From assembly GCA_026709985.1 (NCBI GenBank), contig JAPORY010000114.1:1-64000 (forward strand): a DNA stretch of 64,000 nt, in the 5' to 3' direction. Position numbers and translations under genes: made by a program. How positions within the stretch are numbered: position 1 is the first letter of the stretch; the number at the start of each line of letters is the position of its first letter. The notes below the pieces were generated by a model. That model was not told the origin of the DNA, ran no database searches, and worked only from the letters and a program-made list of their open reading frames with translations. Source of the DNA: Aestuariivita sp. GTDB lineage: Bacteria > Pseudomonadota > Alphaproteobacteria > Rhodobacterales > Rhodobacteraceae. Positions 1 through 64,000 of the stretch are shown here, one piece after another.

Positions 1-433
1 TCAAAAAAATTGCCTGTTTTCAGAAAAAAGTCGCTCGCCTGATGAATTTTGCAAGTGGCTCTTCCTTTTGAAAGCGGCTAATTTCTTCGCAATCCTGTAA
101 ATCCCATCTAGCTTCTTGCTAATGTCATGCAGGTGTTTTTGACCCACGGCAACTGATGCAAGACTCCGGAGTGTGGCAGAACCAACTAAGCCTTTAAGCA
201 TGTCAGGATTGGATAAGGTTGCATGTTCCTTGATAAGACCGCCGGCTCCTCTAACAAAAGCCCTAAATCCACCACCGTGCGCATCTACTAATTCACGCAG
301 AGGAATAATGACTTTGGCATAGTTTCCACTAAAAACTTCTGACCCGCTTACAAGATTGGGAACAGCAGGAAGAAGCTGATTGAGTTTTAATATCTGAGTT
401 TTCTTCCCCTTTTAACTCGTTATAGCTTCCCAT
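1..433 (-). pseudogene. Frameshifted remnant of a small hypothetical gene
   Basis: The minus strand is open from 411 down to a TGA at 1-3 (about 136 codons), but this frame has no ATG near its beginning. One base out of frame, an ATG at 433 starts MGSYNELKG. If one base is lost or gained in the A/G run at 403-412, the two frames join into one protein of about 143 residues. The joined protein would contain QLLPAVPNLVSG and FSGNYAKVIIPLREL, which read like genuine coding sequence, and it ends in a basic tail. I do not recognise the family. The reading as one frameshifted gene is inference. A sequencing error in the homopolymer would give the same picture. Confidence 0.45.
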
Positions 434-522
434 TTGATTTTGCTAGGATCGTACGCTTCAGAGCGGTCTTTCGGTCACAGCAAGCGGGGTCATAAAATCC
501 AAGAGAAGATTGAATCAAACCC

Positions 523-2097
523 TCATGGAAGAGCCGCTGGTTCGGCTCGGATATCCAGCAAATTGCGAATATCACGCCCGCAAGCGATTGCGATCAAGTG
601 GATCGGTTCCTTGCGATCCTTATATTTCTCTGTATAGCCCCGCTTTCGGATCTGTGCGAGGGCGTTCTTCAATGCGATTTCGGTCCCATCGCTGGTGTTC
701 ACCATCTTGAACTCAAAGATAAACACCTGTCCACCGGTGAGTACCGTCATATCGGCCCGACCTCGGCTGGAGGATTCCTCCGACCGGACATCCACACCGA
801 TGGTCCTAAGGCCCATATGCAAGAGACCCGCGTACCACGCTTCATAATGGTTGAGATTTCCTGAACTAGACCACTGATAGGGAATGCTCGCCAAATAGGC
901 TCGCAGAGTCTCCGCAAAAGCCTCAAAGTCGTTCGCCACCAGCAAGTTCCGCAGTATCCCCCCCTCCTCCGAGGGTACCCGCTTCGTCGGATTCAGATGG
1001 CTCAGCAATGCATCGTTCAGACTGAGCTTGACCTCTTGATTGGGATAGTCCAGCCGATAGAAAGTTCGGTGCCCCTCCTGTTTCTCGTCCGTGATCGTCA
1101 GATAGCCCGTCTGGAACAACAGGGCTTCGGCACTGATATCGTTCACATCAAACTTTGCTATCAGCGACTCATCGGTAAAGCACCCTTCCAGATCCCGCGG
1201 GTTGATCGACTTCGCCTGTAAGGTTTCAAACAGGAATTGCGGTGAGCCAGTGCGGAACCAGTAGGGTTTAAACGTGCGGTTCCGCAGAAATAGGAGCACA
1301 TCAAAAGGGTTGTAGAGCCGCTCTTTACCAAGCCAGTTATAACCGTTGTACCAGGTGCGGATGGCCGCACGGTCGAGACCCTCCATCTCCGGTACAAACA
1401 CGGTGTCGAGATCGCGGTCGGTATAACCGCAGATGGTGGCGAAGTGTGGGGCCAGGCTGATGTCCTCAAGATTGTTGAGGTCCGAGAACAGGTTGATCTT
1501 GGAGAACATGCTTACTCCAGTGACAAAGACGAAGCGGACATGTTCAGCACTGCCCTTGATGATGCCGTAAAGGCCGCGCAGATACTCCCGGTTGGCCCGG
1601 GCCTGATCAGGATCCTTCAAAGCATCCAGGATCGGCTTATCGTACTCGTCCACAAGAACCACCACCTCCTGTCCAGTTTTATGGCGGAGGTGATAGAGCA
1701 GACTCTGAAAACGATCAGGGGCAGCACCTGCGGAACAAATAGCCTGTAATTCCGCGGCATGCTCAATAAGGTCGAGTTGCGTGTTAAGGTTGCGCTCAAT
1801 TTCCTGCGGACTGTCATAAGTTCTATCAAAGCTCAACCGCACCACCGGATGGGTGACGGACCAATCCCAATGTTCATGAATATCTAGCCCCCGAAACAGC
1901 GTTTCCTGTCCCGCAAATAATGCTCCGATTGTATCCAGAAGCAGGCTTTTGCCAAAGCGGCGGGGGCGCGAGAGAAACCAATGATCACCGCGCTCAACGA
2001 GATCATGAATCAGAGCCGTTTTGTCGACGTAGTAGCTGTTGGTTTCCCGCAATCGCTTAAAGCTTTGGATACCGATGGGCAGACGTTGACGCGTCAT
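523..2097 (-). CDS. AAA-ATPase-like protein with C-terminal PD-(D/E)XK nuclease domain
   Basis: The 524-residue protein has the layout of the AAA-ATPase_like (PF09820) plus PDDEXK_9 family. The N-terminus (LPIGIQSFKRLRE...YYVDKT) is typical of that family. A P-loop-like RPRRFGKSLLL lies near residues 45-54 and a Walker B VVVLVDEYDKPI near 146-157. Towards the C-terminus, GRADMTV and FEFKM give the D...ExK nuclease signature. Members are common in accessory regions and abundant in Bacteroidetes and some Proteobacteria. Their role is not established, and nuclease activity is inferred from the fold. The gene is divergent from the AAA ATPase at 2287, with about 190 bp between them. Length is normal for the family and the reading frame is intact. 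Confidence 0.88.
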   Translation of the reverse strand: MTRQRLPIGIQSFKRLRETNSYYVDKTALIHDLVERGDHWFLSRPRRFGKSLLLDTIGALFAGQETLFRGLDIHEHWDWSVTHPVVRLSFDRTYDSPQEIERNLNTQLDLIEHAAELQAICSAGAAPDRFQSLLYHLRHKTGQEVVVLVDEYDKPILDALKDPDQARANREYLRGLYGIIKGSAEHVRFVFVTGVSMFSKINLFSDLNNLEDISLAPHFATICGYTDRDLDTVFVPEMEGLDRAAIRTWYNGYNWLGKERLYNPFDVLLFLRNRTFKPYWFRTGSPQFLFETLQAKSINPRDLEGCFTDESLIAKFDVNDISAEALLFQTGYLTITDEKQEGHRTFYRLDYPNQEVKLSLNDALLSHLNPTKRVPSEEGGILRNLLVANDFEAFAETLRAYLASIPYQWSSSGNLNHYEAWYAGLLHMGLRTIGVDVRSEESSSRGRADMTVLTGGQVFIFEFKMVNTSDGTEIALKNALAQIRKRGYTEKYKDRKEPIHLIAIACGRDIRNLLDIRAEPAALP

Positions 2098-2286
2098 GGG
2101 TCCTATCCTTCACGGTCGGTCGATCCGTTGGAGATACTAGGTAGTACGTACCGTGTGTCTCAAGAGGATGTCGAGTCGCATGGATGACAAAAAATGACGA
2201 AAAACTTCGTAAATATCTGAGAACAAGTTTGTCCTATCCAAAATAGCTCACAGACTTGAAGTCACCGGCAATTTACGCGATAATTT

Positions 2287-3594
2287 ATGACGATAGTGAG
2301 AAATGATCCGATGGCAAATTTCAAACGCTCAGAATTACAGCGCTTTGTAAATAAGCGGGAGAAGTCCCCGCCGCCCGTGTTTGTGGGGCGCAAGTCAGTT
2401 TTAAACGACGTTTTAACGATCTCAGCCGAAACAAAGCAAGAAAGAGTTGGCATTCCCGGCAACACCACTGTTATAACAGGCGCACCCGGCGCGGGGAAAA
2501 GTTCCGTTCTGAGTGAACTCACCCGATTCAATACCGACCCTTCCGAAGAGGGGCCAAAGACCCTGCATATCTCCAGTGTGGAACTTGAGGAGAATTTTCC
2601 CGATGTCTTGATGGCAATCGGGGCCCTCGGACGGACGAAAAAAAGCCAGTTAAAAACCCACGTCTTAAAGCGTGCGCAGTTGGGTAGCCTCGCTCTCCTT
2701 GATATCGCGGGCTTGATTGATATCAATATCCAAGACGTGAAAACCCTGTTTCAGGAAAACGAGGTCCGGAACATTGGGGCGCTTCACAAGGCGTTTCCCG
2801 TGTCGGATTGGGACAGCGCGGTCATTGTTGCTGTCGATGAAGCGCAAAATCTCCCCTTTGGACGCGGCACACCTCAATCGAATTTTCTGCGGGCGCTACA
2901 CGAAGCTGTGACAAAACTTCCCCTCACTCTGGTGCTGGCAGGATTGAGTGATACGCAATCGGTGATCCATTCCATGGGGCTAACGCGCAGTCTACAACTT
3001 CATACGCTCGGATGCTTTACGCCGGACGAACAGGCCGAACTCACCGACCGATGGAGCGCGCATTTCGGCATCACGATTGGTGACCAACGCGCCCACATTG
3101 ATCAACTGATGACGCCCACCGACGGCTGGCCGCGTCATGTCCACTGTGCGCAGCAAGCCTTGGCAGAAGCCCTCCTTGTCAAAGAAGTCGATGGTCAGGC
3201 CGATAAGATAGAGGACTGGAACGCAGTTCAGCACCGTTCAGACCGACTCCGACACAGCTACTACGGCGAACAATACAGCGATGTGATGAAATATTCCTCT
3301 AAATTAACGGCACAAGTGCTTTATGAAGCCGCTCGTGCAGAACGCACTGGAATCGGTTTACCCATTAATCAAGTCGTCGATGTCGTCGAAACCTACAACG
3401 CCGCTCAGCCCGGCAGCGCATGGCGTGTGCCGAGTGAGGAGTCTTCCTACACCTACGTGACTCATCTGATGCATTGCGGGGCATTGGAGGAGAATCTAGA
3501 GACCGGCGCGCTGTCCTGTCCGATCCCTAGCTTTCAAAGCTATATTCTGCGCCGCGGGGGGCTTGATCCAGCAGCGCTTGAACACCGAGGTTGA
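2287..3594 (+). CDS. AAA-family ATPase, function unknown
   Basis: The 435-residue protein has a clear Walker A (TGAPGAGKSS, about residues 64-73) and Walker B (VIVAVDEAQN, about 178-187), followed by a possible sensor segment (LVLAGLSDT). This resembles the ORC/TniB/ExeA-type AAA ATPases. The C-terminal 150 residues carry no motif I recognise and may be a winged-helix or partner-binding region. An internal ATG at 2311 (MANFKRSEL) is an alternative start; neither start has a strong Shine-Dalgarno sequence. The gene stands divergently beside a nuclease-domain ATPase and next to transposase debris, so a role in mobile-element or defence biology is plausible, but that is inference. Confidence 0.75.
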   Translation: MTIVRNDPMANFKRSELQRFVNKREKSPPPVFVGRKSVLNDVLTISAETKQERVGIPGNTTVITGAPGAGKSSVLSELTRFNTDPSEEGPKTLHISSVELEENFPDVLMAIGALGRTKKSQLKTHVLKRAQLGSLALLDIAGLIDINIQDVKTLFQENEVRNIGALHKAFPVSDWDSAVIVAVDEAQNLPFGRGTPQSNFLRALHEAVTKLPLTLVLAGLSDTQSVIHSMGLTRSLQLHTLGCFTPDEQAELTDRWSAHFGITIGDQRAHIDQLMTPTDGWPRHVHCAQQALAEALLVKEVDGQADKIEDWNAVQHRSDRLRHSYYGEQYSDVMKYSSKLTAQVLYEAARAERTGIGLPINQVVDVVETYNAAQPGSAWRVPSEESSYTYVTHLMHCGALEENLETGALSCPIPSFQSYILRRGGLDPAALEHRG

Positions 3595-3666
3595 ATGAGA
3601 AAGAGTCTTCTTCCAAGAAAGAGGGTGGCGACCTATACACCCCACAACCGAACCCAAACCGCCCGA

Positions 3667-4321
3667 TTACAAAGAGGCCTCAGAATTGCCAGGGAAGATC
3701 TCGGTGCGCTTGAGAAAGCTATTGCCTTCGATAACCGCCCCAAGGGTTAATAACGGCGCATATTTCCGCCTTTCTTTTAAGTGCCCCCGCTTGGCTTTGG
3801 GCGGCGATGGCATTTGACCGTCAAAGTAGGTGTTTGTCCGACGTCATATAAGTTCACCATCGGTCGGAGATCAAACAGCGTCTTCGCCGTTGCAAATATA
3901 TGCTCTTCAAGGACGCGTTTATGCCGAAACAGTTGCTCAGCAGCCGGATAAAGCGCCATATCGCTGCGACGGGCAAAATCCATGCCCAACATCTCACTGC
4001 GGCGCTGGTTGTGCGGAGCTATTTATTGGTAGCGCGTTCGGAACCCGGCTGCGCCATACGATCGCTGATGTTGGTCAGCGCACCAGACTGTTGCCGTTTA
4101 TTGGACCCCAATTCACCGATCTTGTTCGCAAGATCAAGCAGCTTGAGGACTTCTAGAACCGCGTGTTCAGTGCCGATAGATCGGCCGCCACTATCTTGCG
4201 TTGCGTTGACAGTTTGGTGATCGGATAGTTCTGGCTTTTCTTCCTCGCGTTGGGGTAACTGTTCGGCCATCCACCGTGCGGCGGCTTCGATCTCGGTAGG
4301 AATTGACTGGAAATTGAGCAT
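3667..4321 (-). pseudogene. Decayed IS1634-family (IS4-like) transposase
   Basis: Pieces of one transposase can be read in order on the minus strand across several frames. The first is SIGTEHAVLEVLKLLDL near 4170. Next comes ISDRMAQPGSE near 4060, which resembles the conserved RPGSE segment of these transposases. MLGMDFARRSDMALYPAAEQL follows at 3992, and then LEEHIFATAKTLFDLRP. After a one-base shift near 3835 comes TNTYFDGQMPSPPKAKRGH, the recognisable family block around the first catalytic Asp. Finally KYAPLLTLGAVIEG and FLKRTEIFPGNSEAS lead to a stop at 3667. At least two frameshifts and loss of the C-terminal half make it inactive. No terminal repeats were found. Confidence 0.75.
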
Positions 4322-4423
4322 GGCTTGCCGGCACGGAGTTCGTCAATGCGTTGACCCCTAAGTGGCCGAAGCAAACTCGCTTCTCGGCACCGATGGTCAT
4401 TTTTATTGATCTTTCTGCACCCC

Positions 4424-5011
4424 TTACGGCCAGAGCGCATGCAACCGAAAGCTGATCGCCTCGAAGGGTGGTTGCGACACAGCTGCATCGCCAGCAAGCG
4501 TCTTCCGGGGTAACCACTGTCCTTTCTGCCGTTCAAATATCTCTAGAGTTTGGGCGTCGGGATCAACAAACCAGAGATGTGAAACAATCTCCCGTGCGTA
4601 AATGGCACGTTTCTCGTTCTGATCAATGCGCCGGGTTGACGGAGAGACTACCTCGCACACCCAATCTGGCGCGATTTCAAAGTACGCCGCATCGGGATAG
4701 CTGGGCATGGTGGTACGCCGCCAGCCCGCTAGATCGGGCACCACGATGTCCTCGCCTAGATGTAACTCCGGCTCGAAGATGATCCACCAGCCGCCAGGGC
4801 CTCCGTCGCCGTAGTTGAAGGGCGGGTTAATCTTGGCGAGTATCCCCGAACTCGCTAAAGCATGGCGAGAAGCCGGACGGGGCTGTGTATAGAGCGTGCC
4901 AGCGAGCACCTCCGCCACCTGATTAGGCGGAGCGTCAAGAACATCCTCGTAAGTAGCAGGCCGTTCGGTCGGATCAAATGCTGGCATCGCTGTCCTACGC
5001 CCAGGCTGCAA
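4424..5011 (-). CDS. Uma2-family (DUF820) putative restriction-endonuclease-fold protein
   Basis: The 195 residues match the Uma2/DUF820 family, a PD-(D/E)XK-fold group of unproven function that is very abundant in cyanobacteria and scattered elsewhere. Visible signatures are the N-terminal YEDVLDAPPNQVAEVLAGTLY, the central EPELHLGEDIVVPDLAGW, then WVCEVVSPSTRRIDQNEK and YAREIVSHLWFVDPDAQTLE. The family length is about 190 residues, so the gene appears complete. The start could also be the Met nine codons in (4987). It sits alone between transposase debris and tolC, which suggests acquisition by transfer. Confidence 0.85.
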   Translation of the reverse strand: MQPGRRTAMPAFDPTERPATYEDVLDAPPNQVAEVLAGTLYTQPRPASRHALASSGILAKINPPFNYGDGGPGGWWIIFEPELHLGEDIVVPDLAGWRRTTMPSYPDAAYFEIAPDWVCEVVSPSTRRIDQNEKRAIYAREIVSHLWFVDPDAQTLEIFERQKGQWLPRKTLAGDAAVSQPPFEAISFRLHALWP

Positions 5012-5282
5012 CAGATATTCTCAAACCATTGAAGGAATAAATCAGAAACAGCTGTAAAATTAGATCTCGTATCTTGTCATATCATACTTACTGGTGATCA
5101 ACCAGAAACAATTAAGCAAGACAAAACGACGCTCACAAGAAATCACTTAACGTCTAATCCGAACGGACGATCATCACCGGTAAGAAAATCTTCCGAGCGA
5201 ATGGAAGCGGCTTTTTTTGGCCACGTCGCCTCAACCGTCCCTACTTCACATGCGATCACAACACATCAAGATAGGCAAAAAA

Positions 5283-6692
5283 TCACTCTTCATCAAGTTT
5301 CCTTAGTACGCGATCCAATTGTCTACCACGCGCACTGATCAGGGCGGGCGCATTCTTGACCTTCTCATAATAGTCCTCAGGATCATAAATCTGCACATTC
5401 AGACCCAAGTTTTCGGCCGTTAGTGCACCTTGCGATTGGAGTATCTGATACGCCGCAACATTCAGTTCGGATTGCGCAGCAATCAAGTTAGCTTGCGCAT
5501 TGAGGAGTTCTTGCTCAGCGTCTAGGACGTCAAGTGTCGTCCTAGCGCCGAGCCGCGCCTCTTCACGAACCCCTCGAAAGGCAACCTCGGCGGCCTGAAC
5601 TTGACCTTCCGACGCTGAAATATTGGCTTCGGCAACCTCAACGCGAACCATCGCAGCCGCGACATCTTGGCGAATATTTTTCTGCGTGACGAGTAATCCT
5701 GCTCGAACCGAGTCGCGCGATGCCATCGTACTACGCAATCGCGACGTCAGTGCGCCGCCTTGGTATATTCGCTGCCGCAGACTAATCGCCAACGAAGCGC
5801 TTTCACCATCGGTCAACGAGCCATCGGTATCCGCCGAATCGAGTCTCCCTTGGAAGGAAAGAGAGGGACCTAACTCTGCCCGCGCCGCTTGCACCATAAG
5901 CTCAGCACTGGCAAGTTGATGCTGTACTTGCATAACATCGGGATGATTTCTAATGGCAAAAGCTTGACCAATTTCTACCGAAGCGGGGCGCTCTGGAAGT
6001 CTGGGCGGCGCGGTTAAATCGGTCGGAAGTTGGCCAGTTGCGGCGAGAAATTCTTGTTGAGTATTCGTAAGATTACCTTGGCTGGTTGCAAGGTTGCTGC
6101 GCGCCTGCGCGAGCCGAGCTTCCGCAAGCGCAACATCCGTGCGGGTTACTTCACCAACGTCAAAACGATCCCCAGCAGCCCGTAGTTCTTGTTCAAGTAG
6201 TTGCACATTGTTTTCTCGAAGAGCGACAAACTCTGTGTCTCGGATAACATCCATGTAGGCCTGAACAGCACGAAACAAGACACGTTGCTCAAGTGATAGT
6301 AACGCGGCACGCGTCGCGAGAACCGTCTCTCTCGCCGCCTGGGCGCTCAGGCGAGCGCGAGCACCATTCCATAACACCCAAGTCGCTGTCAAATTTGCGT
6401 TGCGCGAGGTAACATCGGGACGAGATTCATTTAAATTTCTTGATAGCGCCGCACCAAAATCAATAATGGGTCGAAGGGCAGCAACTGCCGTTGCCGCGTC
6501 CTCGTCCGCTGCTCTGAGTAACGCCCGGTTTTGTTCGAGGAGCCCAGAAGATGTATACGCATTCGCAAGCGCTTCTGCCAGCGTTTCTGCTTGCAGAAAT
6601 GTTGGTATTGCCATCGACAAACAGGTGACCAAAATGAAGGCTCTTCGCCGCTTCCGTAATGCTCGCCAGCCCATAAATCTCCTCCGTTTCAT
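5283..6692 (-). CDS. tolC: TolC-family outer-membrane efflux channel
   Basis: The 469-residue protein has an arginine-rich N-terminus followed by a hydrophobic signal segment ending near the ALA-like sequence LQAETLAEAL, as expected for an exported outer-membrane protein. The rest shows the two repeated TolC halves: long helical Ala/Gln/Glu-rich stretches around NATYDVG-like turns (GDRFDVGEVTRTDVALAEARLAQ and REEARLGARTTLDVLDAEQEL). TolC trimers form the exit duct of type I secretion and RND efflux systems. It lies 46 bp downstream of the PIMT gene on the same strand, a pairing seen widely in alphaproteobacteria. No inner-membrane partner is encoded here. Confidence 0.92.
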   Translation of the reverse strand: MKRRRFMGWRALRKRRRAFILVTCLSMAIPTFLQAETLAEALANAYTSSGLLEQNRALLRAADEDAATAVAALRPIIDFGAALSRNLNESRPDVTSRNANLTATWVLWNGARARLSAQAARETVLATRAALLSLEQRVLFRAVQAYMDVIRDTEFVALRENNVQLLEQELRAAGDRFDVGEVTRTDVALAEARLAQARSNLATSQGNLTNTQQEFLAATGQLPTDLTAPPRLPERPASVEIGQAFAIRNHPDVMQVQHQLASAELMVQAARAELGPSLSFQGRLDSADTDGSLTDGESASLAISLRQRIYQGGALTSRLRSTMASRDSVRAGLLVTQKNIRQDVAAAMVRVEVAEANISASEGQVQAAEVAFRGVREEARLGARTTLDVLDAEQELLNAQANLIAAQSELNVAAYQILQSQGALTAENLGLNVQIYDPEDYYEKVKNAPALISARGRQLDRVLRKLDEE

Positions 6693-6738
6693 ACTCTACT
6701 TGTCCATCCTTGCAGCGCAATGAGGACCGGGACTTGCC

Positions 6739-7395
6739 TTAGAGTTCGAACTCATGAACGGCCTCAAAGCCGGGTAGAATTGGGGCACTGGCATGAAAAG
6801 CAAATCGCCAACTGATATCACTGCCATAATTGTGACCGATTCGAACCAAACCCAACGCCTGCTCCACAAAAATGGCGGCGACCCGACCACCCGTCTTCAA
6901 TTGACCGATAATTGCATCTGGTAATTGGACGATACCTCCCTGCAGAATGATGACGTCATATGGGCCGAACTCAGGTGCACCATCCACTAGTTTCCCCTCT
7001 TGCACAACGACATTATCCGCAGATGCCTCGGCAAGTAGAGTCGGCGCTTCAGCTATCCATTCCGAGTTTTCCTCCAAGAGCACAACCGCTTGGGAATTTT
7101 TCGCCGTCACTGCCGAGGAATATCCTAAACCACCCCCAATATCGAGGACCAACTCATCGCCAGTAAAGTTTAGAGCGTCTAGCATCTTGGCCAAAGTCCT
7201 TGGGTCCAATAGCACCCTGTTGTTGCCGAGAGAAATATTCCCTTCCGCATAAGCGATCTCACGGGAATTTGGGGGGACAAAAATTTCCCGCGGTACGCTC
7301 AACAATGCTTCAATGATGGGAAATTTGGTCACGTCGGATGGACGCACCTGTGTATCGACCATTACTCGGCGCCGAGTGGCAAAATCAATCATCAA
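6739..7395 (-). CDS. Protein-L-isoaspartate O-methyltransferase-like protein
   Basis: The 218-residue protein has the Rossmann-type methyltransferase core of the PCMT family (PF01135). The SAM-binding glycine-rich loop is VLDIGGGLGYSSAV near residue 80, preceded by the lead-in region RTLAKMLDALNFTGDELVL. The family repairs isoaspartyl residues using SAM. In alphaproteobacteria this paralogue sits before tolC, as here, and its true substrate is not proven. The start at 7395 (MMIDFATRRRVMVDTQVRPSDVT) agrees with the usual N-terminus of this subgroup. It is probably co-transcribed with the tolC gene below it. Confidence 0.88.
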   Translation of the reverse strand: MMIDFATRRRVMVDTQVRPSDVTKFPIIEALLSVPREIFVPPNSREIAYAEGNISLGNNRVLLDPRTLAKMLDALNFTGDELVLDIGGGLGYSSAVTAKNSQAVVLLEENSEWIAEAPTLLAEASADNVVVQEGKLVDGAPEFGPYDVIILQGGIVQLPDAIIGQLKTGGRVAAIFVEQALGLVRIGHNYGSDISWRFAFHASAPILPGFEAVHEFEL

Positions 7396-7522
7396 AGGTT
7401 CTCATGCGATTACTCCCAGTCTCTAGATGACACAACGCGAGCAAAACCGCAAGAATAGTTACCAACCATCCCTAACTAAAACGCTTGCGTAGGCCCACAT
7501 ACTACTGTATCCCATGCACAAT

Positions 7523-7596
7523 GGTGAGTTGGCGGAGTGGTGACGCAGCGGACTGCAAATCCGTGTAGACCGGTTCGATTCCGGTACTCACCTCCA
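7523..7596 (+). tRNA. tRNA-Cys (GCA)
   Basis: A full cloverleaf can be drawn. The acceptor strand GGTGAGT (7523-7529) pairs with ACTCACC (7586-7592). The anticodon loop CTGCAAA has GCA at 7555-7557. The T-arm reads GGTTCGATTCC. The discriminator base is T (7593), as expected for cysteine tRNA, and CCA is encoded (7594-7596). It stands alone and no integrase is adjacent. Confidence 0.95.
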
Positions 7597-7599
7597 TCA

Positions 7600-8015
7600 G
7601 ACTACTCTCTAACACTAGCCGTTCGCAGCACTAACACTTACTAAACCACTTGAGGATCATCCGAATGCCACTAATTGCCTTATCGCTTTCTGCAGGATCC
7701 CAGATTTCGTAGCCTTTCCTAATCATTGTTATAGATCGCATACCCATCTATTTGATCCTAACCTCTTGCTCTGCCCCAAGGGCTGCCGTCGTTGCATGCG
7801 TAAGTCGACCCGTAAAGATGTAAGGCTGCTCTCAAGCCGCTGTCAACCTAGAAACCACAATCTGCAAAGCAAACTTGAGCAGTAAAAGTTAGTTTGATTT
7901 TGGTCGGATAATACCAGCAAAATAAGACTTTCTTGATAGACAAGAACTAGCATTAAACTATATTGCCCATTCTGAGACCAATCCCGAATTCCTGATCGGT
8001 ACTGCGGACCCCAGG
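7600..8015. other. Gene-free spacer between tRNA-Cys and the trpG relic
   Basis: About 415 bp with no convincing coding frame. Only very short open stretches occur, and nothing in them resembles a known family. The expected position of a trp-operon promoter or leader is here, but I see no attenuator-like Trp codon run or clear terminator. Confidence 0.5.
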
Positions 8016-8552
8016 GTGCCGTTACTTGTTGATAATGATGATAGCTTCACATGTAATTTGGTCCGTTATCTGGGTGATTTCGGGGCAAAGATCACTGTCC
8101 ATCGTAACGACGCATTGGGGCTCAAAGATGCCATATCATTGCAACCGTGATCGCAACGGAATTCGCCTAGGATTGGCCAAGCCGCAGCCGAAGACCCCCC
8201 CCCCCCCGCCTCGACTATCCTCTCGGCCATCAGACGATTGGTCAAACCTTTGATAAAAAAAGTGATTCGAGCAAGAGATATTGTCAACCGGTAAAGTTGG
8301 AACAGTTTCCGATAATGGTCAAAGCGTCTTTGGCGATCCGCCCTACCCATTTGGAGCGACCCACTACCATTCCCACTTGGTGGAACCAGAGTCTGTACCA
8401 TCGTCACTTGCCGTCGCAGCGCAGCAAATTGACGGCACTTTTTGGGCTTGCAACATAATAAATCACCGATTCACGGCATGCAATTTCATCCGCTACGACT
8501 ACGATCACAAGATTTAAAGAATTTCTTGGAAAACATAGAGATAACCGCATGA
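8016..8552 (+). pseudogene. trpG: Broken trpG (anthranilate synthase glutaminase subunit)
   Basis: Three frames together spell a TrpG. From a GTG at 8016 the sequence reads PLLVDNDDSFTCNLVRYLGD, then GAKITVHRNDALGLKD, up to a TGA at 8148. After a C13 run (8195-8207), LGHQTIGQTFDKK appears; the residue before LGHQ, normally the catalytic Cys, is Pro. A shift at the A7 run gives KKVIRARDIV. Another shift gives GKVGTVSDNGQSVFGDPP and FGATHYHSHLVEPESVP. A last shift gives GMQFHP and QDLKNFLEN, ending at a TGA that overlaps the trpD ATG as ATGA. Gene order (trpG-trpD-trpC-moaC-moeA) supports this. Anthranilate synthase would need another glutaminase, or ammonia. Confidence 0.85.
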
Positions 8553-9571
8553 GTGACAAGCTAAAGCCCCTAATCGCCGCCGCCGCCGACGGACCACTCA
8601 CACAACAACAGGCAGAGGACGCCTTCGCGATCCTTTTTGACGGGCAGGCAACGCCGAGCCAAATTGGCGGCCTATTGATGGCATTGCGCACCCGCGGTGA
8701 AACCGTGGAAGAATACGCTGCCGCCGCCAAGGTCATGCGTAATCGATGCAACAGCGTAATCGCGCCCGATAATTCGATTGATATCGTTGGCACCGGTGGC
8801 GATGGAAAGGGCACACTCAATATATCCACAGCAACGGCTTTCGTCGTAGCGGGCGCGAATGTCTGCGTCGCGAAACACGGCAACCGTCACCTCAGTTCAC
8901 GCTCTGGAGCTGCCGACGCACTGAGTGAATTAGGGGTTAACGTTATGGTTGGAGCTCAAACCGCTGAGCAGGCAATCAACGAAATTGGCATCGGTTTTAT
9001 GATGGCACCAATGCATCATCCTGCGGTTGCCCACGTCATGCCCACGCGCACAGAATTGGGAACGCGGACCATATTCAATATACTGGGACCCCTAACCAAT
9101 CCCGCCAATGTAAAAAAACATTTGATCGGAGCATTTTCTCGCTCGCTTCTTCGTCCCATGGCCGAAACCCTAAGAGCACTCGGGTCGACTCACGCTTGGT
9201 TGGCGCATGGTTATGACGGCACCGACGAGGTATCAATCTGCGGTAACACTGCCATCGTTTCTTTGACAAATCAGACTATAGAAGAATTTGAGATCCATCC
9301 CCATGATGCGGGTCTCGACCCGCAGAGTTTTGAGTCGATACTTGGCGGTTCGCCGCAAAAAAATGCCATGGCCTTTCGTGAACTGCTCAATGGTACTAAA
9401 TCCGCCTATCGCGACGCGGTATTATTGAATTCCGCCGCCGCTTTGATGATTTCTGGTCACGCCAACGATTTACCGACAGGGGTTGCACTGGCATCTGAAT
9501 CAATTGACAGCGGTTCAGCAAGAAAAAAGTTTGACTTACTCGCGCAACTCACGCAGAACGCAACGGCATGA
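8549..9571 (+). CDS. trpD: Anthranilate phosphoribosyltransferase
   Basis: The 340-residue protein transfers phosphoribose from PRPP to anthranilate in tryptophan synthesis. The conserved loop [16 protein letters not shown] (about residues 78-93) is the PRPP/anthranilate-binding signature. [21 protein letters not shown], normally KHGNR..SS..GSAD.LE.LG, and [15 protein letters not shown] follow at the usual spacing. Length is standard and the frame is intact. The ATG overlaps the last stop of the decayed trpG frame, a leftover of translational coupling. trpC follows after about 230 bp. Confidence 0.96.
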
Positions 9572-9803
9572 ACCTAAGGGATAATCACGGCGATTGTTTC
9601 TTTGGTTTCGCTCGTATGTCCTCGACCAAAAATGCAGCCCTAACCGCCAAGAGATGACTTTCTCTGAAAAAATGACGCGCATCAAATACCGAACTGTATC
9701 TTCTCAGGGTCATTTGAATAGAAATCGTCGAATAGGAAGCAAATTGGTCGTTTGAACTCATCCCAAATTCCATTGTGCGACAAAGCTGGGTAAGGTGTGA
9801 TTA

Positions 9804-10598
9804 ATGGCTCAAACCATATTGGACAAAATTAAAACCTATAAGTTCGAAGAAATCGCGGAGCAGAAGAAGCTCGTGTCGCCACAAGAGATCCAGTTTAGGG
9901 CCCGCCACGCTCGTCCCATTCGGCCTTTCGAGCAAGCACTATGGTCAGCAAGCAAAAGCCATTTCGGCTTGATCGCAGAAATAAAGCAAGCCAGTCCCTC
10001 AAAAGGTCTGATTCGCAAAAACTTTGATCCCACAGCGCTAGCAAAAGCTTATGCCGCCGGTGGCGCAACATGCTTGAGCGTATTGACCGATAGACCCAGC
10101 TTCGGGGGCAGTTTCGATGACATGGTCGATGCCAGCTTGGCATGCAACTTACCAGTCTTGCGTAAAGACTTCATCTTCGATCCCTATCAAGTTATTGAAT
10201 CGCGAGCATTGAGTGCCGACTGTATTCTTATCATTTTAGCGGCAGTATCTGATATGCAAGCAAGTGAACTTATTGAGCTTGCCATAGAATGGAATATGGA
10301 TGTGCTTGTCGAAGTACACGATCACTGGGAACTTGACCGGGCGCTGACTTTGCCAATCACAATGATCGGCATCAACAACCGCGATCTGAAGACATTTGCC
10401 ACCACCCTTGATATCACCCGTGAATTAGCACCCCATATTCCGTCAGATTATGTGGTCGTTGCTGAGAGCGGCATCAAGACTTATGCTGATCTTGCCAACT
10501 TATCTGAATTCGGCGTACGCAACTTTCTGGTCGGTGAGAGTTTAATGCGACAAGCCGACGTCGCCGCCGCAACCGCCTCGCTTCTAGATAATCCTTGA
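9804..10598 (+). CDS. trpC: Indole-3-glycerol phosphate synthase
   Basis: The 264-residue TIM-barrel enzyme converts CdRP to indole-3-glycerol phosphate in tryptophan synthesis. Diagnostic segments are LIAEIKQASPSKGLI (catalytic Lys and the PSKG loop), CLSVLTDRPSFGGS, LRKDFIFDPYQVIE, IGINNRDLKTF and VAESGIKTYADL. It is monofunctional, with no PRAI domain attached. moaC starts 12 bp after its stop, so trpC and moaC are very likely co-transcribed. Confidence 0.97.
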   Translation: MAQTILDKIKTYKFEEIAEQKKLVSPQEIQFRARHARPIRPFEQALWSASKSHFGLIAEIKQASPSKGLIRKNFDPTALAKAYAAGGATCLSVLTDRPSFGGSFDDMVDASLACNLPVLRKDFIFDPYQVIESRALSADCILIILAAVSDMQASELIELAIEWNMDVLVEVHDHWELDRALTLPITMIGINNRDLKTFATTLDITRELAPHIPSDYVVVAESGIKTYADLANLSEFGVRNFLVGESLMRQADVAAATASLLDNP

Positions 10599-10610
10599 AT
10601 ACAAGAAAAA

Positions 10611-11087
10611 ATGGCAAAACTTACTCATTTCGACTCTCGGGGAAATGCGAATATGGTTGACGTCTCGGGCAAGCCACACACCGAGCGGACTGCCGTAGCG
10701 GCTGCGACAGTAAAGATGAAACCAGAAACGCTTGAACTTATCTCGCAGGGAAACAACAAAAAAGGTGACGTGCGATCAGTCGCGCAAATTGCAGGCATCA
10801 TGGCCGCCAAACGCACCGCCGAGATTATTCCCCTCTGCCACCCTTTACCGCTCAGCAAGTTATCCGTCGAATTAGAATTGGATTCAGAACTTCCCGGCCT
10901 TCGGATCTCCGCGCTCGCAAAAACGACTGGGCAAACTGGGGTGGAAATGGAGGCGCTAACAGCGGCATCGGCGGCGGCACTCACGGTTTACGATATGCTA
11001 AAAAGCGCTGACAGAGCTATGGAGATCGGGAATATTCGATTGCTATCGAAGGAAGGCGGAAAATCAAGACGCTTTGAGGCGACATGA
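10611..11087 (+). CDS. moaC: Cyclic pyranopterin monophosphate synthase
   Basis: The 158-residue protein catalyses the second step of molybdenum-cofactor synthesis, forming cPMP. Characteristic segments are [30 protein letters not shown] (active-site region) and [19 protein letters not shown] (catalytic Lys/Glu region and dimer interface). The last four bases overlap moeA as ATGA, which indicates coupled translation. Its position between trpC and moeA is the common alphaproteobacterial arrangement. Confidence 0.97.
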
Positions 11088-12256
11088 TCGCAGTCGATGA
11101 CGCCCTAAATCAACTACTCAAACTTGCCCGTTCTTTGGAGATCGAATTCGTCCCAATTGCGAACGCTGTGGGCCGCATACTTGCGGAGGATGTTACCGCA
11201 AAGCGTAATCATCCGCCGTTTGCGATGGCATCAATGGACGGTTACGCGGTCAACGCCCAAGGTCGTGCGCAGCAAAAGGAATTTGAAGTCGTTGGTGAAG
11301 CCGCCGCTGGACATCGCTTTGAGCACACTATCGCTCCTGGTCAGGCAGTGAGAATATTTACCGGTGCACCAGTGCCATCGGGCACCGACTTTGTTGTCAT
11401 TCAGGAAAATGTTCGGCGCGTCGGCACAAAGATAACGCTTACTGAAAGACCAAAAAACTCAGCAAACATCCGACCCAAGGCGTACGACTTCAATAACGAA
11501 TACTGCATGACCACACCTCGCAAGCTTTGTCACAGAGACATTGCTCTCCTAGCAGCAATGGGTACCAATGAAGTTCCCGTGAGGCGCAAAGCGGTTATTG
11601 CGCTTATTTCCAACGGTGATGAACTGGTGATGCCCGGAGAAACTCCAGGCCGAGACCAGTTTTTTGCTTCAAACGCCCTTGGTCTCAAGGCGTTGTTTGA
11701 TGAACAGGGTGCCGACACCCACGTACTACCGATCGCCCGTGACAACTTGATCTCGCTAAGAGAACAATTTGAGAGTTCAGCAAATGCCGACATCATTCTT
11801 GCAATCGGTGGTGCCTCTGTCGGCGACTATGACTTAGTGGGCACAGCCGCTAATGAAATGGGACTAAAACGTATTTTCTACAAAGTGGCAATGCGACCTG
11901 GCAAGCCGTTGATGGCGGGTCGATTGGGATCGTCACTCATGATTGGATTACCAGGAAATCCAGTCTCCGCACTCGTCTGCGGCCACGTTTTTGTTTTGCC
12001 CGTGCTTCGTAAGATGCAAGGATTGAGAGGTATTCAGCAGACGCTAGAGTCGGCGATACTCAACACATCTTTGAAGGAGAACGGACCCAGAGCGCATTAT
12101 ATGCGTGCGGTCGTCAAACGTGGTCGAGCAACGCCATTTGCACGGCAAGACTCAAGTCTGCTCACTGTTTTTGCGCAAGCGAATGCACTCCTAGTTCGTC
12201 CGCCCCACGACCGGCAACGGCCATCGGGTGATCAAATTAACTTTTTGCCAATTTGA
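11084..12256 (+). CDS. moeA: Molybdopterin molybdenumtransferase
   Basis: The 390-residue protein inserts molybdate into adenylated molybdopterin. The N-terminal part carries MASMDGYAV, followed by [17 protein letters not shown]. The central MoCF-binding domain includes ISNGDELV and [12 protein letters not shown], and a Gly/Pro segment [13 protein letters not shown] and [12 protein letters not shown] follow. All domains, including the C-terminal beta barrel, are present and length is normal. It overlaps moaC by 4 bp. In many relatives lexA follows moeA; here about 310 bp of apparently non-coding DNA precedes gltX instead. Confidence 0.96.
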
Positions 12257-12564
12257 CCAGAATACACCGCAAGTGTTTCCTTTCACTGTGGAATTTGACG
12301 CTTACGCCTCCCTTACTCGAAAAGGGAAAAATATACGCATTAGGGAAACTTCCTATGGTGCGATACATAGTTTACAGTAGTACTGTGCTGAGGTCAGAGG
12401 TAAGGCAAGGTAATTCTGCTATTGTGGATTGGATCTGATGACCTGTAGGATTCGTATAAGAGAGAGGCATAACTTGCTTGCGTCTACACACATAGGACCG
12501 ACCTAATTTTGACGGGTCGAATGGGAAAAATGGCGCAGCGTCTGTAGGGGAGTATATTGTTCTT
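12257..12564. other. Gene-free spacer where lexA and comEC often sit
   Basis: About 308 bp between moeA and gltX hold no convincing frame. Related genomes often carry lexA and a comEC-like gene here. I see no recognisable remnant of either. The gltX promoter should lie at the right end; no clear -35/-10 pair was identified. Confidence 0.5.
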
Positions 12565-13962
12565 GTGTCAGAGTTGATCACAACCCGCTTTGCTCCCTCG
12601 CCAACTGGCATTCTACACTTGGGCGGAGCTCGTACGGCTCTCTTCAATTGGCTATACGCACGAGGCCGGAATGGTCGCTTCTTGCTACGTATTGAAGATA
12701 CTGATCGTTCGCGCTCAACGCAGGATGCCAAAGATGCGATACTATCAGGGCTGAATTGGCTTGGTATCGATTGGGACGGCGAGCCAATCAGTCAATGTGA
12801 GCGTGTAGAACGCCACACAGAAATCGCCCATAAACTCTTGGACGAGCGAAAAGCCTATAAATGCTTCGCGACTGCCGAGGAAATTAATGCCTACCGCGCT
12901 GAACAGAGTGAGAAAGGAACAAACGCGCCGTTTCGCTCACCATGGCGAAATATCAACCCAAGAAATCATCCCGATAAATCGTACGTCATTCGAATCAAGG
13001 CGCCTCGCGAAGGGATAATGACGATTTCAGACGTCGTGCAAGGATCGGTACGAATTCGTAGTGATATTCTTGATGACATGATCTTGCTTCGATCGGATGG
13101 TACGCCCGTATATATGCTGGCAGTCGTTGTTGATGATCACGATATGGGAATCTCACACGTCATCCGTGGCGATGATCATTTAAGCAATACCGCACGACAA
13201 ACGATGATTTACGAGGCAATGGAATGGCCCCTACCCGTATGGGCACATATACCGCTCATTCACGGCCCCGACGGCAAGAAACTCTCAAAGAGGCACGCAG
13301 CCTTGGGCGTCGAATATTACCAAGAAATGGGTTACAGTGCTGCCGCTATGAGAAATTATCTCACAAGGCTCGGTTGGAGTCACGGTGACAGCGAGTTTTT
13401 CTCTGACTCACAAGCGCTCGAATGGTTCGATATCACGGGAGTGGGGAAAAGTCCGGCTCGACTTGATCTTAAGAAATTATCGCGCCTTTCGGGCCAACAT
13501 TTGGCAAGCAGTGATGATGCTACTCTACTGCAAGAGCTTTCGAGTTTCTGTAAGGCGGCAAATTTACCGATATTATCGAGTGAACAGTGGGATAAACTGT
13601 CGGCAGCGATGTATTGTTTAAAAACCGGGGTTCGTACCTATTCTGATATACTTGCCAAGGCACAATTTGTTCTCTGCTCACGGCCAATTAGCATTGAAGA
13701 AGATGCGCAAAAGGTTTTGAATGCGAATTCCTCTGAACTTTTAGTCTCGCTTGCGGAACGCCTGCAAGAATCCGACTGGGAACGTCCGGCACTTGAAATT
13801 CTTTTGAAGGACTATTCTGACGCGAAAGGAGTAAAGTTTGGAGAATTAGCAAGTCTGCTGCGCGTCGCCCTTGCCGGGAAAACAGTCACCCCTTCTATAT
13901 TTGACATGATGCTTATTCTCGGCCGCAAGGAATCCATCACTCGGTTACGTGATGTTGCCTGA
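12565..13962 (+). CDS. gltX: Glutamyl-tRNA synthetase
   Basis: The 465-residue class I aminoacyl-tRNA synthetase charges tRNA-Glu (and tRNA-Gln in organisms using the amidotransferase route). The HIGH-type motif is in [16 protein letters not shown] near the N-terminus, and the KMSKS-type motif is [10 protein letters not shown] near residue 238. The start is GTG at 12565 ([15 protein letters not shown]); no ATG gives a better N-terminus. The C-terminal anticodon-binding domain ([17 protein letters not shown]) is present. Proximity to gltA is typical of alphaproteobacteria. Confidence 0.96.
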
Positions 13963-14340
13963 AACGACATATCAGCACCGGTTCCATTTTGCTGTTATCT
14001 ACTCGGCAAAACAAGTTCCATATCACCTCAGTCCTACCTACACTTGCGGCACTTGATCTTGAGAATAGCTACGGCGTTTCAACAGTCTTCCTTGCCAGCC
14101 GGAAGGGCATTTCTCTTCGGGAGCCATCAGATTTTTTGGCTTTATCCGTGAGGTCAATACAATAAAAACTGCCAATCTGAGCACAGATGGAGTTGGGGCC
14201 ACTTCTTTGTGTGCCAGAGACGATACGTTATCAGCGCTGACACGGACGATCTCACGTAGCGATCATTTGATATCGCGGCCCTATAGTCAAAGATTACCAC
14301 TTACAGAAAATGGAAAGCTTACAAAAGCAGGAATAAACTC
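13963..14340. other. Gene-free spacer after gltX
   Basis: About 378 bp without a supported gene. An open stretch begins around 14207, but its product has no recognisable features. It is followed by the Rpn-type relic. Confidence 0.45.
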
Positions 14341-14935
14341 AATGCCAGACAAAAAGAAAACTGAGCGAACCAACATTCATACCAAGTCTCATGATGCGCT
14401 GTTTAAGCGACTACCGACCCCTACAGCCCTAGCCTTCAAAGTTTAGACGGACTAAGATCGGGGCAACCTTCTCCATATGACCACCGAAGAACTCGCGCGG
14501 ATTTTGACATTAGAGCAGTTTTTCAGGCGATGAATTTCTCAGGGAACCAAAAGGGATTCCCCATAGCAACTCATGGTCATCGCTTCCATTTGCTGCAAGC
14601 GTCAGGTTTGCTTCTTGATCTTGTAACGGATATCGGTGATAAGGTAGTGTAGAAGTCGACAAACTTCAAACGGCAACGCATCGACATGAAGGGGGTGAAA
14701 TAATCAGAGCACCCGCAAAACAATGGATGCAAGTGGGGATAGAGAAAAGCAAAGCCGAAGGTATCAATGAATTACGGTGAACATGCTCCAAAATCTGCTG
14801 AAACTAAAGTTTGCTGATTTGTCCAACGAGCACCTGAGGGTCGTTTGCGATGCAGCAACAGAACAGCTAGAGTGCTGGTTGGCTGACGGGCTAACGGCAA
14901 CAAACCTTGGCGAAATTTCTAAATCCAAGCCATGA
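14341..14935 (+). pseudogene. Decayed Rpn/YhgA-type putative transposase-nuclease gene
   Basis: The start reads MPDKKKTERTNIHTKSHDALFKR, which resembles the N-terminus of the Rpn family (recombination-promoting nuclease, PD-(D/E)XK fold), where a PHD..FK motif opens the domain. That frame stops at 14446. The core domain is scrambled by stops. Near 14722 a stretch MQVGIEKSKAEGINE resembles the usual linker. At 14783-14935 a frame reads FADLSNEHLRVVCDA and LECWLADGLTATNLGEI, which matches the C-terminal helical domain of such proteins. Large parts are missing, so the gene is dead. The assignment rests on family pattern recognition only. Confidence 0.55.
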
Positions 14936-15142
14936 AATTCCTGAGTTATTTTCTTGATTTGGGTGCGTTACCCCTTCCCAATAGACGTACCTTAGCTGCA
15001 ATATGCTTCGCGCCCAAAGGCAAGTCTGTCGCAATTAAAATATAATACATTGGAACCAATCTGAATCTGTTTTCACCAGCCACGGCCAGGCATCGTAAGT
15101 TCGCGTTCCGAACTAACAATCAAATGGTAATAGGAGATGCAA

Positions 15143-16438
15143 ATGAATAATGCGGCGAAAGTTGCGAAATTAACCGTCCATGACCGAACCTACGATCTAC
15201 CGGTTCTTCGTCCGACGAATGGACCTGACGTCATTGATATTCGCAAACTCTACTCTGAGGCTGGAGTTTTCACCTACGACCCCGGGTTTACCTCGACGGC
15301 GGCTTGTGACTCAACCATCACCTACATCGACGGCAACAAAGGCGAACTACTACATAGAGGGTATCCAATTGACCAGTTGGCAACTAAGTCCCACTATTTG
15401 GAAGTTTGTCACCTATTGGTTTACGGTAAACTACCCTCCGCAAGCGCACTTGCTGAATTTAAGGATACCATTACACGCCACACCATGTTGCACGAGCAAA
15501 TGGTGAACTTTTTCCGTGGATTTAGACGCGACGCCCACCCAATGGCTATTATGGTCGGAGTTGTTGGCGCAATGTCAGCCTTCTATCATGACTCGACTGA
15601 TATCAACGACGAATATCAGCGTGAGGTCGCTTCGCACCGTCTTATTGCCAAAATGCCAACTATTGCAGCTTGGGCCTACAAATATTCAATTGGGCAACCT
15701 TTCGTTTACCCAAGCAACGATCTTGATTACGCTTCAAATTTCCTCAATATGTGTTTTGCGGTCCCCGCCGAAAAATTTGAGATCAATCCAATTCTGAGTC
15801 GTGCTATGGATCGTATCTTGATTCTTCACGCTGACCACGAGCAAAATGCTTCTACCTCTACTGTACGGCTTGCTTCGTCCTCAGGTGCTAATCCTTTTGC
15901 TTGCGTAGCAGCGGGCATCGCTTGCTTATGGGGACCCGCACATGGCGGCGCAAATCAAGCTTGCCTTGAGATGTTAAAGCAAATCGGTAGTGCTGATCGG
16001 ATTCCTGAGTACATAGCGCGTGCGAAAGATAAGAACGATCCGTTTCGCCTCATGGGATTCGGGCATCGGGTCTACAAAAACCTTGATCCGAGGGCAAAAG
16101 TTCTGAAAGAGTCGGCCGATGAGGTGCTTGATCTTCTTGGCGTTAGCAACAACCCACTGCTACAGACCGCAAAAGAACTTGAACGTATTGCCCTTCAAGA
16201 CAGCTACTTTATCGAAAAGAAATTATTCCCCAATGTTGACTTCTATTCTGGTATAATTCTTGAGGCTATTGGATTTCCCACCGCGATGTTTACCCCCGTT
16301 TTTGCTCTATCTCGAACTGTGGGATGGATCAGTCAGTGGAAAGAGATGATTACCGATCGTCAAAATAAAATTGGGCGGCCAAGGCAATTATATCTCGGCG
16401 AGACCGAACGGAATTATATCGAAATTCATGATCGCTAA
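15143..16438 (+). CDS. gltA: Citrate synthase
   Basis: The 431-residue enzyme condenses oxaloacetate and acetyl-CoA. It has the type II (hexameric proteobacterial) form with an N-terminal beta region ([20 protein letters not shown]). Active-site segments are [18 protein letters not shown] (His), [16 protein letters not shown] (His) and [15 protein letters not shown], followed by the Asp region [13 protein letters not shown]. An AGGAG at 15132-15136 lies 6 bp before the ATG at 15143, while the upstream in-frame ATG at 15137 directly abuts it. The start at 15143 is therefore preferred. Confidence 0.97.
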
Positions 16439-16541
16439 GACTGAAGTTATTCTTTACCGTGCGTAATAACGTGCCCAACCGAGACGGTTCAGCACCAGCC
16501 TAATTTATTCACGACATAATTTGACAAGCAGTTGTTGGACG

Positions 16542-17339
16542 TCAATGACGGGTATCTGGCTCTGCACTTTGCCCTTGCGCAATTGCAATCTGATGACGAA
16601 GCTCCGCAAGCATCTTGACGGCTTCCGACTCATAGAGTTGCTCTATGCTTCGCCGACCGTTGAGAGTCACCCGCAGTCGAAATTGTGTGTGCGCAGGGCG
16701 GCCTGAGAGTACATATACATCTTCTGCCAGAAACACCGACTCTCGCAAGTCATGGGTAATCAGCACCCCGGTAAAGGGCTCTTCAGCCCGTAAACGATGC
16801 ATGACTTGCCATAGATCCTCTCGCGTAAACGCATCAAGCGCACCGAAAGGTTCGTCAAGAACAAGTACTTTTGGCTGATGGATCAATGCGCGACAGAGAG
16901 AGGCGCGTTGCCTCATGCCGCCCGATAGTTCAGAGGGTCGCTTGTCTTCAAAGCCCCCCAAACCGACAAGTTCCAACAGATGCCGAGCGCGCTCTTCACC
17001 TTCGGCACGCGACAGCATCGGCACAATTTCCAATGGCAATAAAACATTTTTTAAGATTGATCGCCATTCTAACAACACCGGGTTTTGGAAGGCCATACCG
17101 ACTGTCGGGCGCGGCGAGTGTACCATCTCTCCTTGTAACCAAACTTCGCCCGCGTCAGGTTTCAGAAGACCAGCAATGAGTCGGGTGAGCGTCGATTTGC
17201 CACAACCAGAAGGTCCGACAACTGCTGCAAAGCCGCCCTCAGATACGGAGAGATCAAGATTACTCAGTACCGGAAACGGACCCTCGGCCGTCGCATATGC
17301 ATGCGAAACGGCCTTTATTTCAATCAGCCCCTTTTTCAT
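16542..17339 (-). CDS. ABC transporter ATP-binding protein (NitT/TauT type)
   Basis: The 265-residue ATPase has Walker A GPSGCGKSTLTRL, signature LSGGMRQRASLCRAL, Walker B VLVLDEPFGALDAF and the H-loop ITHDLRES. The sequence type matches the nitrate/sulfonate/taurine/pyrimidine-precursor importers. It lies 39 bp downstream of an NMT1/THI5-like binding protein on the same strand, so both serve one importer. No permease gene is found on either side: gltA is immediately downstream. The membrane subunit must be elsewhere or lost. Confidence 0.9.
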   Translation of the reverse strand: MKKGLIEIKAVSHAYATAEGPFPVLSNLDLSVSEGGFAAVVGPSGCGKSTLTRLIAGLLKPDAGEVWLQGEMVHSPRPTVGMAFQNPVLLEWRSILKNVLLPLEIVPMLSRAEGEERARHLLELVGLGGFEDKRPSELSGGMRQRASLCRALIHQPKVLVLDEPFGALDAFTREDLWQVMHRLRAEEPFTGVLITHDLRESVFLAEDVYVLSGRPAHTQFRLRVTLNGRRSIEQLYESEAVKMLAELRHQIAIAQGQSAEPDTRH

Positions 17340-17378
17340 TTCGGTAGGGCCAACATCCGGTTGAAGTCCGCAGCTAGC

Positions 17379-18380
17379 TTATTGCAACGAGAAACCGTCT
17401 TCTGGCAAGAATGCGTCGGTAAAGTACAAATTGGGGTTTGGCGAAGTTTGAAAATCGTAAGTCTCGGCTAACTGCACGAGAGCCCGTTCCATTCGGGCGT
17501 TATCAATTCGCCCCATACCATTTATGCGCGTATAATCCGTCACAACATTTGCATCAATGGACAATTGCAATCTGCGGTTCTCAAGAGCCTCATCAATGGC
17601 TGGATTTCGTTCCTTAAGGCTTTTAATTGCAGCCGCAGGATCATTAATAGCATCGCGCCAACCATCAGCGATGGCACTCAAAAAGCCCCTAATGACCTCG
17701 GGGTTAGCATTCGCATATGTCGTATTGACAATGATTGCATTGCCGTAAAGTTCAAGCCCGTAATCCGCCATCAAAATCGTCGAAATATCGTCCTCTGGTA
17801 CGCCAAGTCGTACTAGATTGAGATAGGACGAAAAGGAAAAACCAGTGATCGCATCAACCTGTCCCTCCGCCAACATTGGCTCTCGCGTTGGGAATCCTAC
17901 CGCTTCGACGGTCACTTTGCTTACATCAATATCATTTGCCGTTGCAAATGCTGGAAACTGAGCCCAAGCGCCATCAGGCGGTGGTGCGCCAAGAACACGA
18001 CCTTCAAGATCTTTCGGCTCCTCAACACCTTGGCTCCTGCGACCAACAACAGCGAAGGGCGGCTTGTCATAAATCATCATCGCCGCAATGACAGGAGCGC
18101 TCGGATTTTGATCCAAGAACTTTATGAGAGAGTTAATGTCGGCAAATCCGACCGGGAATCCACCGGTCGCAACTTTAGGAATTGCGTCAAGTGAGCCCTG
18201 CCCCGCCGTAATTTCAACAGTCAGACCCGCATCTGCGAAATGTCCATTGTCGATCGCCGCAAAGTAAGGTGCCGCAGGACCTTCGAATTTCCAGTCAAGC
18301 GCAAATGATACGTCAGTCTGAGCATTCGAAAATCCAGCCGCGCATATCAGGCTAACAGTGGCCATAAATCGTTGAAACAT
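17379..18380 (-). CDS. ABC transporter substrate-binding protein (NMT1/THI5-like)
   Basis: The 333-residue periplasmic protein has an N-terminal signal sequence (MFQRFMATVSLICAAGFSNA). The mature part opens with VSFALDWKFEGPAAPYFAA, typical of the NMT1/THI5/SsuA-like family (PF09084) that binds thiamine-pyrimidine precursors, riboflavin or sulfonates. The ligand cannot be chosen from sequence alone. It is the first gene of a two-gene unit with the ATPase at 16542; the expected permease is absent. The reading frame is complete. Confidence 0.88.
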   Translation of the reverse strand: MFQRFMATVSLICAAGFSNAQTDVSFALDWKFEGPAAPYFAAIDNGHFADAGLTVEITAGQGSLDAIPKVATGGFPVGFADINSLIKFLDQNPSAPVIAAMMIYDKPPFAVVGRRSQGVEEPKDLEGRVLGAPPPDGAWAQFPAFATANDIDVSKVTVEAVGFPTREPMLAEGQVDAITGFSFSSYLNLVRLGVPEDDISTILMADYGLELYGNAIIVNTTYANANPEVIRGFLSAIADGWRDAINDPAAAIKSLKERNPAIDEALENRRLQLSIDANVVTDYTRINGMGRIDNARMERALVQLAETYDFQTSPNPNLYFTDAFLPEDGFSLQ

Positions 18381-18754
18381 CTCAATACTCCCCTGTGGTG
18401 ATATCGTTAATTTTTGTCATTGAGCAAAAGCACTTGTGATTTGGTACCCGTTTGAACGCTGCTTTCCGGTATAGCAGTCTCCGTAGCGAACGCAGGTTGC
18501 TGTTAATTTGCAGATCACATTCTGTCAAATGAATGAATGACCTCAAGGTTAACGGTCATGCAACCTCAATTCCAGACCTTAACTCCCCGCATAATAACTC
18601 CTGCTTTCGAATACCCCCGAAAGCACAGGAACTTTCTTGTTCTAGTCTAATTGCCACTTTTCTACTCACCAGCCCTTTAAAGAAGGTCAAGATCTCAATT
18701 ATTCTATCACACCCTTATAAGTTTAAGGGAGAATCCCGCAATGGGCAAAGATTT
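18381..18754. other. Gene-free spacer
   Basis: About 374 bp upstream of the binding-protein gene and downstream of the LprI-like gene. I see no convincing coding frame, tRNA or repeat. The promoter of the ABC unit should be near its left end. Confidence 0.4.
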
Positions 18755-19258
18755 TCACAGAAAACTTCTTAGATGTTCACGTAATTCTCGCAATTCAATA
18801 GTGCGTTCAACGGTCATCGCATGAAAGCAACTTATGATCGCTAGTAATTCTGCTGTGCCACCGTGATTAATCGGATCGCCAAATTGGCACTCTGCATCGC
18901 GGAACGTGATCCATGCCCGTTGTGCCTCTCTAAGTGCGTGATCAAAGTCTCCTGGAAATTCTCTTAAGACAGTAATGGTCTCTCTATATTCAAGGTTTAG
19001 ATATTTGTCCCAGACAATTGTTTCAGCGCCGATGCAATTTCGCGTTACAATACCACCACCATCGCTGCCTTCGATATCTATGCAGGGTGCCAACATGCGG
19101 CCACTACATTCATCCAAAAGTTCGTCTGTAGTTGAGAACTCATAGCAATTGTCCAGTATAATCCCGTATTTGGCTGCGTACTCTTGGCCGTCAGCGTACA
19201 CCGAACTAGCGGAAAAACATAGACTTACAATAATACAAAGAACTGTCAGCCATTTCAT
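18755..19258 (-). CDS. Secreted LprI-like (DUF1311) protein
   Basis: The 167 residues start with a signal peptide (MKWLTVLCIIVSLCFSASSVYA). Six Cys lie in the mature part. The C-terminal half, with YLNLEYRETI and LREAQRAWITFRDAECQF, is the hallmark of the LprI/DUF1311 domain (PF07007). Some members inhibit lysozyme. Location is predicted to be periplasmic. It stands alone with gene-free sequence on both sides. Function beyond the domain is unknown. Confidence 0.82.
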   Translation of the reverse strand: MKWLTVLCIIVSLCFSASSVYADGQEYAAKYGIILDNCYEFSTTDELLDECSGRMLAPCIDIEGSDGGGIVTRNCIGAETIVWDKYLNLEYRETITVLREFPGDFDHALREAQRAWITFRDAECQFGDPINHGGTAELLAIISCFHAMTVERTIELRELREHLRSFL

Positions 19259-19594
19259 GTAATTTCTTGCTCCCCATACTCAGCTACAGAATGTACTTCT
19301 AGGTTTCTCGCACTCTAGTTTTCTGTTTTCCGTGAGATTGAGTTAAATTGCCGATAATGGTCCTTATTGCAATCACGGGATCTGGTCATGTGCCAAAAGA
19401 CGGTGGTTTCACCGCAAATATCATGGTGGCACAAAGTCAGGCGCTTACGGCGGTCACACGCAGTAGTGACTATATCACCTCAGTTGCTTGTTCTATACTA
19501 GCCATTAGCTTGACATTAATCGATTCAACCCCTCGGCGGTTTCATATGAATAGCGCGGCAGATCAGCTTCCGACTGAACCACCTACCTCGAGAA
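19259..19594. other. Gene-free spacer
   Basis: About 336 bp between the LprI-like gene and the enoyl-CoA hydratase gene. An open plus-strand stretch from 19348 overlaps the end of the hydratase gene in antisense and shows no family features. Confidence 0.4.
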
Positions 19595-20389
19595 TCAGCG
19601 CCCTTCAAAGCTTGGTGAGCGTTTTTCGGTGAAAGCCAAGACACCCTCCTTGAAGTCGCGACTTCTTCCACAACTCCCCTGTAACTTGGCTTCATGACGC
19701 AGTTGCGCCGCAAAGGTACTGTCCCAGGTCCCTCGAATAGCCTCTTTCGCAGATGCATAAGCCTTCGTCGGACCAGAAGCTAAGTGTGCGGCGCGAGCGC
19801 GCCATGTCTCTTCGAAAATCTCTGAGTCCACAGCTTCCCAAATCAACCCCCAATCATCCGCTTGCTTGGCGGTGATTTTCTCAGCAAATAATGCCGCTCC
19901 CATTGCCTTGGCTGACCCAATCATGCGCGGCATGAAATAAGTACCACCAGCATCCGGAATAAGACCAATACGTGTAAAGGCTTGCAAAAAATAAGCTTTA
20001 TCAGACGCAACAACGACGTCCGCTGTTAATGCGAGATTGGCACCAGCACCAGCTGCCGCGCCGTTCACTGCCGCAATCGTTGGTACGGGACAATCATAAA
20101 TCGCTTGCAGCATCGGGAAATACTCATCCCGTAACGTCTGCTCAAGATTTAAGTTCGCGGCTGAGCCGCCGTCACCGAGATCTTGCCCTGAGCAAAAGGC
20201 TTGCCCTTCTCCTGTCAAAACAACGACTCGCGCTTCGTCACTAGCGAGTTTGACGGCATGGCAAATCTCTGCCCGCATCCGTACATTTAGAGCATTGAGC
20301 CTCTCTGGGCGATTCAAACGAACGACCGCAATGTCGTCTTCAATGCCAAGAACGATAGTCTCATATTCCGTCATAAAATGATCCAACAT
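19595..20389 (-). CDS. Enoyl-CoA hydratase/isomerase family protein
   Basis: The 264-residue crotonase-fold protein has the CoA-binding/oxyanion segments VVLTGEGQAFCSGQDL and VPTIAAVNGAAAGAGANLAL and the tail region FTRIGLIPDAGGTYFMPR. The Asp in IPDAGG, rather than a Glu, resembles the isomerase branch (PaaG-like 1,2-epoxyphenylacetyl-CoA isomerase). This is weak evidence for a specific substrate. An internal Met (20374) is a possible start. It follows ccmH on the same strand after about 50 bp. Confidence 0.9.
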   Translation of the reverse strand: MLDHFMTEYETIVLGIEDDIAVVRLNRPERLNALNVRMRAEICHAVKLASDEARVVVLTGEGQAFCSGQDLGDGGSAANLNLEQTLRDEYFPMLQAIYDCPVPTIAAVNGAAAGAGANLALTADVVVASDKAYFLQAFTRIGLIPDAGGTYFMPRMIGSAKAMGAALFAEKITAKQADDWGLIWEAVDSEIFEETWRARAAHLASGPTKAYASAKEAIRGTWDSTFAAQLRHEAKLQGSCGRSRDFKEGVLAFTEKRSPSFEGR

Positions 20390-20439
20390 TGCTCATTACA
20401 CTCACGATCTCACTCACATCGTTACGCTGATTATTACAA

Positions 20440-20931
20440 TCAATTGTCTAATAGTTCATTCAACTTTGCCAGTTCCCGCTGATCCAAGGCTTGTTCCTGA
20501 GTCGCGTCGGCTAGGCGTCTTGATCGGAAATAAAGCAGCCCCAAAACAACAGAGAAAAAGAAAATGGCGGGCGGCGCTGCGTAGAGCAACCAGTTTGAGC
20601 CCGACACCAGCGGCCGCAGCAAAACGTACTCCCCGTAGCGTTCAACAACGAAGTCAATTACTTCCTTGTCACTCTCACCACTAACCAAACGCTCCCGTAC
20701 AAGAAGCCTCAAATCGCGGGCTAAGTCCGCATTGCTCTCATCAATGCTCTCATTACGGCAAACAAGGCACCGAATATTTTTTGAAATATCACGCGCCCGT
20801 TGTTCTAAGCTAGGATCAGCCAATATTTCATCAGGCTGCACCGCAAGTGACCCGTTTGGTGCAACTCCCAACACCAACAGCGTCACTGCCCAAACACCGC
20901 ACCAATATCGAACCCCGCGCACGATACTCAT
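20440..20931 (-). CDS. ccmH: Cytochrome c-type biogenesis protein CcmH
   Basis: The 163-residue protein takes part in reducing apocytochrome c haem-binding cysteines and delivering them to the CcmF haem-lyase. It has an N-terminal export segment, the redox motif RCLVCRNES (CxxC) followed by LARDLRLLVRERL, and one C-terminal transmembrane helix (LLYAAPPAIFFFSVVLGLLYF). The start overlaps the ccmF stop by 4 bp. No CcmG thioredoxin or CcmI domain is fused to it. Confidence 0.95.
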   Translation of the reverse strand: MSIVRGVRYWCGVWAVTLLVLGVAPNGSLAVQPDEILADPSLEQRARDISKNIRCLVCRNESIDESNADLARDLRLLVRERLVSGESDKEVIDFVVERYGEYVLLRPLVSGSNWLLYAAPPAIFFFSVVLGLLYFRSRRLADATQEQALDQRELAKLNELLDN

Positions 20932-22916
20932 TCGGCTGGCATTCCGTAGGGCAATTTCTTTTCACCCACTGCAACTCGGAATCGCCGATCACTCATACTC
21001 AACAACCCACCGAGAGCCATTAGGATACACCCGGCCCATATCCAATTTGCAAACGGCTTGATATAGGCTCGTATAACCCACCCACTGTCATCAGTTTGGC
21101 GATCGCCAATAACCACATAGACATCTCGAAATACTCGATAGTCAATGGCTGCTTCTGTCGTTGTCATTTGCGCCACCGGATAAACCCGCTTTTCTGGCCG
21201 CAGCTGCGCAATCTCATATTCCCCACGGCGCACCGAGACGAATCCCTTGGTCGAAGAGTAGTTCGGTCCTTGTACTTGGTTGACGTCTTCTAGGGTTAAT
21301 GTGAAGCCGCCAACTTCAAATGGCTTTCCAATCTCAGCGACTTGGATATGTTCCTCTTGCCAAGCAACAAGAGCGCATATCGCGAAAAAGACGACTCCCG
21401 TTCCAAAATGAGCGACAGCCTTACCCCAATCGGCACGCGGAAGGCGAAAAAGTCTTGAGACCCTGTCTTTTTTTCCTGTTCGAGAGACAATATCGAGAAT
21501 CGCGCCCAAACATACCCAGGCACCAATCGCTGCGCCGAGTGGCGCTAGAACGCTGCGCTGCGTCGGGATAATCCATAAGACAACAGCCAAAGCAAGTGCT
21601 GCAACAAAAATCCAACGTAATGGCCTTATTACACGACCAATATGCCCGCGCTTCCAAGGAATCATCGCTCCAACTGGCAGCAACAAACCAAGCAAAACCA
21701 TGAAAGGGGTGAAGGCCGTATCAAAAAACGGCGGACCGACTGATAACTTACGATCAAAAAACATTTCAGATATCAATGGCCAGAGAGTACCAACAAATAC
21801 AACAAAACAACTCCCCGCCAACAAGATATTATTTGAAATCAAAGCGGTCTCGCGACTGAAGGCCCCGAACACTCCCCGGGCTTCCATCGCACTTGCTCGA
21901 CAAGCAAACAGGATCAGCGCACCCCCCATAAAGACAAAAATAATCGCTAAGATATATAAACCTCGCTCGGGATCGTTGGCAAATGCATGTACCGAAGTTA
22001 GTAAACCCGATCTCACGATGAAGGTGCCGATCAAAGAAAAGCCAAACGCCAATATCGCTAGTAGGATGGTCCAAGTCTTGAGGATTTCGCGCTTTTCGAC
22101 AACAATCGCTGAATGCAGCAACGCGGCCGACAGCAACCAAGGCATGAAGGAAGCATTTTCAACTGGATCCCAAAACCAAAAGCCGCCCCAGCCGAGTTCA
22201 TAGTAAGCCCACCAAGAGCCCAATCCAATTCCGATTGTCAGAAAGATCCAAGCTGCAAGAGTCCACGGCCTCACCCAGCGCGCCCAAGCCGCATCAATGC
22301 GTCCCTCAATTAATGCGGCCACCGCAAAGGAGAATGACATGGAGAGTCCAACATATCCGAGGTAAAGGAATGGCGGATGAATGGCCAACCCAACATCTTG
22401 CAATAATGGATTCAGGTCTTGTCCGTTCAATGGCGGCAGTTCTAATCGCAAGAAGGGGTTAGATGTGAAGATAATAAAAGAAAAAAATGCCACCGCGATC
22501 GCTGCCTGTACTGCAAGTACTCGCGCCCGCAACAATGGGGGTAAATTCGTACCAAACCAGGCGACCAATGCACCATAAAGGGCCACAATCATCACCCACA
22601 ATAGCATTGAGCCCTCATGGTTTCCCCAAGTGCCCGTTATTTTGTAGATTAGTGGCTTAGCAGAGTGACTGTTCAGGGTCACTAAACGGACCGAAAAATC
22701 AGAAGTGACAAACGCCCACATCAGAGCTGCAAAAGCAATCGCCGTCAGCAGGAACTGCGCCCCGGCTGCAGGCTCTGCCACCGCCATCCATCCTGACCAG
22801 CGACGTTGTGCTCCGATCAGCGGCACGATAGCTTGCACGATAGCAATTACAAATGCCAGAACGAGCGCAAAATGCCCAAATTCAACTATCATTGAACCCT
22901 GTCGCCTGTCACCCAC
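20928..22916 (-). CDS. ccmF: Cytochrome c haem lyase subunit CcmF
   Basis: The 662-residue multi-spanning membrane protein has the tryptophan-rich periplasmic haem-handling motif ELGWGGFWFWDPVENASF, and GTWGNHEGSMLLW near the N-terminus. More than ten hydrophobic helices are visible. It attaches haem b to apocytochrome c together with CcmH. It lies between ccmE and ccmH, on the same strand, and overlaps ccmH by 4 bp. Length is normal and there are no breaks. Confidence 0.97.
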   Translation of the reverse strand: MGDRRQGSMIVEFGHFALVLAFVIAIVQAIVPLIGAQRRWSGWMAVAEPAAGAQFLLTAIAFAALMWAFVTSDFSVRLVTLNSHSAKPLIYKITGTWGNHEGSMLLWVMIVALYGALVAWFGTNLPPLLRARVLAVQAAIAVAFFSFIIFTSNPFLRLELPPLNGQDLNPLLQDVGLAIHPPFLYLGYVGLSMSFSFAVAALIEGRIDAAWARWVRPWTLAAWIFLTIGIGLGSWWAYYELGWGGFWFWDPVENASFMPWLLSAALLHSAIVVEKREILKTWTILLAILAFGFSLIGTFIVRSGLLTSVHAFANDPERGLYILAIIFVFMGGALILFACRASAMEARGVFGAFSRETALISNNILLAGSCFVVFVGTLWPLISEMFFDRKLSVGPPFFDTAFTPFMVLLGLLLPVGAMIPWKRGHIGRVIRPLRWIFVAALALAVVLWIIPTQRSVLAPLGAAIGAWVCLGAILDIVSRTGKKDRVSRLFRLPRADWGKAVAHFGTGVVFFAICALVAWQEEHIQVAEIGKPFEVGGFTLTLEDVNQVQGPNYSSTKGFVSVRRGEYEIAQLRPEKRVYPVAQMTTTEAAIDYRVFRDVYVVIGDRQTDDSGWVIRAYIKPFANWIWAGCILMALGGLLSMSDRRFRVAVGEKKLPYGMPAE

Positions 22917-23016
22917 CCAATTGTGATCATTATACCGCCATTAACATTAAAATGTCTGGCCGAGGCTCATTCAAATCAATAGCGTCAAGTTGCCAAAGAA
23001 CTTTGGTGTTACGAAT

Positions 23017-23463
23017 TTAGTCGTCATTCGGATTTTTGTAGATACCCTGCGCCTTTAATGCATCAATAACCTCGGCAGGCATGTAAGTTTCGTCATGCTT
23101 GGCAAGAATCTCGGTTGCTTGAAAGATCCCGTCAATGTATCGACCAGTGCCGACCATCCCTTGATTCTCGGCGAACAAATCAGGGAGAATACCATGATAA
23201 TGCACGGTTACTGACGCGCCGCCATCAGTGACTGAGAACTTGACGGTCTCACCAGTACCCCGAACGATTGACCCCTCTTCTACTAACCCACCAATTCGAA
23301 ACACTTCGGCGGGGTTCGGTGGCTCCTCAAAAACCTCAGTTGGAGCTCGAAAAAAGTTTATTCCATCGCGCATCGCGTAACCAATCAGCGCCGTTGAAAG
23401 GGCCAAACCTACGGTCGCTAACGCGACAATTTGTATGCGACGACGCTTCTTCAGCCCCTGCAT
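23017..23463 (-). CDS. ccmE: Cytochrome c maturation haem chaperone CcmE
   Basis: CcmE carries haem covalently in the periplasm to CcmF. After an N-terminal membrane anchor (IQIVALATVGLALSTALIG), the OB-fold includes VHYHGILPDLFAENQGMV and the haem-binding segment ILAKHDETYMPAEV with His and Tyr at the expected spacing. The frame could start at 23517, but that would overlap argC. The ATG at 23463 is preceded by GAGGG and gives a normal N-terminus (MQGLKKRRRIQ, about 148 residues). The gene follows argC by 7 bp. Related clusters often have ccmI here; it is missing. Confidence 0.93.
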   Translation of the reverse strand: MQGLKKRRRIQIVALATVGLALSTALIGYAMRDGINFFRAPTEVFEEPPNPAEVFRIGGLVEEGSIVRGTGETVKFSVTDGGASVTVHYHGILPDLFAENQGMVGTGRYIDGIFQATEILAKHDETYMPAEVIDALKAQGIYKNPNDD

Positions 23464-23470
23464 GTAACCC

Positions 23471-24499
23471 TCACGGGAAGAGTGGTGCGGCCAAAAGCCC
23501 TTCAGTTTCGCTTTCACCTAGCATCACATTGGCGTTTTGCAAGGCCTGTCCGCTACTTCCTTTGACTAAATTGTCAAGCACGGCCACAACGATAGAGCGA
23601 CCAGAAACGCGGTCTCCTGCTACGCCGATATGGACAAAATTGGAGCCCCGAACGTGGTGGGTCGATGGCATTTCACCAAAGGGTAAAACACTAAGAAATG
23701 GCTCTTCAGCGTATGCGGTTGATAACACTTCGTGGATCGTACGCGCATCACCGCGAACATACGCAGTCGCGAGAACTCCTCGGTTTACCGGGAGCAAATG
23801 TGGGGTGAATTGCACCGTGATCGGCTCTCCAGCAACTTGCGAAAATTCTTGATCTAACTCGCCGAGGTGTCGATGAGTCCCGCCGACAGCATAAGGGAAA
23901 TACCCCTCGCTCAGTTCAGAATGGAGCAAGTGTTCTTGCAGCGCACGGCCGGCACCTGAGACGCCGCATTTAAGGTCAATAATGATTTCGTTGAAATTGA
24001 TTGCTTTAGCGGCCAAAAGCGGGCGCAACGCGAACTGTGCGGCTGCCGAATTGCATCCCGTACCAGCAACTAACGACGCTGTCGAGATTTGATCCCGATA
24101 GAATTCTGTTAGACCGTAGACTGCAGTTTCTTGAAGTGCTGCAGCGGAATGTGGTACTCCATACCATTTCTGATATTCATCAGCATTACGCAGACGAAAA
24201 TCTGCTGATAGGTCAACAACCCGAACGGACTTGGGCAAGTGAGCGACGATTTGCTGACTAGTTTTATGTGGCAGGGCACAAAAGCAAAGGTCAACTTCCG
24301 AAAAGTCTACCTCATCAATCCTGTAAATTGGTGGCGCGGGTAGATGCCGCAGATGCGGGAACACTGAGGAAATGCTCATCCCAGCCTTTCGTTCGCCACT
24401 AAGGGCAACAATACTAAAACGGGGATGCGTCGCAACTAAACGGATGAGTTCCGCACCCGTATAGCCTGACGCACCAAGAATAGCAATTCGATGGTTCAT
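23471..24499 (-). CDS. argC: N-acetyl-gamma-glutamyl-phosphate reductase
   Basis: The 342-residue enzyme makes N-acetylglutamate semialdehyde in arginine synthesis. The NADP-binding N-terminus is [17 protein letters not shown]. The catalytic Cys lies in [15 protein letters not shown] near residue 148. PFLPVNRG-like [14 protein letters not shown] is also present. It is the first gene of a run leading into ccmE-ccmF-ccmH. The arginine gene and the cytochrome genes share no pathway, so the pairing is a matter of gene order only. Confidence 0.96.
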
Positions 24500-24603
24500 G
24501 CTTTGGTTCGACTTTGTTTTGGGTATCGCTAGGTTTCCCTGCCCTTCATTGTCGCGATCCTGTCATCGAGTTTGCGACTTGGCGGTACTGGCAAGTGCTA
24601 TGC

Positions 24604-24722
24604 GTGACTACTCCCCGCCCTTAAGGACGGAGCTTCTTGCTTCATCGGCTACAGCAAGCAATATGCTCGTCTTACGCAAGCCACCACAAGCAGAGACGGA
24701 TAGCCCTGCCGCCGTTACTTAA
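24604..24722 (-). mobile_element. Solo end of an IS200/IS605-type element (omega-RNA-like)
   Basis: Read on the minus strand, the segment ends in TGAAGCAAGAAGCTCC, then GTCCTTAAGGGCGGGGAG, then TAGTCAC. This closely resembles the hairpin-bearing right ends that follow tnpB in many IS200/IS605 elements, where the 3' end of the omega RNA is made. The stem is at 24611-24632. No tnpA or tnpB coding sequence remains beside it, so it is a leftover end. The assignment comes from remembered end sequences, not from a search. Confidence 0.45.
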
Positions 24723-24876
24723 TTTGACCTTCAGAGTCGCCACGCCGATTACTTGGTTTTCGTTAATCTGTCGTTTCGACAACACAGGTCGAAAGTCTTT
24801 GTAAATAGGTATACTTGCCTACTCGCAAATGTCTTAAACATCAAGACCCGCAACAAAAGACATTTCGAAAAACATT

Positions 24877-24918
24877 GCGCCGTATATCCGCGCCCTGGAG
24901 GGTGAGGATATACGGCGC
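24877..24918. repeat. Perfect 13-bp inverted repeat (hairpin)
   Basis: GCGCCGTATATCC at 24877-24889 is exactly complementary to GGATATACGGCGC at 24906-24918. The 16-base loop contains a further CCCT/AGGG pairing, so a long hairpin is likely. It lies about 50 bp beyond the end of murI and has no T-run on either strand. It might act as a 3'-end stabiliser, a bidirectional terminator of unusual type, or a protein-binding palindrome. Confidence 0.7.
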
Positions 24919-24969
24919 GTATGGATAATGAACGGGATATTGGAGATTAGCAAGCCTAATGCAGATATC

Positions 24970-25779
24970 TTACGCACGAGTGAAGTGAATTTGACGCCGC
25001 ATAACGCGGGTAGCCTGCTCTGAGGTTTTCTTTGTTTCGCCAGTTGTGACAAATCCTGCTGCTCCTCCTCCTGTCATCGAAGGCCGACGATGTAAGTAAT
25101 TTGCTAAGCTTTCCGCAACAATTCCGGCTTGAGAAAAAACGCGAATATTTGGGCCTAAGGCGGTGGCAAAAACTGATGAGAGCAGCGGATAGTGGGTACA
25201 TCCCAGTATCGCCGCTTGCGGAGTTGGCATCTTGCGCTTCAAGGCCTCCACGTGCGACCAAACCAATTTCTTGGCTAACTCATGCGAACCATTCTCAATG
25301 GCATCGACTAGCCCGTGACAGGCCCGCGATTCGACATCGACACCGATGGCTCTGAACGCAAGTTCCCGCTGAAAGGCACGGCTTGCGACAGTAGCTGGCG
25401 TTGCAAAAAGCGCAACTTGATTGATAGCCACTTCCCGCGGTGGTGAATTATCTCCCCAGTGTCGTTCCGTAAGAGCCTCAATTAAGGGAACGAACACACC
25501 CAATACTCGTTTTCCATTCGGAACGCCGTCTTCTTGCATACGGCGCAAAGCAACAGCAGATGCCGTGTTGCACGCGAGAATTACAAGATCGCAACCCTGG
25601 TCCCACAAGATCATTACCGCTTCTTTGGTTAGGCGGTAGATATCCTCAGGGTCTCTTTCCCCGTAAGGCGCGTGAGCACTGTCGGCAAAATATAGGAATT
25701 CTTGGTTAGGGAGTTTAGCTTCAGCGGCAGCCAAAACAGTCAAGCCCCCAAGCCCTGAGTCGAAAATTCCGATTGCCAT
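24970..25779 (-). CDS. murI: Glutamate racemase
   Basis: The 269-residue enzyme supplies D-glutamate for peptidoglycan. The two catalytic cysteines are in [16 protein letters not shown] and [14 protein letters not shown]. The N-terminus [13 protein letters not shown] and the [12 protein letters not shown] segment are standard. The gene lies 28 bp after the stop-proximal start of the large oxidoreductase gene on the same strand. It is likely transcribed downstream of it or from its own promoter. Confidence 0.96.
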
Positions 25780-25807
25780 AAGCCTGTTATACTAAACTGA
25801 ACCCAAG

Positions 25808-28800
25808 TTACTCTGCTGCCTGCGCGGTTAAATTGCTCCCTTGCGATATGAATGTCAGCAGTTCTTTGCGTCGTTCGCTCGCTTTCTTCGCATTCTCTTC
25901 CTTCACGACACCAAACCCTCGGACTTCGAGTGGTAATTCTGCAAGCGCAATAATCGCATCTCGCGTGTGATCATTGAGTTGCGGCAGTAGAGTCGCCATA
26001 TCGGCTTCATATTGCCGAATCCAACGGCGCTCTGACCTACGTTCAGAAGAATAGCCAAACGGATCAAAGGGGGTGCCGCGAAGCCATCGAAGTGCTGCTA
26101 GTAAACGAAATAGTCGTAAGATAAACTCGCCAAACTCTCGTTTCTTCGGACGGCCATCTGATCCCACTCTCGCCAACAACGGTGGCGATAGATGAAAGGT
26201 CATCTTAAACGCACCCTCGAATTCTTCGCTCGCCTTCTGATGGGTCTTTAGGTGCAGCCGTGCTACCTCGTACTCGTCCTTGTAGGCTAGGACTTTGTGA
26301 TAACCTTTTGCTACAGCTTCCTTCACACGCGGTTCTTCAAAACGATCAACCATTTTGCGATATCGCTTAGCCAGTCGTGCATTCTGGTAATGAACCAGAT
26401 GGGCAGCCCGATAGTCAATCTTTTCAGCTAATGCCTTTGGTAACGTCACGACGCTAGGTGAAATCAGACGATCTACGGCATCAAGGTGAAGGACAGCCCA
26501 TCGTCCAACATCAAACGCCCGTAAATTACTTTCTGTCGCTACGCCATTCAATCGGATAGCATCTTTTATGGCAGTAAGTGACAATGGTAGCAGTCCCTGT
26601 TGCCAAGCACCGCCGAAAACCATCATATTTGCATAGATTGAATCACCCATAGTGGCCTTTGACAGTGCTGATGCATCGAACAGGCATAGCTGATCGCGTA
26701 GACGAGCCCTCAACGCGAGTTCCAACTGATCCATTGGTAACGAAAAGTCAGTATTACGGGTAAATTCACCGGTGATGATTTCATGGCTATTGATCACGGC
26801 TCCTGCTGACCCAAATCGGGTTAGGTTCAGTGTCTTTGAACCCGCACTGACGACGAGATCACCACCAATCAAAGCATCGGCTTCGCCGGCTGCGACCCGA
26901 ACAGCCGTAATATCTTCTGGATGGTTGGCAATGCGACAGTGAATATGAACGGCCCCACCCTTTTGCGCGAGACCAGCCATTTCGATCATTGCTGCACCTT
27001 TGTCGTCAAATTGCGCAGCCTGAACCAAGATTGCGCCGATTGTTACAACGCCACTTCCGCCGACACCGGTTATAACGACATTATGGGTGCCACTAATGCT
27101 CGGCAACCGCGGGGTTGGCAATTCAGGTAGCTGCAACCTTGCCGTGGCCTCTTTCCTGATTGTCGCTCCCGATAGCGTTACAAAAGACGGACAAAATCCG
27201 TTCAAACAGGAGAAATCTTTATTGCAAGAACTTTGGTCGATGGCGCGCTTTCGACCGAGTTCCGTTTGCTTCGGCACCACCGCAACACAGTTTGATTGTA
27301 CCCCACAGTCGCCGCAACCTTCACAAATATCTGGATTGATAAAAATTCGTTGGTCTGGATCATTCATAATGCCACGTTTGCGTCGACGCCTTTTCTCCGC
27401 AGCGCACGTTTGCACATAGACGATGGCTGAAACTCCGTCTTGTTTCTCCATCTGTTCTTGGACCGTTATCAGGTCATGTCGATGATGCTTGGGGACGTCG
27501 ACTGGAAAACTCGCAAGATCAAGTTCGTCCTTTTCGTCATAAACAACAGCTAAACTACCGACACCCATGGCGCGTAACTCTGCAACAATTCTTGCTGCAG
27601 AGAGGTCACCATCATTGCCTTGTCCGCCGGTCATCGCAACGGCATCATTGTAGAGAATCTTGAAAGTGATATTGGTTCGGGCAGCTAAAGCCGCGCGAAT
27701 CGCTTGAATACCTGAGTGATTATAGGTGCCGTCACCGAGGTTTTGAAAGACATGTTTTCTCAATGAAAAAGGCGCTTCTCCGATCCAGTTGGCGCCCTCA
27801 CCACCCATGTGCGTAAAGCCAGTGGTCTCGCGATCCATCCACTGCACCATATAGTGACAACCAATCCCAGCGTAGGCTCTTGAGCCTTGAGGAATCTTCG
27901 TCGATGAGTTATGCGGACAGCCAGCGCAAAAATATGGAAGGCGGGTCGCAATTTCAGCGGCATTGTCCGCCCGCATGGCGTCATGAACAGTTTGTAAACC
28001 TGCCCTAATTCCGTCGGTCTCACGACCTTCTTCGAGGAAAATCTGTCCAAGTTTTGATGCAATTAGATTTGGATCAAGCGAGCCTCGGGTCGGAAATAGT
28101 TCTTCCTGGTGCATGCTACCGGCGCCACCTTTGTACCAACCATAAACACGCCGTCCACGGCGGTCATCGAAGATCGCTTCCTTTATCTGCACTTCGATCA
28201 GCTTGCGTTTTTCCTCAATCACCACGATTAATTCGAGGCCTTCCGCCCACTGACTGAAACCCTTCATGTCGAGGGGAAATGTTTGTCCCACCTTATAGAG
28301 GGTAATTCCCAGTCGCTCAGCCTCCTCGTCGTCAATGTTGAGAAGGTTCATTGCGTGAACAAGGTCGAGCCAATTCTTACCAGCGGCGACAAGGCCGATT
28401 TTGGCACCCGCTTTGCCCCAAACTCTCTTATCCATCCGATTAATGTGGCTAAATTCTTCCGCAGCGAATCGCTTATAATCAATGACTCGAGCTTCTTGGT
28501 CGTGCGGAGTGTCGACTAGGCGGATATTTAATCCACCGTCGGGCATCTCGAATTTTGGTTCGGTCAGTTGTACCTGATCCACTCGGCCGTCCACGATTGC
28601 CGTCGCCTCGACGGTGTCCTTCATTGTTTTCAGGCCAACCCAAAGTCCAGAGAAGCGGCTCAACGCAAAACCGTAGATGCCATAATCAAGAATTTCCTGA
28701 ACCCCGGCGGGCGAGACAATCGGCACATATGCGTCGATTAGAGCCCACTCCGACTGGTGCAAAACAGTAGAACTCTCTCCCGTATGATCGTCGCCCATGG

Positions 28801-29227
28801 CGACCAACACACCACCATACTTACTTGTTCCGGCCATATTTGCGTGGCGAAACACGTCACCCGTTCGATCAACGCCGGGTCCCTTTCCGTACCAAAGTCC
28901 GAAAACTCCGTCATATCTGCCTTCATCGCGCAATTCGGCCTGTTGACTTCCCCATATTGCGGTCGCCGCCAGATCTTCATTCAATCCATATTGAAAGACG
29001 ATTTCCTGCTTTGCCAACTGCTTGGCTGCCCGCTTCATCTGCATATCAACGGCTCCTAACGGCGAGCCACGATATCCGCTGACTAAACCAGCAGTGTTCA
29101 AACCGACTAATTTGTCACGCCCCTTTTGCATGAGCATCAATCGAACGAGGGCTTGGGTACCATTCAGCAAAACGGATTGCTTCTTGAGGTCAAACCGATC
29201 ATTGAGGGAAATATTCTTGCCAGGCAT
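25808..29227 (-). CDS. Indolepyruvate ferredoxin oxidoreductase, fused subunits
   Basis: The 1139-residue protein oxidatively decarboxylates aryl (or branched-chain) 2-oxo acids to acyl-CoA, reducing ferredoxin. The N-terminal half is the IorA-like pyrimidine and TPP-binding part, with HMGGEGANWIGEAPF and YNDAVAMTGGQGNDG. A Cys-rich segment CEGCGDCGVQSNC near residue 640 binds an Fe-S cluster. The gamma domain begins with ITGVGGSGVVTIGAI. The C-terminal extension is the usual DUF6537 region. Single-chain forms of this length are common in alphaproteobacteria. It is divergent from a LysR regulator. Confidence 0.94.
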   Translation of the reverse strand: MPGKNISLNDRFDLKKQSVLLNGTQALVRLMLMQKGRDKLVGLNTAGLVSGYRGSPLGAVDMQMKRAAKQLAKQEIVFQYGLNEDLAATAIWGSQQAELRDEGRYDGVFGLWYGKGPGVDRTGDVFRHANMAGTSKYGGVLVAMGDDHTGESSTVLHQSEWALIDAYVPIVSPAGVQEILDYGIYGFALSRFSGLWVGLKTMKDTVEATAIVDGRVDQVQLTEPKFEMPDGGLNIRLVDTPHDQEARVIDYKRFAAEEFSHINRMDKRVWGKAGAKIGLVAAGKNWLDLVHAMNLLNIDDEEAERLGITLYKVGQTFPLDMKGFSQWAEGLELIVVIEEKRKLIEVQIKEAIFDDRRGRRVYGWYKGGAGSMHQEELFPTRGSLDPNLIASKLGQIFLEEGRETDGIRAGLQTVHDAMRADNAAEIATRLPYFCAGCPHNSSTKIPQGSRAYAGIGCHYMVQWMDRETTGFTHMGGEGANWIGEAPFSLRKHVFQNLGDGTYNHSGIQAIRAALAARTNITFKILYNDAVAMTGGQGNDGDLSAARIVAELRAMGVGSLAVVYDEKDELDLASFPVDVPKHHRHDLITVQEQMEKQDGVSAIVYVQTCAAEKRRRRKRGIMNDPDQRIFINPDICEGCGDCGVQSNCVAVVPKQTELGRKRAIDQSSCNKDFSCLNGFCPSFVTLSGATIRKEATARLQLPELPTPRLPSISGTHNVVITGVGGSGVVTIGAILVQAAQFDDKGAAMIEMAGLAQKGGAVHIHCRIANHPEDITAVRVAAGEADALIGGDLVVSAGSKTLNLTRFGSAGAVINSHEIITGEFTRNTDFSLPMDQLELALRARLRDQLCLFDASALSKATMGDSIYANMMVFGGAWQQGLLPLSLTAIKDAIRLNGVATESNLRAFDVGRWAVLHLDAVDRLISPSVVTLPKALAEKIDYRAAHLVHYQNARLAKRYRKMVDRFEEPRVKEAVAKGYHKVLAYKDEYEVARLHLKTHQKASEEFEGAFKMTFHLSPPLLARVGSDGRPKKREFGEFILRLFRLLAALRWLRGTPFDPFGYSSERRSERRWIRQYEADMATLLPQLNDHTRDAIIALAELPLEVRGFGVVKEENAKKASERRKELLTFISQGSNLTAQAAE

Positions 29228-29370
29228 GCTGCGTCCTTCAACTAATTCCTGTTATATAACCTTGTCAGCCTTTTGGCATCAATGATAATGACGCTTTGAC
29301 TTTGATCCTCCTCGTATATTTTAGTTCATTAAGAACTTTAGCGTATTTTCTCTACCCTAAGGACTGTGTC

Positions 29371-30276
29371 ATGGACTGGGACAAATTGCGGATTTTTCAT
29401 GCCGTCGCTGACGAGGGTAGTATTACCAACGCCAGCACCCATCTCAACTTATCACAATCTGCCATAAGCCGCCAAATTCGTGCTCTTGAAGAGTCTCTGA
29501 ATGCAATCCTATTTCATCGACATGCCCGGGGGCTCTTACTGACAGAGCAAGGCGAGTTGCTATTTTCCACGACGGTTGCGATGAGTAAACAGCTTGAGAG
29601 CGCAACAGCCGGTATTCGTGATACAGAAGATGAGTTATTTGGGGAACTGCGTGTCACAACAACGAATGGATTTGGCGCCCTATGGCTAGCACCAAGATTA
29701 CCGCATCTCTATTCCAAATATCCTGAGATAAAGATTGATCTCGTACTCGCCGAGCGGGTTTTGGATCTCTCAATGAGACAAGCCGATCTTGCTATCCGCA
29801 TGAAAGAGCCAACTCATGTCGATCTCATTCGCAAGAAACTCATGACGGCAAGAATTCGCCTGTACGCGTCAAGGAAGTATTTGGCTCAGGTTGGAGCCCC
29901 CGCCGGCCTTTGCGACTTTTGCAATCACCGACTTGTCTGCCAGCGGCCCTCCTCCTATCAGGCTGCGGCTGGTGCCGCTCTTGTTGAAGAACTATTGTCG
30001 AATCCGATCAAGTCTATCGTTACCGTCAATAGCTATTATGGCGTCTTGCAAGGCGTTTGTCATGACCTCGGTATTGGCGTTCTTCCTGACTACATTACCG
30101 AAGATTTTCCAGACCTTGAGCGGGTGTTGCCAGAGTTAGAGTCGGAAGCTGTACCAGTCTTTCTCGCCTATCCCGAAGAGCTTCGTCACTCCAAGAGGGT
30201 TGCTGCCTTTCGAGATTTTGTGCAAGAAGAAATCATCCAGCATCGTGCGCAGTTACGAAAGTTAGGTAAGCTCTAG
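29371..30276 (+). CDS. LysR-family transcriptional regulator
   Basis: The protein has a winged helix-turn-helix at residues 1-60 (MDWDKLRIFHAVADEGS, then LNLSQSAISRQIRALEES), followed by the LysR substrate-binding domain (LFGELRVTTTNGFGALWLAPRL). The frame is open from 29296, but the ATG at 29371 gives the family N-terminus and has AAGGA upstream. It is divergently transcribed from the indolepyruvate oxidoreductase gene, with about 140 bp between the two starts. LysR proteins usually control the divergent neighbour, so it may regulate that gene; this is inference. Confidence 0.92.
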   Translation: MDWDKLRIFHAVADEGSITNASTHLNLSQSAISRQIRALEESLNAILFHRHARGLLLTEQGELLFSTTVAMSKQLESATAGIRDTEDELFGELRVTTTNGFGALWLAPRLPHLYSKYPEIKIDLVLAERVLDLSMRQADLAIRMKEPTHVDLIRKKLMTARIRLYASRKYLAQVGAPAGLCDFCNHRLVCQRPSSYQAAAGAALVEELLSNPIKSIVTVNSYYGVLQGVCHDLGIGVLPDYITEDFPDLERVLPELESEAVPVFLAYPEELRHSKRVAAFRDFVQEEIIQHRAQLRKLGKL

Positions 30277-30895
30277 CAAAGCTTTTCCGAACCAGTGAAA
30301 TCTTGGGCAGACCACGCACGGACGATGATCAACATCTTGTCCAACCGGTTTATCGTATGAGATTGTGCTCAGTCTTTGGAAGCGACCGGGTCTTTTGAGA
30401 ATCGCTGCAACAGTTAGCATTGGCTTTTGTCAAATGACATCGACTGGTTTCGACTTTCGAACAGTAGCGGTGCCCGCCTCTGGCCCCGTGCCGGGAAGGT
30501 CGGAGGTTGTCACTTTGCGGATTAAAAACAACCATTCAGGAAATCTCCATTTGAGATCAAGCATATGGACCGCAAGCATATGGATTTTCTCATGCAGTAT
30601 ATGAGGCACTGCATCCGCATTCCAAGAGATGTTATTACCCGCCGCACATTAAACTTGCCGAATAGGAAAATTGACATATTTCTGGATACAACGCCCATTT
30701 TGGCGACGTTCTTGGCGGGATTTTTTGATGTCGGCATGAAGGAATTGCCCGAACAAAAAATAATGCTTCAAAGTTAATTTTTTTGTTGTCATTTACGTTG
30801 AAGTGATGGATATTCACGAACATGCTATTGTTCGATTCGATATTTTCACTCGAAAGTTAGTGCCATTATGGGCAATAGGCAGCGGAGTGTGCTAA
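30277..30895. other. Gene-free spacer
   Basis: About 619 bp. The longest open stretches (for example 30565-30777 on the plus strand) have no recognisable family or Shine-Dalgarno sequence. A run of short A/T tracts just before 30896 probably holds the promoter of the following secreted protein. Confidence 0.45.
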
Positions 30896-31471
30896 ATGGC
30901 GATTTCGATAAATTCATCGCCTGACAGATTGGTAAGGAAACTTCTACCCTCTTTCTGGAGGCTCATTTTCTTTGCGGGTTTCGTCTCGCTTGTTTCTCCG
31001 GTGGTTTCCCCGGTAGAAGCTGCGTGGTTAGAGGTGGCAGATACAAGTTCAGTAGAGGGTGAAACTGCACGACTTGTAACCCGATGGACAATTCCCCCCG
31101 AAGCTGCCGATAATGGGCTCTTCCGAGCTATCCGCTATAGTTTCGAGACACGAGATAATACGGCGGTTGCCAATGAAGATTATGAACCCGTCTCGGGGAC
31201 GATTACTTGGCGGGAGAATCAACCAGGCGGTGAGCAAACCGGTGTTGAGATTTTGATTTTGGAAGATGGCGATCCCTGCGATGAGTCGTATCCGAACACT
31301 GAAAAATTTGACGTACTCCTTACTGACGCACAGGTAGAGTTTCGCTCTTGGTTTGGGGGATATAACTGGGTCGCAGCTACAGTGGAGAATGGAATGATCC
31401 ACTTTCTGCCCGAAATTAAAAGAAGTGTGTCGATCACAATACCAGACGGTTGCCCTACCCCCTCGAATTGA
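30896..31471 (+). CDS. Secreted protein with a Calx-beta-like domain
   Basis: The 191 residues start with a long basic N-region and a hydrophobic segment (FFAGFVSLVSPVVSPVEA) ending in a likely signal-peptidase site. The mature part contains SSVEGETARLVTRW, YSFETRDNTAVANEDYEPV and SGTITWRENQPGGE, the pattern of a single Calx-beta motif (a Ca2+-binding beta-sandwich repeat found in adhesins). LEDGDPCDE gives a likely acidic Ca2+ loop. Only one domain is present, much shorter than typical adhesins. It stands alone and its role is unknown. Confidence 0.7.
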   Translation: MAISINSSPDRLVRKLLPSFWRLIFFAGFVSLVSPVVSPVEAAWLEVADTSSVEGETARLVTRWTIPPEAADNGLFRAIRYSFETRDNTAVANEDYEPVSGTITWRENQPGGEQTGVEILILEDGDPCDESYPNTEKFDVLLTDAQVEFRSWFGGYNWVAATVENGMIHFLPEIKRSVSITIPDGCPTPSN

Positions 31472-31582
31472 CCCTTTAGACGGAGCAATTGCTACATTCC
31501 TTCCCTGAGCGGACTGCACCGTCAAGGAGAAAGTAGCGACGCTTGGTCGCCCGGCGATCAATGAGTACGCTGTTTCATACAG

Positions 31583-33826
31583 TCAGTTTTGTTTGCGTAG
31601 CCACTCAATCACAGCTGGACGAACAGATTGTTCACCCTTATCCCGTTCTTGCCTGATGATTTCAGATAATTCATCAACATTGCAGCGTCGAATCAGAGCC
31701 TTCACAGGGCCAATTGAGGCTGGTCGCATTGAGAGCGTGCGGAAGCCAATTGCTGCTAGACACAGGGCCTCAATCGGTCGACCTGCATCCTCACCACAAA
31801 AGCTTAGCGGTGTACTCGTTTTAAAACAGCGCTGAACGATATTCTCTAGAAACGATAAGAAACTGACCTCAAGAACATCGTAACGGCGACGCACTCGCTC
31901 ATTTTCGCGATCCGCAGCAAAAAAGAACTGCTTGAGGTCATTTCCACCGACTGACAAAAAATTAACCTCTTCAAAAAATTGTTTGGGCGCGTATGCAAGG
32001 CTTGGCGTCTCAAGCATTGCTCCAACCTCAAGTTTCTCGGGTAACTGGTGACCCAATCGTTCTTCTCGCCGCCACGCTTTTTCCATTTCCGCCCGCGCCA
32101 ATCGATATTCGCCTAATTGAGCGATGAAGGGAAACATAATTGTCAAAGGGCGCCCGTTAGCCGCTCGAATAAGCGCCTGCAGCTGCATACGCATGACGCC
32201 TGGTCGATCCAACCCAACTCGAATCGCCCGCCAGCCCAGCGCCGGATTGGGTTCCTCATTGGGCGTCATGTAAGGCAAGACCTTATCGGAACCGATATCA
32301 AGGGTACGGAAGGCGACACGCTTGCCTTTTGCGGCATCCAAAACCCGGGAATAAATTTCTGCCAGTTCCATGCGCTTCGGCATTCGATTGCGGACAAGGA
32401 ACTGCAACTCGGTTCGGAACAAACCAACCCCGTACGCTCCTGACTCTTTGAGCGACGGTAAATCAGCCATCAGACCCGCATTCATGTTGAGGATGATTTC
32501 TTTGCCGCAGCGGGTGATTGCCGGTTTGTCTTTTAAGGACGCATATCGCACTTGCGCTTTTGCGTTCATCGCGATCTTATCACGAAAAGCGGATACAACC
32601 TGATCGTCGGGTCTTAGGTGAACAAAGCCTTGGTCACCATCGACCATTATGTGGTCGCCGTTCAAGGCCTCGGTGGAAATCCGCCTTGCGTGAACAACCA
32701 AAGGAATTGCGAGTGCTCTAGCGACGATTGCGGCGTGGCTACCTACCGAACCGTGTTCTAACACGACCCCTTTTAGTTTTCTTCCGTATTCCAGAAGTTC
32801 TGCCGGGCCGATATTTCGGGCAATTAGAATTGGATCCTTTGGTAGCTCCAACCCCTGTTGGGTGCCCTGATTAGTCAAGATGCGCAGAAGTCGGTTTGAA
32901 AGATCATCAAGATCGCTCAATCGCTCACGCAAATAGGCGTCTTGCACTTGCCCCATTCGCGCCCGCGCTTGAGATTGTTCTTTCTCAACAGCGGCCTCAG
33001 CCGATAACCCGCGGCTAATATCTTCTTGCATGCGCCTTAACCAACTCTTGGAGTTGGTGAACATGCGGTAGACTTCAAGAATTTTAAATTGTTCTTTGTC
33101 GCCGTCGGCGGTTGCTTCAAGAAGTTTATCAACACCGACCTGAAGTTGCTCAATAGCAGCGATCAACCGTTCGAGTTCCCGATGCGGATCGTCAGCAATC
33201 GGATTGGTCACAACGACGCGTGGCTCATGTAACCACGCATGCCCCTCAGCTGCTCCTTCTTGCCCACTTGAACCGCGGAATAGAACCGGTTTTTGATGTT
33301 GCGCCGATAAGGCTGCCCCTTCCCCCAAAAAAGCGCCGAGTTCGGTCATTTCTGCGAGCACCATGGCAACAACTTCTAGGGCGTACACCTCGTCGGCTGA
33401 ATATTCACGCTGGGTCTTCGATTGAACAACCAGTACCCCTAGGTTCTTACCCAATCTTTGGATAGGAACACCGAGAAATGATGAGTAAATTTCCTCACCC
33501 GTCTCCCGCATATAGCGAAAGCCGTCTTCCGAGGGCGCATCAGGGGTATTGATCACGCGACCTCTGCTAGCAACTCGACCAACCAATCCCTCGCCTAAGC
33601 GCATGCGCGTCTGATGAACCGCCGCCGGATTGAGACCTTGAGTCGCGCACAATTCAAGAACGTCGTCGTCCATGAACAAGTAAATGGAGCACACCTCGGT
33701 GCCCATACTACGGGCGGTCAATTGCGTAATTTGATCAAGTCGCGCCTGTCCTTCAACGTTACGAGCTAACGTGTCCCGTAATCGTCCAAGAAGTTTTCGA
33801 CTCTCACTCTCGGTCTGTTCCGACAT
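31583..33826 (-). CDS. ptsP: PEP-protein phosphotransferase PtsP (EI-Ntr)
   Basis: The 747-residue protein is enzyme I of the nitrogen phosphotransferase system, which passes phosphate from PEP to NPr. The N-terminus is a GAF domain (residues about 1-150: QITQLTARSMGTEVCSIYLF). The EI part follows: the phosphohistidine segment VLEHGSVGSHAAIVARALAI, then the PEP-binding barrel with GLFRTELQFL, ALGWRAIRVGLDRPG and NFLSVGGNDLKQF. It lies downstream of lysC on the same strand, as in many alphaproteobacteria. It is complete. Confidence 0.96.
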   Translation of the reverse strand: MSEQTESESRKLLGRLRDTLARNVEGQARLDQITQLTARSMGTEVCSIYLFMDDDVLELCATQGLNPAAVHQTRMRLGEGLVGRVASRGRVINTPDAPSEDGFRYMRETGEEIYSSFLGVPIQRLGKNLGVLVVQSKTQREYSADEVYALEVVAMVLAEMTELGAFLGEGAALSAQHQKPVLFRGSSGQEGAAEGHAWLHEPRVVVTNPIADDPHRELERLIAAIEQLQVGVDKLLEATADGDKEQFKILEVYRMFTNSKSWLRRMQEDISRGLSAEAAVEKEQSQARARMGQVQDAYLRERLSDLDDLSNRLLRILTNQGTQQGLELPKDPILIARNIGPAELLEYGRKLKGVVLEHGSVGSHAAIVARALAIPLVVHARRISTEALNGDHIMVDGDQGFVHLRPDDQVVSAFRDKIAMNAKAQVRYASLKDKPAITRCGKEIILNMNAGLMADLPSLKESGAYGVGLFRTELQFLVRNRMPKRMELAEIYSRVLDAAKGKRVAFRTLDIGSDKVLPYMTPNEEPNPALGWRAIRVGLDRPGVMRMQLQALIRAANGRPLTIMFPFIAQLGEYRLARAEMEKAWRREERLGHQLPEKLEVGAMLETPSLAYAPKQFFEEVNFLSVGGNDLKQFFFAADRENERVRRRYDVLEVSFLSFLENIVQRCFKTSTPLSFCGEDAGRPIEALCLAAIGFRTLSMRPASIGPVKALIRRCNVDELSEIIRQERDKGEQSVRPAVIEWLRKQN

Positions 33827-34621
33827 CAGGCACCATTGAGTCCATCAATTCTTTCCTTCAAAGTGCGGAATAATCCATGTAATTCCGCGCTTCGCTCGGG
33901 CGCATCGCTAGCGCACGGTTCGGTTATCAGAAAAAGCATATTAACCGAGATTAGTTTTGCCTGTTTACGCTAAAATATGCGATCGAGTCCCGTTAAGCAA
34001 AAAACAAACCTGACAACTTCATTCAATTCCTTTTCCCGGCAGTAATCACAATGTCGAATTTGCCGCAAATTGGGTTTCGTACGCCCTGCCACCGATTAGG
34101 CAGTCTAAACCAAACCAACAACATTTCCAACATAACTGCAGCTACATGTGTACATTAGAGTTAACCGCCGCTAACCGTTCATCGCGAATGAAAAACGGCA
34201 TAAGAAACCGAAAAAAGTCGTCTATGTTGCCTTATTTGCCGATTAGCATAGACGGCACTCGCGCCATGGCAATTCCATAGGTTAACCATTCTCTAAGGCA
34301 TTTTGTCACATCAGATGACACGGAATATAACTGCTGGTTTCTTACCCAGTCCATTGCGATAAAATTCCCGATTTCTCTATTGCGGGAACTTGCATCGTGA
34401 CATCAATCTGTGCGCTCCTTATGCGACTAGTAACGACGTACATTCATTATATAATCTGACGTAAACTAACGCCGCGCTGACACGTCATACTAACGGTTCG
34501 TGTCCTTTGTTGGGTTTTGAATTCAAGAAAACACGAGAACTGCTGCTAACAGTGGCGGCCAAGGGTGATCGGTCGTCTTACGGTCAATTCGATTGGCACT
34601 GCGGGAGTCTCTTGATGCTTC
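33827..34621. other. Long gene-free spacer between ptsP and lysC
   Basis: About 795 bp without any convincing reading frame. The sequence is A+T-richer than its neighbours and has many short Ts and As. I see no tRNA, repeat or transposon end. The ptsP promoter should lie near its left end, but no sigma-70-like box pair stands out. It may be an eroded gene. Confidence 0.5.
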
Positions 34622-35869
34622 CTATTCTTCCAACTCGAAGGCGTCATGCAGTGCCTGCACGGCAAGTTCCATATATTTTCGATCAATCAAAACCGAGATC
34701 TTTATCTCTGATGTTGTAATCACCTTGATATTTATGCCCTCCTTCGACAGAACGCTGAACATCTTGGCCGCAACGCCGGTGTGACTACGCATCCCGATCC
34801 CCACAACTGAGACTTTTGCTACAGAGTTGTCAACAACAAGTTCATCATAGCGCACCTCGCCGTTGCTTCGAATGTCGATCAAAGCTTGCTCAGCTGCACC
34901 AACTTGATCATTCGGACATGAGAACGTCATGTCGGTGCGCCCCTTTTCGGCGATGTTCTGAACGATCATATCGATATTCACATTCGCTTCGCTCAATGAT
35001 GAAAACACCATCGCGGCAATACCAGGACGGTCAGCAACCGAGATGAGAGTCAGTTTGGCTTCGTCACGCGAACAGGCCACGCCAGCTACAACTTTGCTTT
35101 CCATAATCTCCTCCTCGTCGCAAACCAGCGTACCCTGTGAGTCCAGTTCGTCAACAAAACTCGATAAGACTCTGAGGCGCACAGCATTGCGCATCGCAAA
35201 CTCTATTGATCGCGTTTGTAGCACCCGAGCACCCATAGAGGCTAACTCCAGCATCTCTTCATACGCTATTTGATCTAACTTCTTCGCCCGATCACAGATG
35301 CGTGGATCGGTCGTATAGATGCCATCAACATCGGTGAAAATCTGGCATTGTTCCGCACTAAGTGCCGCCGCAAGAGCGACCGCTGTGGTATCCGAACCTC
35401 CTCGCCCGAGCGTAGTAATGCGATATTCTGGACTAATTCCTTGGAACCCAGCAACAACTGCGACCCGCATACCCTCGTCAAACTTATGCAAAATATTGTC
35501 AGTCTCAATATGAGTGATTCGTGCGCTAGCATGCGTAGCTGTTGTCCCAATTGGAACTTGCCAACCCTGCCAACTGCGGGCAGGTACACCCATTCCTTGC
35601 AGGGTTAGTGCCATCAGCCCGGCAGTGATGTTCTCGCCAGAAGACACCACCGCGTCATACTCACGAGCATCGTAGACCGGTGCTGTCTCGACCACCTTAG
35701 AAATGAGATGATTGGTTCCACCAGCCATCGCCGACACGACGACAACAATATTCTTGCCATTATGCACTTCCCGCACCACCCGCTTGGCCGACCGTTGCAC
35801 GCAGGCAAGATCAGCCACCGAGGTGCCACCGAATTTCATCACAAGCACAGGCACGGATTGACTCAACAA
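34622..35869 (-). CDS. lysC: Aspartate kinase
   Basis: The 415-residue enzyme makes aspartyl phosphate for lysine, threonine, methionine and diaminopimelate. The N-terminal kinase region opens with VMKFGGTSVADL. FQGISPEYRITTLGRGGSDTTA is the ATP/aspartate-binding loop. Two C-terminal ACT domains (ISVADRPGIAAMVFSSL and VSVVGIGMRSHTGVAAKMF) provide feedback control by amino acids. It is monofunctional. Length is typical. The upstream neighbour (DUF1178) is on the same strand after about 100 bp. Confidence 0.97.
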   Translation of the reverse strand: MLSQSVPVLVMKFGGTSVADLACVQRSAKRVVREVHNGKNIVVVVSAMAGGTNHLISKVVETAPVYDAREYDAVVSSGENITAGLMALTLQGMGVPARSWQGWQVPIGTTATHASARITHIETDNILHKFDEGMRVAVVAGFQGISPEYRITTLGRGGSDTTAVALAAALSAEQCQIFTDVDGIYTTDPRICDRAKKLDQIAYEEMLELASMGARVLQTRSIEFAMRNAVRLRVLSSFVDELDSQGTLVCDEEEIMESKVVAGVACSRDEAKLTLISVADRPGIAAMVFSSLSEANVNIDMIVQNIAEKGRTDMTFSCPNDQVGAAEQALIDIRSNGEVRYDELVVDNSVAKVSVVGIGMRSHTGVAAKMFSVLSKEGINIKVITTSEIKISVLIDRKYMELAVQALHDAFELEE

Positions 35870-35971
35870 AGAACCAAATTTCTAATGAACACGCAGCAAC
35901 TGAACCTCACCCTACCAAGAAGAGAAATTAAATTCGCGGAGAGACGAGCCGCAAATGTTTACTCTTCGTTT

Positions 35972-36406
35972 TCAGTTTGTCTTTTGTTTAGGCATGAATG
36001 GTAGGGGTGCAACCGGAATCCCATCTTCGATTAGTTTTCGAGCTTCGTCCGCTCGCGCTTCTCCATGAATCGAGCGCTCTGGCAAGTCTCCGAGGTGAAT
36101 GGCACGTGCCTCTGCTGCAAAGTTAGTTCCGACATAGTTCGAGTGCGTTTCAATATGATTCTTTAGCTTTTGCAGAGCTTGGCTTGCCTTGCTGGCTGAT
36201 ACTGAAAGGGCCCGCTCTTCGGCTTTCTGTCTCTTACTGCGAGCAGTACGCACCCGTGGGGTCATAATCGACTTTTTGACGTCAACCGATCCGCATACCG
36301 GGCAGGTAACCATTCCCGCGGTAGCAAGCTTGTCGTGGGCTTCAGCGGACTGAAACCAGCTTTCAAATTCGTGGCCGTTCGCGCACTTTAAGCTATATTG
36401 AATCAT
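35972..36406 (-). CDS. DUF1178 family protein
   Basis: The 144-residue protein starts at MIQYSLKCANGHEFESWFQ, the standard N-terminus of the DUF1178 family (PF06676). A zinc-ribbon-like arrangement of Cys (KCANGHEF and VTCPVCGSVDVKKS) suggests a metal-binding role. The upstream open frame to 36535 is not used: ATG 36406 matches family starts. The C-terminal MPKQKTN and the central REARAIHLGDLPERSIHGEA-like stretch fit the family. It sits just after a Nudix gene, an order conserved in alphaproteobacteria. The function is unknown. Confidence 0.9.
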   Translation of the reverse strand: MIQYSLKCANGHEFESWFQSAEAHDKLATAGMVTCPVCGSVDVKKSIMTPRVRTARSKRQKAEERALSVSASKASQALQKLKNHIETHSNYVGTNFAAEARAIHLGDLPERSIHGEARADEARKLIEDGIPVAPLPFMPKQKTN

Positions 36407-36473
36407 GTTTGACACCGATTCTAAGAACCTGCCTAATATATCAATTTGTTCCAAAAAATCAATTGCCCTGACG

Positions 36474-36935
36474 TCATCGCAGTATTTTGGGATCGAAATC
36501 TCGCAATATCCGCGCCAGTTCGGGTTCGGACACACTTTTTGACGCCGTCTTTGGGGTCATCCAACGACGCTGCCTCTGCGTCTTCTCAGGATAATGCTTT
36601 GATAATAACTTGACCTTAACGGGATAAATCATCGCAACGCACGGATAACTCACCTGATCAGAAATTGACTTTGCGTAGGCAAATAAACCAAGACAAAGAT
36701 CATGTGCCATGCCATTAACCCCGGCTTCTTCCCATGCTTCTTTCAACGCGCATTCTGCGGGGGTCAGTCCGTCCTCTGGCCATCCTTTCGGAACAATCCA
36801 ACGACCCGATCGCCGCGATGTAATCATCAGAATCTGCGGGCGGTCAAGCTTTATTCGATAGCACAGAGCGGCAAATTGGCTGCGCACCTCGCTTCGAGAG
36901 GATTTTCGTAGCGAAAGCGGTAGTTGCTTAAGCAT
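36474..36935 (-). CDS. Nudix hydrolase
   Basis: The 153-residue protein carries a Nudix box WPEDGLTPAECALKEAWEEA, which pairs the GWP lead-in with the KEAWEEAGV core. The consensus Arg of REUxEE is Lys, and the earlier consensus Glu is Leu, both seen in this alphaproteobacterial group. The N-terminal basic stretch (LRKSSRSEVRSQFAALCYR) and DRPQILMITSRRSGRWIVPKG fit the diphosphoinositol-polyphosphate/ADP-ribose-like type. The substrate cannot be assigned. It is followed by the DUF1178 gene. Confidence 0.9.
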   Translation of the reverse strand: MLKQLPLSLRKSSRSEVRSQFAALCYRIKLDRPQILMITSRRSGRWIVPKGWPEDGLTPAECALKEAWEEAGVNGMAHDLCLGLFAYAKSISDQVSYPCVAMIYPVKVKLLSKHYPEKTQRQRRWMTPKTASKSVSEPELARILRDFDPKILR

Positions 36936-37363
36936 GGAGTCGCAACCTTGCCGAACAAACCCAATAGGCGACGAGTATCATTGTCTGAATTAATCTTATA
37001 TTGTGTTAGAAGAATTTTCTAACGCAACATTTAGTCCAATTCCAGCAATAATGCAAGGGGGTTGTCCGCAAGGTTGCGATCCTGCCATTTTCCACCCCGA
37101 AATTACGCTGCGTGCCCCCTGGGAAACTTAGTTGGAACTGTGATGACGGTACTTTCACCAGCAACTCAGTCTATACATTTGATGTAGAATAACCGATTTT
37201 CGGGTATTTTGAAGACCGTACCAATTTGCGATCTGTCTCTGGCGATCTCATTTAGCTTTGTCGTTGGCGAGCCGTTCGCTCTGTTATTAACGCCGCCACT
37301 AAAGCAAGAGTCATTACTTGTTCGATACCGTTTGATCGCAAATTCCACCCCTCAACCCGTGGG
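36936..37363. other. Gene-free spacer
   Basis: About 428 bp upstream of the Nudix gene and downstream of the EcsC-family gene. Open stretches here (for example 37209-37457) overlap the EcsC gene in antisense. Nothing recognisable. Confidence 0.4.
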
Positions 37364-38107
37364 TTATTGTCGCCGCTCAAACGTCTCCTTAAAGTTTTGG
37401 AGAATTTCGTCTTCCGTTTTGTTCGCTTCGATTGCGAGACGTCTTAGTCGAAAGTGAACTTCAGCCATTCGTTGATAGTAATTGGTATAAGTGTAATTGG
37501 TCGCCGCTCCGGCTACAGCGCCCAGAACTGGGATGGCTTGTGCCGCTAATTTTTGACCCAAAGCCGTGGCAAGTCTTGGCGCAACCAATGAAATAACCCG
37601 CTGAATCGCATTTCCCGATAAGGTAAAGCGAGCCGAGAGAAAGCCGAACTCGGCACCATCATCAGACGCGAATGGTCCCGCAGCACCCATAATGCGAAGA
37701 CAGTCAAATCGCACACTTTCTAATTCGATATCGAAGCCATGTTCAACTGCCACCCCTTGAATTGCGCGCAGTAAGATCGTTGTTGTTACGGGCAACTCAA
37801 GCAAGGCCGACGGCAAACCACCAAAGCCACCCGCCGCACCGAGAGCGGTCGCAACGGCGGAATTCAACCATTGAGATTGATCGGGAACAGCCCTGCGGCT
37901 TTTCGTGGCCGTGTTGAGTGCTACAATTAATGCCTTTTCGGTAACTTCGTTCAATTGCTTGCGCACAGAAATCGGGAGCCGATCAATTAGATCCTCGGCT
38001 TGGCCACCAATCAAGTTGAGCAATTGTATGCCGGGTCCCATTGCGCTTTTATACTGACGAGCAATATCAGCCATCTCAGCTTCAATATTGACAATTTCTT
38101 TGATCAT
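37364..38107 (-). CDS. EcsC-family protein
   Basis: The 247-residue protein matches the EcsC domain family (PF12787). Visible landmarks are helical segments with GGFGGLPSALLELPVTTTILLRAIQGVA, split here by the glycine-rich turn, and a C-terminal Ala/Gly-rich hydrophobic segment (IPVLGAVAGAATNYTYTNYY). EcsC is named for a protein next to the Ecs ABC exporter in Bacillus, but its role is not defined, and most members stand apart from EcsAB as this one does. No partner is near. It is complete. Confidence 0.85.
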   Translation of the reverse strand: MIKEIVNIEAEMADIARQYKSAMGPGIQLLNLIGGQAEDLIDRLPISVRKQLNEVTEKALIVALNTATKSRRAVPDQSQWLNSAVATALGAAGGFGGLPSALLELPVTTTILLRAIQGVAVEHGFDIELESVRFDCLRIMGAAGPFASDDGAEFGFLSARFTLSGNAIQRVISLVAPRLATALGQKLAAQAIPVLGAVAGAATNYTYTNYYQRMAEVHFRLRRLAIEANKTEDEILQNFKETFERRQ

Positions 38108-38171
38108 CTTTTTGGCCCATTGATGAGAAACAAGAGTGGTCGAAGCGTCACAATCATGCGTTCGAAAACCC

Positions 38172-38669
38172 TCAATTGCGGTTTGCCGACCAAGGCTGAA
38201 CTAGACCCTCAATCCCCGTCCATGCACCCTCGGTTAATGCCATACCGAGGACTCGATCTGGGTTTGTCGGCGGCGGCATCACAACATCGTGTAGTCGCTC
38301 AAAACCAAATTTCCGGTAGTACGCCAAGTCGCCAACCAGAATGACTCGCTGCCAATTCATACTCTCAGCCTTCTTGAGCGTCAATCGTATCAATTTTCCT
38401 CCTATTCCTTCTCCCTGCCGTGTCGGATGGACGGCGATGGGACCTAGCAACAACGAAGCACTTTGATTGATCCAGACGGGCCAGCACCGGATTGCCGCAA
38501 ACAGCAAACCATCGGCATCGCGCACGATAGTCGACAGGTCGGCGACCGGTGCCTGTTCAGCCCGCAATCGGTAGGAAGATAGTGCTTGACGACCGGGCGC
38601 AAAGCAGAGATCAAAAAGGGCTTCGACCTCCAAACTATCCTGTTTCTGCTCAGTATACCATTCTTTCAT
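38172..38669 (-). CDS. GNAT-family N-acetyltransferase
   Basis: The 165 residues show the acetyl-CoA-binding motif LLGPIAVHPTRQGEGIGGKLI (Q/RxxGxG/A type), preceded by LLFAAIRCWPVWI. The later ILVGDLAYYRKFGFERL motif (GDxxYYxRFGF) identifies the YhbS-like subgroup of GNAT acetyltransferases. The substrate is unknown. It is divergent from the flavin reductase at 38741 by about 70 bp. Confidence 0.9.
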   Translation of the reverse strand: MKEWYTEQKQDSLEVEALFDLCFAPGRQALSSYRLRAEQAPVADLSTIVRDADGLLFAAIRCWPVWINQSASLLLGPIAVHPTRQGEGIGGKLIRLTLKKAESMNWQRVILVGDLAYYRKFGFERLHDVVMPPPTNPDRVLGMALTEGAWTGIEGLVQPWSANRN

Positions 38670-38740
38670 TTCAATGTCGCTAGCAAGTTCGGCGATTGCG
38701 ATTTAGTTAAGCACCATAAGACTGCCATCGGGGAGCCATC

Positions 38741-39346
38741 ATGTTTTACAAACCTACAGAAGGCCACGGATTGCCGCATAATCCTTTTGGCGCCATTGTC
38801 GCGCCCCGTCCGATTGGATGGATATCAACCCGTGATTCTTATGGCTGTGACAATTTAGCACCCTATTCCTTCTTCAATGCAATCGCTTATGAGCCACCAC
38901 AAGTGATGTTCTCATCAACTTCGAAAAAGCCTGATCAACCGACTTCGAAAGATAGCGTGTCTAACATTGACCAGACTGGATGTTTTTGCGTTAACATCGT
39001 TTCCTATGAAGCACGGGAGATCATGAATGCAACATCCCGTCATCTTCCGAAAGAGCAGAGTGAATTCGACTATGTTGGTCTTCCAGCTATTGCTTGTGCC
39101 GTGATTGATTGTGCTCGAGTAGCCGACGCACCAGCGGCCCTTGAATGTATCGTCGTCAATACGATACAATTGGCGGGTCAATCAAACTATATGGTACTTG
39201 GCGAAGTTGTAGGGATTCACTTGCGAGACGATTGTCTCAACAATGGTCGCTTCGACGTCACGACCTATCAACCGCTTGGTCGACTCGGTTACCGTGACTA
39301 TGCTAAAATCTCCGAGGTATTTGAAATTAACCGTCCTGACGACTGA
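38741..39346 (+). CDS. Flavin reductase-like FMN-binding protein
   Basis: The 201-residue protein has the split-barrel flavin reductase-like domain (PF01613; DIM6/NTAB). Diagnostic pieces are the N-terminal APRPIGWISTRDSYG, LAPYSFFNAIAYEPPQVMFS and KDSVSNIDQTGCFCVNIVSY. Such proteins reduce or bind FMN. The physiological partner is not obvious: no two-component monooxygenase lies near. The gene is followed after about 85 bp by mtnP on the same strand. Confidence 0.9.
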   Translation: MFYKPTEGHGLPHNPFGAIVAPRPIGWISTRDSYGCDNLAPYSFFNAIAYEPPQVMFSSTSKKPDQPTSKDSVSNIDQTGCFCVNIVSYEAREIMNATSRHLPKEQSEFDYVGLPAIACAVIDCARVADAPAALECIVVNTIQLAGQSNYMVLGEVVGIHLRDDCLNNGRFDVTTYQPLGRLGYRDYAKISEVFEINRPDD

Positions 39347-39432
39347 CCATCGTTACTCAATGAGATATTCTCTATGTCGGCCGTTCATATTGAACAAAGA
39401 GAAAACCACGTGATTAGGAAAGTTCGCGACTG

Positions 39433-40305
39433 ATGAAAGAAACAATACTCGCGATAATCGGCGGTTCAGGAATCTATGAGATTGAGCAACTAGAACAAGC
39501 GTCGTGGCAAGAGGTGGATACGGCATTTGGCCAGCCGTCTGACAGAGTTTTGCTCGGCAGACTCAATGGTTTGCGAATGGCGTTCCTGCCGCGTCACGGA
39601 CGGGGTCATATCCATAGCCCTTCTTCGGTACCGTACCGAGCTAATATTGCGGCACTTAAACAATTAGGTGTCACTGACATCATTAGTTTATCCGCCGTCG
39701 GATCACTTCGTTCTGATATTGCCCCCGGCGACTTTGTGATCGTAGATCAGTTTATTGACCGCACGACCGCACGAGAAAAATCCTTTTTCGGTCAAGGATT
39801 AGTAGCACATGTGTCAATGGCAAAGCCGACCTGCGCTCGATTGGGGGATGCTTGCGAACTCGTCTCGCAAGATATTGATGTGACCATACACAAGGGCGGG
39901 ACGTACCTCGCAATGGAGGGACCACAATTTTCCAGCTTGGCGGAGTCAAAAATGTATCGAACATATTGGGGCGCGGACGTCATCGGCATGACAAATATGC
40001 CGGAGGCAAAACTCGCCCGCGAAGCAGAAATCTGCTATGCGACTGTCGCTATGGTCACCGATTACGATAGTTGGCATCCTGATCATGGCGAAATAGATAT
40101 AACGGACGTCATCAAAACCTTGGAGTCAAACACCGCGAAAGCAAAAAACTTGGTCTCCGCGCTACCGTCCGTGATTCCTGCCAAGCGCACACCGTGCCCG
40201 CAGGGATGCGATCAATCGCTCGAATTTGCAATCATCACCCGCCAAGAAAATCGCGATCCCATGATGATCGAAAAACTCTCTCCTATCGCCGGGCGCGTCC
40301 TGTGA
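39433..40305 (+). CDS. mtnP: S-methyl-5'-thioadenosine phosphorylase
   Basis: The 290-residue enzyme cleaves methylthioadenosine to adenine and methylthioribose-1-phosphate. The family signature IIGGSGIYEIEQLE opens the protein, then FLPRHGRGHIHSPSSVPYRA, ISLSAVGSL and GPQFSSLAESKMYRTWG-type sequence (KMYRTYWGADVIGMTNMPEA) follow. VTDYDSWHPDH gives the Asp important for the adenosyl ligand. It fits next to apt, which reuses the released adenine. Length is standard. Confidence 0.95.
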   Translation: MKETILAIIGGSGIYEIEQLEQASWQEVDTAFGQPSDRVLLGRLNGLRMAFLPRHGRGHIHSPSSVPYRANIAALKQLGVTDIISLSAVGSLRSDIAPGDFVIVDQFIDRTTAREKSFFGQGLVAHVSMAKPTCARLGDACELVSQDIDVTIHKGGTYLAMEGPQFSSLAESKMYRTYWGADVIGMTNMPEAKLAREAEICYATVAMVTDYDSWHPDHGEIDITDVIKTLESNTAKAKNLVSALPSVIPAKRTPCPQGCDQSLEFAIITRQENRDPMMIEKLSPIAGRVL

Positions 40306-40822
40306 TCGCTTCCTAAGCCTTCTCCAATGTCCACTCAGTCTACTTAGTGTCTGCTAAGAAACCCCTATTTTGGAAAAATCTGCACATCCCACGATTACAA
40401 AAAACTAGTTCTTCCAGTGGTTTGCAATATCGGAGATATGCTTTTAGTTGGTGTTTACCTTAAGTGAAGATTCGTGGCTTCAGTAGAAATCTTATCCAAT
40501 CTTGCGGAAGTTGCGTCAGGTAACCGATTCTTCCTGAGAGAAAAGTAACAGAAAAAGTAATTTTATCCATAACTTATCAGAAAAATGAGAGTTTTTTAGC
40601 AGACTCTACTTAAGAGAATACCGAATATTTTGACGTAAGTCTAGGCAAGAATAGGTGGCCAATTGAGGTGCTCAAGTGCTTGAATTTGTCTGCTTCGTTA
40701 ATGAGGATTTACCGATAATCGCAAGTTCGGACTGCCAAGTGTCAACGACAACCAAGAAACGTTTTCTCTGACCGATAGAGCCAATACGTCATCCATCCGT
40801 AGCGAATAGCGAGTACCAACCC
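40306..40822. other. Gene-free spacer between mtnP and apt
   Basis: About 517 bp with no supported gene. The sequence contains a T- and A-rich stretch (about 40500-40650). I could not find an inverted repeat with a T-run that would make a convincing mtnP terminator. The apt promoter may be just upstream of 40823. Confidence 0.4.
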
Positions 40823-41353
40823 ATGACATCAATTAAAGATTTTATCCGGACCATTCCTGATTTCCCGCACGAGGGAATCATGTTTCGCGATGTCACGACA
40901 TTATTCGCGAATCCAGATAGTTTTCGGCTTGCTGTCGACCAAACGCTACAGCGACTTACCGACCTGAAAATCGACTTGGTCGTCGGTATTGAGGCCCGCG
41001 GTTTCATTCTTGGTGGCGCGATCGCTTACGAACGCTCACTGGGCTTTGTACCGATACGAAAGAAAGGTAAATTGCCGAGCCGAACGATTGAACGCGAGTA
41101 TTCTCTCGAGTATGGTAACGCTGTCGTGGAAATCCACGATGATGCTATCCAAGCCGGCGATAAAGTATTGCTTGCCGATGATCTCTTGGCAACGGGTGGC
41201 ACAGCTGAAGCGGCGATCAATTTGATCGAAAGGCTAGGCGGCGATGTTATCGCTTGCTCATTTATTGTCGACTTACCCGAATTGGGCGGACGGCAGCGTC
41301 TTGAGCAGTTAGGAATGAGAGTTCAAACGTTATGCGAGTTCAGCGGTAAGTAA
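40823..41353 (+). CDS. apt: Adenine phosphoribosyltransferase
   Basis: The 176-residue enzyme converts adenine and PRPP to AMP. Diagnostic segments are [47 protein letters not shown] and the PRPP loop [18 protein letters not shown] (normally [10 protein letters not shown]). It is monofunctional and complete. Together with mtnP it makes a complete adenine-salvage step, although 517 bp separate the two genes. Confidence 0.96.
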
Positions 41354-41593
41354 CGAACGGCTCGTGGACAGACCAAACTTTTCCCGGCAATACAGTATTC
41401 GGTCTTGATGCCGTCGCCAGTTTGAAGTTTTGAGAGCGCATTTCTAAATCTTCTCGCCGGCAGAGATCGCCGTGAATTCTTTCTTTCAAAGCTTCATCCG
41501 TCCTCAATTATTGTCCAAGAAGCCCTCTCGTCTCTATATTTATTCCGCGAAACGCACAAACCGCATTTATCTAAGCGTTCCTTTGTCGCGACC

Positions 41594-42652
41594 TTATTGA
41601 AGCCATTCATCTCTGCGGGTGCCGACAGCCTCAGCTACCGAGCTATAACCGTCTCGCTCCAGCAATTCTTCGAGGCCCCAGCAAATGTCTCGAACAATCG
41701 ACAGTCCGCGAAACACAAGCGCCGTATACAACTGCACGGCGGAAGCGCCGGCAAGTATCTTCGCGTAGGCTTGCTCGGCGGATGCTACTCCACCGACTCC
41801 GACAAGAGGTGTGCTTGTAAGCGTCGATAGGCGGGCGAGCACCTTAGTTGAACGCATAAAGAGCGGTTGTCCAGACAAACCACCGATTTCAGCCTGAGCG
41901 GTGCTCGAAACACCAGCCCGAGAGACCGTGGAGTTGGTCGCAACAATAGCGTCGACCGGGAAATCTTCGACGACCTGAGTAACACACTCGAATTGCTCGT
42001 CGGTTAGATCTGGAGCAATCTTCAAGAAAACACGGGGCGGTTGCGGCAATCGTTTGCTTGCAGCCAAGACTGTGCTAAGCAATGCCCGCAAGGGTGCACC
42101 TCTTTGTAACTCTCTGAGCCCTTCGGTATTAGGGGATGAAACATTGAGCGTTACAAAATTGACCCATTGGCCACACGACTCAAGCACCCGTACATAATCG
42201 TCGGTGGGATATTTACTGTTCTTGTTTGCCCCGATATTCAAACCAACGATAGAGCCCTTCGGACGCATTTGGAGTTTTTTCGCAATCGCATCCATACCGT
42301 CATTGTTGAATCCTAAACGATTAATGATCGCTTGATCTTCATTTAAGCGAAAGACTCGCGGTCGAGGGTTGCCGGATTGGGCGATTGGCGTGGCAGCCCC
42401 GACCTCAATAAATCCGAAATCTGACCTGCTTAAGGCGCCTAATACTTCAGCGTTCTTGTCGTACCCGGCCGCTAATCCGATTGGGTTTGGAAACCTCATT
42501 CCCGCGAGGTGAGTAACCAAACGAGGTGTTGTGATTGGTTCTGAAAAACTACGTGAAAGAAGCCTAAGCCCCCGCAAAGATAGCGAATGCGCTATCTCTG
42601 GCGGGAACTGGTGTAACAGCCGTAAACCGGCTCGTTCAAGAATGTCCTTCAC
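41594..42652 (-). CDS. pyrD: Dihydroorotate dehydrogenase (quinone), class 2
   Basis: The protein oxidises dihydroorotate to orotate at the membrane in pyrimidine synthesis. FMN-binding and catalytic features include NPIGLAAGYDKNAEVLGAL, NRLGFNNDGMD, NVSSPNTEGLRELQ (the catalytic Ser of class 2) and LVGVGGVASAEQAYAKI. The frame is open up to 42808, but a GTG at 42652 or 42655, 7 bp after GGGGTAAG, gives a normal membrane-helix N-terminus (KDILERAGLRLLHQFPPEI). I chose 42652. The longer reading adds about 50 residues with no homology I recognise. Confidence 0.93.
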   Translation of the reverse strand: MKDILERAGLRLLHQFPPEIAHSLSLRGLRLLSRSFSEPITTPRLVTHLAGMRFPNPIGLAAGYDKNAEVLGALSRSDFGFIEVGAATPIAQSGNPRPRVFRLNEDQAIINRLGFNNDGMDAIAKKLQMRPKGSIVGLNIGANKNSKYPTDDYVRVLESCGQWVNFVTLNVSSPNTEGLRELQRGAPLRALLSTVLAASKRLPQPPRVFLKIAPDLTDEQFECVTQVVEDFPVDAIVATNSTVSRAGVSSTAQAEIGGLSGQPLFMRSTKVLARLSTLTSTPLVGVGGVASAEQAYAKILAGASAVQLYTALVFRGLSIVRDICWGLEELLERDGYSSVAEAVGTRRDEWLQ

Positions 42653-43124
42653 CACAGGCTTACCCCAAAGTATTGACGACGAAAATGCAGAGCCATCGCA
42701 ACTCGCTCCTGAAAGATCAGTTGCAGGTCTCTTCATACATGACAAATTGAACCTGATCGCCCTTCGCCACAATCGACTTTTTGTTTGGAGAGGCCACCGA
42801 CATTCCAAAAGTTACACCGCAAACCATTGGCTGTCCCGGCGCGTCTTTATTTCGCAGAGGAAATAATGACCGATTATTCAAAATGAAAAAGCAACGGAAA
42901 CCAAACACGGATATCAGGCCGACGCAACCGTCTTTCGTAAAAGCTTTGCGAATTTCACGCCAATGACCAACTTTAATAAGAGGAGGGCTACAAAATGGCC
43001 TCACCAACTCAGCGTCTAATTCTGAAACTCAGAAATTGATTAACCTGAACTCAATCCATCGGGTTGGGGTTATGCTTAGCAAATCAGTCCGACTGTCAGG
43101 TTCACAATTCAGTCCACCTAACGA
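42653..43124. other. Gene-free spacer upstream of pyrD
   Basis: About 470 bp between pyrD and the MATE gene. Minus-strand open frames run through it (42717-43007 and the N-terminal extension of pyrD), but none has a recognisable family or a good ribosome-binding site. One may be a small unknown gene. Confidence 0.35.
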
Positions 43125-44450
43125 TTAACCCCTGGCACGATTTTCTATCCGCGGATAACAAAGAGCCAGAGTTATTCCTCGTACCAAGAATGAAATCAAC
43201 AATGCCGCCCAAAGACCATGACTGGAATATAACGGAAACAATATCAACACGGCTAGCCAGTAAATCAGAAAGCTTAACGCCATCATATTGCGCATGTCGC
43301 GAGTTTGTGTCGTTCCGATGAAGATACCATCGAGCATCCAAGCACCAACGCCCACAATTGGCGCCAACAGCATCCAAAACAAATATTTCTTTGCTTCTAT
43401 CCTCACATCTGTCGCTGTTGTCATTGTATCAATCAGTAAATCGCCGAACATTGCGAATAGGCTTGCCATCAGGATCACAGCGACCAACCCCCAGATGGAA
43501 GCCATAATCGCAGCTTTTCGCAACGCGCCAACTCGTCGCGCACCCATTGCCCGTCCGGTCAAAACCTCCGCAGCCATTGCAAAGCCATCTAAGGCGTAAG
43601 CCGAGATATACAGAAACTGCAGGAGGACTTGGTTAGCAGCCAGAGTGCGGTCACCCAACCCTGCTGACATAAAGACAAAGGAGGTAAAGATAATTTGGAG
43701 TAAGAGAGAACGGACCAAAATGTCGGCGTTCACCATCGCCATGTTCATTAGGCGAGCTAAGTCAAATATTAGGCGTCGCTGAAAGAACAAGGGCTGTCGA
43801 AACGCTGTTAGACAGAGCCACAGACCAACGAGGGCTCCAGACCACTCCGCCAGAAAAGTCGCGAACGCGACCCCAGCGACGCCCCAACCGAAACCAAGAA
43901 CAAACAAAACATCTAAAATGATGTTCATGCCGTTCATCCCGATTTGTAATACTAAAACAGATCGCGCTCGTTCATGAGCAAGTAACCAGCCTGAAATTCC
44001 ATAGACGGCAATCGCCGCCGGCGCCGACCAAATTCGAATTTGGAGATAGATCTTTGCCAATTCTTCGACTTCCGCACTCGCTGGAGCGAGCGTTAGGGCA
44101 AATCGCAAAATAGGAATTTGCAACACGATCAAAACGAGGCCGAAGCCAAATGCTGCGATTAGGACCCGGGCCAGTAGCGCAGCAACTTCTGCACTATCTT
44201 GCATACCTAGCGCTTGGCTCGTCAATCCGACTGTGCCCATTCGAAGAAATCCAAACATCCAATAGACTGAGGTCAGAATGATGGCGCCGAGACCCACAGC
44301 ACCGATCGGCACCGCCTCTCCGAGTTGGCCTACGACGCCCGTATCAACAGCACCGAGGATTGGTGTTGTCGCATTCGCGATTACAATGGGAATTGCGATG
44401 CCTAAAATGCGCCGATGGCTGGGCGCCTCAAGGTTATGCTCAGCAATCAT
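43125..44450 (-). CDS. MATE-family multidrug efflux transporter
   Basis: The 441-residue protein has about twelve hydrophobic helices in the two-fold MATE arrangement. The DinF-type N-terminal motif is AIPIVIANATTPILGAVDTGVVGQLG, here written in two parts across helices 1-2. MATE proteins export drugs or metabolites using Na+ or H+ gradients. The substrate cannot be read. Its start overlaps the last bases of the preceding thioesterase gene (44440), so the two are co-translated. It is complete. Confidence 0.92.
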   Translation of the reverse strand: MIAEHNLEAPSHRRILGIAIPIVIANATTPILGAVDTGVVGQLGEAVPIGAVGLGAIILTSVYWMFGFLRMGTVGLTSQALGMQDSAEVAALLARVLIAAFGFGLVLIVLQIPILRFALTLAPASAEVEELAKIYLQIRIWSAPAAIAVYGISGWLLAHERARSVLVLQIGMNGMNIILDVLFVLGFGWGVAGVAFATFLAEWSGALVGLWLCLTAFRQPLFFQRRLIFDLARLMNMAMVNADILVRSLLLQIIFTSFVFMSAGLGDRTLAANQVLLQFLYISAYALDGFAMAAEVLTGRAMGARRVGALRKAAIMASIWGLVAVILMASLFAMFGDLLIDTMTTATDVRIEAKKYLFWMLLAPIVGVGAWMLDGIFIGTTQTRDMRNMMALSFLIYWLAVLILFPLYSSHGLWAALLISFLVRGITLALCYPRIENRARG

Positions 44451-44961
44451 CTCGCTCGGGCACTCCTGGCATCAAAAAGTGTCCCGTGGCTTGTGCGAAA
44501 AGTCGGTGTCGCTGATCTTGCCAGCCCTCAACATGGACGCTCGCGTATCGCCGTCCTGAGCGATTGACTTTTGCGCGAGCATAAGCGTCTCGTGGCAGTC
44601 CAGATCGCAGATAGTCGACCGAAAAGTCAATTGTCTTGGGCAGATCAGGCGGTGCAGTTGAATCCCATTGATCGAAGTCAATCTTTCCGCTTTCAATGTC
44701 TTGCCAAAAAAAGGTCCAACTCAGCGTAATGATCGCCGTTACTTCCAAAAACGCGGCTGTCGCACCACCGTGAATGGCTGGTAAGTGTGGATTGCCGATC
44801 AACTTCTCATCGAACGGCAAGACGGATGTAAGTTCGTCGCCGCGGCGGTCGAAACGAACTCCCAGAAATTGAATGTACGGAACGCCGTCAATCAACAACT
44901 TCAGCGCGACATCCCGCCGTTGCTTTATGACCTGAACAGGCTCGGGCTTGGATCGCTCCAC
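44440..44961 (-). CDS. PaaI-type hotdog-fold thioesterase
   Basis: The 173-residue protein has a hotdog fold with the key segment HLPAIHGGATAAFLEVTAI (HGG[AT] motif of the PaaI family, active-site region). It is a probable acyl-CoA thioesterase of unknown substrate. The gene follows another PaaI-type gene by 2 bp and overlaps MATE by 11 bp. The three genes form one operon on the minus strand. The paired thioesterases are paralogous rather than identical: their HGG regions differ. Confidence 0.88.
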   Translation of the reverse strand: MERSKPEPVQVIKQRRDVALKLLIDGVPYIQFLGVRFDRRGDELTSVLPFDEKLIGNPHLPAIHGGATAAFLEVTAIITLSWTFFWQDIESGKIDFDQWDSTAPPDLPKTIDFSVDYLRSGLPRDAYARAKVNRSGRRYASVHVEGWQDQRHRLFAQATGHFLMPGVPERDDC

Positions 44962-44963
44962 GG

Positions 44964-45380
44964 TTACCGCTCCACCGTGAAGGCACCTGAAGCAGCTGCT
45001 ACCGGTCTCGACTCATCAGCATCAAGCGCCGTTGCCCGCACGAAAGCTACCGAGCGCGTCATGTGATAGCAGGTCGCATGGGTCGTAATTGCTTGCCCCA
45101 CTTTGGCGGGTCTCATGTAATCGATTCGGAGATCAATAGTCGCTGTCGCGATCGGAGCTGAACTATGTGAAATCACGGCAACACCGCAGCACGTGTCCAT
45201 CAGTGCCGAAACTGCGCCGCCATGAATAACGCCGGTCTTCGGATCACCGACAAATTTCTTGTCGTACGGCATTCTGATCCTTGCTGTACCATCTCCAATA
45301 GAAACCAACTGCATGCCGAGCGCCTGTGCATGCGGCATGATGTCGACCAGCTGTCGGGCTAAATCCGAGGTATCTACCAT
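44964..45380 (-). CDS. PaaI-type hotdog-fold thioesterase
   Basis: The protein has the hotdog fold with DPKTGVIHGGAVSALMDTCCG, the canonical PaaI HGGxxxxLxD motif including the catalytic Asp. It probably hydrolyses a medium or aromatic acyl-CoA; the substrate is not known. The frame is open to 45455. The ATG at 45380 gives a normal length of 138 residues, with AAGG about 5 bp upstream. It begins the three-gene thioesterase-thioesterase-MATE operon. Confidence 0.87.
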   Translation of the reverse strand: MVDTSDLARQLVDIMPHAQALGMQLVSIGDGTARIRMPYDKKFVGDPKTGVIHGGAVSALMDTCCGVAVISHSSAPIATATIDLRIDYMRPAKVGQAITTHATCYHMTRSVAFVRATALDADESRPVAAASGAFTVER

Positions 45381-45455
45381 TCCTGCCTTTTTGTAAGTAG
45401 CAACTGTTGCATCCCTGATTCTGGGGCGGGAGAGAACGGCAAAGTGATGACGCAT

Positions 45456-45866
45456 TTAAACATCTCGTTAACTGTCATTTCTCGCAGTTCAAATACCTCG
45501 CTCGCGGTTTCGCTCGAATTAATTTAGACAAATCCTATTCAGCAGATAGCAACGGCGAAAGCCACGCTTTGTGTCACCGACAACGAAATCGTTAGGGGTA
45601 GCGAAATCAAGACCTGCGACAATAGTTTCGAAAGTTTACAACTCTAAGCCGTTACCAATCATTCCCCGTAGGCTTCAAGCATTTATCGCTGATTGCGTCA
45701 GAAAACGGCAAGATAGACGAGTATTGATAGCGACTTTATTGAATAACACGTAACTACTCAGCCCCTAATTGGGGATGGGTTCTTGCGGTCTATCCGATGA
45801 GTTGGGACATGCAAGTATTTTTTCTGATACCCTATTAGCACCATAGCGCCGCTTTCATATCCTTGA
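45456..45866. other. Gene-free spacer
   Basis: About 411 bp between the thioesterase and the methylase relic. No frame of note. It marks the left border of the defence and mobile-element island. Confidence 0.4.
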
Positions 45867-46130
45867 CCCCACGAATGCTTCGATGCGGTTCTAGACCTGA
45901 CGGCGTGGTTCGGTTCGAAGGCGACAAATGATCTGTATCAGGCGATTATTGCCAAGATGCCGCCGCACGATGGCTATATTGAGTGTTTTCTCGGCGGTGG
46001 TGCGATCTTGAAGCGCAAGCCGGCGGCGATGCGGTCGATTGGCCTTGATTTGGATGCACGGGCGATTCCAACCTTCACGTGTGATTATCCGCACGCCCGC
46101 TTGAAGATGGAATTTGCGCGGGAAAGGTAA
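45867..46130 (+). pseudogene. Fragment of a D12-class adenine DNA methylase
   Basis: An open stretch with no start codon reads LTAWFGSKATNDLYQAII, then AKMPPHDGYIECFLGGGAIL and KRKPAAMRSIGLDLDARAI. This matches the N-terminal SAM-binding region of D12-type (Dam-like) methylases: FGSK lead-in, ending of the helix in YIE..LGGGA and the acidic GLDLD. It ends at a TAA at 46128. The catalytic DPPY part is absent, so it is a 5' fragment. Such methylases are usual in prophages and restriction systems; here no phage genes remain nearby. Confidence 0.7.
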
Positions 46131-46508
46131 TATCGGACTTCTTGGAAGAAATATCCAGGAGACGGAAAGAAATGACCGATGTAGGCTTTAACCGATTCGG
46201 TCAAAAAAGCGAAAGGGGACACATGCACCCCCTTCGTATCTGATTCCGACACTAGTCGGCAGCGGTTACAAAACAAGTCAGCACCGCATCTGAACCCTAG
46301 ATAATTCATTCAGAACGCACGGCCAACCCCTTTTGTTAGGGATGCGGTAGCACTTTTTTCCCGTCAAATGCGATCAGATATTGGACATTGGCCGCCAAAT
46401 GAGAAACAAGGGCTATTGCAGAGGCTTGGGCTCCTCCGTCGCAACGGACCTAGGCTCCGCAGAACATGCATCTTGGGGCCATTTCCAAACAAGCCATTCG
46501 TGCATCAG
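46131..46508. other. Gene-free spacer before the AlbA-type gene
   Basis: About 378 bp. Short open stretches on both strands show no family features. It separates the methylase relic from the AlbA/TrlF-like pair, whose transcripts end here. Confidence 0.4.
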
Positions 46509-47750
46509 CTACCCAATAGCTGGCGATCTTTTCCAAAGTCGAACCAAAAAACGAGTCTCTTCTTCCACCAGATCTGGCTCTGTCCCATTATTACGGCGCA
46601 CCGATTCAATAATCCTGTTGCGAACTCCCATACCATAGCGCTCAATATAGCCGTAATCGCGGAGGATTTCCTTTAGAAGCTGGTTTCTCGCCATCCGGAC
46701 AACACCTTCTCTCATCTTCTCCACGGTCATGCCGTTCGGGAGTTGACCTGGTGAGATAATTTCCAATCGATCACTGTACAACGACACTTCGATATCGGTT
46801 CCCTCATGAGAGTAATCGCGATGTGCGACTGCGTTTACAACCGCTTCTCGCACTGCATCCATAGGATAAGCTTTCTTTCGTCGACGCCGACCACCTTCAA
46901 GGTGCGCGATGCTTCCCATGTTACGCTCCACAAAATCAACGGTCCGATCTATCACGCCCTTCTCAATTGATCTGCCACGCTTCGAAATACGTGAAACCAA
47001 CGGCCCGCGAATTATCTCCTCGTCGCCTGTATCGTATTGCTTTACGGTATTGAGGAATGCCACCGCTGTTACACCAGCCTGTGGAACTTGACGGTTTGGG
47101 TTCTTGCCAAACAGAAGAAGGCCAGCCACTGATGCACCAACCATTCCTTCGTCCGCGATCAATAAATCCGAGTTTAGCAACAGCTGCCGCCAATTTGCGT
47201 TCTCTGTTTGTGCTGGTGCCGCTCTTTTCAAGACATGTTGGAAATAGTTCTTGATTCGAGCATGATCAAAGTCGTCAAATTCTGTATTATGGACCATTTT
47301 GGTCTCGTAGCGAATAATACGAGCCGCTTGATAAAGTCTTCCCTCCTCCTCCCGTGTCGCTTCTCTCGAAGTACTACCGACCCGAGTAAATGTCACCCAG
47401 GCATTGCCTCTTCTCGCTTTGTATGGCTTTCCTAGACTATCGGCGGCGAACTCAATGATTCCCACCTCTTTGCCCTGTTCTATCTCCAGGCAAGTCCAAA
47501 CGGGATTAGTGCCGGGCTGAAGGTTCTGACGGGCGATATTCATCACCCATTCCTCGGTAGCGGTGCGGCTTCTTGTTAGACCCGAAATTTCTCCATCATC
47601 CTCAACACCGAGAAGAATGACGCCACCTTTGCGATTCAAAAGTGCTGCCATCTCCTTTGCTAGGCTATCTGGCTGGCAATCATCACGCTTAAACTCTACG
47701 CGTGAATTTTCTCGGTTGGTGATATATTCGAGAACTTCCGTTCTGTTCAT
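46509..47750 (-). CDS. AlbA_2/Schlafen-type ATP-binding protein (COG2865-like)
   Basis: The 413-residue protein has an N-terminal AlbA_2/Schlafen-like domain (SRVEFKRDD...LAKEMAALLNRKGGVILLGVEDDGEISG). The C-terminal part has the HATPase_c_4 domain, with DAVREAVVNAVAHRDYSHEGTD-like ATP-lid sequence and SDRLEIISPGQLPNGM. This is a common bacterial arrangement (often called ATP-dependent DNA helicase-like or transcriptional regulator, without evidence). Eukaryotic Schlafens cut tRNA/rRNA and several bacterial members occur in defence loci. It begins 3 bp after the stop of the TrlF-like gene. Confidence 0.85.
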   Translation of the reverse strand: MNRTEVLEYITNRENSRVEFKRDDCQPDSLAKEMAALLNRKGGVILLGVEDDGEISGLTRSRTATEEWVMNIARQNLQPGTNPVWTCLEIEQGKEVGIIEFAADSLGKPYKARRGNAWVTFTRVGSTSREATREEEGRLYQAARIIRYETKMVHNTEFDDFDHARIKNYFQHVLKRAAPAQTENANWRQLLLNSDLLIADEGMVGASVAGLLLFGKNPNRQVPQAGVTAVAFLNTVKQYDTGDEEIIRGPLVSRISKRGRSIEKGVIDRTVDFVERNMGSIAHLEGGRRRRKKAYPMDAVREAVVNAVAHRDYSHEGTDIEVSLYSDRLEIISPGQLPNGMTVEKMREGVVRMARNQLLKEILRDYGYIERYGMGVRNRIIESVRRNNGTEPDLVEEETRFLVRLWKRSPAIG

Positions 47751-47753
47751 TGT

Positions 47754-50444
47754 TCAGAAACCGTATTTGCGCCGGCGAGCCTCAAACGCGTCGCGACCTC
47801 CTTCAAGGATATCTTCCACAAGCTCGCGAACAGATTTCGAATCGATAGCTCCTGTATGTTCCGGCGCAATGAATGCTCTCCCCTCGGAGTTTGACAATCC
47901 GACAATCAGCTCCGCATCGCCAAGTACCGGAATATTTGCGTTATGCGTTGTAAAAATAAACTGTCGGCTCTGTTTCTCTTCACGCAGCCGTGGCACAATT
48001 CCTTCATTGATGAAGCGATTATCAAGATCATCTTCCGGTTGATCAATGATCAGAGGGGCATCAGATTGAAGTAAGAGCAGCAGTAGTACCGCCGTTGCTA
48101 TTTGCCCCGTGGACATGTGCTCCAGAGACTGCCATGAAGGTGGAACGTCTGCGTGCGCAGTGTTCAGGCGTATCGCAGCTGTCGTGGACAGTTCCAACTC
48201 CTCAACCTGCATGAGCGTTTCAGGACTGCTATCGCAGATGCGCTTTGCTTGGCGAGGTGGAATACCATAAAGTGCTTGGAGTGTATCTGGTCCGATTCTA
48301 CAGGCCTCTACAAATTTGATAATGGATAATTCCGAGGCTGTGGTCAAACTCTCAATTGCCTCTGACATTCGTCCTCCGACTTCACTTCTCAAATGCTCAA
48401 AGAGCGGTTCCTTATTGCCCGCAGGTATCACCTCTATCTGTATGCGGTTCGACAGTTCGTGATTGATTTTCGCTGCCGCGTTTTTCAAGTTTAGGAACTC
48501 AATATCCTTGATTGCCTCCCACTCAGCAAGCAGTACACGCCGCTTACTGTCCAGTTCGTCTTTCAAGTTTCGCAAATTTAGAAGACGCCGGTGAAGAGGT
48601 CGCAATTCTTCAATCTTGCGACGGAGACGAATAAATTCTTCTCCATCTATATCTGATTTCTGCAGTTCTCGCAGAATCTATTCATACTGTGTCTGAACTT
48701 GTTGTTGTCGCTCCTTCCATTGCCCTCGTACAGTATCTATTTTCCCCTCTGCACGATGCAATATGTCCTTCATATTCTCGACAAGGGGCAGCATTTTCAT
48801 TTCTACCTCGGACAGGGTCTCGTTTGCTTGAGAAAGAATGCTTCGATTTGGGAGCTCCTCAAGAGCCCGTTTGGACAGAAAAGCGAGATCAATCGGCAGT
48901 TCCTTTTGCAAGAGTTCCAAAATTTCCTGAAATGGAGTGAGGCGGTGTGAAATCGACTCAAGTACGCGTTCCTCGCGTACAAGTATACTTTGTTCATGGA
49001 GGCGTTCCTCAGCACCGGACTCACAGAACTGTTCAAGTTTCGCTTCTAAACTTGGTAGATTTGCGAGACGCTCTTCCATCGAGTCTATTTCTTCCTGAGT
49101 ACTACCCAAGTTCTGGCGATTCTTCTTGAGGGATCTTTTCAGGGAAGCTTTCTGGCGGGCGAGATGATCATCTTGGGTAACAAATAGATCCAGTAGGCGA
49201 GTACGCTTGTACGGTTCTCTCGCCAGTTCTGACATCTCATGCTGACCATAAACTTCGACGTTTGGAAGTATGTCTATCGGTGCGTGAGGTAGTACTTCAC
49301 CGTCTTTTTCCCAAACGACCGGCGGATTAGGGAGGGTGCGTTCAATGCGATATTGACGACTGTTCGGTTTTTGTATCTGAATAAGCAAAGAGATTTTGGT
49401 TCCATTGCACAAAACTTTACCGACAATCCCGTCATGTATCTTTTTTGCCTCTTCGCCCAGAGGGTCTAGTCCAAGAGCATAACGAATACTTTCCACAATA
49501 GTTGATTTACCGACTCCTCGACCGCCGATTAGCACATTTAGATTAGGATTGAGAGGGAGGGTTATCCCGTCAAGAAAACCACCCTCCCAGCTGATCGACA
49601 TTATTTCCACATGGTGATCAAGTGCAAAGTTACCTTGCTTAGGGTTGAGTCGAACGCGGGACCCCGGATCTAGAAAGGCTTGTCGCAATCCGTCAAGGGA
49701 TATTTCTTGCATCTTGATCCAACAAGTCGCAGAAGGGTTAACGAGATCATCCGACGTTGTAACATCGCAAGCATTAACAACAGCGATTGCAAGACCGTGA
49801 TCTAGAATGGGATCACGACGATGGGTACTGTCTTGGTTTTTGAGGATTGACAGGATATTCTGGGGCAAATCCTCAACCAACCCTGGGATCTGGATTGCTA
49901 ACAGGTTTGGATCTTGCCAAGCGCGAATTCGCGACTGACCTGATAATTTTCTAAATAAGCCATTCTGGTTCGTAGCGTGCGCTGCTATGACAAGCCCACC
50001 TTGGTCACGAACGGTGGTTAGAATTTCCCGTAAGGACTTCGTTGAGAGATCACTAGATGGTTTGGTATTCAGGATGCCAAGGTCTCCGAGGTAACGTTCG
50101 AGTTGCTTATCCTCCACGGACATTGAGTATAGACATAACAGATGTACCCCTTCGGAGGACGCGATCTCGAAGCCTGGAAAGATATGAACTGGACGTTCGT
50201 TTGCCGCTGATCGAAAGGCCGCGACGCCCTTTACGCTGTTGTGGTCTGTAATTGCGAGAACTTCGATGCCTAAGTTCACAGCTTTATCGATAATTTTTTG
50301 TGCGTATTCGTTCTCATTTTCGTGCAAGGCTTGCCCGCAGAATGTTTCTGTATAATCACTTGGATTTACTTGCAGTGCACACCGGTAGAATCGTGCGCCA
50401 GCCCGTGACTGTGGCACTATGCGACATTCATTCTCTATAGTCAC
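47754..50444 (-). pseudogene. TrlF-like PHP-domain/SMC-like ATPase gene with in-frame TAG
   Basis: The minus strand encodes residues 1-588 (50444-48681), a TAG at 48678-48680, and continues in the same frame to 47754, in total 896 codons. The N-terminus FYRCALQVNPSDY and LAITDHNSVKGVAAFR belong to the TrlF-type PHP domain; the usual HxH motif reads QVN. Walker A is LIGGRGVGKSTIVES. After the stop, coiled coil, EHMSTGQIATAVLLLLLLQS (ABC signature), PLIIDQPEDDLDNRFI (Walker B) and FIFTTHNAN follow. Both parts are needed for the ATPase. It is either a nonsense pseudogene or a readthrough gene. Confidence 0.75.
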
Positions 50445-51104
50445 TTTCTGAATTCTCCAGCTTTCCTTCGTTGGTCTATCCTAACTTACCGCGTTCTCTC
50501 ATTTTCCCAAGGCGACTGGCGTCAGAGTTCCTATCATTACCTCTTGAATTATGCATTTAGGAATAGAAACGACGGCTGGAAATGGCTGACGCTTTACTAG
50601 CTTCAGACCTGTTGACATCGGGATACTTCTTGCCGCCTCAAAATGATGCCCATTTCTTCGAAACTGCAAGGTCTGTTTGGAGCAGAAAGTCAGTTGGATG
50701 GAGTGACAAAAAAGATTGGCTTGAAGATCATCCGATCTTTCTTTGTATTTGGCATCGCCATCGACAGTCAAAAGGCTACGAACTCAGGCATGACGGGCAT
50801 GAGCACCATACACCGCCTGCTATTGCACTTTCGATTGTAAATACATTAAGCTGAGTCAGTTATTTCGAAAATAGGCAAATGAAATCGAGAGGCTATTTCT
50901 TACCTGCATGGGATTTTTCAAACCAACTAACGCGCTGCGGTGGCGAATGTAATATTCCGCTCGCAAAATTAATCATGGACTCCCGTTGTCAAACGTCGTG
51001 ACGAAATCTGAGTGAAAATACCGATGCAAACTGCTGACGTGTCGTCGAAATTCAGATGGCCACTAAACAGTTTCAGCAATCCTTAAAAACAAGTGGAGGG
51101 CAAT
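50445..51104. other. Gene-free spacer between TrlF-like and MBL genes
   Basis: About 660 bp. Overlapping open stretches on both strands (50499-50771 minus, 50582-50854 plus) code for nothing I recognise. It should hold the TrlF-like promoter. Confidence 0.4.
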
Positions 51105-51953
51105 ATGAACGGCATTTACCAAGTTAAAGTAGGTGATTTCCGAGTTACAGCAATTTCTGACGGGCATATTCCCTTACCCAGAGAAACCTTTATTGGCGTC
51201 GATGAGGATCAGTTCAACGCCGCCCTGACGGCAGCTAGCTTACCCGAGGGCGACTATGAAGCACCGATTAACGCCTTTATCGTTGAGCAAAATGGTCGCG
51301 TTCACCTTGTGGACTCGGGTGCTGGAACGCTGCTTCCCTCTTTAGGAAAGGTAGGCGGAAGAATAATTGAGGCTGGTTACGCGCCAGAGCAAGTCGAGAC
51401 TCTTTTTGTCAGCCATTTGCACCCTGATCATGTGGGCGGCGCGACTGATGATAATGGTCCCGTTTTTCCGAATGCAGCCCTAATAGTTCACGAAGCCGAT
51501 CACGCGTTCTGGACAAATCCCGACAATCGCGCTTCTGCCGACGATGGCGCCAAATTATATTTTGATATCGCAAGTAACACGCTTACAGCCTATCAGGAGC
51601 GCTTGCGATTGATCTCTGGCGAAGAACAAGTTATTTCTGGCGTAACAGCACTGCCGCTACCAGGACACACGCCTGGTCATTGTGGGTTCACTCTATCTTC
51701 TGGAAGCGATCAACTCCTCATTTGGTCTGATATTGTTCACATGCAGTATCTGCAGCTCAAGGATCCAAATGTTGCAGTCGCTTTTGATACTGATCCACAG
51801 AGTGCTGCGATCCAGCGGAAAAAAATCCTTGATCAAGCAGCCTCAGACCATCTTCTAGTCGCTGGTATGCACTTAGCCTTTCCTGGCATGGGACAAGTTG
51901 AAAAAGCGGCCGATGGTCAGGGCTATTGGTTTGTTCCTAATAGTGTCCCGTAG
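51105..51953 (+). CDS. MBL-fold metallo-hydrolase
   Basis: The 282-residue protein has the beta-lactamase-like metal ligand motif SHLHPDHVGGA (HxHxDH), and later PGHTPGHCGF and WSDIVHM as further ligands. The MBL fold serves many hydrolases, including lactonases and glyoxalase II. Its N-terminus (MNGIYQVKVGDFRVTAISDG) and the GAG..LLPSLGK stretch resemble the quorum-quenching lactonase-like branch, but assignment is tentative. An ATG at 51105, 5-7 bp after GGAGGG, is the start; an upstream GTG is in frame but would place the site inside the coding region. Confidence 0.88.
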   Translation: MNGIYQVKVGDFRVTAISDGHIPLPRETFIGVDEDQFNAALTAASLPEGDYEAPINAFIVEQNGRVHLVDSGAGTLLPSLGKVGGRIIEAGYAPEQVETLFVSHLHPDHVGGATDDNGPVFPNAALIVHEADHAFWTNPDNRASADDGAKLYFDIASNTLTAYQERLRLISGEEQVISGVTALPLPGHTPGHCGFTLSSGSDQLLIWSDIVHMQYLQLKDPNVAVAFDTDPQSAAIQRKKILDQAASDHLLVAGMHLAFPGMGQVEKAADGQGYWFVPNSVP

Positions 51954-52003
51954 GTAATTTTCTGCTGTTTCCGACCATTATGCGGTCTGCACACCTTTTG
52001 TTA

Positions 52004-52025
52004 GAGAATTATATACTTGACGGAC
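52004..52025 (+). repeat. Left terminal inverted repeat, element 1
   Basis: Begins GAGAATTATATACTTG, then GACGGAC. It pairs with 54604-54625, one mismatch in 22. The preceding 8 bases (TTTTGTTA) repeat after the right end. Confidence 0.92.
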
Positions 52026-52071
52026 AGCGTTTGAATCCTTATATTTGAATCACCAAGCAAGGAGATTCGAA

Positions 52072-52962
52072 ATGGCGACAGCACCCGGCAAATCATTTCG
52101 CAAAGGATTGACAATTGTTGACCTGATGGAAATGTTCCCCACCGATGAGGCGGCGCGCAAGTGGTTTGAAGGCATTGTTTGGAAGAATGGCCGTGTTTGC
52201 CCGCATTGCGGTTCGACACACACGATTGAAAACACCAGCGCATCGGAAAACCGGCCGTATCGGTGCCAATCCTGCGGTCAGCATTTCAGCGTTAAGAAGG
52301 GCACAGTCATGCAGGGATCGCCGCTTCCCTATCGCAAGTGGGTGCTGGCGATCTACTTGCACATGACCAGCCTCAAAGGTGTCTCAAGCATGAAGTTGCA
52401 ACGCGATATAGGGGTGACACAAAAGACCGCCTGGTTTATGTTGCAGCGGATCCGGGAAGCGTTCAAGCGTGACGATGACGAGCCGCCAATGAGCGGGCCA
52501 ACGGAGATTGACGAGACCTACATGGGCGGGCGTGAGCGCAACAAGCATAACAGCCAGAAACTCAAGGCAGGGCGTGGGACAGTTGGCAAGACGGCGGTTG
52601 TCGGTGCGAAAGATAGGACCGCCAACGAAGTGCGGGCGCAGGTGGTTCAATCAACTGCGGGAGACACCTTGCGGAAGTTCGCGACCAGCCACGCACAGTT
52701 CGGATCGGTGGTTTACACAGACGACGAGAGGGGTTATACTGGCCTCGCAAGCGCGTTTGATCATGAGAGCGTTTGCCATTCAGCAGGGGAATATGTCCGC
52801 GATATGGCGCGTACCAACGGAATTGAAAGTTTCTGGGCGGTTCTCAAACGGGCGCACAAGGGCGTCTATCACAAGTTCAGCGTCAAGCATTTGCAACGAT
52901 ATGTCACCGACTTCGCCGGGCGTCACAATGTGCGCTCGCTGGACACCATGAGCCAAATGTAA
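52072..52962 (+). CDS. IS1595-family transposase
   Basis: The 296-residue protein has an N-terminal zinc ribbon (CPHC...CQSC with QHFSVKKGTVMQGS) and the ISXO2-like DDE domain. Catalytic landmarks are TEIDETYMGG (first Asp), VVYTDDERGYTGL (second Asp) and RTNGIESFWAVLKRAHKG (third position, N/E type). KGVYHKFSVKHLQRYV is the family C-terminal signature. The ATG at 52072, 7 bp after AAGGAG, is preferred to the longer frame starting at 52045. It lies just inside the left terminal repeat. The frame is intact, so the protein is probably active. Confidence 0.95.
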   Translation: MATAPGKSFRKGLTIVDLMEMFPTDEAARKWFEGIVWKNGRVCPHCGSTHTIENTSASENRPYRCQSCGQHFSVKKGTVMQGSPLPYRKWVLAIYLHMTSLKGVSSMKLQRDIGVTQKTAWFMLQRIREAFKRDDDEPPMSGPTEIDETYMGGRERNKHNSQKLKAGRGTVGKTAVVGAKDRTANEVRAQVVQSTAGDTLRKFATSHAQFGSVVYTDDERGYTGLASAFDHESVCHSAGEYVRDMARTNGIESFWAVLKRAHKGVYHKFSVKHLQRYVTDFAGRHNVRSLDTMSQM

Positions 52963-53061
52963 GCGATTGTGACGGGCATGGTCGGACGGCGATTGACGTA
53001 CAAAATGCTGAAAGCCGATAACGGATTGGCTAGTGGAGCGAGGGCGGTATGAACGTTCCGT

Positions 53062-53325
53062 TTAGTTATCCTCAAGACGGTCAGCTACTTCAATTAATTG
53101 GTGAGCGAGCGACCGTGCTTGTTGAGGACGGAGTGCTATCAGTGTTTCCAGAGCACCGATTGGAGGATCCACCTCTAATCTCTTTGCGACTTTGTCCCGG
53201 TATGGCATTATCCGAAGTAGAATCTCATGTTCAGGATAGTTAACCGGTGAATTTGGATTTTGACTAACAATCGGCTCGAATAGTTGCACGATGAATGTGT
53301 CAGAAAAACTTACCCACGGTTTCAT
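53062..53325 (-). CDS. Small protein overlapping the methyltransferase-HNH gene
   Basis: The 87-residue reading begins MKPWVSFSDTFIVQLFEPI and ends in LAHQLIEVADRLEDN. Its ATG overlaps the methyltransferase stop as ATGA (53322-53325), the signature of coupled translation. It is predicted to be soluble and acidic. I do not recognise the family. Being carried within the transposon with the modification-nuclease gene, it may be an accessory or control protein, but this is inference. An antisense plus-strand frame (53049-53243) is less convincing. Confidence 0.6.
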   Translation of the reverse strand: MKPWVSFSDTFIVQLFEPIVSQNPNSPVNYPEHEILLRIMPYRDKVAKRLEVDPPIGALETLIALRPQQARSLAHQLIEVADRLEDN

Positions 53326-54575
53326 TTCATAGCCCTCCATTCAGCCATTGTTTTTCCTCCCTTGCTTCGGTTGCATCCAGAACAGAGAAGTTGCAGGTTG
53401 TCAGGATGATCGGTTCCCCCGCGTGAGCGCGGTAACATGTGATCCACATCCATGACACGAAAAGGGAAGTGGGTTTGGCAACCCGCGCATATGCCTTCCT
53501 GCTCGCCATAGAGGCGATGGCGGTGCGTTCGGTAATTGGGAATGTCACCAAGATCGGTTCGAATAGGTGGTAAAGTTAAGGCCGTGGCGCCACCAAACAA
53601 ATTGCCGCCAATGTGTTTTCCATACTTTTTTTCTTGAACAGACCGATCGGAATTTATACGATCGTTAACAAGTCTGACAGCCAGATCCGAAAGATCAATT
53701 CCAGCCCATTTTCTCCCTAAACGATCTGCTGCGACACATGCTGTTGCGCAACCGCAGAATGGATCCAGCACCATATCACCTTCATTGCTGGATGCATTGA
53801 TAATGCGGTCGAGGAGCGCAAGGGGCTTCTGGGTGGGGTAGCCTATTCGTTCAGGGGAATTGGAATTAAGTTGTGGCATTGGCCACCAATCTTCTGGAAT
53901 TTTTCCTTTTTCGTTTGGCTTGTATGGAATCAGTGTATCACCTATGCGACGACTTCCCCATCGGGATGCATCTGTACGCCCTTTTCCCTCTCCCTCATAA
54001 GGAACACGGACAGAATCAGCATTAAATGTCAGTATTTTGCCGCTTGCGTATCGCAAAATTATGTCATGCTTTCTGGCAAAATCATTTTTTCCTTTACCAC
54101 CGCCTTTGTAGCACCACACAATTTCATTTTTAAACGCTTTACGCCCCCAAATCGCATCCATAAGCAATTTTAGATAATGCGATGCCGTCGGGTCACAATG
54201 CACATAAATGCTTCCCGTCTCCTTCAACACCCGGTGCATTTCCATGAGCCGCACGGCCATGAAAATGAGATAGGACATCATCCCCTTGCCGTGCGCTTGA
54301 CGTGCGGCCTCAATAACGGAATAGGCAGCGGGATTGCGGTCGGCTAGTTCGCCATGTTCATGGACGTCGACATCGTCCAGCGTCCACATATCTTTGAACG
54401 CGGCACCAGCGGCTTTACTGCCGATCGGGGCCTCGTAAGTGCGATTGGAATTGAAAGGGGGATCCAAGTAAATGAGGTCAACGCAATTTGAGTTCATCCC
54501 CCGAAGGATGGGGAGGTTGTCACCGGTCCAGACGGTGCCAGAAGTAAAGTTGGGGGTTGCCGATTCGTTTGCCAT
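53322..54575 (-). CDS. DNA methyltransferase (N4/N6, beta type) fused to HNH nuclease
   Basis: The 417-residue protein has LIYLDPPFNSNRTY (catalytic motif IV, residues about 34-47) before the SAM-binding motif LDPFCGCATACVAAD (about 270-284): permuted beta-class order, as in PF01555 enzymes. The C-terminal 60 residues form an HNH domain: ICAGCQTHFPF, DVDHMLPRSRGGTDH and LLCSGCNRSKGG (paired CxxC and the HN/H core). It should both methylate and nick/cut DNA. Whether the two activities share a site is unknown. The gene is cargo of element 1, in opposite orientation to the transposase. Confidence 0.92.
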   Translation of the reverse strand: MANESATPNFTSGTVWTGDNLPILRGMNSNCVDLIYLDPPFNSNRTYEAPIGSKAAGAAFKDMWTLDDVDVHEHGELADRNPAAYSVIEAARQAHGKGMMSYLIFMAVRLMEMHRVLKETGSIYVHCDPTASHYLKLLMDAIWGRKAFKNEIVWCYKGGGKGKNDFARKHDIILRYASGKILTFNADSVRVPYEGEGKGRTDASRWGSRRIGDTLIPYKPNEKGKIPEDWWPMPQLNSNSPERIGYPTQKPLALLDRIINASSNEGDMVLDPFCGCATACVAADRLGRKWAGIDLSDLAVRLVNDRINSDRSVQEKKYGKHIGGNLFGGATALTLPPIRTDLGDIPNYRTHRHRLYGEQEGICAGCQTHFPFRVMDVDHMLPRSRGGTDHPDNLQLLCSGCNRSKGGKTMAEWRAMK

Positions 54576-54603
54576 CCGCTACGAATAACAGAAATCAACA
54601 GCG

Positions 54604-54625
54604 TCCGTCAAGTATATAATTCCCT
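54604..54625 (-). repeat. Right terminal inverted repeat, element 1
   Basis: Inverted copy of 52004-52025, reading AGTATATAATTCCC at the tip on the plus strand. The 8 bases after it (54626-54633, TTTTGTTA) equal those before the left end. Confidence 0.92.
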
Positions 54626-54679
54626 TTTGTTAGATTATGCTGGACCGCTCCGATACGCGCCTCAAATCGTCGCAAGCGA

Positions 54680-55003
54680 TTAGATGAATGACAGGAAATA
54701 ACCCTGAGTGATAACTTCGCAGCCTGATTTCATGGCCTCCATAGTAGCATCGGCCATCACTTCATTGTTGCCCCTAATTTCGACTACGTCGCGGCCCTCT
54801 TCCTTAAGCTTTGCAACGAATTCCTGTTCGCGGCTATGACCTCTTTTTTCCAAATGTTCGAGCAATGGAACTTTCGGGTCCATTTTCTCTTTGAGTGACG
54901 AGTTGTGCAATAATCGCCGTTCCATCGCAGAATCAAAGGGCGACTCCATGAACGCAATCAGGTCGCTCGGGGAGTATAAGTATTGACCATTCAGGTACTG
55001 CAT
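54680..55003 (-). pseudogene. N-terminal fragment of a TM0106-type RecB-like nuclease
   Basis: Begins QYLNGQYLYSPSDLIAFM, the N-terminus seen in TM0106-family RecB-like putative nucleases, followed by PLLEHLEKRGHSREQEFV and MEAMKSGCEVITQGYF. The reading stops after 107 residues, whereas full members have several hundred more and the nuclease core. The gene is truncated near position 54680, 46 bp from the insertion point of element 1, so a deletion or frameshift preceded or accompanied that event. It starts 9 bp after the stop of the SbcC-like gene, so it belonged to that operon. Confidence 0.65.
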
Positions 55004-55012
55004 TACTGGAGT

Positions 55013-57637
55013 TTATTCCGACTCTGGCCAGTTTTTTGTGGCAAGATGATGAGCACCTAATGTCGAAAACCCACGCACATGACAGGTGAGAACAATACAC
55101 TGGATATCTTTTGCGGCCGAATGAAGAGCACGAAATACACTTTCTAGTCGGCTGTCGTCACACCAAACGAGGGCATCATCAAGAATCACCGGCATTTCTC
55201 GTCCGCGCTTTGCCATAAGCTGAGCGAATGCCAGCCGCGTCAAAACGGCAACCTGCTCTCGCGTTCCTCCGCTCAGAATCTCAATCTCTTCGGTCCTACC
55301 TGCACGCACGATCTCATCGGGGTTGAAATCTTCTCCCAACGAGATTTCTGCGCCTGGCAAAACCATTTCGAGAAGTGGACGCAACTCATTAGAGACGGGC
55401 CTAAGGAAAGCTTCTTGCAGAGATTCCTGCGCTCGTTGTAATTCTTTTTCTAGAAGCTGAAGTGCTGCGATGTGAGATTCGAACCCAGATAGCTGCCGCT
55501 GCAACGAAACCTGCCGCTGCTGTAGATTGGCCCACTCCTCGTCAGGCCCCTGTTCGGAAATCGCAGCAAGGTCACGCTTAATCTCTGCTTCTCGAATTCT
55601 TTTTTCCGATAGGGTTTTGTCGTTCGTCGACTTTGCGGCCTCCAAGCGTTGGACGTCAATTTGAGTGGCTTCCAATGAGGGAGCAGCTGCCTCTTTGGCT
55701 TCCATCTCACGCTTTAAATCAGCTTCGGCTTGCTGCGCCGCTTCATAAGCGACCTTGAGCTTCGTGAGCATTGGATTCCAGTCTTTAGGCGCCCCGATGC
55801 GGGTATGTAAGGTTTCTAATTGCTCAGCGCCTAATGCAATTGCTGACTTCACCTTCGTCAACTCTGAAACCGTCCTGTTGTACTCAACTTCGGCTTCTTC
55901 GCGATGGTCGCGGCATTTGTCATACTCATTGCGAGCCGCTTCCCAACTACGTTCTGCGGTAGCTGAATCTGGTAATTGATCAATCACGTGTTGCGACAAT
56001 GTATCGTCGGAAAGAACCGCGCACGCGGTTTGATAGGCCTCTTGCAGCGCCATAAGGCCGTCAGGCGTTAGTTGTTCGAGGCGAAATTGAAGCCGCTCAA
56101 TCTTGCGATCAAGTTCGCGCCGGTCAGTGGCGCGTTCCTCAGCCTGCTTGATGGTTTCGACGCGATGCTCAGCGTATAACCCTGATAAAATTTCTGTGGC
56201 TTCATCGAAATCGGCTTTTGCTTCAGCAGGGTCTACTACCGCAATGGCGACTTCACCAAGTTCCCCAAGAGATAAGACTTGTCGACCCTTCAGATTAACA
56301 ACTGCAGCTAAGGCTTTGCCGTCTAAGCGCACCGTTTCCTGACCGAGCGAACTCAATTCCGGGGTCAGGGTCGGCCGCGTGACATCCAAGCGGGCCTGAT
56401 GACGATCCACCTCCAATTGCGCGGCCCTTAGCTGGTCGAGCGCCGCTTCCGTAAGCGAGTTTTGGTTTCGCTGGCCGGTTAGCTTGGCGCATTCCTCGCC
56501 GAACTGGTTCGCTTCATCCAGTATTTTCTTTAGCTTTTGAGACTGTTCCTTCGCCTCCATTTCGCTCTTTGCACGGGCACAGAGCTTCGCCACCTTCTCA
56601 GCTTCTTGGCGTTTCTTGTTGGTCGCCAATTCCTGCTGTTGCGCCGTCTCTAGCTCAGATTTTGCTTTCTCTGACGCAATGGCCCGTTCCTTTTTGGCAA
56701 TTTCATTTGCCGCAAGCGTGACTTCAAGTTTTCTGGCCTGCTCAATCTGAGTTTCAAAGTGCCGCAGATCTTCGCAACATCGCATCACCACAACACTCTT
56801 ATCGCCAAGCCTATTTCGAAGCGCATCCAGCAGCGTTTCAGCCTCACGCGCCGCCGCCAGTTCAGTTCGGGCAGTGATCAGCTCTGCCTCAAGCCGATCC
56901 AAATGATCGGGGTCCGATAATGACTTAATTGTTCGCGTAAGATGACCGAGTTCGGTGAGCAAATGCTCGGACGAACTAAGGAGTTCTTCAACCTCCCTAA
57001 TCTTCGTCTCTCCGTCTTCAATTTCCGTCAGGAGGGACTTATAAGGGCCAACTTTTGGTCTGCCATGTTGCGTGAAAAGATTTGCTAGTTCTGCTTGGAC
57101 CCGCCTTAAGATTTTGCGCGAACGCTCGCCGCCAGTTACATCACCAACTTCATGTTCTAACAGGCTAGCGAGAAGGGATTTCCCTGTCTCTCCAGCCTCG
57201 GGGGCTTTCATTGAAGTCCCTTGCTCCACCCATAGCAATCCGGTTGGACCCTCACCAGCTTTGTTCGCGCCGACAACATTTATCATCCAGTCATGGGCTT
57301 CATCGTCAGCCTTGGCGCGCTGACCGGTCTTCAAATCGATAAGCTCAGCGGACGGCCCTCTTAGAAAACGCTTTGATAAACGATAATGCTTACCGTTGCT
57401 CACGAAGTCAACTTGGATAATGGGTGCTGTGCCCGCTACAGCAACAAGCCCCTTGGTGACTGCGTTTTTGGCGGAGTGCTTTTGAAACAACACCGCTCGA
57501 AGTGCATCGAATAAAGTTGATTTGCCAAACTCATTCGGGGCAGCAAGCATTGATAGTCCGGGGGGAATATTCTCAATTGCTATTCCTTGCCCGCCGAATT
57601 TTCTAACATGGCGCATACGGAGTGCTTTCAATCTCAT
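55013..57637 (-). CDS. SMC-like ATPase, YhaN/SbcC type
   Basis: The 874-residue protein begins MRLKALRMRHVRKFGGQGI and has Walker A AAPNEFGKSTLFDAL (about residues 32-46), long coiled coils (residues about 180-700), then the ABC signature ILSGGTREQVAVLTRLAF and Walker B MPVILDDALVWCDD. It matches the SbcC/Rad50-like YhaN group that pairs with the YhaO exonuclease to process DNA ends. It overlaps the SbcD-like gene by 4 bp (57634-57637), indicating one complex. Likely roles are DNA repair or anti-mobile-element nuclease activity. Confidence 0.93.
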   Translation of the reverse strand: MRLKALRMRHVRKFGGQGIAIENIPPGLSMLAAPNEFGKSTLFDALRAVLFQKHSAKNAVTKGLVAVAGTAPIIQVDFVSNGKHYRLSKRFLRGPSAELIDLKTGQRAKADDEAHDWMINVVGANKAGEGPTGLLWVEQGTSMKAPEAGETGKSLLASLLEHEVGDVTGGERSRKILRRVQAELANLFTQHGRPKVGPYKSLLTEIEDGETKIREVEELLSSSEHLLTELGHLTRTIKSLSDPDHLDRLEAELITARTELAAAREAETLLDALRNRLGDKSVVVMRCCEDLRHFETQIEQARKLEVTLAANEIAKKERAIASEKAKSELETAQQQELATNKKRQEAEKVAKLCARAKSEMEAKEQSQKLKKILDEANQFGEECAKLTGQRNQNSLTEAALDQLRAAQLEVDRHQARLDVTRPTLTPELSSLGQETVRLDGKALAAVVNLKGRQVLSLGELGEVAIAVVDPAEAKADFDEATEILSGLYAEHRVETIKQAEERATDRRELDRKIERLQFRLEQLTPDGLMALQEAYQTACAVLSDDTLSQHVIDQLPDSATAERSWEAARNEYDKCRDHREEAEVEYNRTVSELTKVKSAIALGAEQLETLHTRIGAPKDWNPMLTKLKVAYEAAQQAEADLKREMEAKEAAAPSLEATQIDVQRLEAAKSTNDKTLSEKRIREAEIKRDLAAISEQGPDEEWANLQQRQVSLQRQLSGFESHIAALQLLEKELQRAQESLQEAFLRPVSNELRPLLEMVLPGAEISLGEDFNPDEIVRAGRTEEIEILSGGTREQVAVLTRLAFAQLMAKRGREMPVILDDALVWCDDSRLESVFRALHSAAKDIQCIVLTCHVRGFSTLGAHHLATKNWPESE

Positions 57638-58776
57638 GCTTTCGCCTCTTCCTTGGCGTATGAAAGGAGTAAGCGTAATGCATCCGCCGCGACTTTTTTA
57701 GTATCGCCGGGCGTCCCCGCACTTTCCTTTATTTCGAGCAGGCGCTCCGCGGCCATGCGAACGCTGCCCCCATGATCAAGTTCGTCAAGATCTTCCGCCA
57801 AAACAAGCTGGGTCAGTTGATCGGTACGGACATCCAAAAAAGCGGTGCGTTCCTGCAGTGCCCGAAGCCGCGCCTCTACCGCCAACCAATTTTTCTGGTT
57901 CATTTGTCCCGTGAAATTTATTTGAAGGAGAACGTTACGAAGCGACCCAAGGTCTTCGAGGCGATCAATATCCGAAAACTCACCCACATCGGGCAGGCAG
58001 GCGATATCAAGTATCTCCCAGTCAAAGGTGCTTGTCTTGATCTGCTCAACCGTTGGCTTGACGCCCTTTGCAACCGTCACCAATAAAACGTGGCCTGGAT
58101 TATTTCGCCGAAAGCGATCCGTTTCCGGTGTTCCCGAGTACCAGATTCGGTCAGTGATTTTCAGCACCCCATGCCAATCTCCCAATGCTAGGTAATCAAG
58201 CTGTGCAAGATCAGCGCGTTTTGGATCAATGGTCGAGTTTATTCCCGGGTCACCGCCCTCACTATCCGACGATGAGAAATCGAAAATGGAACCGTGTCCG
58301 ATACCAATTTTGATTGCGTCTTCGGGGAGTTGAGCGCTATCCATCCACTCCGTGAGGTCGCGACCATGGGATTTACTGGTCCAAGGTGCTGGTAATAACC
58401 AAACCGTTGGTGCGACCTCTTCTGGTGTTGGTTCCAACAGAAGACGTACGTTCTTAGGTGCACGCTCGGCAATTCGTGACCATAGCATGTTATGGCGATA
58501 GGGGTCGTGATTGCCGGGCATCAGCCACCATACAACATTGCCAAATCCAGCCATGAGATCAAGGGGCTGCCGCACCGTCTTGTCGGACGGCTGCTCACTA
58601 TCCCACACGTCGCCAGCCACAAAGACGTTAGCCACGTCATTGTCACTCGCGAGACGTCCAATCGTACTAATCATGCCAAGCCTTGCGTCAGTCAATCTCG
58701 CAGCGAGATCGGCGCCGAAAGATGCGAAAGGCGCCCCGATTTGCCAATCTGCCGTGTGTATAAACTTGAAGGTCAT
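57634..58776 (-). CDS. Metallophosphoesterase exonuclease, YhaO/SbcD type
   Basis: The 380-residue protein has the calcineurin-like metal motifs in order: FIHTADWQIGAPF, FVAGDVWDS, LMPGNHDPY, GIGHGSIF and YLALGDWHG. These match the SbcD/Mre11-like YhaO exonuclease. It should work with the SMC-like ATPase encoded immediately after it. The start codon sits 14 bp from the left end of transposon 2, so the natural promoter has been displaced; the ribosome-binding AGAGGG lies between the transposon and the ATG. Confidence 0.93.
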   Translation of the reverse strand: MTFKFIHTADWQIGAPFASFGADLAARLTDARLGMISTIGRLASDNDVANVFVAGDVWDSEQPSDKTVRQPLDLMAGFGNVVWWLMPGNHDPYRHNMLWSRIAERAPKNVRLLLEPTPEEVAPTVWLLPAPWTSKSHGRDLTEWMDSAQLPEDAIKIGIGHGSIFDFSSSDSEGGDPGINSTIDPKRADLAQLDYLALGDWHGVLKITDRIWYSGTPETDRFRRNNPGHVLLVTVAKGVKPTVEQIKTSTFDWEILDIACLPDVGEFSDIDRLEDLGSLRNVLLQINFTGQMNQKNWLAVEARLRALQERTAFLDVRTDQLTQLVLAEDLDELDHGGSVRMAAERLLEIKESAGTPGDTKKVAADALRLLLSYAKEEAKA

Positions 58777-58818
58777 ACTGCCCTCTTTTTGGGAATTATA
58801 TACTTGCAGGACTAACCA

Positions 58819-59990
58819 TTATGCAGCCAATTGAGTATCAATTTCACGGCTCATAGGGGTTTCTAATGAAAACGCCCCTCCCCGTACAGATGCCTCAATC
58901 CCGGCGGCCAAAATATTCTTTGCCGCGTTAATTCCGGCATTCGCAGCGTGTCCACAAGAGACACAACAGAAGTCAACCGGCGATCTACCGTTCCGAACCC
59001 TGGCAGGTTTGAAAAGTATAAGCCGGATTGACTTCGATGGCGTGCGCAACCTTGTAATTGGGCATTTGTTGCACGGATGCCGATCCGGACTTGCGGATCT
59101 CACGATTGAGACCCGCCTTGGCTTGAACGTTGGCCCAGAAGTCGACGCATCGCCTTTGGCTGACTTGGTCATTCCCTGCGCAGGCAACATTTTAAGGATA
59201 ACGGTTCCCGCCCGTGACGCCCAACCCTGACTCACGTCATGGTGCCAGTTCCTCCGAATATCGGCTTGTTTACGCTTGGCTTTTGCGAGCTGGCAAATGG
59301 TTTGCTGACGCCGGTTGCCGGTTTTTTTCGGTCGGGCGGCTTGGCGTTGTAACCGCTTGATCTTACCGTCCAGCTTTGGAACCGTTGGCATCGTGTGAAT
59401 GATGCCACCACTGTCGGCAACTTGCCCAGCGTTGCGATCGAGTCCGATCGCATGATCGGTGTCCAAAGGTTCAATCTCGACCGTGTAGCAGACCGTTGCG
59501 AACCATTTGGAGCCGATACGCTTAAGGACAGCCGAGACCGGCATGCCATTGCGGTAAGGATTTCCACCCTTGCGCCGAATAGTCAGACCGCCAAAACTGC
59601 AGATGTGCAACTGCGTCCCGCGCACCTTGACGTTTTCCGCAATTGCAATACCATGCCAATAATGTCGGCCCTTAAATTTTCGGAAGCCGATGTCCCTGCG
59701 TTGAAAGAAATTCTGATACGCCCGTTCCAGCCGGTTCAGTGTATCGCGCTGGATCGACAAGGGCGTATCAACAAAACCGTCACTATCCGTACGACAAATC
59801 GTGCGGGATTTGCACTGATCAAAATAGGATAAGCCCTTGCCGGTTTTCTGATAACACTCAAGGCGTTCTTGCAGGCTGCATGATACAGCTGGCGTTGATC
59901 TTCAAGCATATTGTTTGGCCACTGCCAAACCGGACGTGTCTGCGGCAAAACACGATAAACAATCTGTCGATGGGTTGTCATTGTTGTCAT
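58819..59990 (-). pseudogene. Decayed TnpB (OrfB-like RNA-guided nuclease)
   Basis: The reading starts MTTMTTHRQIVYRVLP (59990), shifts frame near 59878 to YQKTGKGLSYFDQCKS, then SIQRDTLNRLERAYQNFFQR and FRKFKGRHYW. The RuvC first Asp survives in AIGLDRNAGQVADSG. The second block (usually VED) is missing: GTVILKMLPAQGMTKSAKGD. A stretch NVQAKAGLNREIRKSG and KVAHAIEVNPAYTFQT is out of frame. The zinc-ribbon end retains FCCVSCGHAANAGINAAKN, where the last catalytic Asp is Gly. It ends 13 bp from the left transposon end, so little room remains for an omega-RNA tail. Confidence 0.85.
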
Positions 59991-60026
59991 GCGGTAGCTC
60001 CCGATTTGAGCGTTTATGGACAGAAC

Positions 60027-60110
60027 GGTGAATCCTGTCCTACGCATCTACCCTATTCCTAATAGTCACGTTAATCACCGAAAAAAACGGTTGTTTAGTA
60101 TATAATTCCC
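60027..60110. repeat. Internal copy of the right end of transposon 2
   Basis: GGTGAATCCTGTCCTACG, CATCTACCCTATTCC and TAATAGTCAC run up to AGTATATAATTCCC (60097-60110). The same succession occurs at 61249-61335. The copy just after TnpB may be the original right end of a shorter TnpB element. Confidence 0.85.
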
Positions 60111-60396
60111 TAATGCTTCTTAACCAAACTTCATTTCCTTCGACTTGCGGTGTTAAATGGCGCAGGGCTCGCTCCTTTTTCGCTGTTGCGTCTGAGCCGA
60201 GCCTAGGAAAAAGAGCCATTCTTGTTCCACAGGCTCGACTAACATGAAACGCTTGCGCTTTTTTTCGTAATCTGTATGCTGACGCCAGATTCGTGGCAAT
60301 GCTCGCGGTCTGAACGCCTGCGGGTCGCCGGGCTCAAATCCAGCGTGGTGACTGAAGCAAGTTAATTGCGGCAAATAAAGCGGGCACGATGTATTG

Positions 60397-60642
60397 ATGA
60401 CGGAAGAACGCGACAACGCCATGGCGATTGCCAAGCTGGAAGGTGAGGTCAAAGCACTGGAGGAACGGATGGAAACAAAGCAAGCGGAATATCGCACCGA
60501 CATATCGCATTTAGCAGAAAAGATGGCCGAGCGTGACAAGGAGGCGGCGCAACGCGAAACGCGGCTGATCCTCGCGATTGCCGTGATCGTGGGTGTCGGC
60601 CTTGCGATCTTCGGCTTTCTAACCGCACCGCCCTCGCCCTGA
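60397..60642 (+). CDS. Small coiled-coil, single-membrane-helix protein
   Basis: The 81-residue protein starts at ATG 60397 (MTEERDNAMAIAKLEGEV). A heptad-like charged region (LEERMETKQAEYRTDISHLA) is followed by a C-terminal transmembrane helix LILAIAVIVGVGLAIFGFL and a short tail. It is likely to be a membrane-anchored coiled-coil protein. No family recognised. A second, closely similar copy follows at once. Both are carried in transposon 2. Similar proteins occur with phages and plasmids; this is a guess. Confidence 0.6.
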   Translation: MTEERDNAMAIAKLEGEVKALEERMETKQAEYRTDISHLAEKMAERDKEAAQRETRLILAIAVIVGVGLAIFGFLTAPPSP

Positions 60643-60863
60643 TTGCAGTCCTCGCGATTGCCAAGCTGAAAGGTGAGCTTAAGGCTGTCCGAGCGGAGAC
60701 AAAGGCATTGGAGGAACGAACGGAAACAAAGCAAGCAGAATATCACACCGACATCGCGCGTTTGGCCGAACAATCCGCACATAGAGAAGTACGGTTGATC
60801 TTTGCGATGATCGCCATTGTCGGTGTTGGTGGTCTAACAATTTTCGGATTCTTGACGACCTAA
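60642..60863 (+). pseudogene. Tandem duplicate of the coiled-coil/membrane ORF, no start codon
   Basis: From 60642 the plus strand reads AVLAIAKLKGELKAVRAETK, then ALEERTETKQAEYHTDIARL, AEQSAHREVRLIFAMIA and VGVGGLTIFGFLTT before a TAA at 60861. Every segment has a counterpart in the preceding ORF. It is offset by one base from the stop of the first copy and lacks an ATG or GTG start. It may be expressed by frameshift from the first copy or be dead. Confidence 0.6.
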
Positions 60864-61248
60864 TCAACCACCCCTCAGTGGCTAGCTGGAACTTGGTTCG
60901 CGCGGCGAATGCCTCCAACTCTTAAACTCGCACTTTAAGCGGGATGCGATCAAAGCCGTACGCTTTGATGAACTCGTCGCTGTGACTACGGTGTCCGCTA
61001 CACTTACCATCTCGCAACCACTTAAAATACGTCCACGGGCCCGAAGTGTACCGAATGAGTCACGGAATTTAGAACTAGGCGATTTATACCGACCACTTCA
61101 ACGAGTTTACCCCGAATGGGATGGCCGAATATGGCATAGTTGGGAGCAATTTTCGCCTGCTCTAACTCGACATATTGTGAAAGTATCCGTCGTGACAAGC
61201 CGCAAACAGTCTCAAACGGCTTGGTTTCATTGCTTACAATATAAAAAG
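60864..61248. other. Gene-free stretch inside transposon 2
   Basis: About 385 bp between the duplicated ORFs and the outer right end. I see no convincing frame, hairpin or repeat, apart from the start of the right-end copy at 61249. Confidence 0.4.
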
Positions 61249-61335
61249 GGTGAATCTTGTCTACGCATCTACCCTATTCCTAATAGTCACATCAAACACA
61301 AATGAACCAGTTGGTTAGTCAAGTATATAATTCCC
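61249..61335. repeat. Outer right end of transposon 2
   Basis: Contains GGTGAATCTTGTCTACG, CATCTACCCTATTCC and TAATAGTCAC, ending in CAAGTATATAATTCCC. It repeats 60027-60110 with small changes and is followed by the 8-bp target duplication CTCTTTTT. Confidence 0.85.
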
Positions 61336-61528
61336 CTCTTTTTGCGATCAGCACCATACCTCATTACGACAAGAGAAACAATAAGACCTCTCGTCGGTTG
61401 AGTGGCGTACTCGGTCCAAATCTTGGTTGCTCACACGGTATGGGCGGTGCGACAATACCGCACTCGCGCTGGGTTTTTCGATGCTGAAGCGATAATCTGA
61501 AAGGAAATTTAATCGTCCCGGAACGAGG

Positions 61529-62197
61529 TCAGGAGAGGAATGACTTCAACTCCTGCGAACTCACAACATGACAATAAATCATGTTTATGACTTCAAGTTC
61601 ATGACGGTGCAAAGCTGCGGTTGCAGCCGCGCAGCAATCCTCAACAACAATAACGTTAAAGCTCTCATCGCATAGCGACCTGACGGTAGAACTAACGCAC
61701 TGGTCAGTGAAAATGCCGGCAACGATGACATCACTGATTTGCATATTGCGCAATATCAGCCGTAAATTGGTCCCCGTTAATGCACTATCCGTTGTTTTAG
61801 TGATGACGATTTCATTGTCATTCGGCTCAAGTTCCGAAACAATCTGACTTTCGTTCGCGTTTTTCGGTAACAACAAGTAATTGAAGCCAGGCTTTTTTTG
61901 GCTCAGTGACCGATCCCGTCCGTCCTCTTTTAGGCACGCAATACGCGCATAGATCACCTCGATGCCTGTCACTCGACACCACGCGACAAGGTCCGCCGTG
62001 TTTGGAATAACAGTCTCATGCATCCGATCAAAAAAAGGCTGCCAACGGTGCGCCTCAGTTTGATCATCTGGCACTTCCAAATACGTATTCTGGATATCAA
62101 TCACCAGCAGGGCGGTGCTCGCCGAAACCAGCCTGATATCGTCTGGCGCCTCGGTATTTTCGTAATAAAAGCTTCGAAATGCTGTCTTCCAGTTCAT
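61529..62197 (-). CDS. Isochorismatase-fold cysteine hydrolase
   Basis: The 222-residue protein has the isochorismatase-family fold: ALLVIDIQNTYLE (catalytic Asp), NEIVITKTTDSAL (Lys) and VIVAGIFTDQCVSSTVRSL (nucleophilic Cys). Members hydrolyse isochorismate, nicotinamide, N-carbamoyl or other amide compounds. Start at 62197 (MNWKTAFRSFYYEN) overlaps the stop of the kinase gene as ATGA; the open frame extends to 62215. It is the last gene of a three-gene operon. Confidence 0.9.
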   Translation of the reverse strand: MNWKTAFRSFYYENTEAPDDIRLVSASTALLVIDIQNTYLEVPDDQTEAHRWQPFFDRMHETVIPNTADLVAWCRVTGIEVIYARIACLKEDGRDRSLSQKKPGFNYLLLPKNANESQIVSELEPNDNEIVITKTTDSALTGTNLRLILRNMQISDVIVAGIFTDQCVSSTVRSLCDESFNVIVVEDCCAAATAALHRHELEVINMIYCHVVSSQELKSFLS

Positions 62198-63198
62198 ATC
62201 AAACCATCCAACCATTCTTGACCCAGCCGTGCCGTCGTTTGCGCAAACCCCGGTGCTAATTCCTGCGGTTCAGGGGCTTCGATATGACTTCCGATCCAGG
62301 CGAGAAGAGCCATTCGTCTCAGCATGATAAAGGTATCAATTTCATCAATATCGGCTTGATTGAGATGCCTAATCGCTTGATAACCTCGCAGCCACGCCGC
62401 TTTGCAATCGGGAATTCTGGGGTCATCTTCAATGAAACTAATAGCCGCAGCAAAGTCATACATTAGCCAACCGTAGCCACAATCATCAAAATCAATTAGT
62501 CGGGTAGAACCAGCGTCTACGAGGAGATTAGCAAGCCGCATATCAGCATGAATCAGATTATACCGCTCTGAGGACTTCCCATACTTCATCAATCTATCTC
62601 GGATTGCTCTCTCGACACTCTCAAGGACGTCGCGAATATCAACCGTTACATCAGGGCCGTCGCGCCAATTTCCCCAAGTTGGATTATCACCAAACACCGC
62701 CGCAATATCCCAAGTCAACCGCTCAAAAGGCACCGGTTTTTCCCACACGATTGCATGGGAATGACACCGAGCTGCCAGCCTGCCAAGTTCTTCGAACCCG
62801 GCGGTTATATCGCCACTCTCATCTGGGGCGGTCCCCACAACAAAATGAAATAATACCAAAAAACGCGATTCATTTAGCGCGGGTGAAAAAGCCTCTTGGA
62901 TCGCATCGCCGTTAATTCCTTGATAGTAACCCGGCGTCGTTACGACTTTGTCTTCGGTTAACGCATCTAACCACGCTAATTCGCACTCGATTGCACGGCG
63001 CGTGTGGTAATTTTCACGATGGACTCGTAAGACTGACTGATGCCCGTCGGGAGATTCCACAAGGTAAGTTGCGTTCTCGGAAACATTAATCAGCCGTGCC
63101 GAGACGTTCGGTGGTAGGTTCCAAAGTGCAAGGGAATCGTTGGCGAGTTGCAATAAGTGCGCCAATACTTCTTCTAACGGTAGCCCCGATTTAGCCAT
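62194..63198 (-). CDS. APH-fold phosphotransferase (homoserine/hydroxylysine-kinase-like)
   Basis: The 334-residue protein has the aminoglycoside-phosphotransferase fold (PF01636). The catalytic segment is YNLIHADMRLANLLVDAG (HxD...N) followed by RLIDFDDCGYGWLMYDFA, the metal-binding DFD-type loop. The N-terminus MAKSGLPLEEVLAHLL at 63198 fits the family and clears the SDR gene by 13 bp; the longer frame to 63348 overlaps SDR. The branch includes hydroxylysine and homoserine kinases, so a small amino alcohol or amino acid may be the substrate. It overlaps the hydrolase gene by ATGA. Confidence 0.88.
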   Translation of the reverse strand: MAKSGLPLEEVLAHLLQLANDSLALWNLPPNVSARLINVSENATYLVESPDGHQSVLRVHRENYHTRRAIECELAWLDALTEDKVVTTPGYYQGINGDAIQEAFSPALNESRFLVLFHFVVGTAPDESGDITAGFEELGRLAARCHSHAIVWEKPVPFERLTWDIAAVFGDNPTWGNWRDGPDVTVDIRDVLESVERAIRDRLMKYGKSSERYNLIHADMRLANLLVDAGSTRLIDFDDCGYGWLMYDFAAAISFIEDDPRIPDCKAAWLRGYQAIRHLNQADIDEIDTFIMLRRMALLAWIGSHIEAPEPQELAPGFAQTTARLGQEWLDGLI

Positions 63199-63211
63199 AG
63201 CCCAAAACGCT

Positions 63212-63982
63212 CTATATTTCGTCGATTGCTTCGAGCGACTCAGGAATAATTTGGCCACCATCGACGACAATCTGTTGTCCGGTAATGTAGGCGGCTTCAT
63301 CCGATGCAAAAAACAGTGCCGCATTGCCAACATCTTCGACATTGCCAAGACGTTTTAGTGGGATCGAGGCAGCCATAGTGTCAAGATATTCCTGACCAAG
63401 GTCTTGTAGACCTTCGGTAAAAATGTTGCCGGGCATGACCGCATTGATCGTGGTGTTGTATCGTGATAATTCCATAGCCGCGGTTTTCAAGAAGCCCAAT
63501 TGCCCCGCTTTTGACGCACCATAGTGCGCCCATCCGGGAAATCCGGTAACGGGTCCGGTAATTGAAGAGGTCAGAATAACCCGACCTTTTCCCACCTGTT
63601 TGAAGTACGGAATAGCGGCCTTCACACACAAAAATGAAGACCGCAAATTTGTGGCCAACACGGTATCCCACTCGTCAGCCTCCATCTCAATTATTTTGGT
63701 TTGCGGAAACGCTCCAGCATTGGCGCATACCACGTCAATGCCGCCCTGCGCCTCGGCAGTACTAGCAAACAAGCGCTCGACGGAGGCCCACGCCGATACA
63801 TCGCAGGTCTCATATCGTACATCACCCGGAATTTCCGCTGCTGCTTGCCGCAGCTGATCCTCGTTCCGAGCCGCAATAGTCACCTTGGCCCCTTGTCTTG
63901 CAAAAATGGTCGCAATGCCGCGACCAATACCTTTTGACCCGCCAGTTACGATAACACTTCTGTCCTTTAGTGTTGTTAACAT
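63212..63982 (-). CDS. SDR-family oxidoreductase
   Basis: The 256-residue short-chain dehydrogenase has the cofactor motif VIVTGGSKGIGRGIATIF (TGxxxGxG), NAG in VVCANAGAF, catalytic Ser in ILTSSITGPV and the YGASKAGQ motif (YxxxK). The C-terminal ALFFASDEAAYITGQQIVVDGG is standard. The start is ATG 63982, with GAGGAG upstream; a TTG farther up is less likely. It is the first gene of an operon with the APH-fold kinase and the isochorismatase-fold hydrolase. Confidence 0.92.
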   Translation of the reverse strand: MLTTLKDRSVIVTGGSKGIGRGIATIFARQGAKVTIAARNEDQLRQAAAEIPGDVRYETCDVSAWASVERLFASTAEAQGGIDVVCANAGAFPQTKIIEMEADEWDTVLATNLRSSFLCVKAAIPYFKQVGKGRVILTSSITGPVTGFPGWAHYGASKAGQLGFLKTAAMELSRYNTTINAVMPGNIFTEGLQDLGQEYLDTMAASIPLKRLGNVEDVGNAALFFASDEAAYITGQQIVVDGGQIIPESLEAIDEI

Positions 63983-64000
63983 CAGTTCTCTCCTCAAACT

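What the first reader, a model, noticed from the sequence alone, without database searches (positions are those of the whole stretch)
58783..61343. Second transposon with the same ends but no matching transposase, carrying a TnpB relic
Element 2 shares the GGGAATTATATACTTG tips with element 1 and has its own perfect 8-bp duplication (CTCTTTTT), yet it encodes no DDE transposase. It contains a decayed TnpB reaching within 13 bp of the left end. TnpB is normally found with IS200/IS605 or IS607 ends. Here an RNA-guided nuclease gene appears as passenger of an inverted-repeat transposon. This points to a non-autonomous element mobilised in trans by an element-1-type transposase.
Basis: partly seen in the sequence, partly recalled or inferred. 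Interest (0 to 1): 0.8.

Follow-up and report, generated by a model that had tools for sequence, protein, structure and literature searches.

The report
RNA-guided nuclease riding DDE-type transposon ends
The window holds a dead copy of a widespread bacterial transposon that carries only a gene for an RNA-guided DNA-cutting enzyme (TnpB) between ends borrowed from a different, cut-and-paste-type transposon family (IS1595), and intact relatives look as if the enzyme protects or spreads the borrowed transposon by cutting DNA that lacks it.

Summary
In detail: element 2 (58791-61335) has perfect GGGAATTATATACTTG tips and a perfect 8-bp duplication (CTCTTTTT), no transposase, and a decayed tnpB ending 28 bp from the left tip. 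Intact relatives exist and settle the main question. A monophyletic TnpB clade (52 rows in the tree, support 100/100; Alpha-/Gammaproteobacteria, Dadabacteria, Rhodothermota/Bacteroidota, Chloroflexota; many from sponge-symbiont MAGs) sits alone in ~1.25-1.5 kb elements with ~20-bp GGGRNTTATRT... inverted repeats; 38 have a 6-8/8 target duplication (24 perfect). Empty sites were aligned for seven of nine Dadabacteria insertions. The same genomes carry IS1595-family transposons with the same kind of ends and 8-bp duplications, none with TnpB. The 3' end of tnpB plus the terminal repeat forms a covarying omega-RNA-like structure ending exactly at the tip. A TAM-like motif (purine, mostly G, then A-rich) is locked to the tnpB-5' edge of the target site in 37/38 TnpB elements (the exception is the window's dead copy) but only 15/30 IS1595 elements. 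Best reading: a TnpB lineage that moved from Y1/serine-recombinase elements to DDE-type ends, moved in trans, with TnpB acting for retention or homing. The window copy itself is a dead composite relic. No activity has been shown.

The parts
58783..58790 (.). left target-site duplication CTCTTTTT
58791..58818 (+). left terminal repeat (tnpB 3' side, RE): GGGAATTATATACTTG + CAGG insertion + ACTAACCA
58791..58920 (-). omega-RNA-like region (tnpB 3' end + tip): tip TCCC (58791-58794) pairs with GGGA (58899-58902); stem 1 at 58883-58886 / 58845-58848; the tip is where a guide would start
   Evidence: alignment and covariation with 42 relatives
58819..59760 (-). decayed tnpB, C-terminal part (RuvC D kept; E->K and last D->G lost)
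59736..60047 (-). decayed tnpB, N-terminal part, other frame
   Evidence: read by eye, no Pfam match
60095..60110 (-). inner, older left end of the original 1.32-kb TnpB unit (GGGAATTATATACTAA, 2 mismatches)
60111..61248 (.). added cargo: repeated coiled-coil/membrane ORFs; 60227-60557 is 92% identical to a copy beside an IS1595-type methylase gene elsewhere in the genome (C68)
61249..61335 (-). outer end (tnpB 5' side, LE): second copy of the subterminal stretch with an intact tip
61336..61343 (.). right target-site duplication CTCTTTTT
52004..54624 (+). element 1: IS1595-family transposon with the same tips, TSD TTTTGTTA (51996-52003, 54625-54632); candidate mobiliser type
52045..52962 (+). 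IS1595-family (ISXO2-like) DDE transposase of element 1
53322..54575 (-). passenger of element 1: N6/N4 DNA methylase with C-terminal HNH domain

Best explanation
Element 2 is a dead, composite member of a lineage of non-autonomous transposons whose only gene is tnpB and whose ends are those of IS1595-family DDE transposons. How intact members probably work: (1) an IS1595-type transposase encoded elsewhere in the cell recognises the GGG...TTATRT inverted repeats and inserts the element into an A/T-rich 8-bp site, which is duplicated (anatomy shown; trans action inferred). (2) The 3' end of the tnpB message plus the terminal repeat is the omega RNA. Its scaffold ends at the transposon tip, the tip TCCC pairing with an invariant GGGA inside tnpB, so the guide is the target duplication plus right flank (structure supported by covariation; processing and guide use inferred). 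(3) Where the target site had a TAM-like motif at the tnpB-5' edge, TnpB can recognise and cut the uninterrupted site in a sister chromosome or incoming DNA, and repair copies the element back (retention/homing; inferred from the position-locked one-sided motif and from known TnpB biology). (4) The window copy lost catalytic residues, captured part of an IS1595-type passenger region by using a second left end, and made its last jump as a 2.5-kb unit.
For: TIR + TSD in relatives, 38 with at least 6/8 and 24 perfect. Empty alleles in other Dadabacteria genomes: contiguous matches for most of the nine sites, seven aligned across the junction. TnpB clade support 100/100; DED and zinc-ribbon Cys in 51/51; PDB match to ISDra2 TnpB 8h1j/8bf8 at about 3e-22; NCBIfam guided_TnpB above cut-off. 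IS1595 transposases in 21/24 host genomes, with matching ends, e.g. L319 transposase element GGGAATTATGTAGCAAAATCTGCA against TnpB element L272 GGGAATTATGTAGCAAAATCTG in the same genome, and 8-bp TSDs. omega-RNA covariation 0.284 against 0.084 shuffled, 0/500, with every slid version lower; stem 1 switches C-G to G-C in 18 of 43 sequences although it is coding. Motif: -1 purine 37/38 TnpB elements against 15/30 transposase elements (Fisher 4e-6; 4e-8 with both control ends pooled); 15/15 away from gene starts; left-only 24, right-only 0. The one exception is the dead window copy.
Against: No transposition, RNA or cleavage was observed. The TAM reading rests on 38 sites of related elements, and the motif varies by clade (G in most, G/A in Dadabacteria and some Gammaproteobacteria). 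Many insertions lie near gene starts, a second source of bias. Some relatives lack a TSD (L121, L208, L123). The tip pairing is invariant, so it has no covariation support. For the window copy itself the mobilising transposase is not identified beyond end similarity.
Confidence: 0.75

Rival explanations
1. tnpB is inert cargo of an IS1595-type element, like the methylase of element 1, and the ends alone matter.
For: IS1595-type elements here carry varied passengers; the window tnpB is dead.
Against: The tnpB-bearing elements are one clade with nothing else inside, all 51 keep RuvC and zinc residues, the omega-RNA-like structure abuts the tip, and the one-sided motif is absent from other IS1595 elements.
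Confidence: 0.12
2. The ends belong to an IS200/IS605- or IS607-type element and the inverted repeats are coincidental.
For: TnpB is usually found there; the proteins match OrfB_IS605 Pfam models.
Against: 8-bp TSDs and ~20-bp inverted repeats in many relatives, empty sites with the 8 bp once. IS607 elements lack both TIRs and TSDs (abstract of PMC6188088); IS605 elements have subterminal hairpins instead (PMC9956272).
Confidence: 0.03
3. The motif at the tnpB-5' edge reflects insertion near translation starts (ATG, Shine-Dalgarno) or an oriented transposase preference, not a TAM.
For: 20 of 38 TnpB elements have a co-directional gene start within 130 bp on the right side against 6 on the left (p 0.009); ATG or AGG often sits at the boundary.
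Against: 15/15 sites far from gene starts also have the purine; the motif is position-locked; transposase elements with the same ends show neither motif (15/30) nor orientation bias (6 against 5).
Confidence: 0.2
4. The clade consists of RNA-guided repressors (TldR-like) that regulate the adjacent gene.
For: Frequent location just upstream of co-directional genes.
Against: Intact RuvC triad in 51/51, and many different insertion sites.
Confidence: 0.05

Closest known systems
TnpB of IS200/IS605 and IS607 elements (e.g. ISDra2)
   Same: Protein fold and RuvC/zinc motifs; guide RNA from the tnpB 3' end running into the flank; TAM expected 5' of the target.
   Different: No Y1 or serine-recombinase partner; DDE-type inverted repeats; 8-bp TSD, so the guide would begin with the TSD; scaffold ends in the terminal repeat.
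Eukaryotic Fanzor1 / Fanzor2* in DDE transposons (PMC3627910, PMC10711439)
   Same: RNA-guided nuclease captured by TIR/TSD transposons, often non-autonomous; TIR becomes part of the guide-RNA scaffold.
   Different: Bacterial; partner is IS1595-type; TSD is variable in sequence, so it probably serves as guide rather than fixed scaffold.
IS1595 family with passenger genes (element 1; eukaryotic counterpart Merlin, PMC8101967)
   Same: GG-starting inverted repeats and 8-bp TSD; resident transposons carry passengers such as methylases.
   Different: The TnpB elements have no transposase and are ~1.3 kb.
IS1341-type solo tnpB elements
   Same: tnpB alone, thought to be moved in trans (own knowledge).
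   Different: Those carry IS200/605-type ends, not DDE-type inverted repeats with TSD (own knowledge).

Membership tests
IS1595 family | DDE_Tnp_IS1595 transposase encoded in the element | tested here: not met
   absent from element 2 and from the TnpB relatives; present in element 1. So element 2 is at most a non-autonomous derivative.
IS1595 family | terminal inverted repeats starting GG | tested here: met
IS1595 family | 8-bp target duplication | tested here: met
IS1595 family | moved by an IS1595 transposase | not testable with these tools
   inferred from matching ends in the same genome
IS200/IS605 | Y1 transposase, subterminal hairpins, no TSD | tested here: not met
   8-bp TSD and inverted repeats; no second gene in ~1.3-kb relatives
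TnpB RNA-guided nuclease | TnpB domains and RuvC D-E-D | tested here: met
   relatives met; the window copy has lost E and the last D
TnpB RNA-guided nuclease | guide-RNA scaffold at the tnpB 3' end, ending at the element edge | tested here: met
   covariation; structure only, no expression data; no Rfam family matched
TnpB RNA-guided nuclease | TAM 5' of the target | tested here: inconclusive
   motif present 37/38, not assayed
TnpB RNA-guided nuclease | guided DNA cleavage | not testable with these tools
   needs experiment

The most novel reading that the evidence does not exclude
A bacterial TnpB lineage has switched from Y1/serine recombinases to DDE (IS1595-type) transposons across several phyla. 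The transposon tip doubles as the 3' end of the guide-RNA scaffold, the guide starts with the 8-bp target duplication, and insertions persist only where a TAM abuts that duplication: RNA-guided homing of a cut-and-paste-type element that does not encode its own transposase.
Probability: 0.6. Interest if true: 0.85.

Novelty: new variant of a known kind. Interest (0 to 1): 0.74.

Why it matters
In the literature searched here, bacterial TnpB is tied to Y1 or serine-recombinase elements, while capture by DDE transposons is described for eukaryotic Fanzors. An independent bacterial case would show that RNA-guided retention is not tied to one transposition chemistry. It would also explain how a guide RNA copes with a variable target duplication, and it gives compact TnpBs with a predicted RNA boundary and TAM. 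The one-sided motif makes the retention hypothesis testable from genome data alone.

Tried and rejected
Plasmid DNA search with element 2: no match; plasmid protein search found only distant conventional TnpBs. Rfam: none in the relatives tested. Order-level search: only distant TnpBs; the class-level search gave the first intact relatives. No TnpB was found in the transposase-bearing elements, so no element carrying both genes was seen. Treating 58791-60110 as a complete recent insertion was rejected: no TSD at 60110. Literature searches for TnpB with IS1595, ISXO2 or DDE terms found no report of the pairing, but the library is open-access only. Structure prediction was not run because sequence matches to solved TnpB are full length.

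Full report
What is there. The window has two transposons with shared tips. Element 1 (52004-54624) is an IS1595-family transposon with a transposase and a methylase-HNH passenger. Element 2 (58791-61335) has exact GGGAATTATATACTTG tips, a perfect 8-bp duplication and no transposase. Its tnpB is split between frames and has lost two catalytic residues, but it is clearly homologous to the family described below (E 5.6e-74).

Composite structure. A third tip at 60095-60110 and a ~90-bp subterminal duplication show that the basic unit is 58791-60110, 1320 bp, the usual length of the relatives. The segment 60111-61248 contains repeated coiled-coil/membrane ORFs. Part of it is 92% identical to DNA elsewhere in the genome that lies beside an IS1595-type methylase gene, so it is probably a captured piece of another IS1595-type element. 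The outer ends carry the duplication, so the whole 2545 bp moved as one.

Intact relatives. Order-level search found only distant TnpBs; class-level search found genomes G652, G366, G575 and G561 with the closest TnpBs, full-length and directly between inverted repeats in G652 and G366. A genome-wide scan gave 80 loci. In most, tnpB is the only gene of a ~1.25-1.5 kb element with ~20-bp GGGRNTTATRT... repeats and its stop codon within about 35 bp of the tip; 38 elements (window copy included) have a TSD of at least 6/8, 24 of them perfect. Nine Dadabacteria insertion sites, joined without the element, were searched in seven Dadabacteria genomes and gave many contiguous matches. Seven of the nine sites were aligned across the junction, two of them in two genomes, and are uninterrupted.

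Phylogeny. 52 rows, including one viral contig (L277) whose ends I could not define, form one clade with 100/100 support, apart from conventional TnpBs. All 51 family members checked keep the RuvC triad and zinc cysteines. They exceed the curated cut-offs of the TnpB models and match solved ISDra2 TnpB.

Partner transposase. IS1595 transposases occur in 21 of 24 host genomes (1 of 14 unrelated control genomes). Most of those whose surroundings were fetched lie in 2-4.7 kb elements with the same kind of tips and perfect 8-bp TSDs. None of those searched contains TnpB. In one genome (G694) the transposase element L319 and the TnpB element L272 have nearly identical repeats.

Guide RNA. The last 130 nt before the tip align across the clade. 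Stem 1 switches between C-G and G-C in step although both strands are coding (His/Asp and Glu/Gln codons), and stems 2 and 3 also covary. The covariation score is 0.284 against 0.084 in shuffles (0/500) and below 0.15 for every slid version. RNAalifold pairs the tip TCCC with an invariant GGGA upstream. This has no covariation but resembles the pseudoknot described for TnpB guide RNAs (PMC10097598). The guide would start at the tip, that is, with the 8-bp duplication. In ISDra2 about 12 TAM-proximal bases are needed for cutting. The left copy of the duplication matches a guide for only about 8 bases, so self-cutting would be avoided (inference).

TAM-like motif. In tnpB orientation the base before the duplication is a purine in 37 of 38 elements (27 G), followed by A-rich positions 1-3. 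The mirror position on the right side shows nothing: 24 elements have the purine on the left only, none on the right only. Transposase-bearing elements from the same or related genomes with the same type of ends: 15 of 30. Away from gene starts: 15 of 15. The single exception is the window copy, whose tnpB is dead; this fits, but a single case is weak. A symmetric transposase does not explain a one-sided motif, while TnpB does.

Genomic position. TnpB elements tend to lie 5' of co-directional genes (20 against 6; transposase controls 6 against 5; the difference between the two sets is not significant on its own, Fisher p 0.24). In L215, L220, L234, L238 and L239 they sit at a start codon and the right end offers an in-frame ATG. 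I treat this as a lead only.

Shown and inferred. Shown by sequence: anatomy, TSDs, empty sites, clade, conserved catalytic residues, covarying RNA structure, one-sided motif, resident IS1595 elements. Inferred: mobilisation in trans, RNA processing, cleavage, retention/homing.

Known background. TnpB retention and gene drive are described for IS200/605 (PMC11870625). Fanzor capture by eukaryotic DDE transposons, with TIR and TSD in the RNA scaffold, is described in PMC3627910 and PMC10711439. I found no report of the bacterial IS1595 pairing, within an open-access library.

Noticed in passing
own genome C109:2006-3249 (L058) and C11:28746-31124 (L045): Two further transposase-less elements with the same tips and perfect 8-bp TSDs (TTAAAAAA; CTATAATA), carrying unknown membrane or unknown ORFs: IS1595-type cargo carriers.
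   Followed up: partly
own genome C7:15888 (L043:10889): An element end sharing 28 bp, including the CAGG insertion, with the right end of element 2; the contig ends before its other end.
   Followed up: partly
window 60394-60863 and ~20 places in the own genome: Short coiled-coil plus membrane-helix ORF present as many diverged copies genome-wide, one beside an IS1595-type methylase gene; function unknown.
   Followed up: partly
own genome, 21 IS1595 transposase matches: Heavy load of IS1595 copies, most of them broken: a decaying expansion.
   Followed up: no
L215, L220, L234, L238, L239 right ends: Insertion at the start codon of a host gene (adenylate kinase-like in L215) with an in-frame ATG overlapping or next to the tnpB stop, which could restart the host gene.
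   Followed up: partly
L319, L320, L324, L326, L338, L340, L341, L343, L345, L357: IS1595-type transposons repeatedly carry DNA methylase-like passenger genes, like element 1.
   Followed up: partly
L277 (viral contig IMGVR_UViG_3300009881_000001): A clade member on a viral contig with the conserved RNA stem but no recognised terminal repeat.
   Followed up: partly
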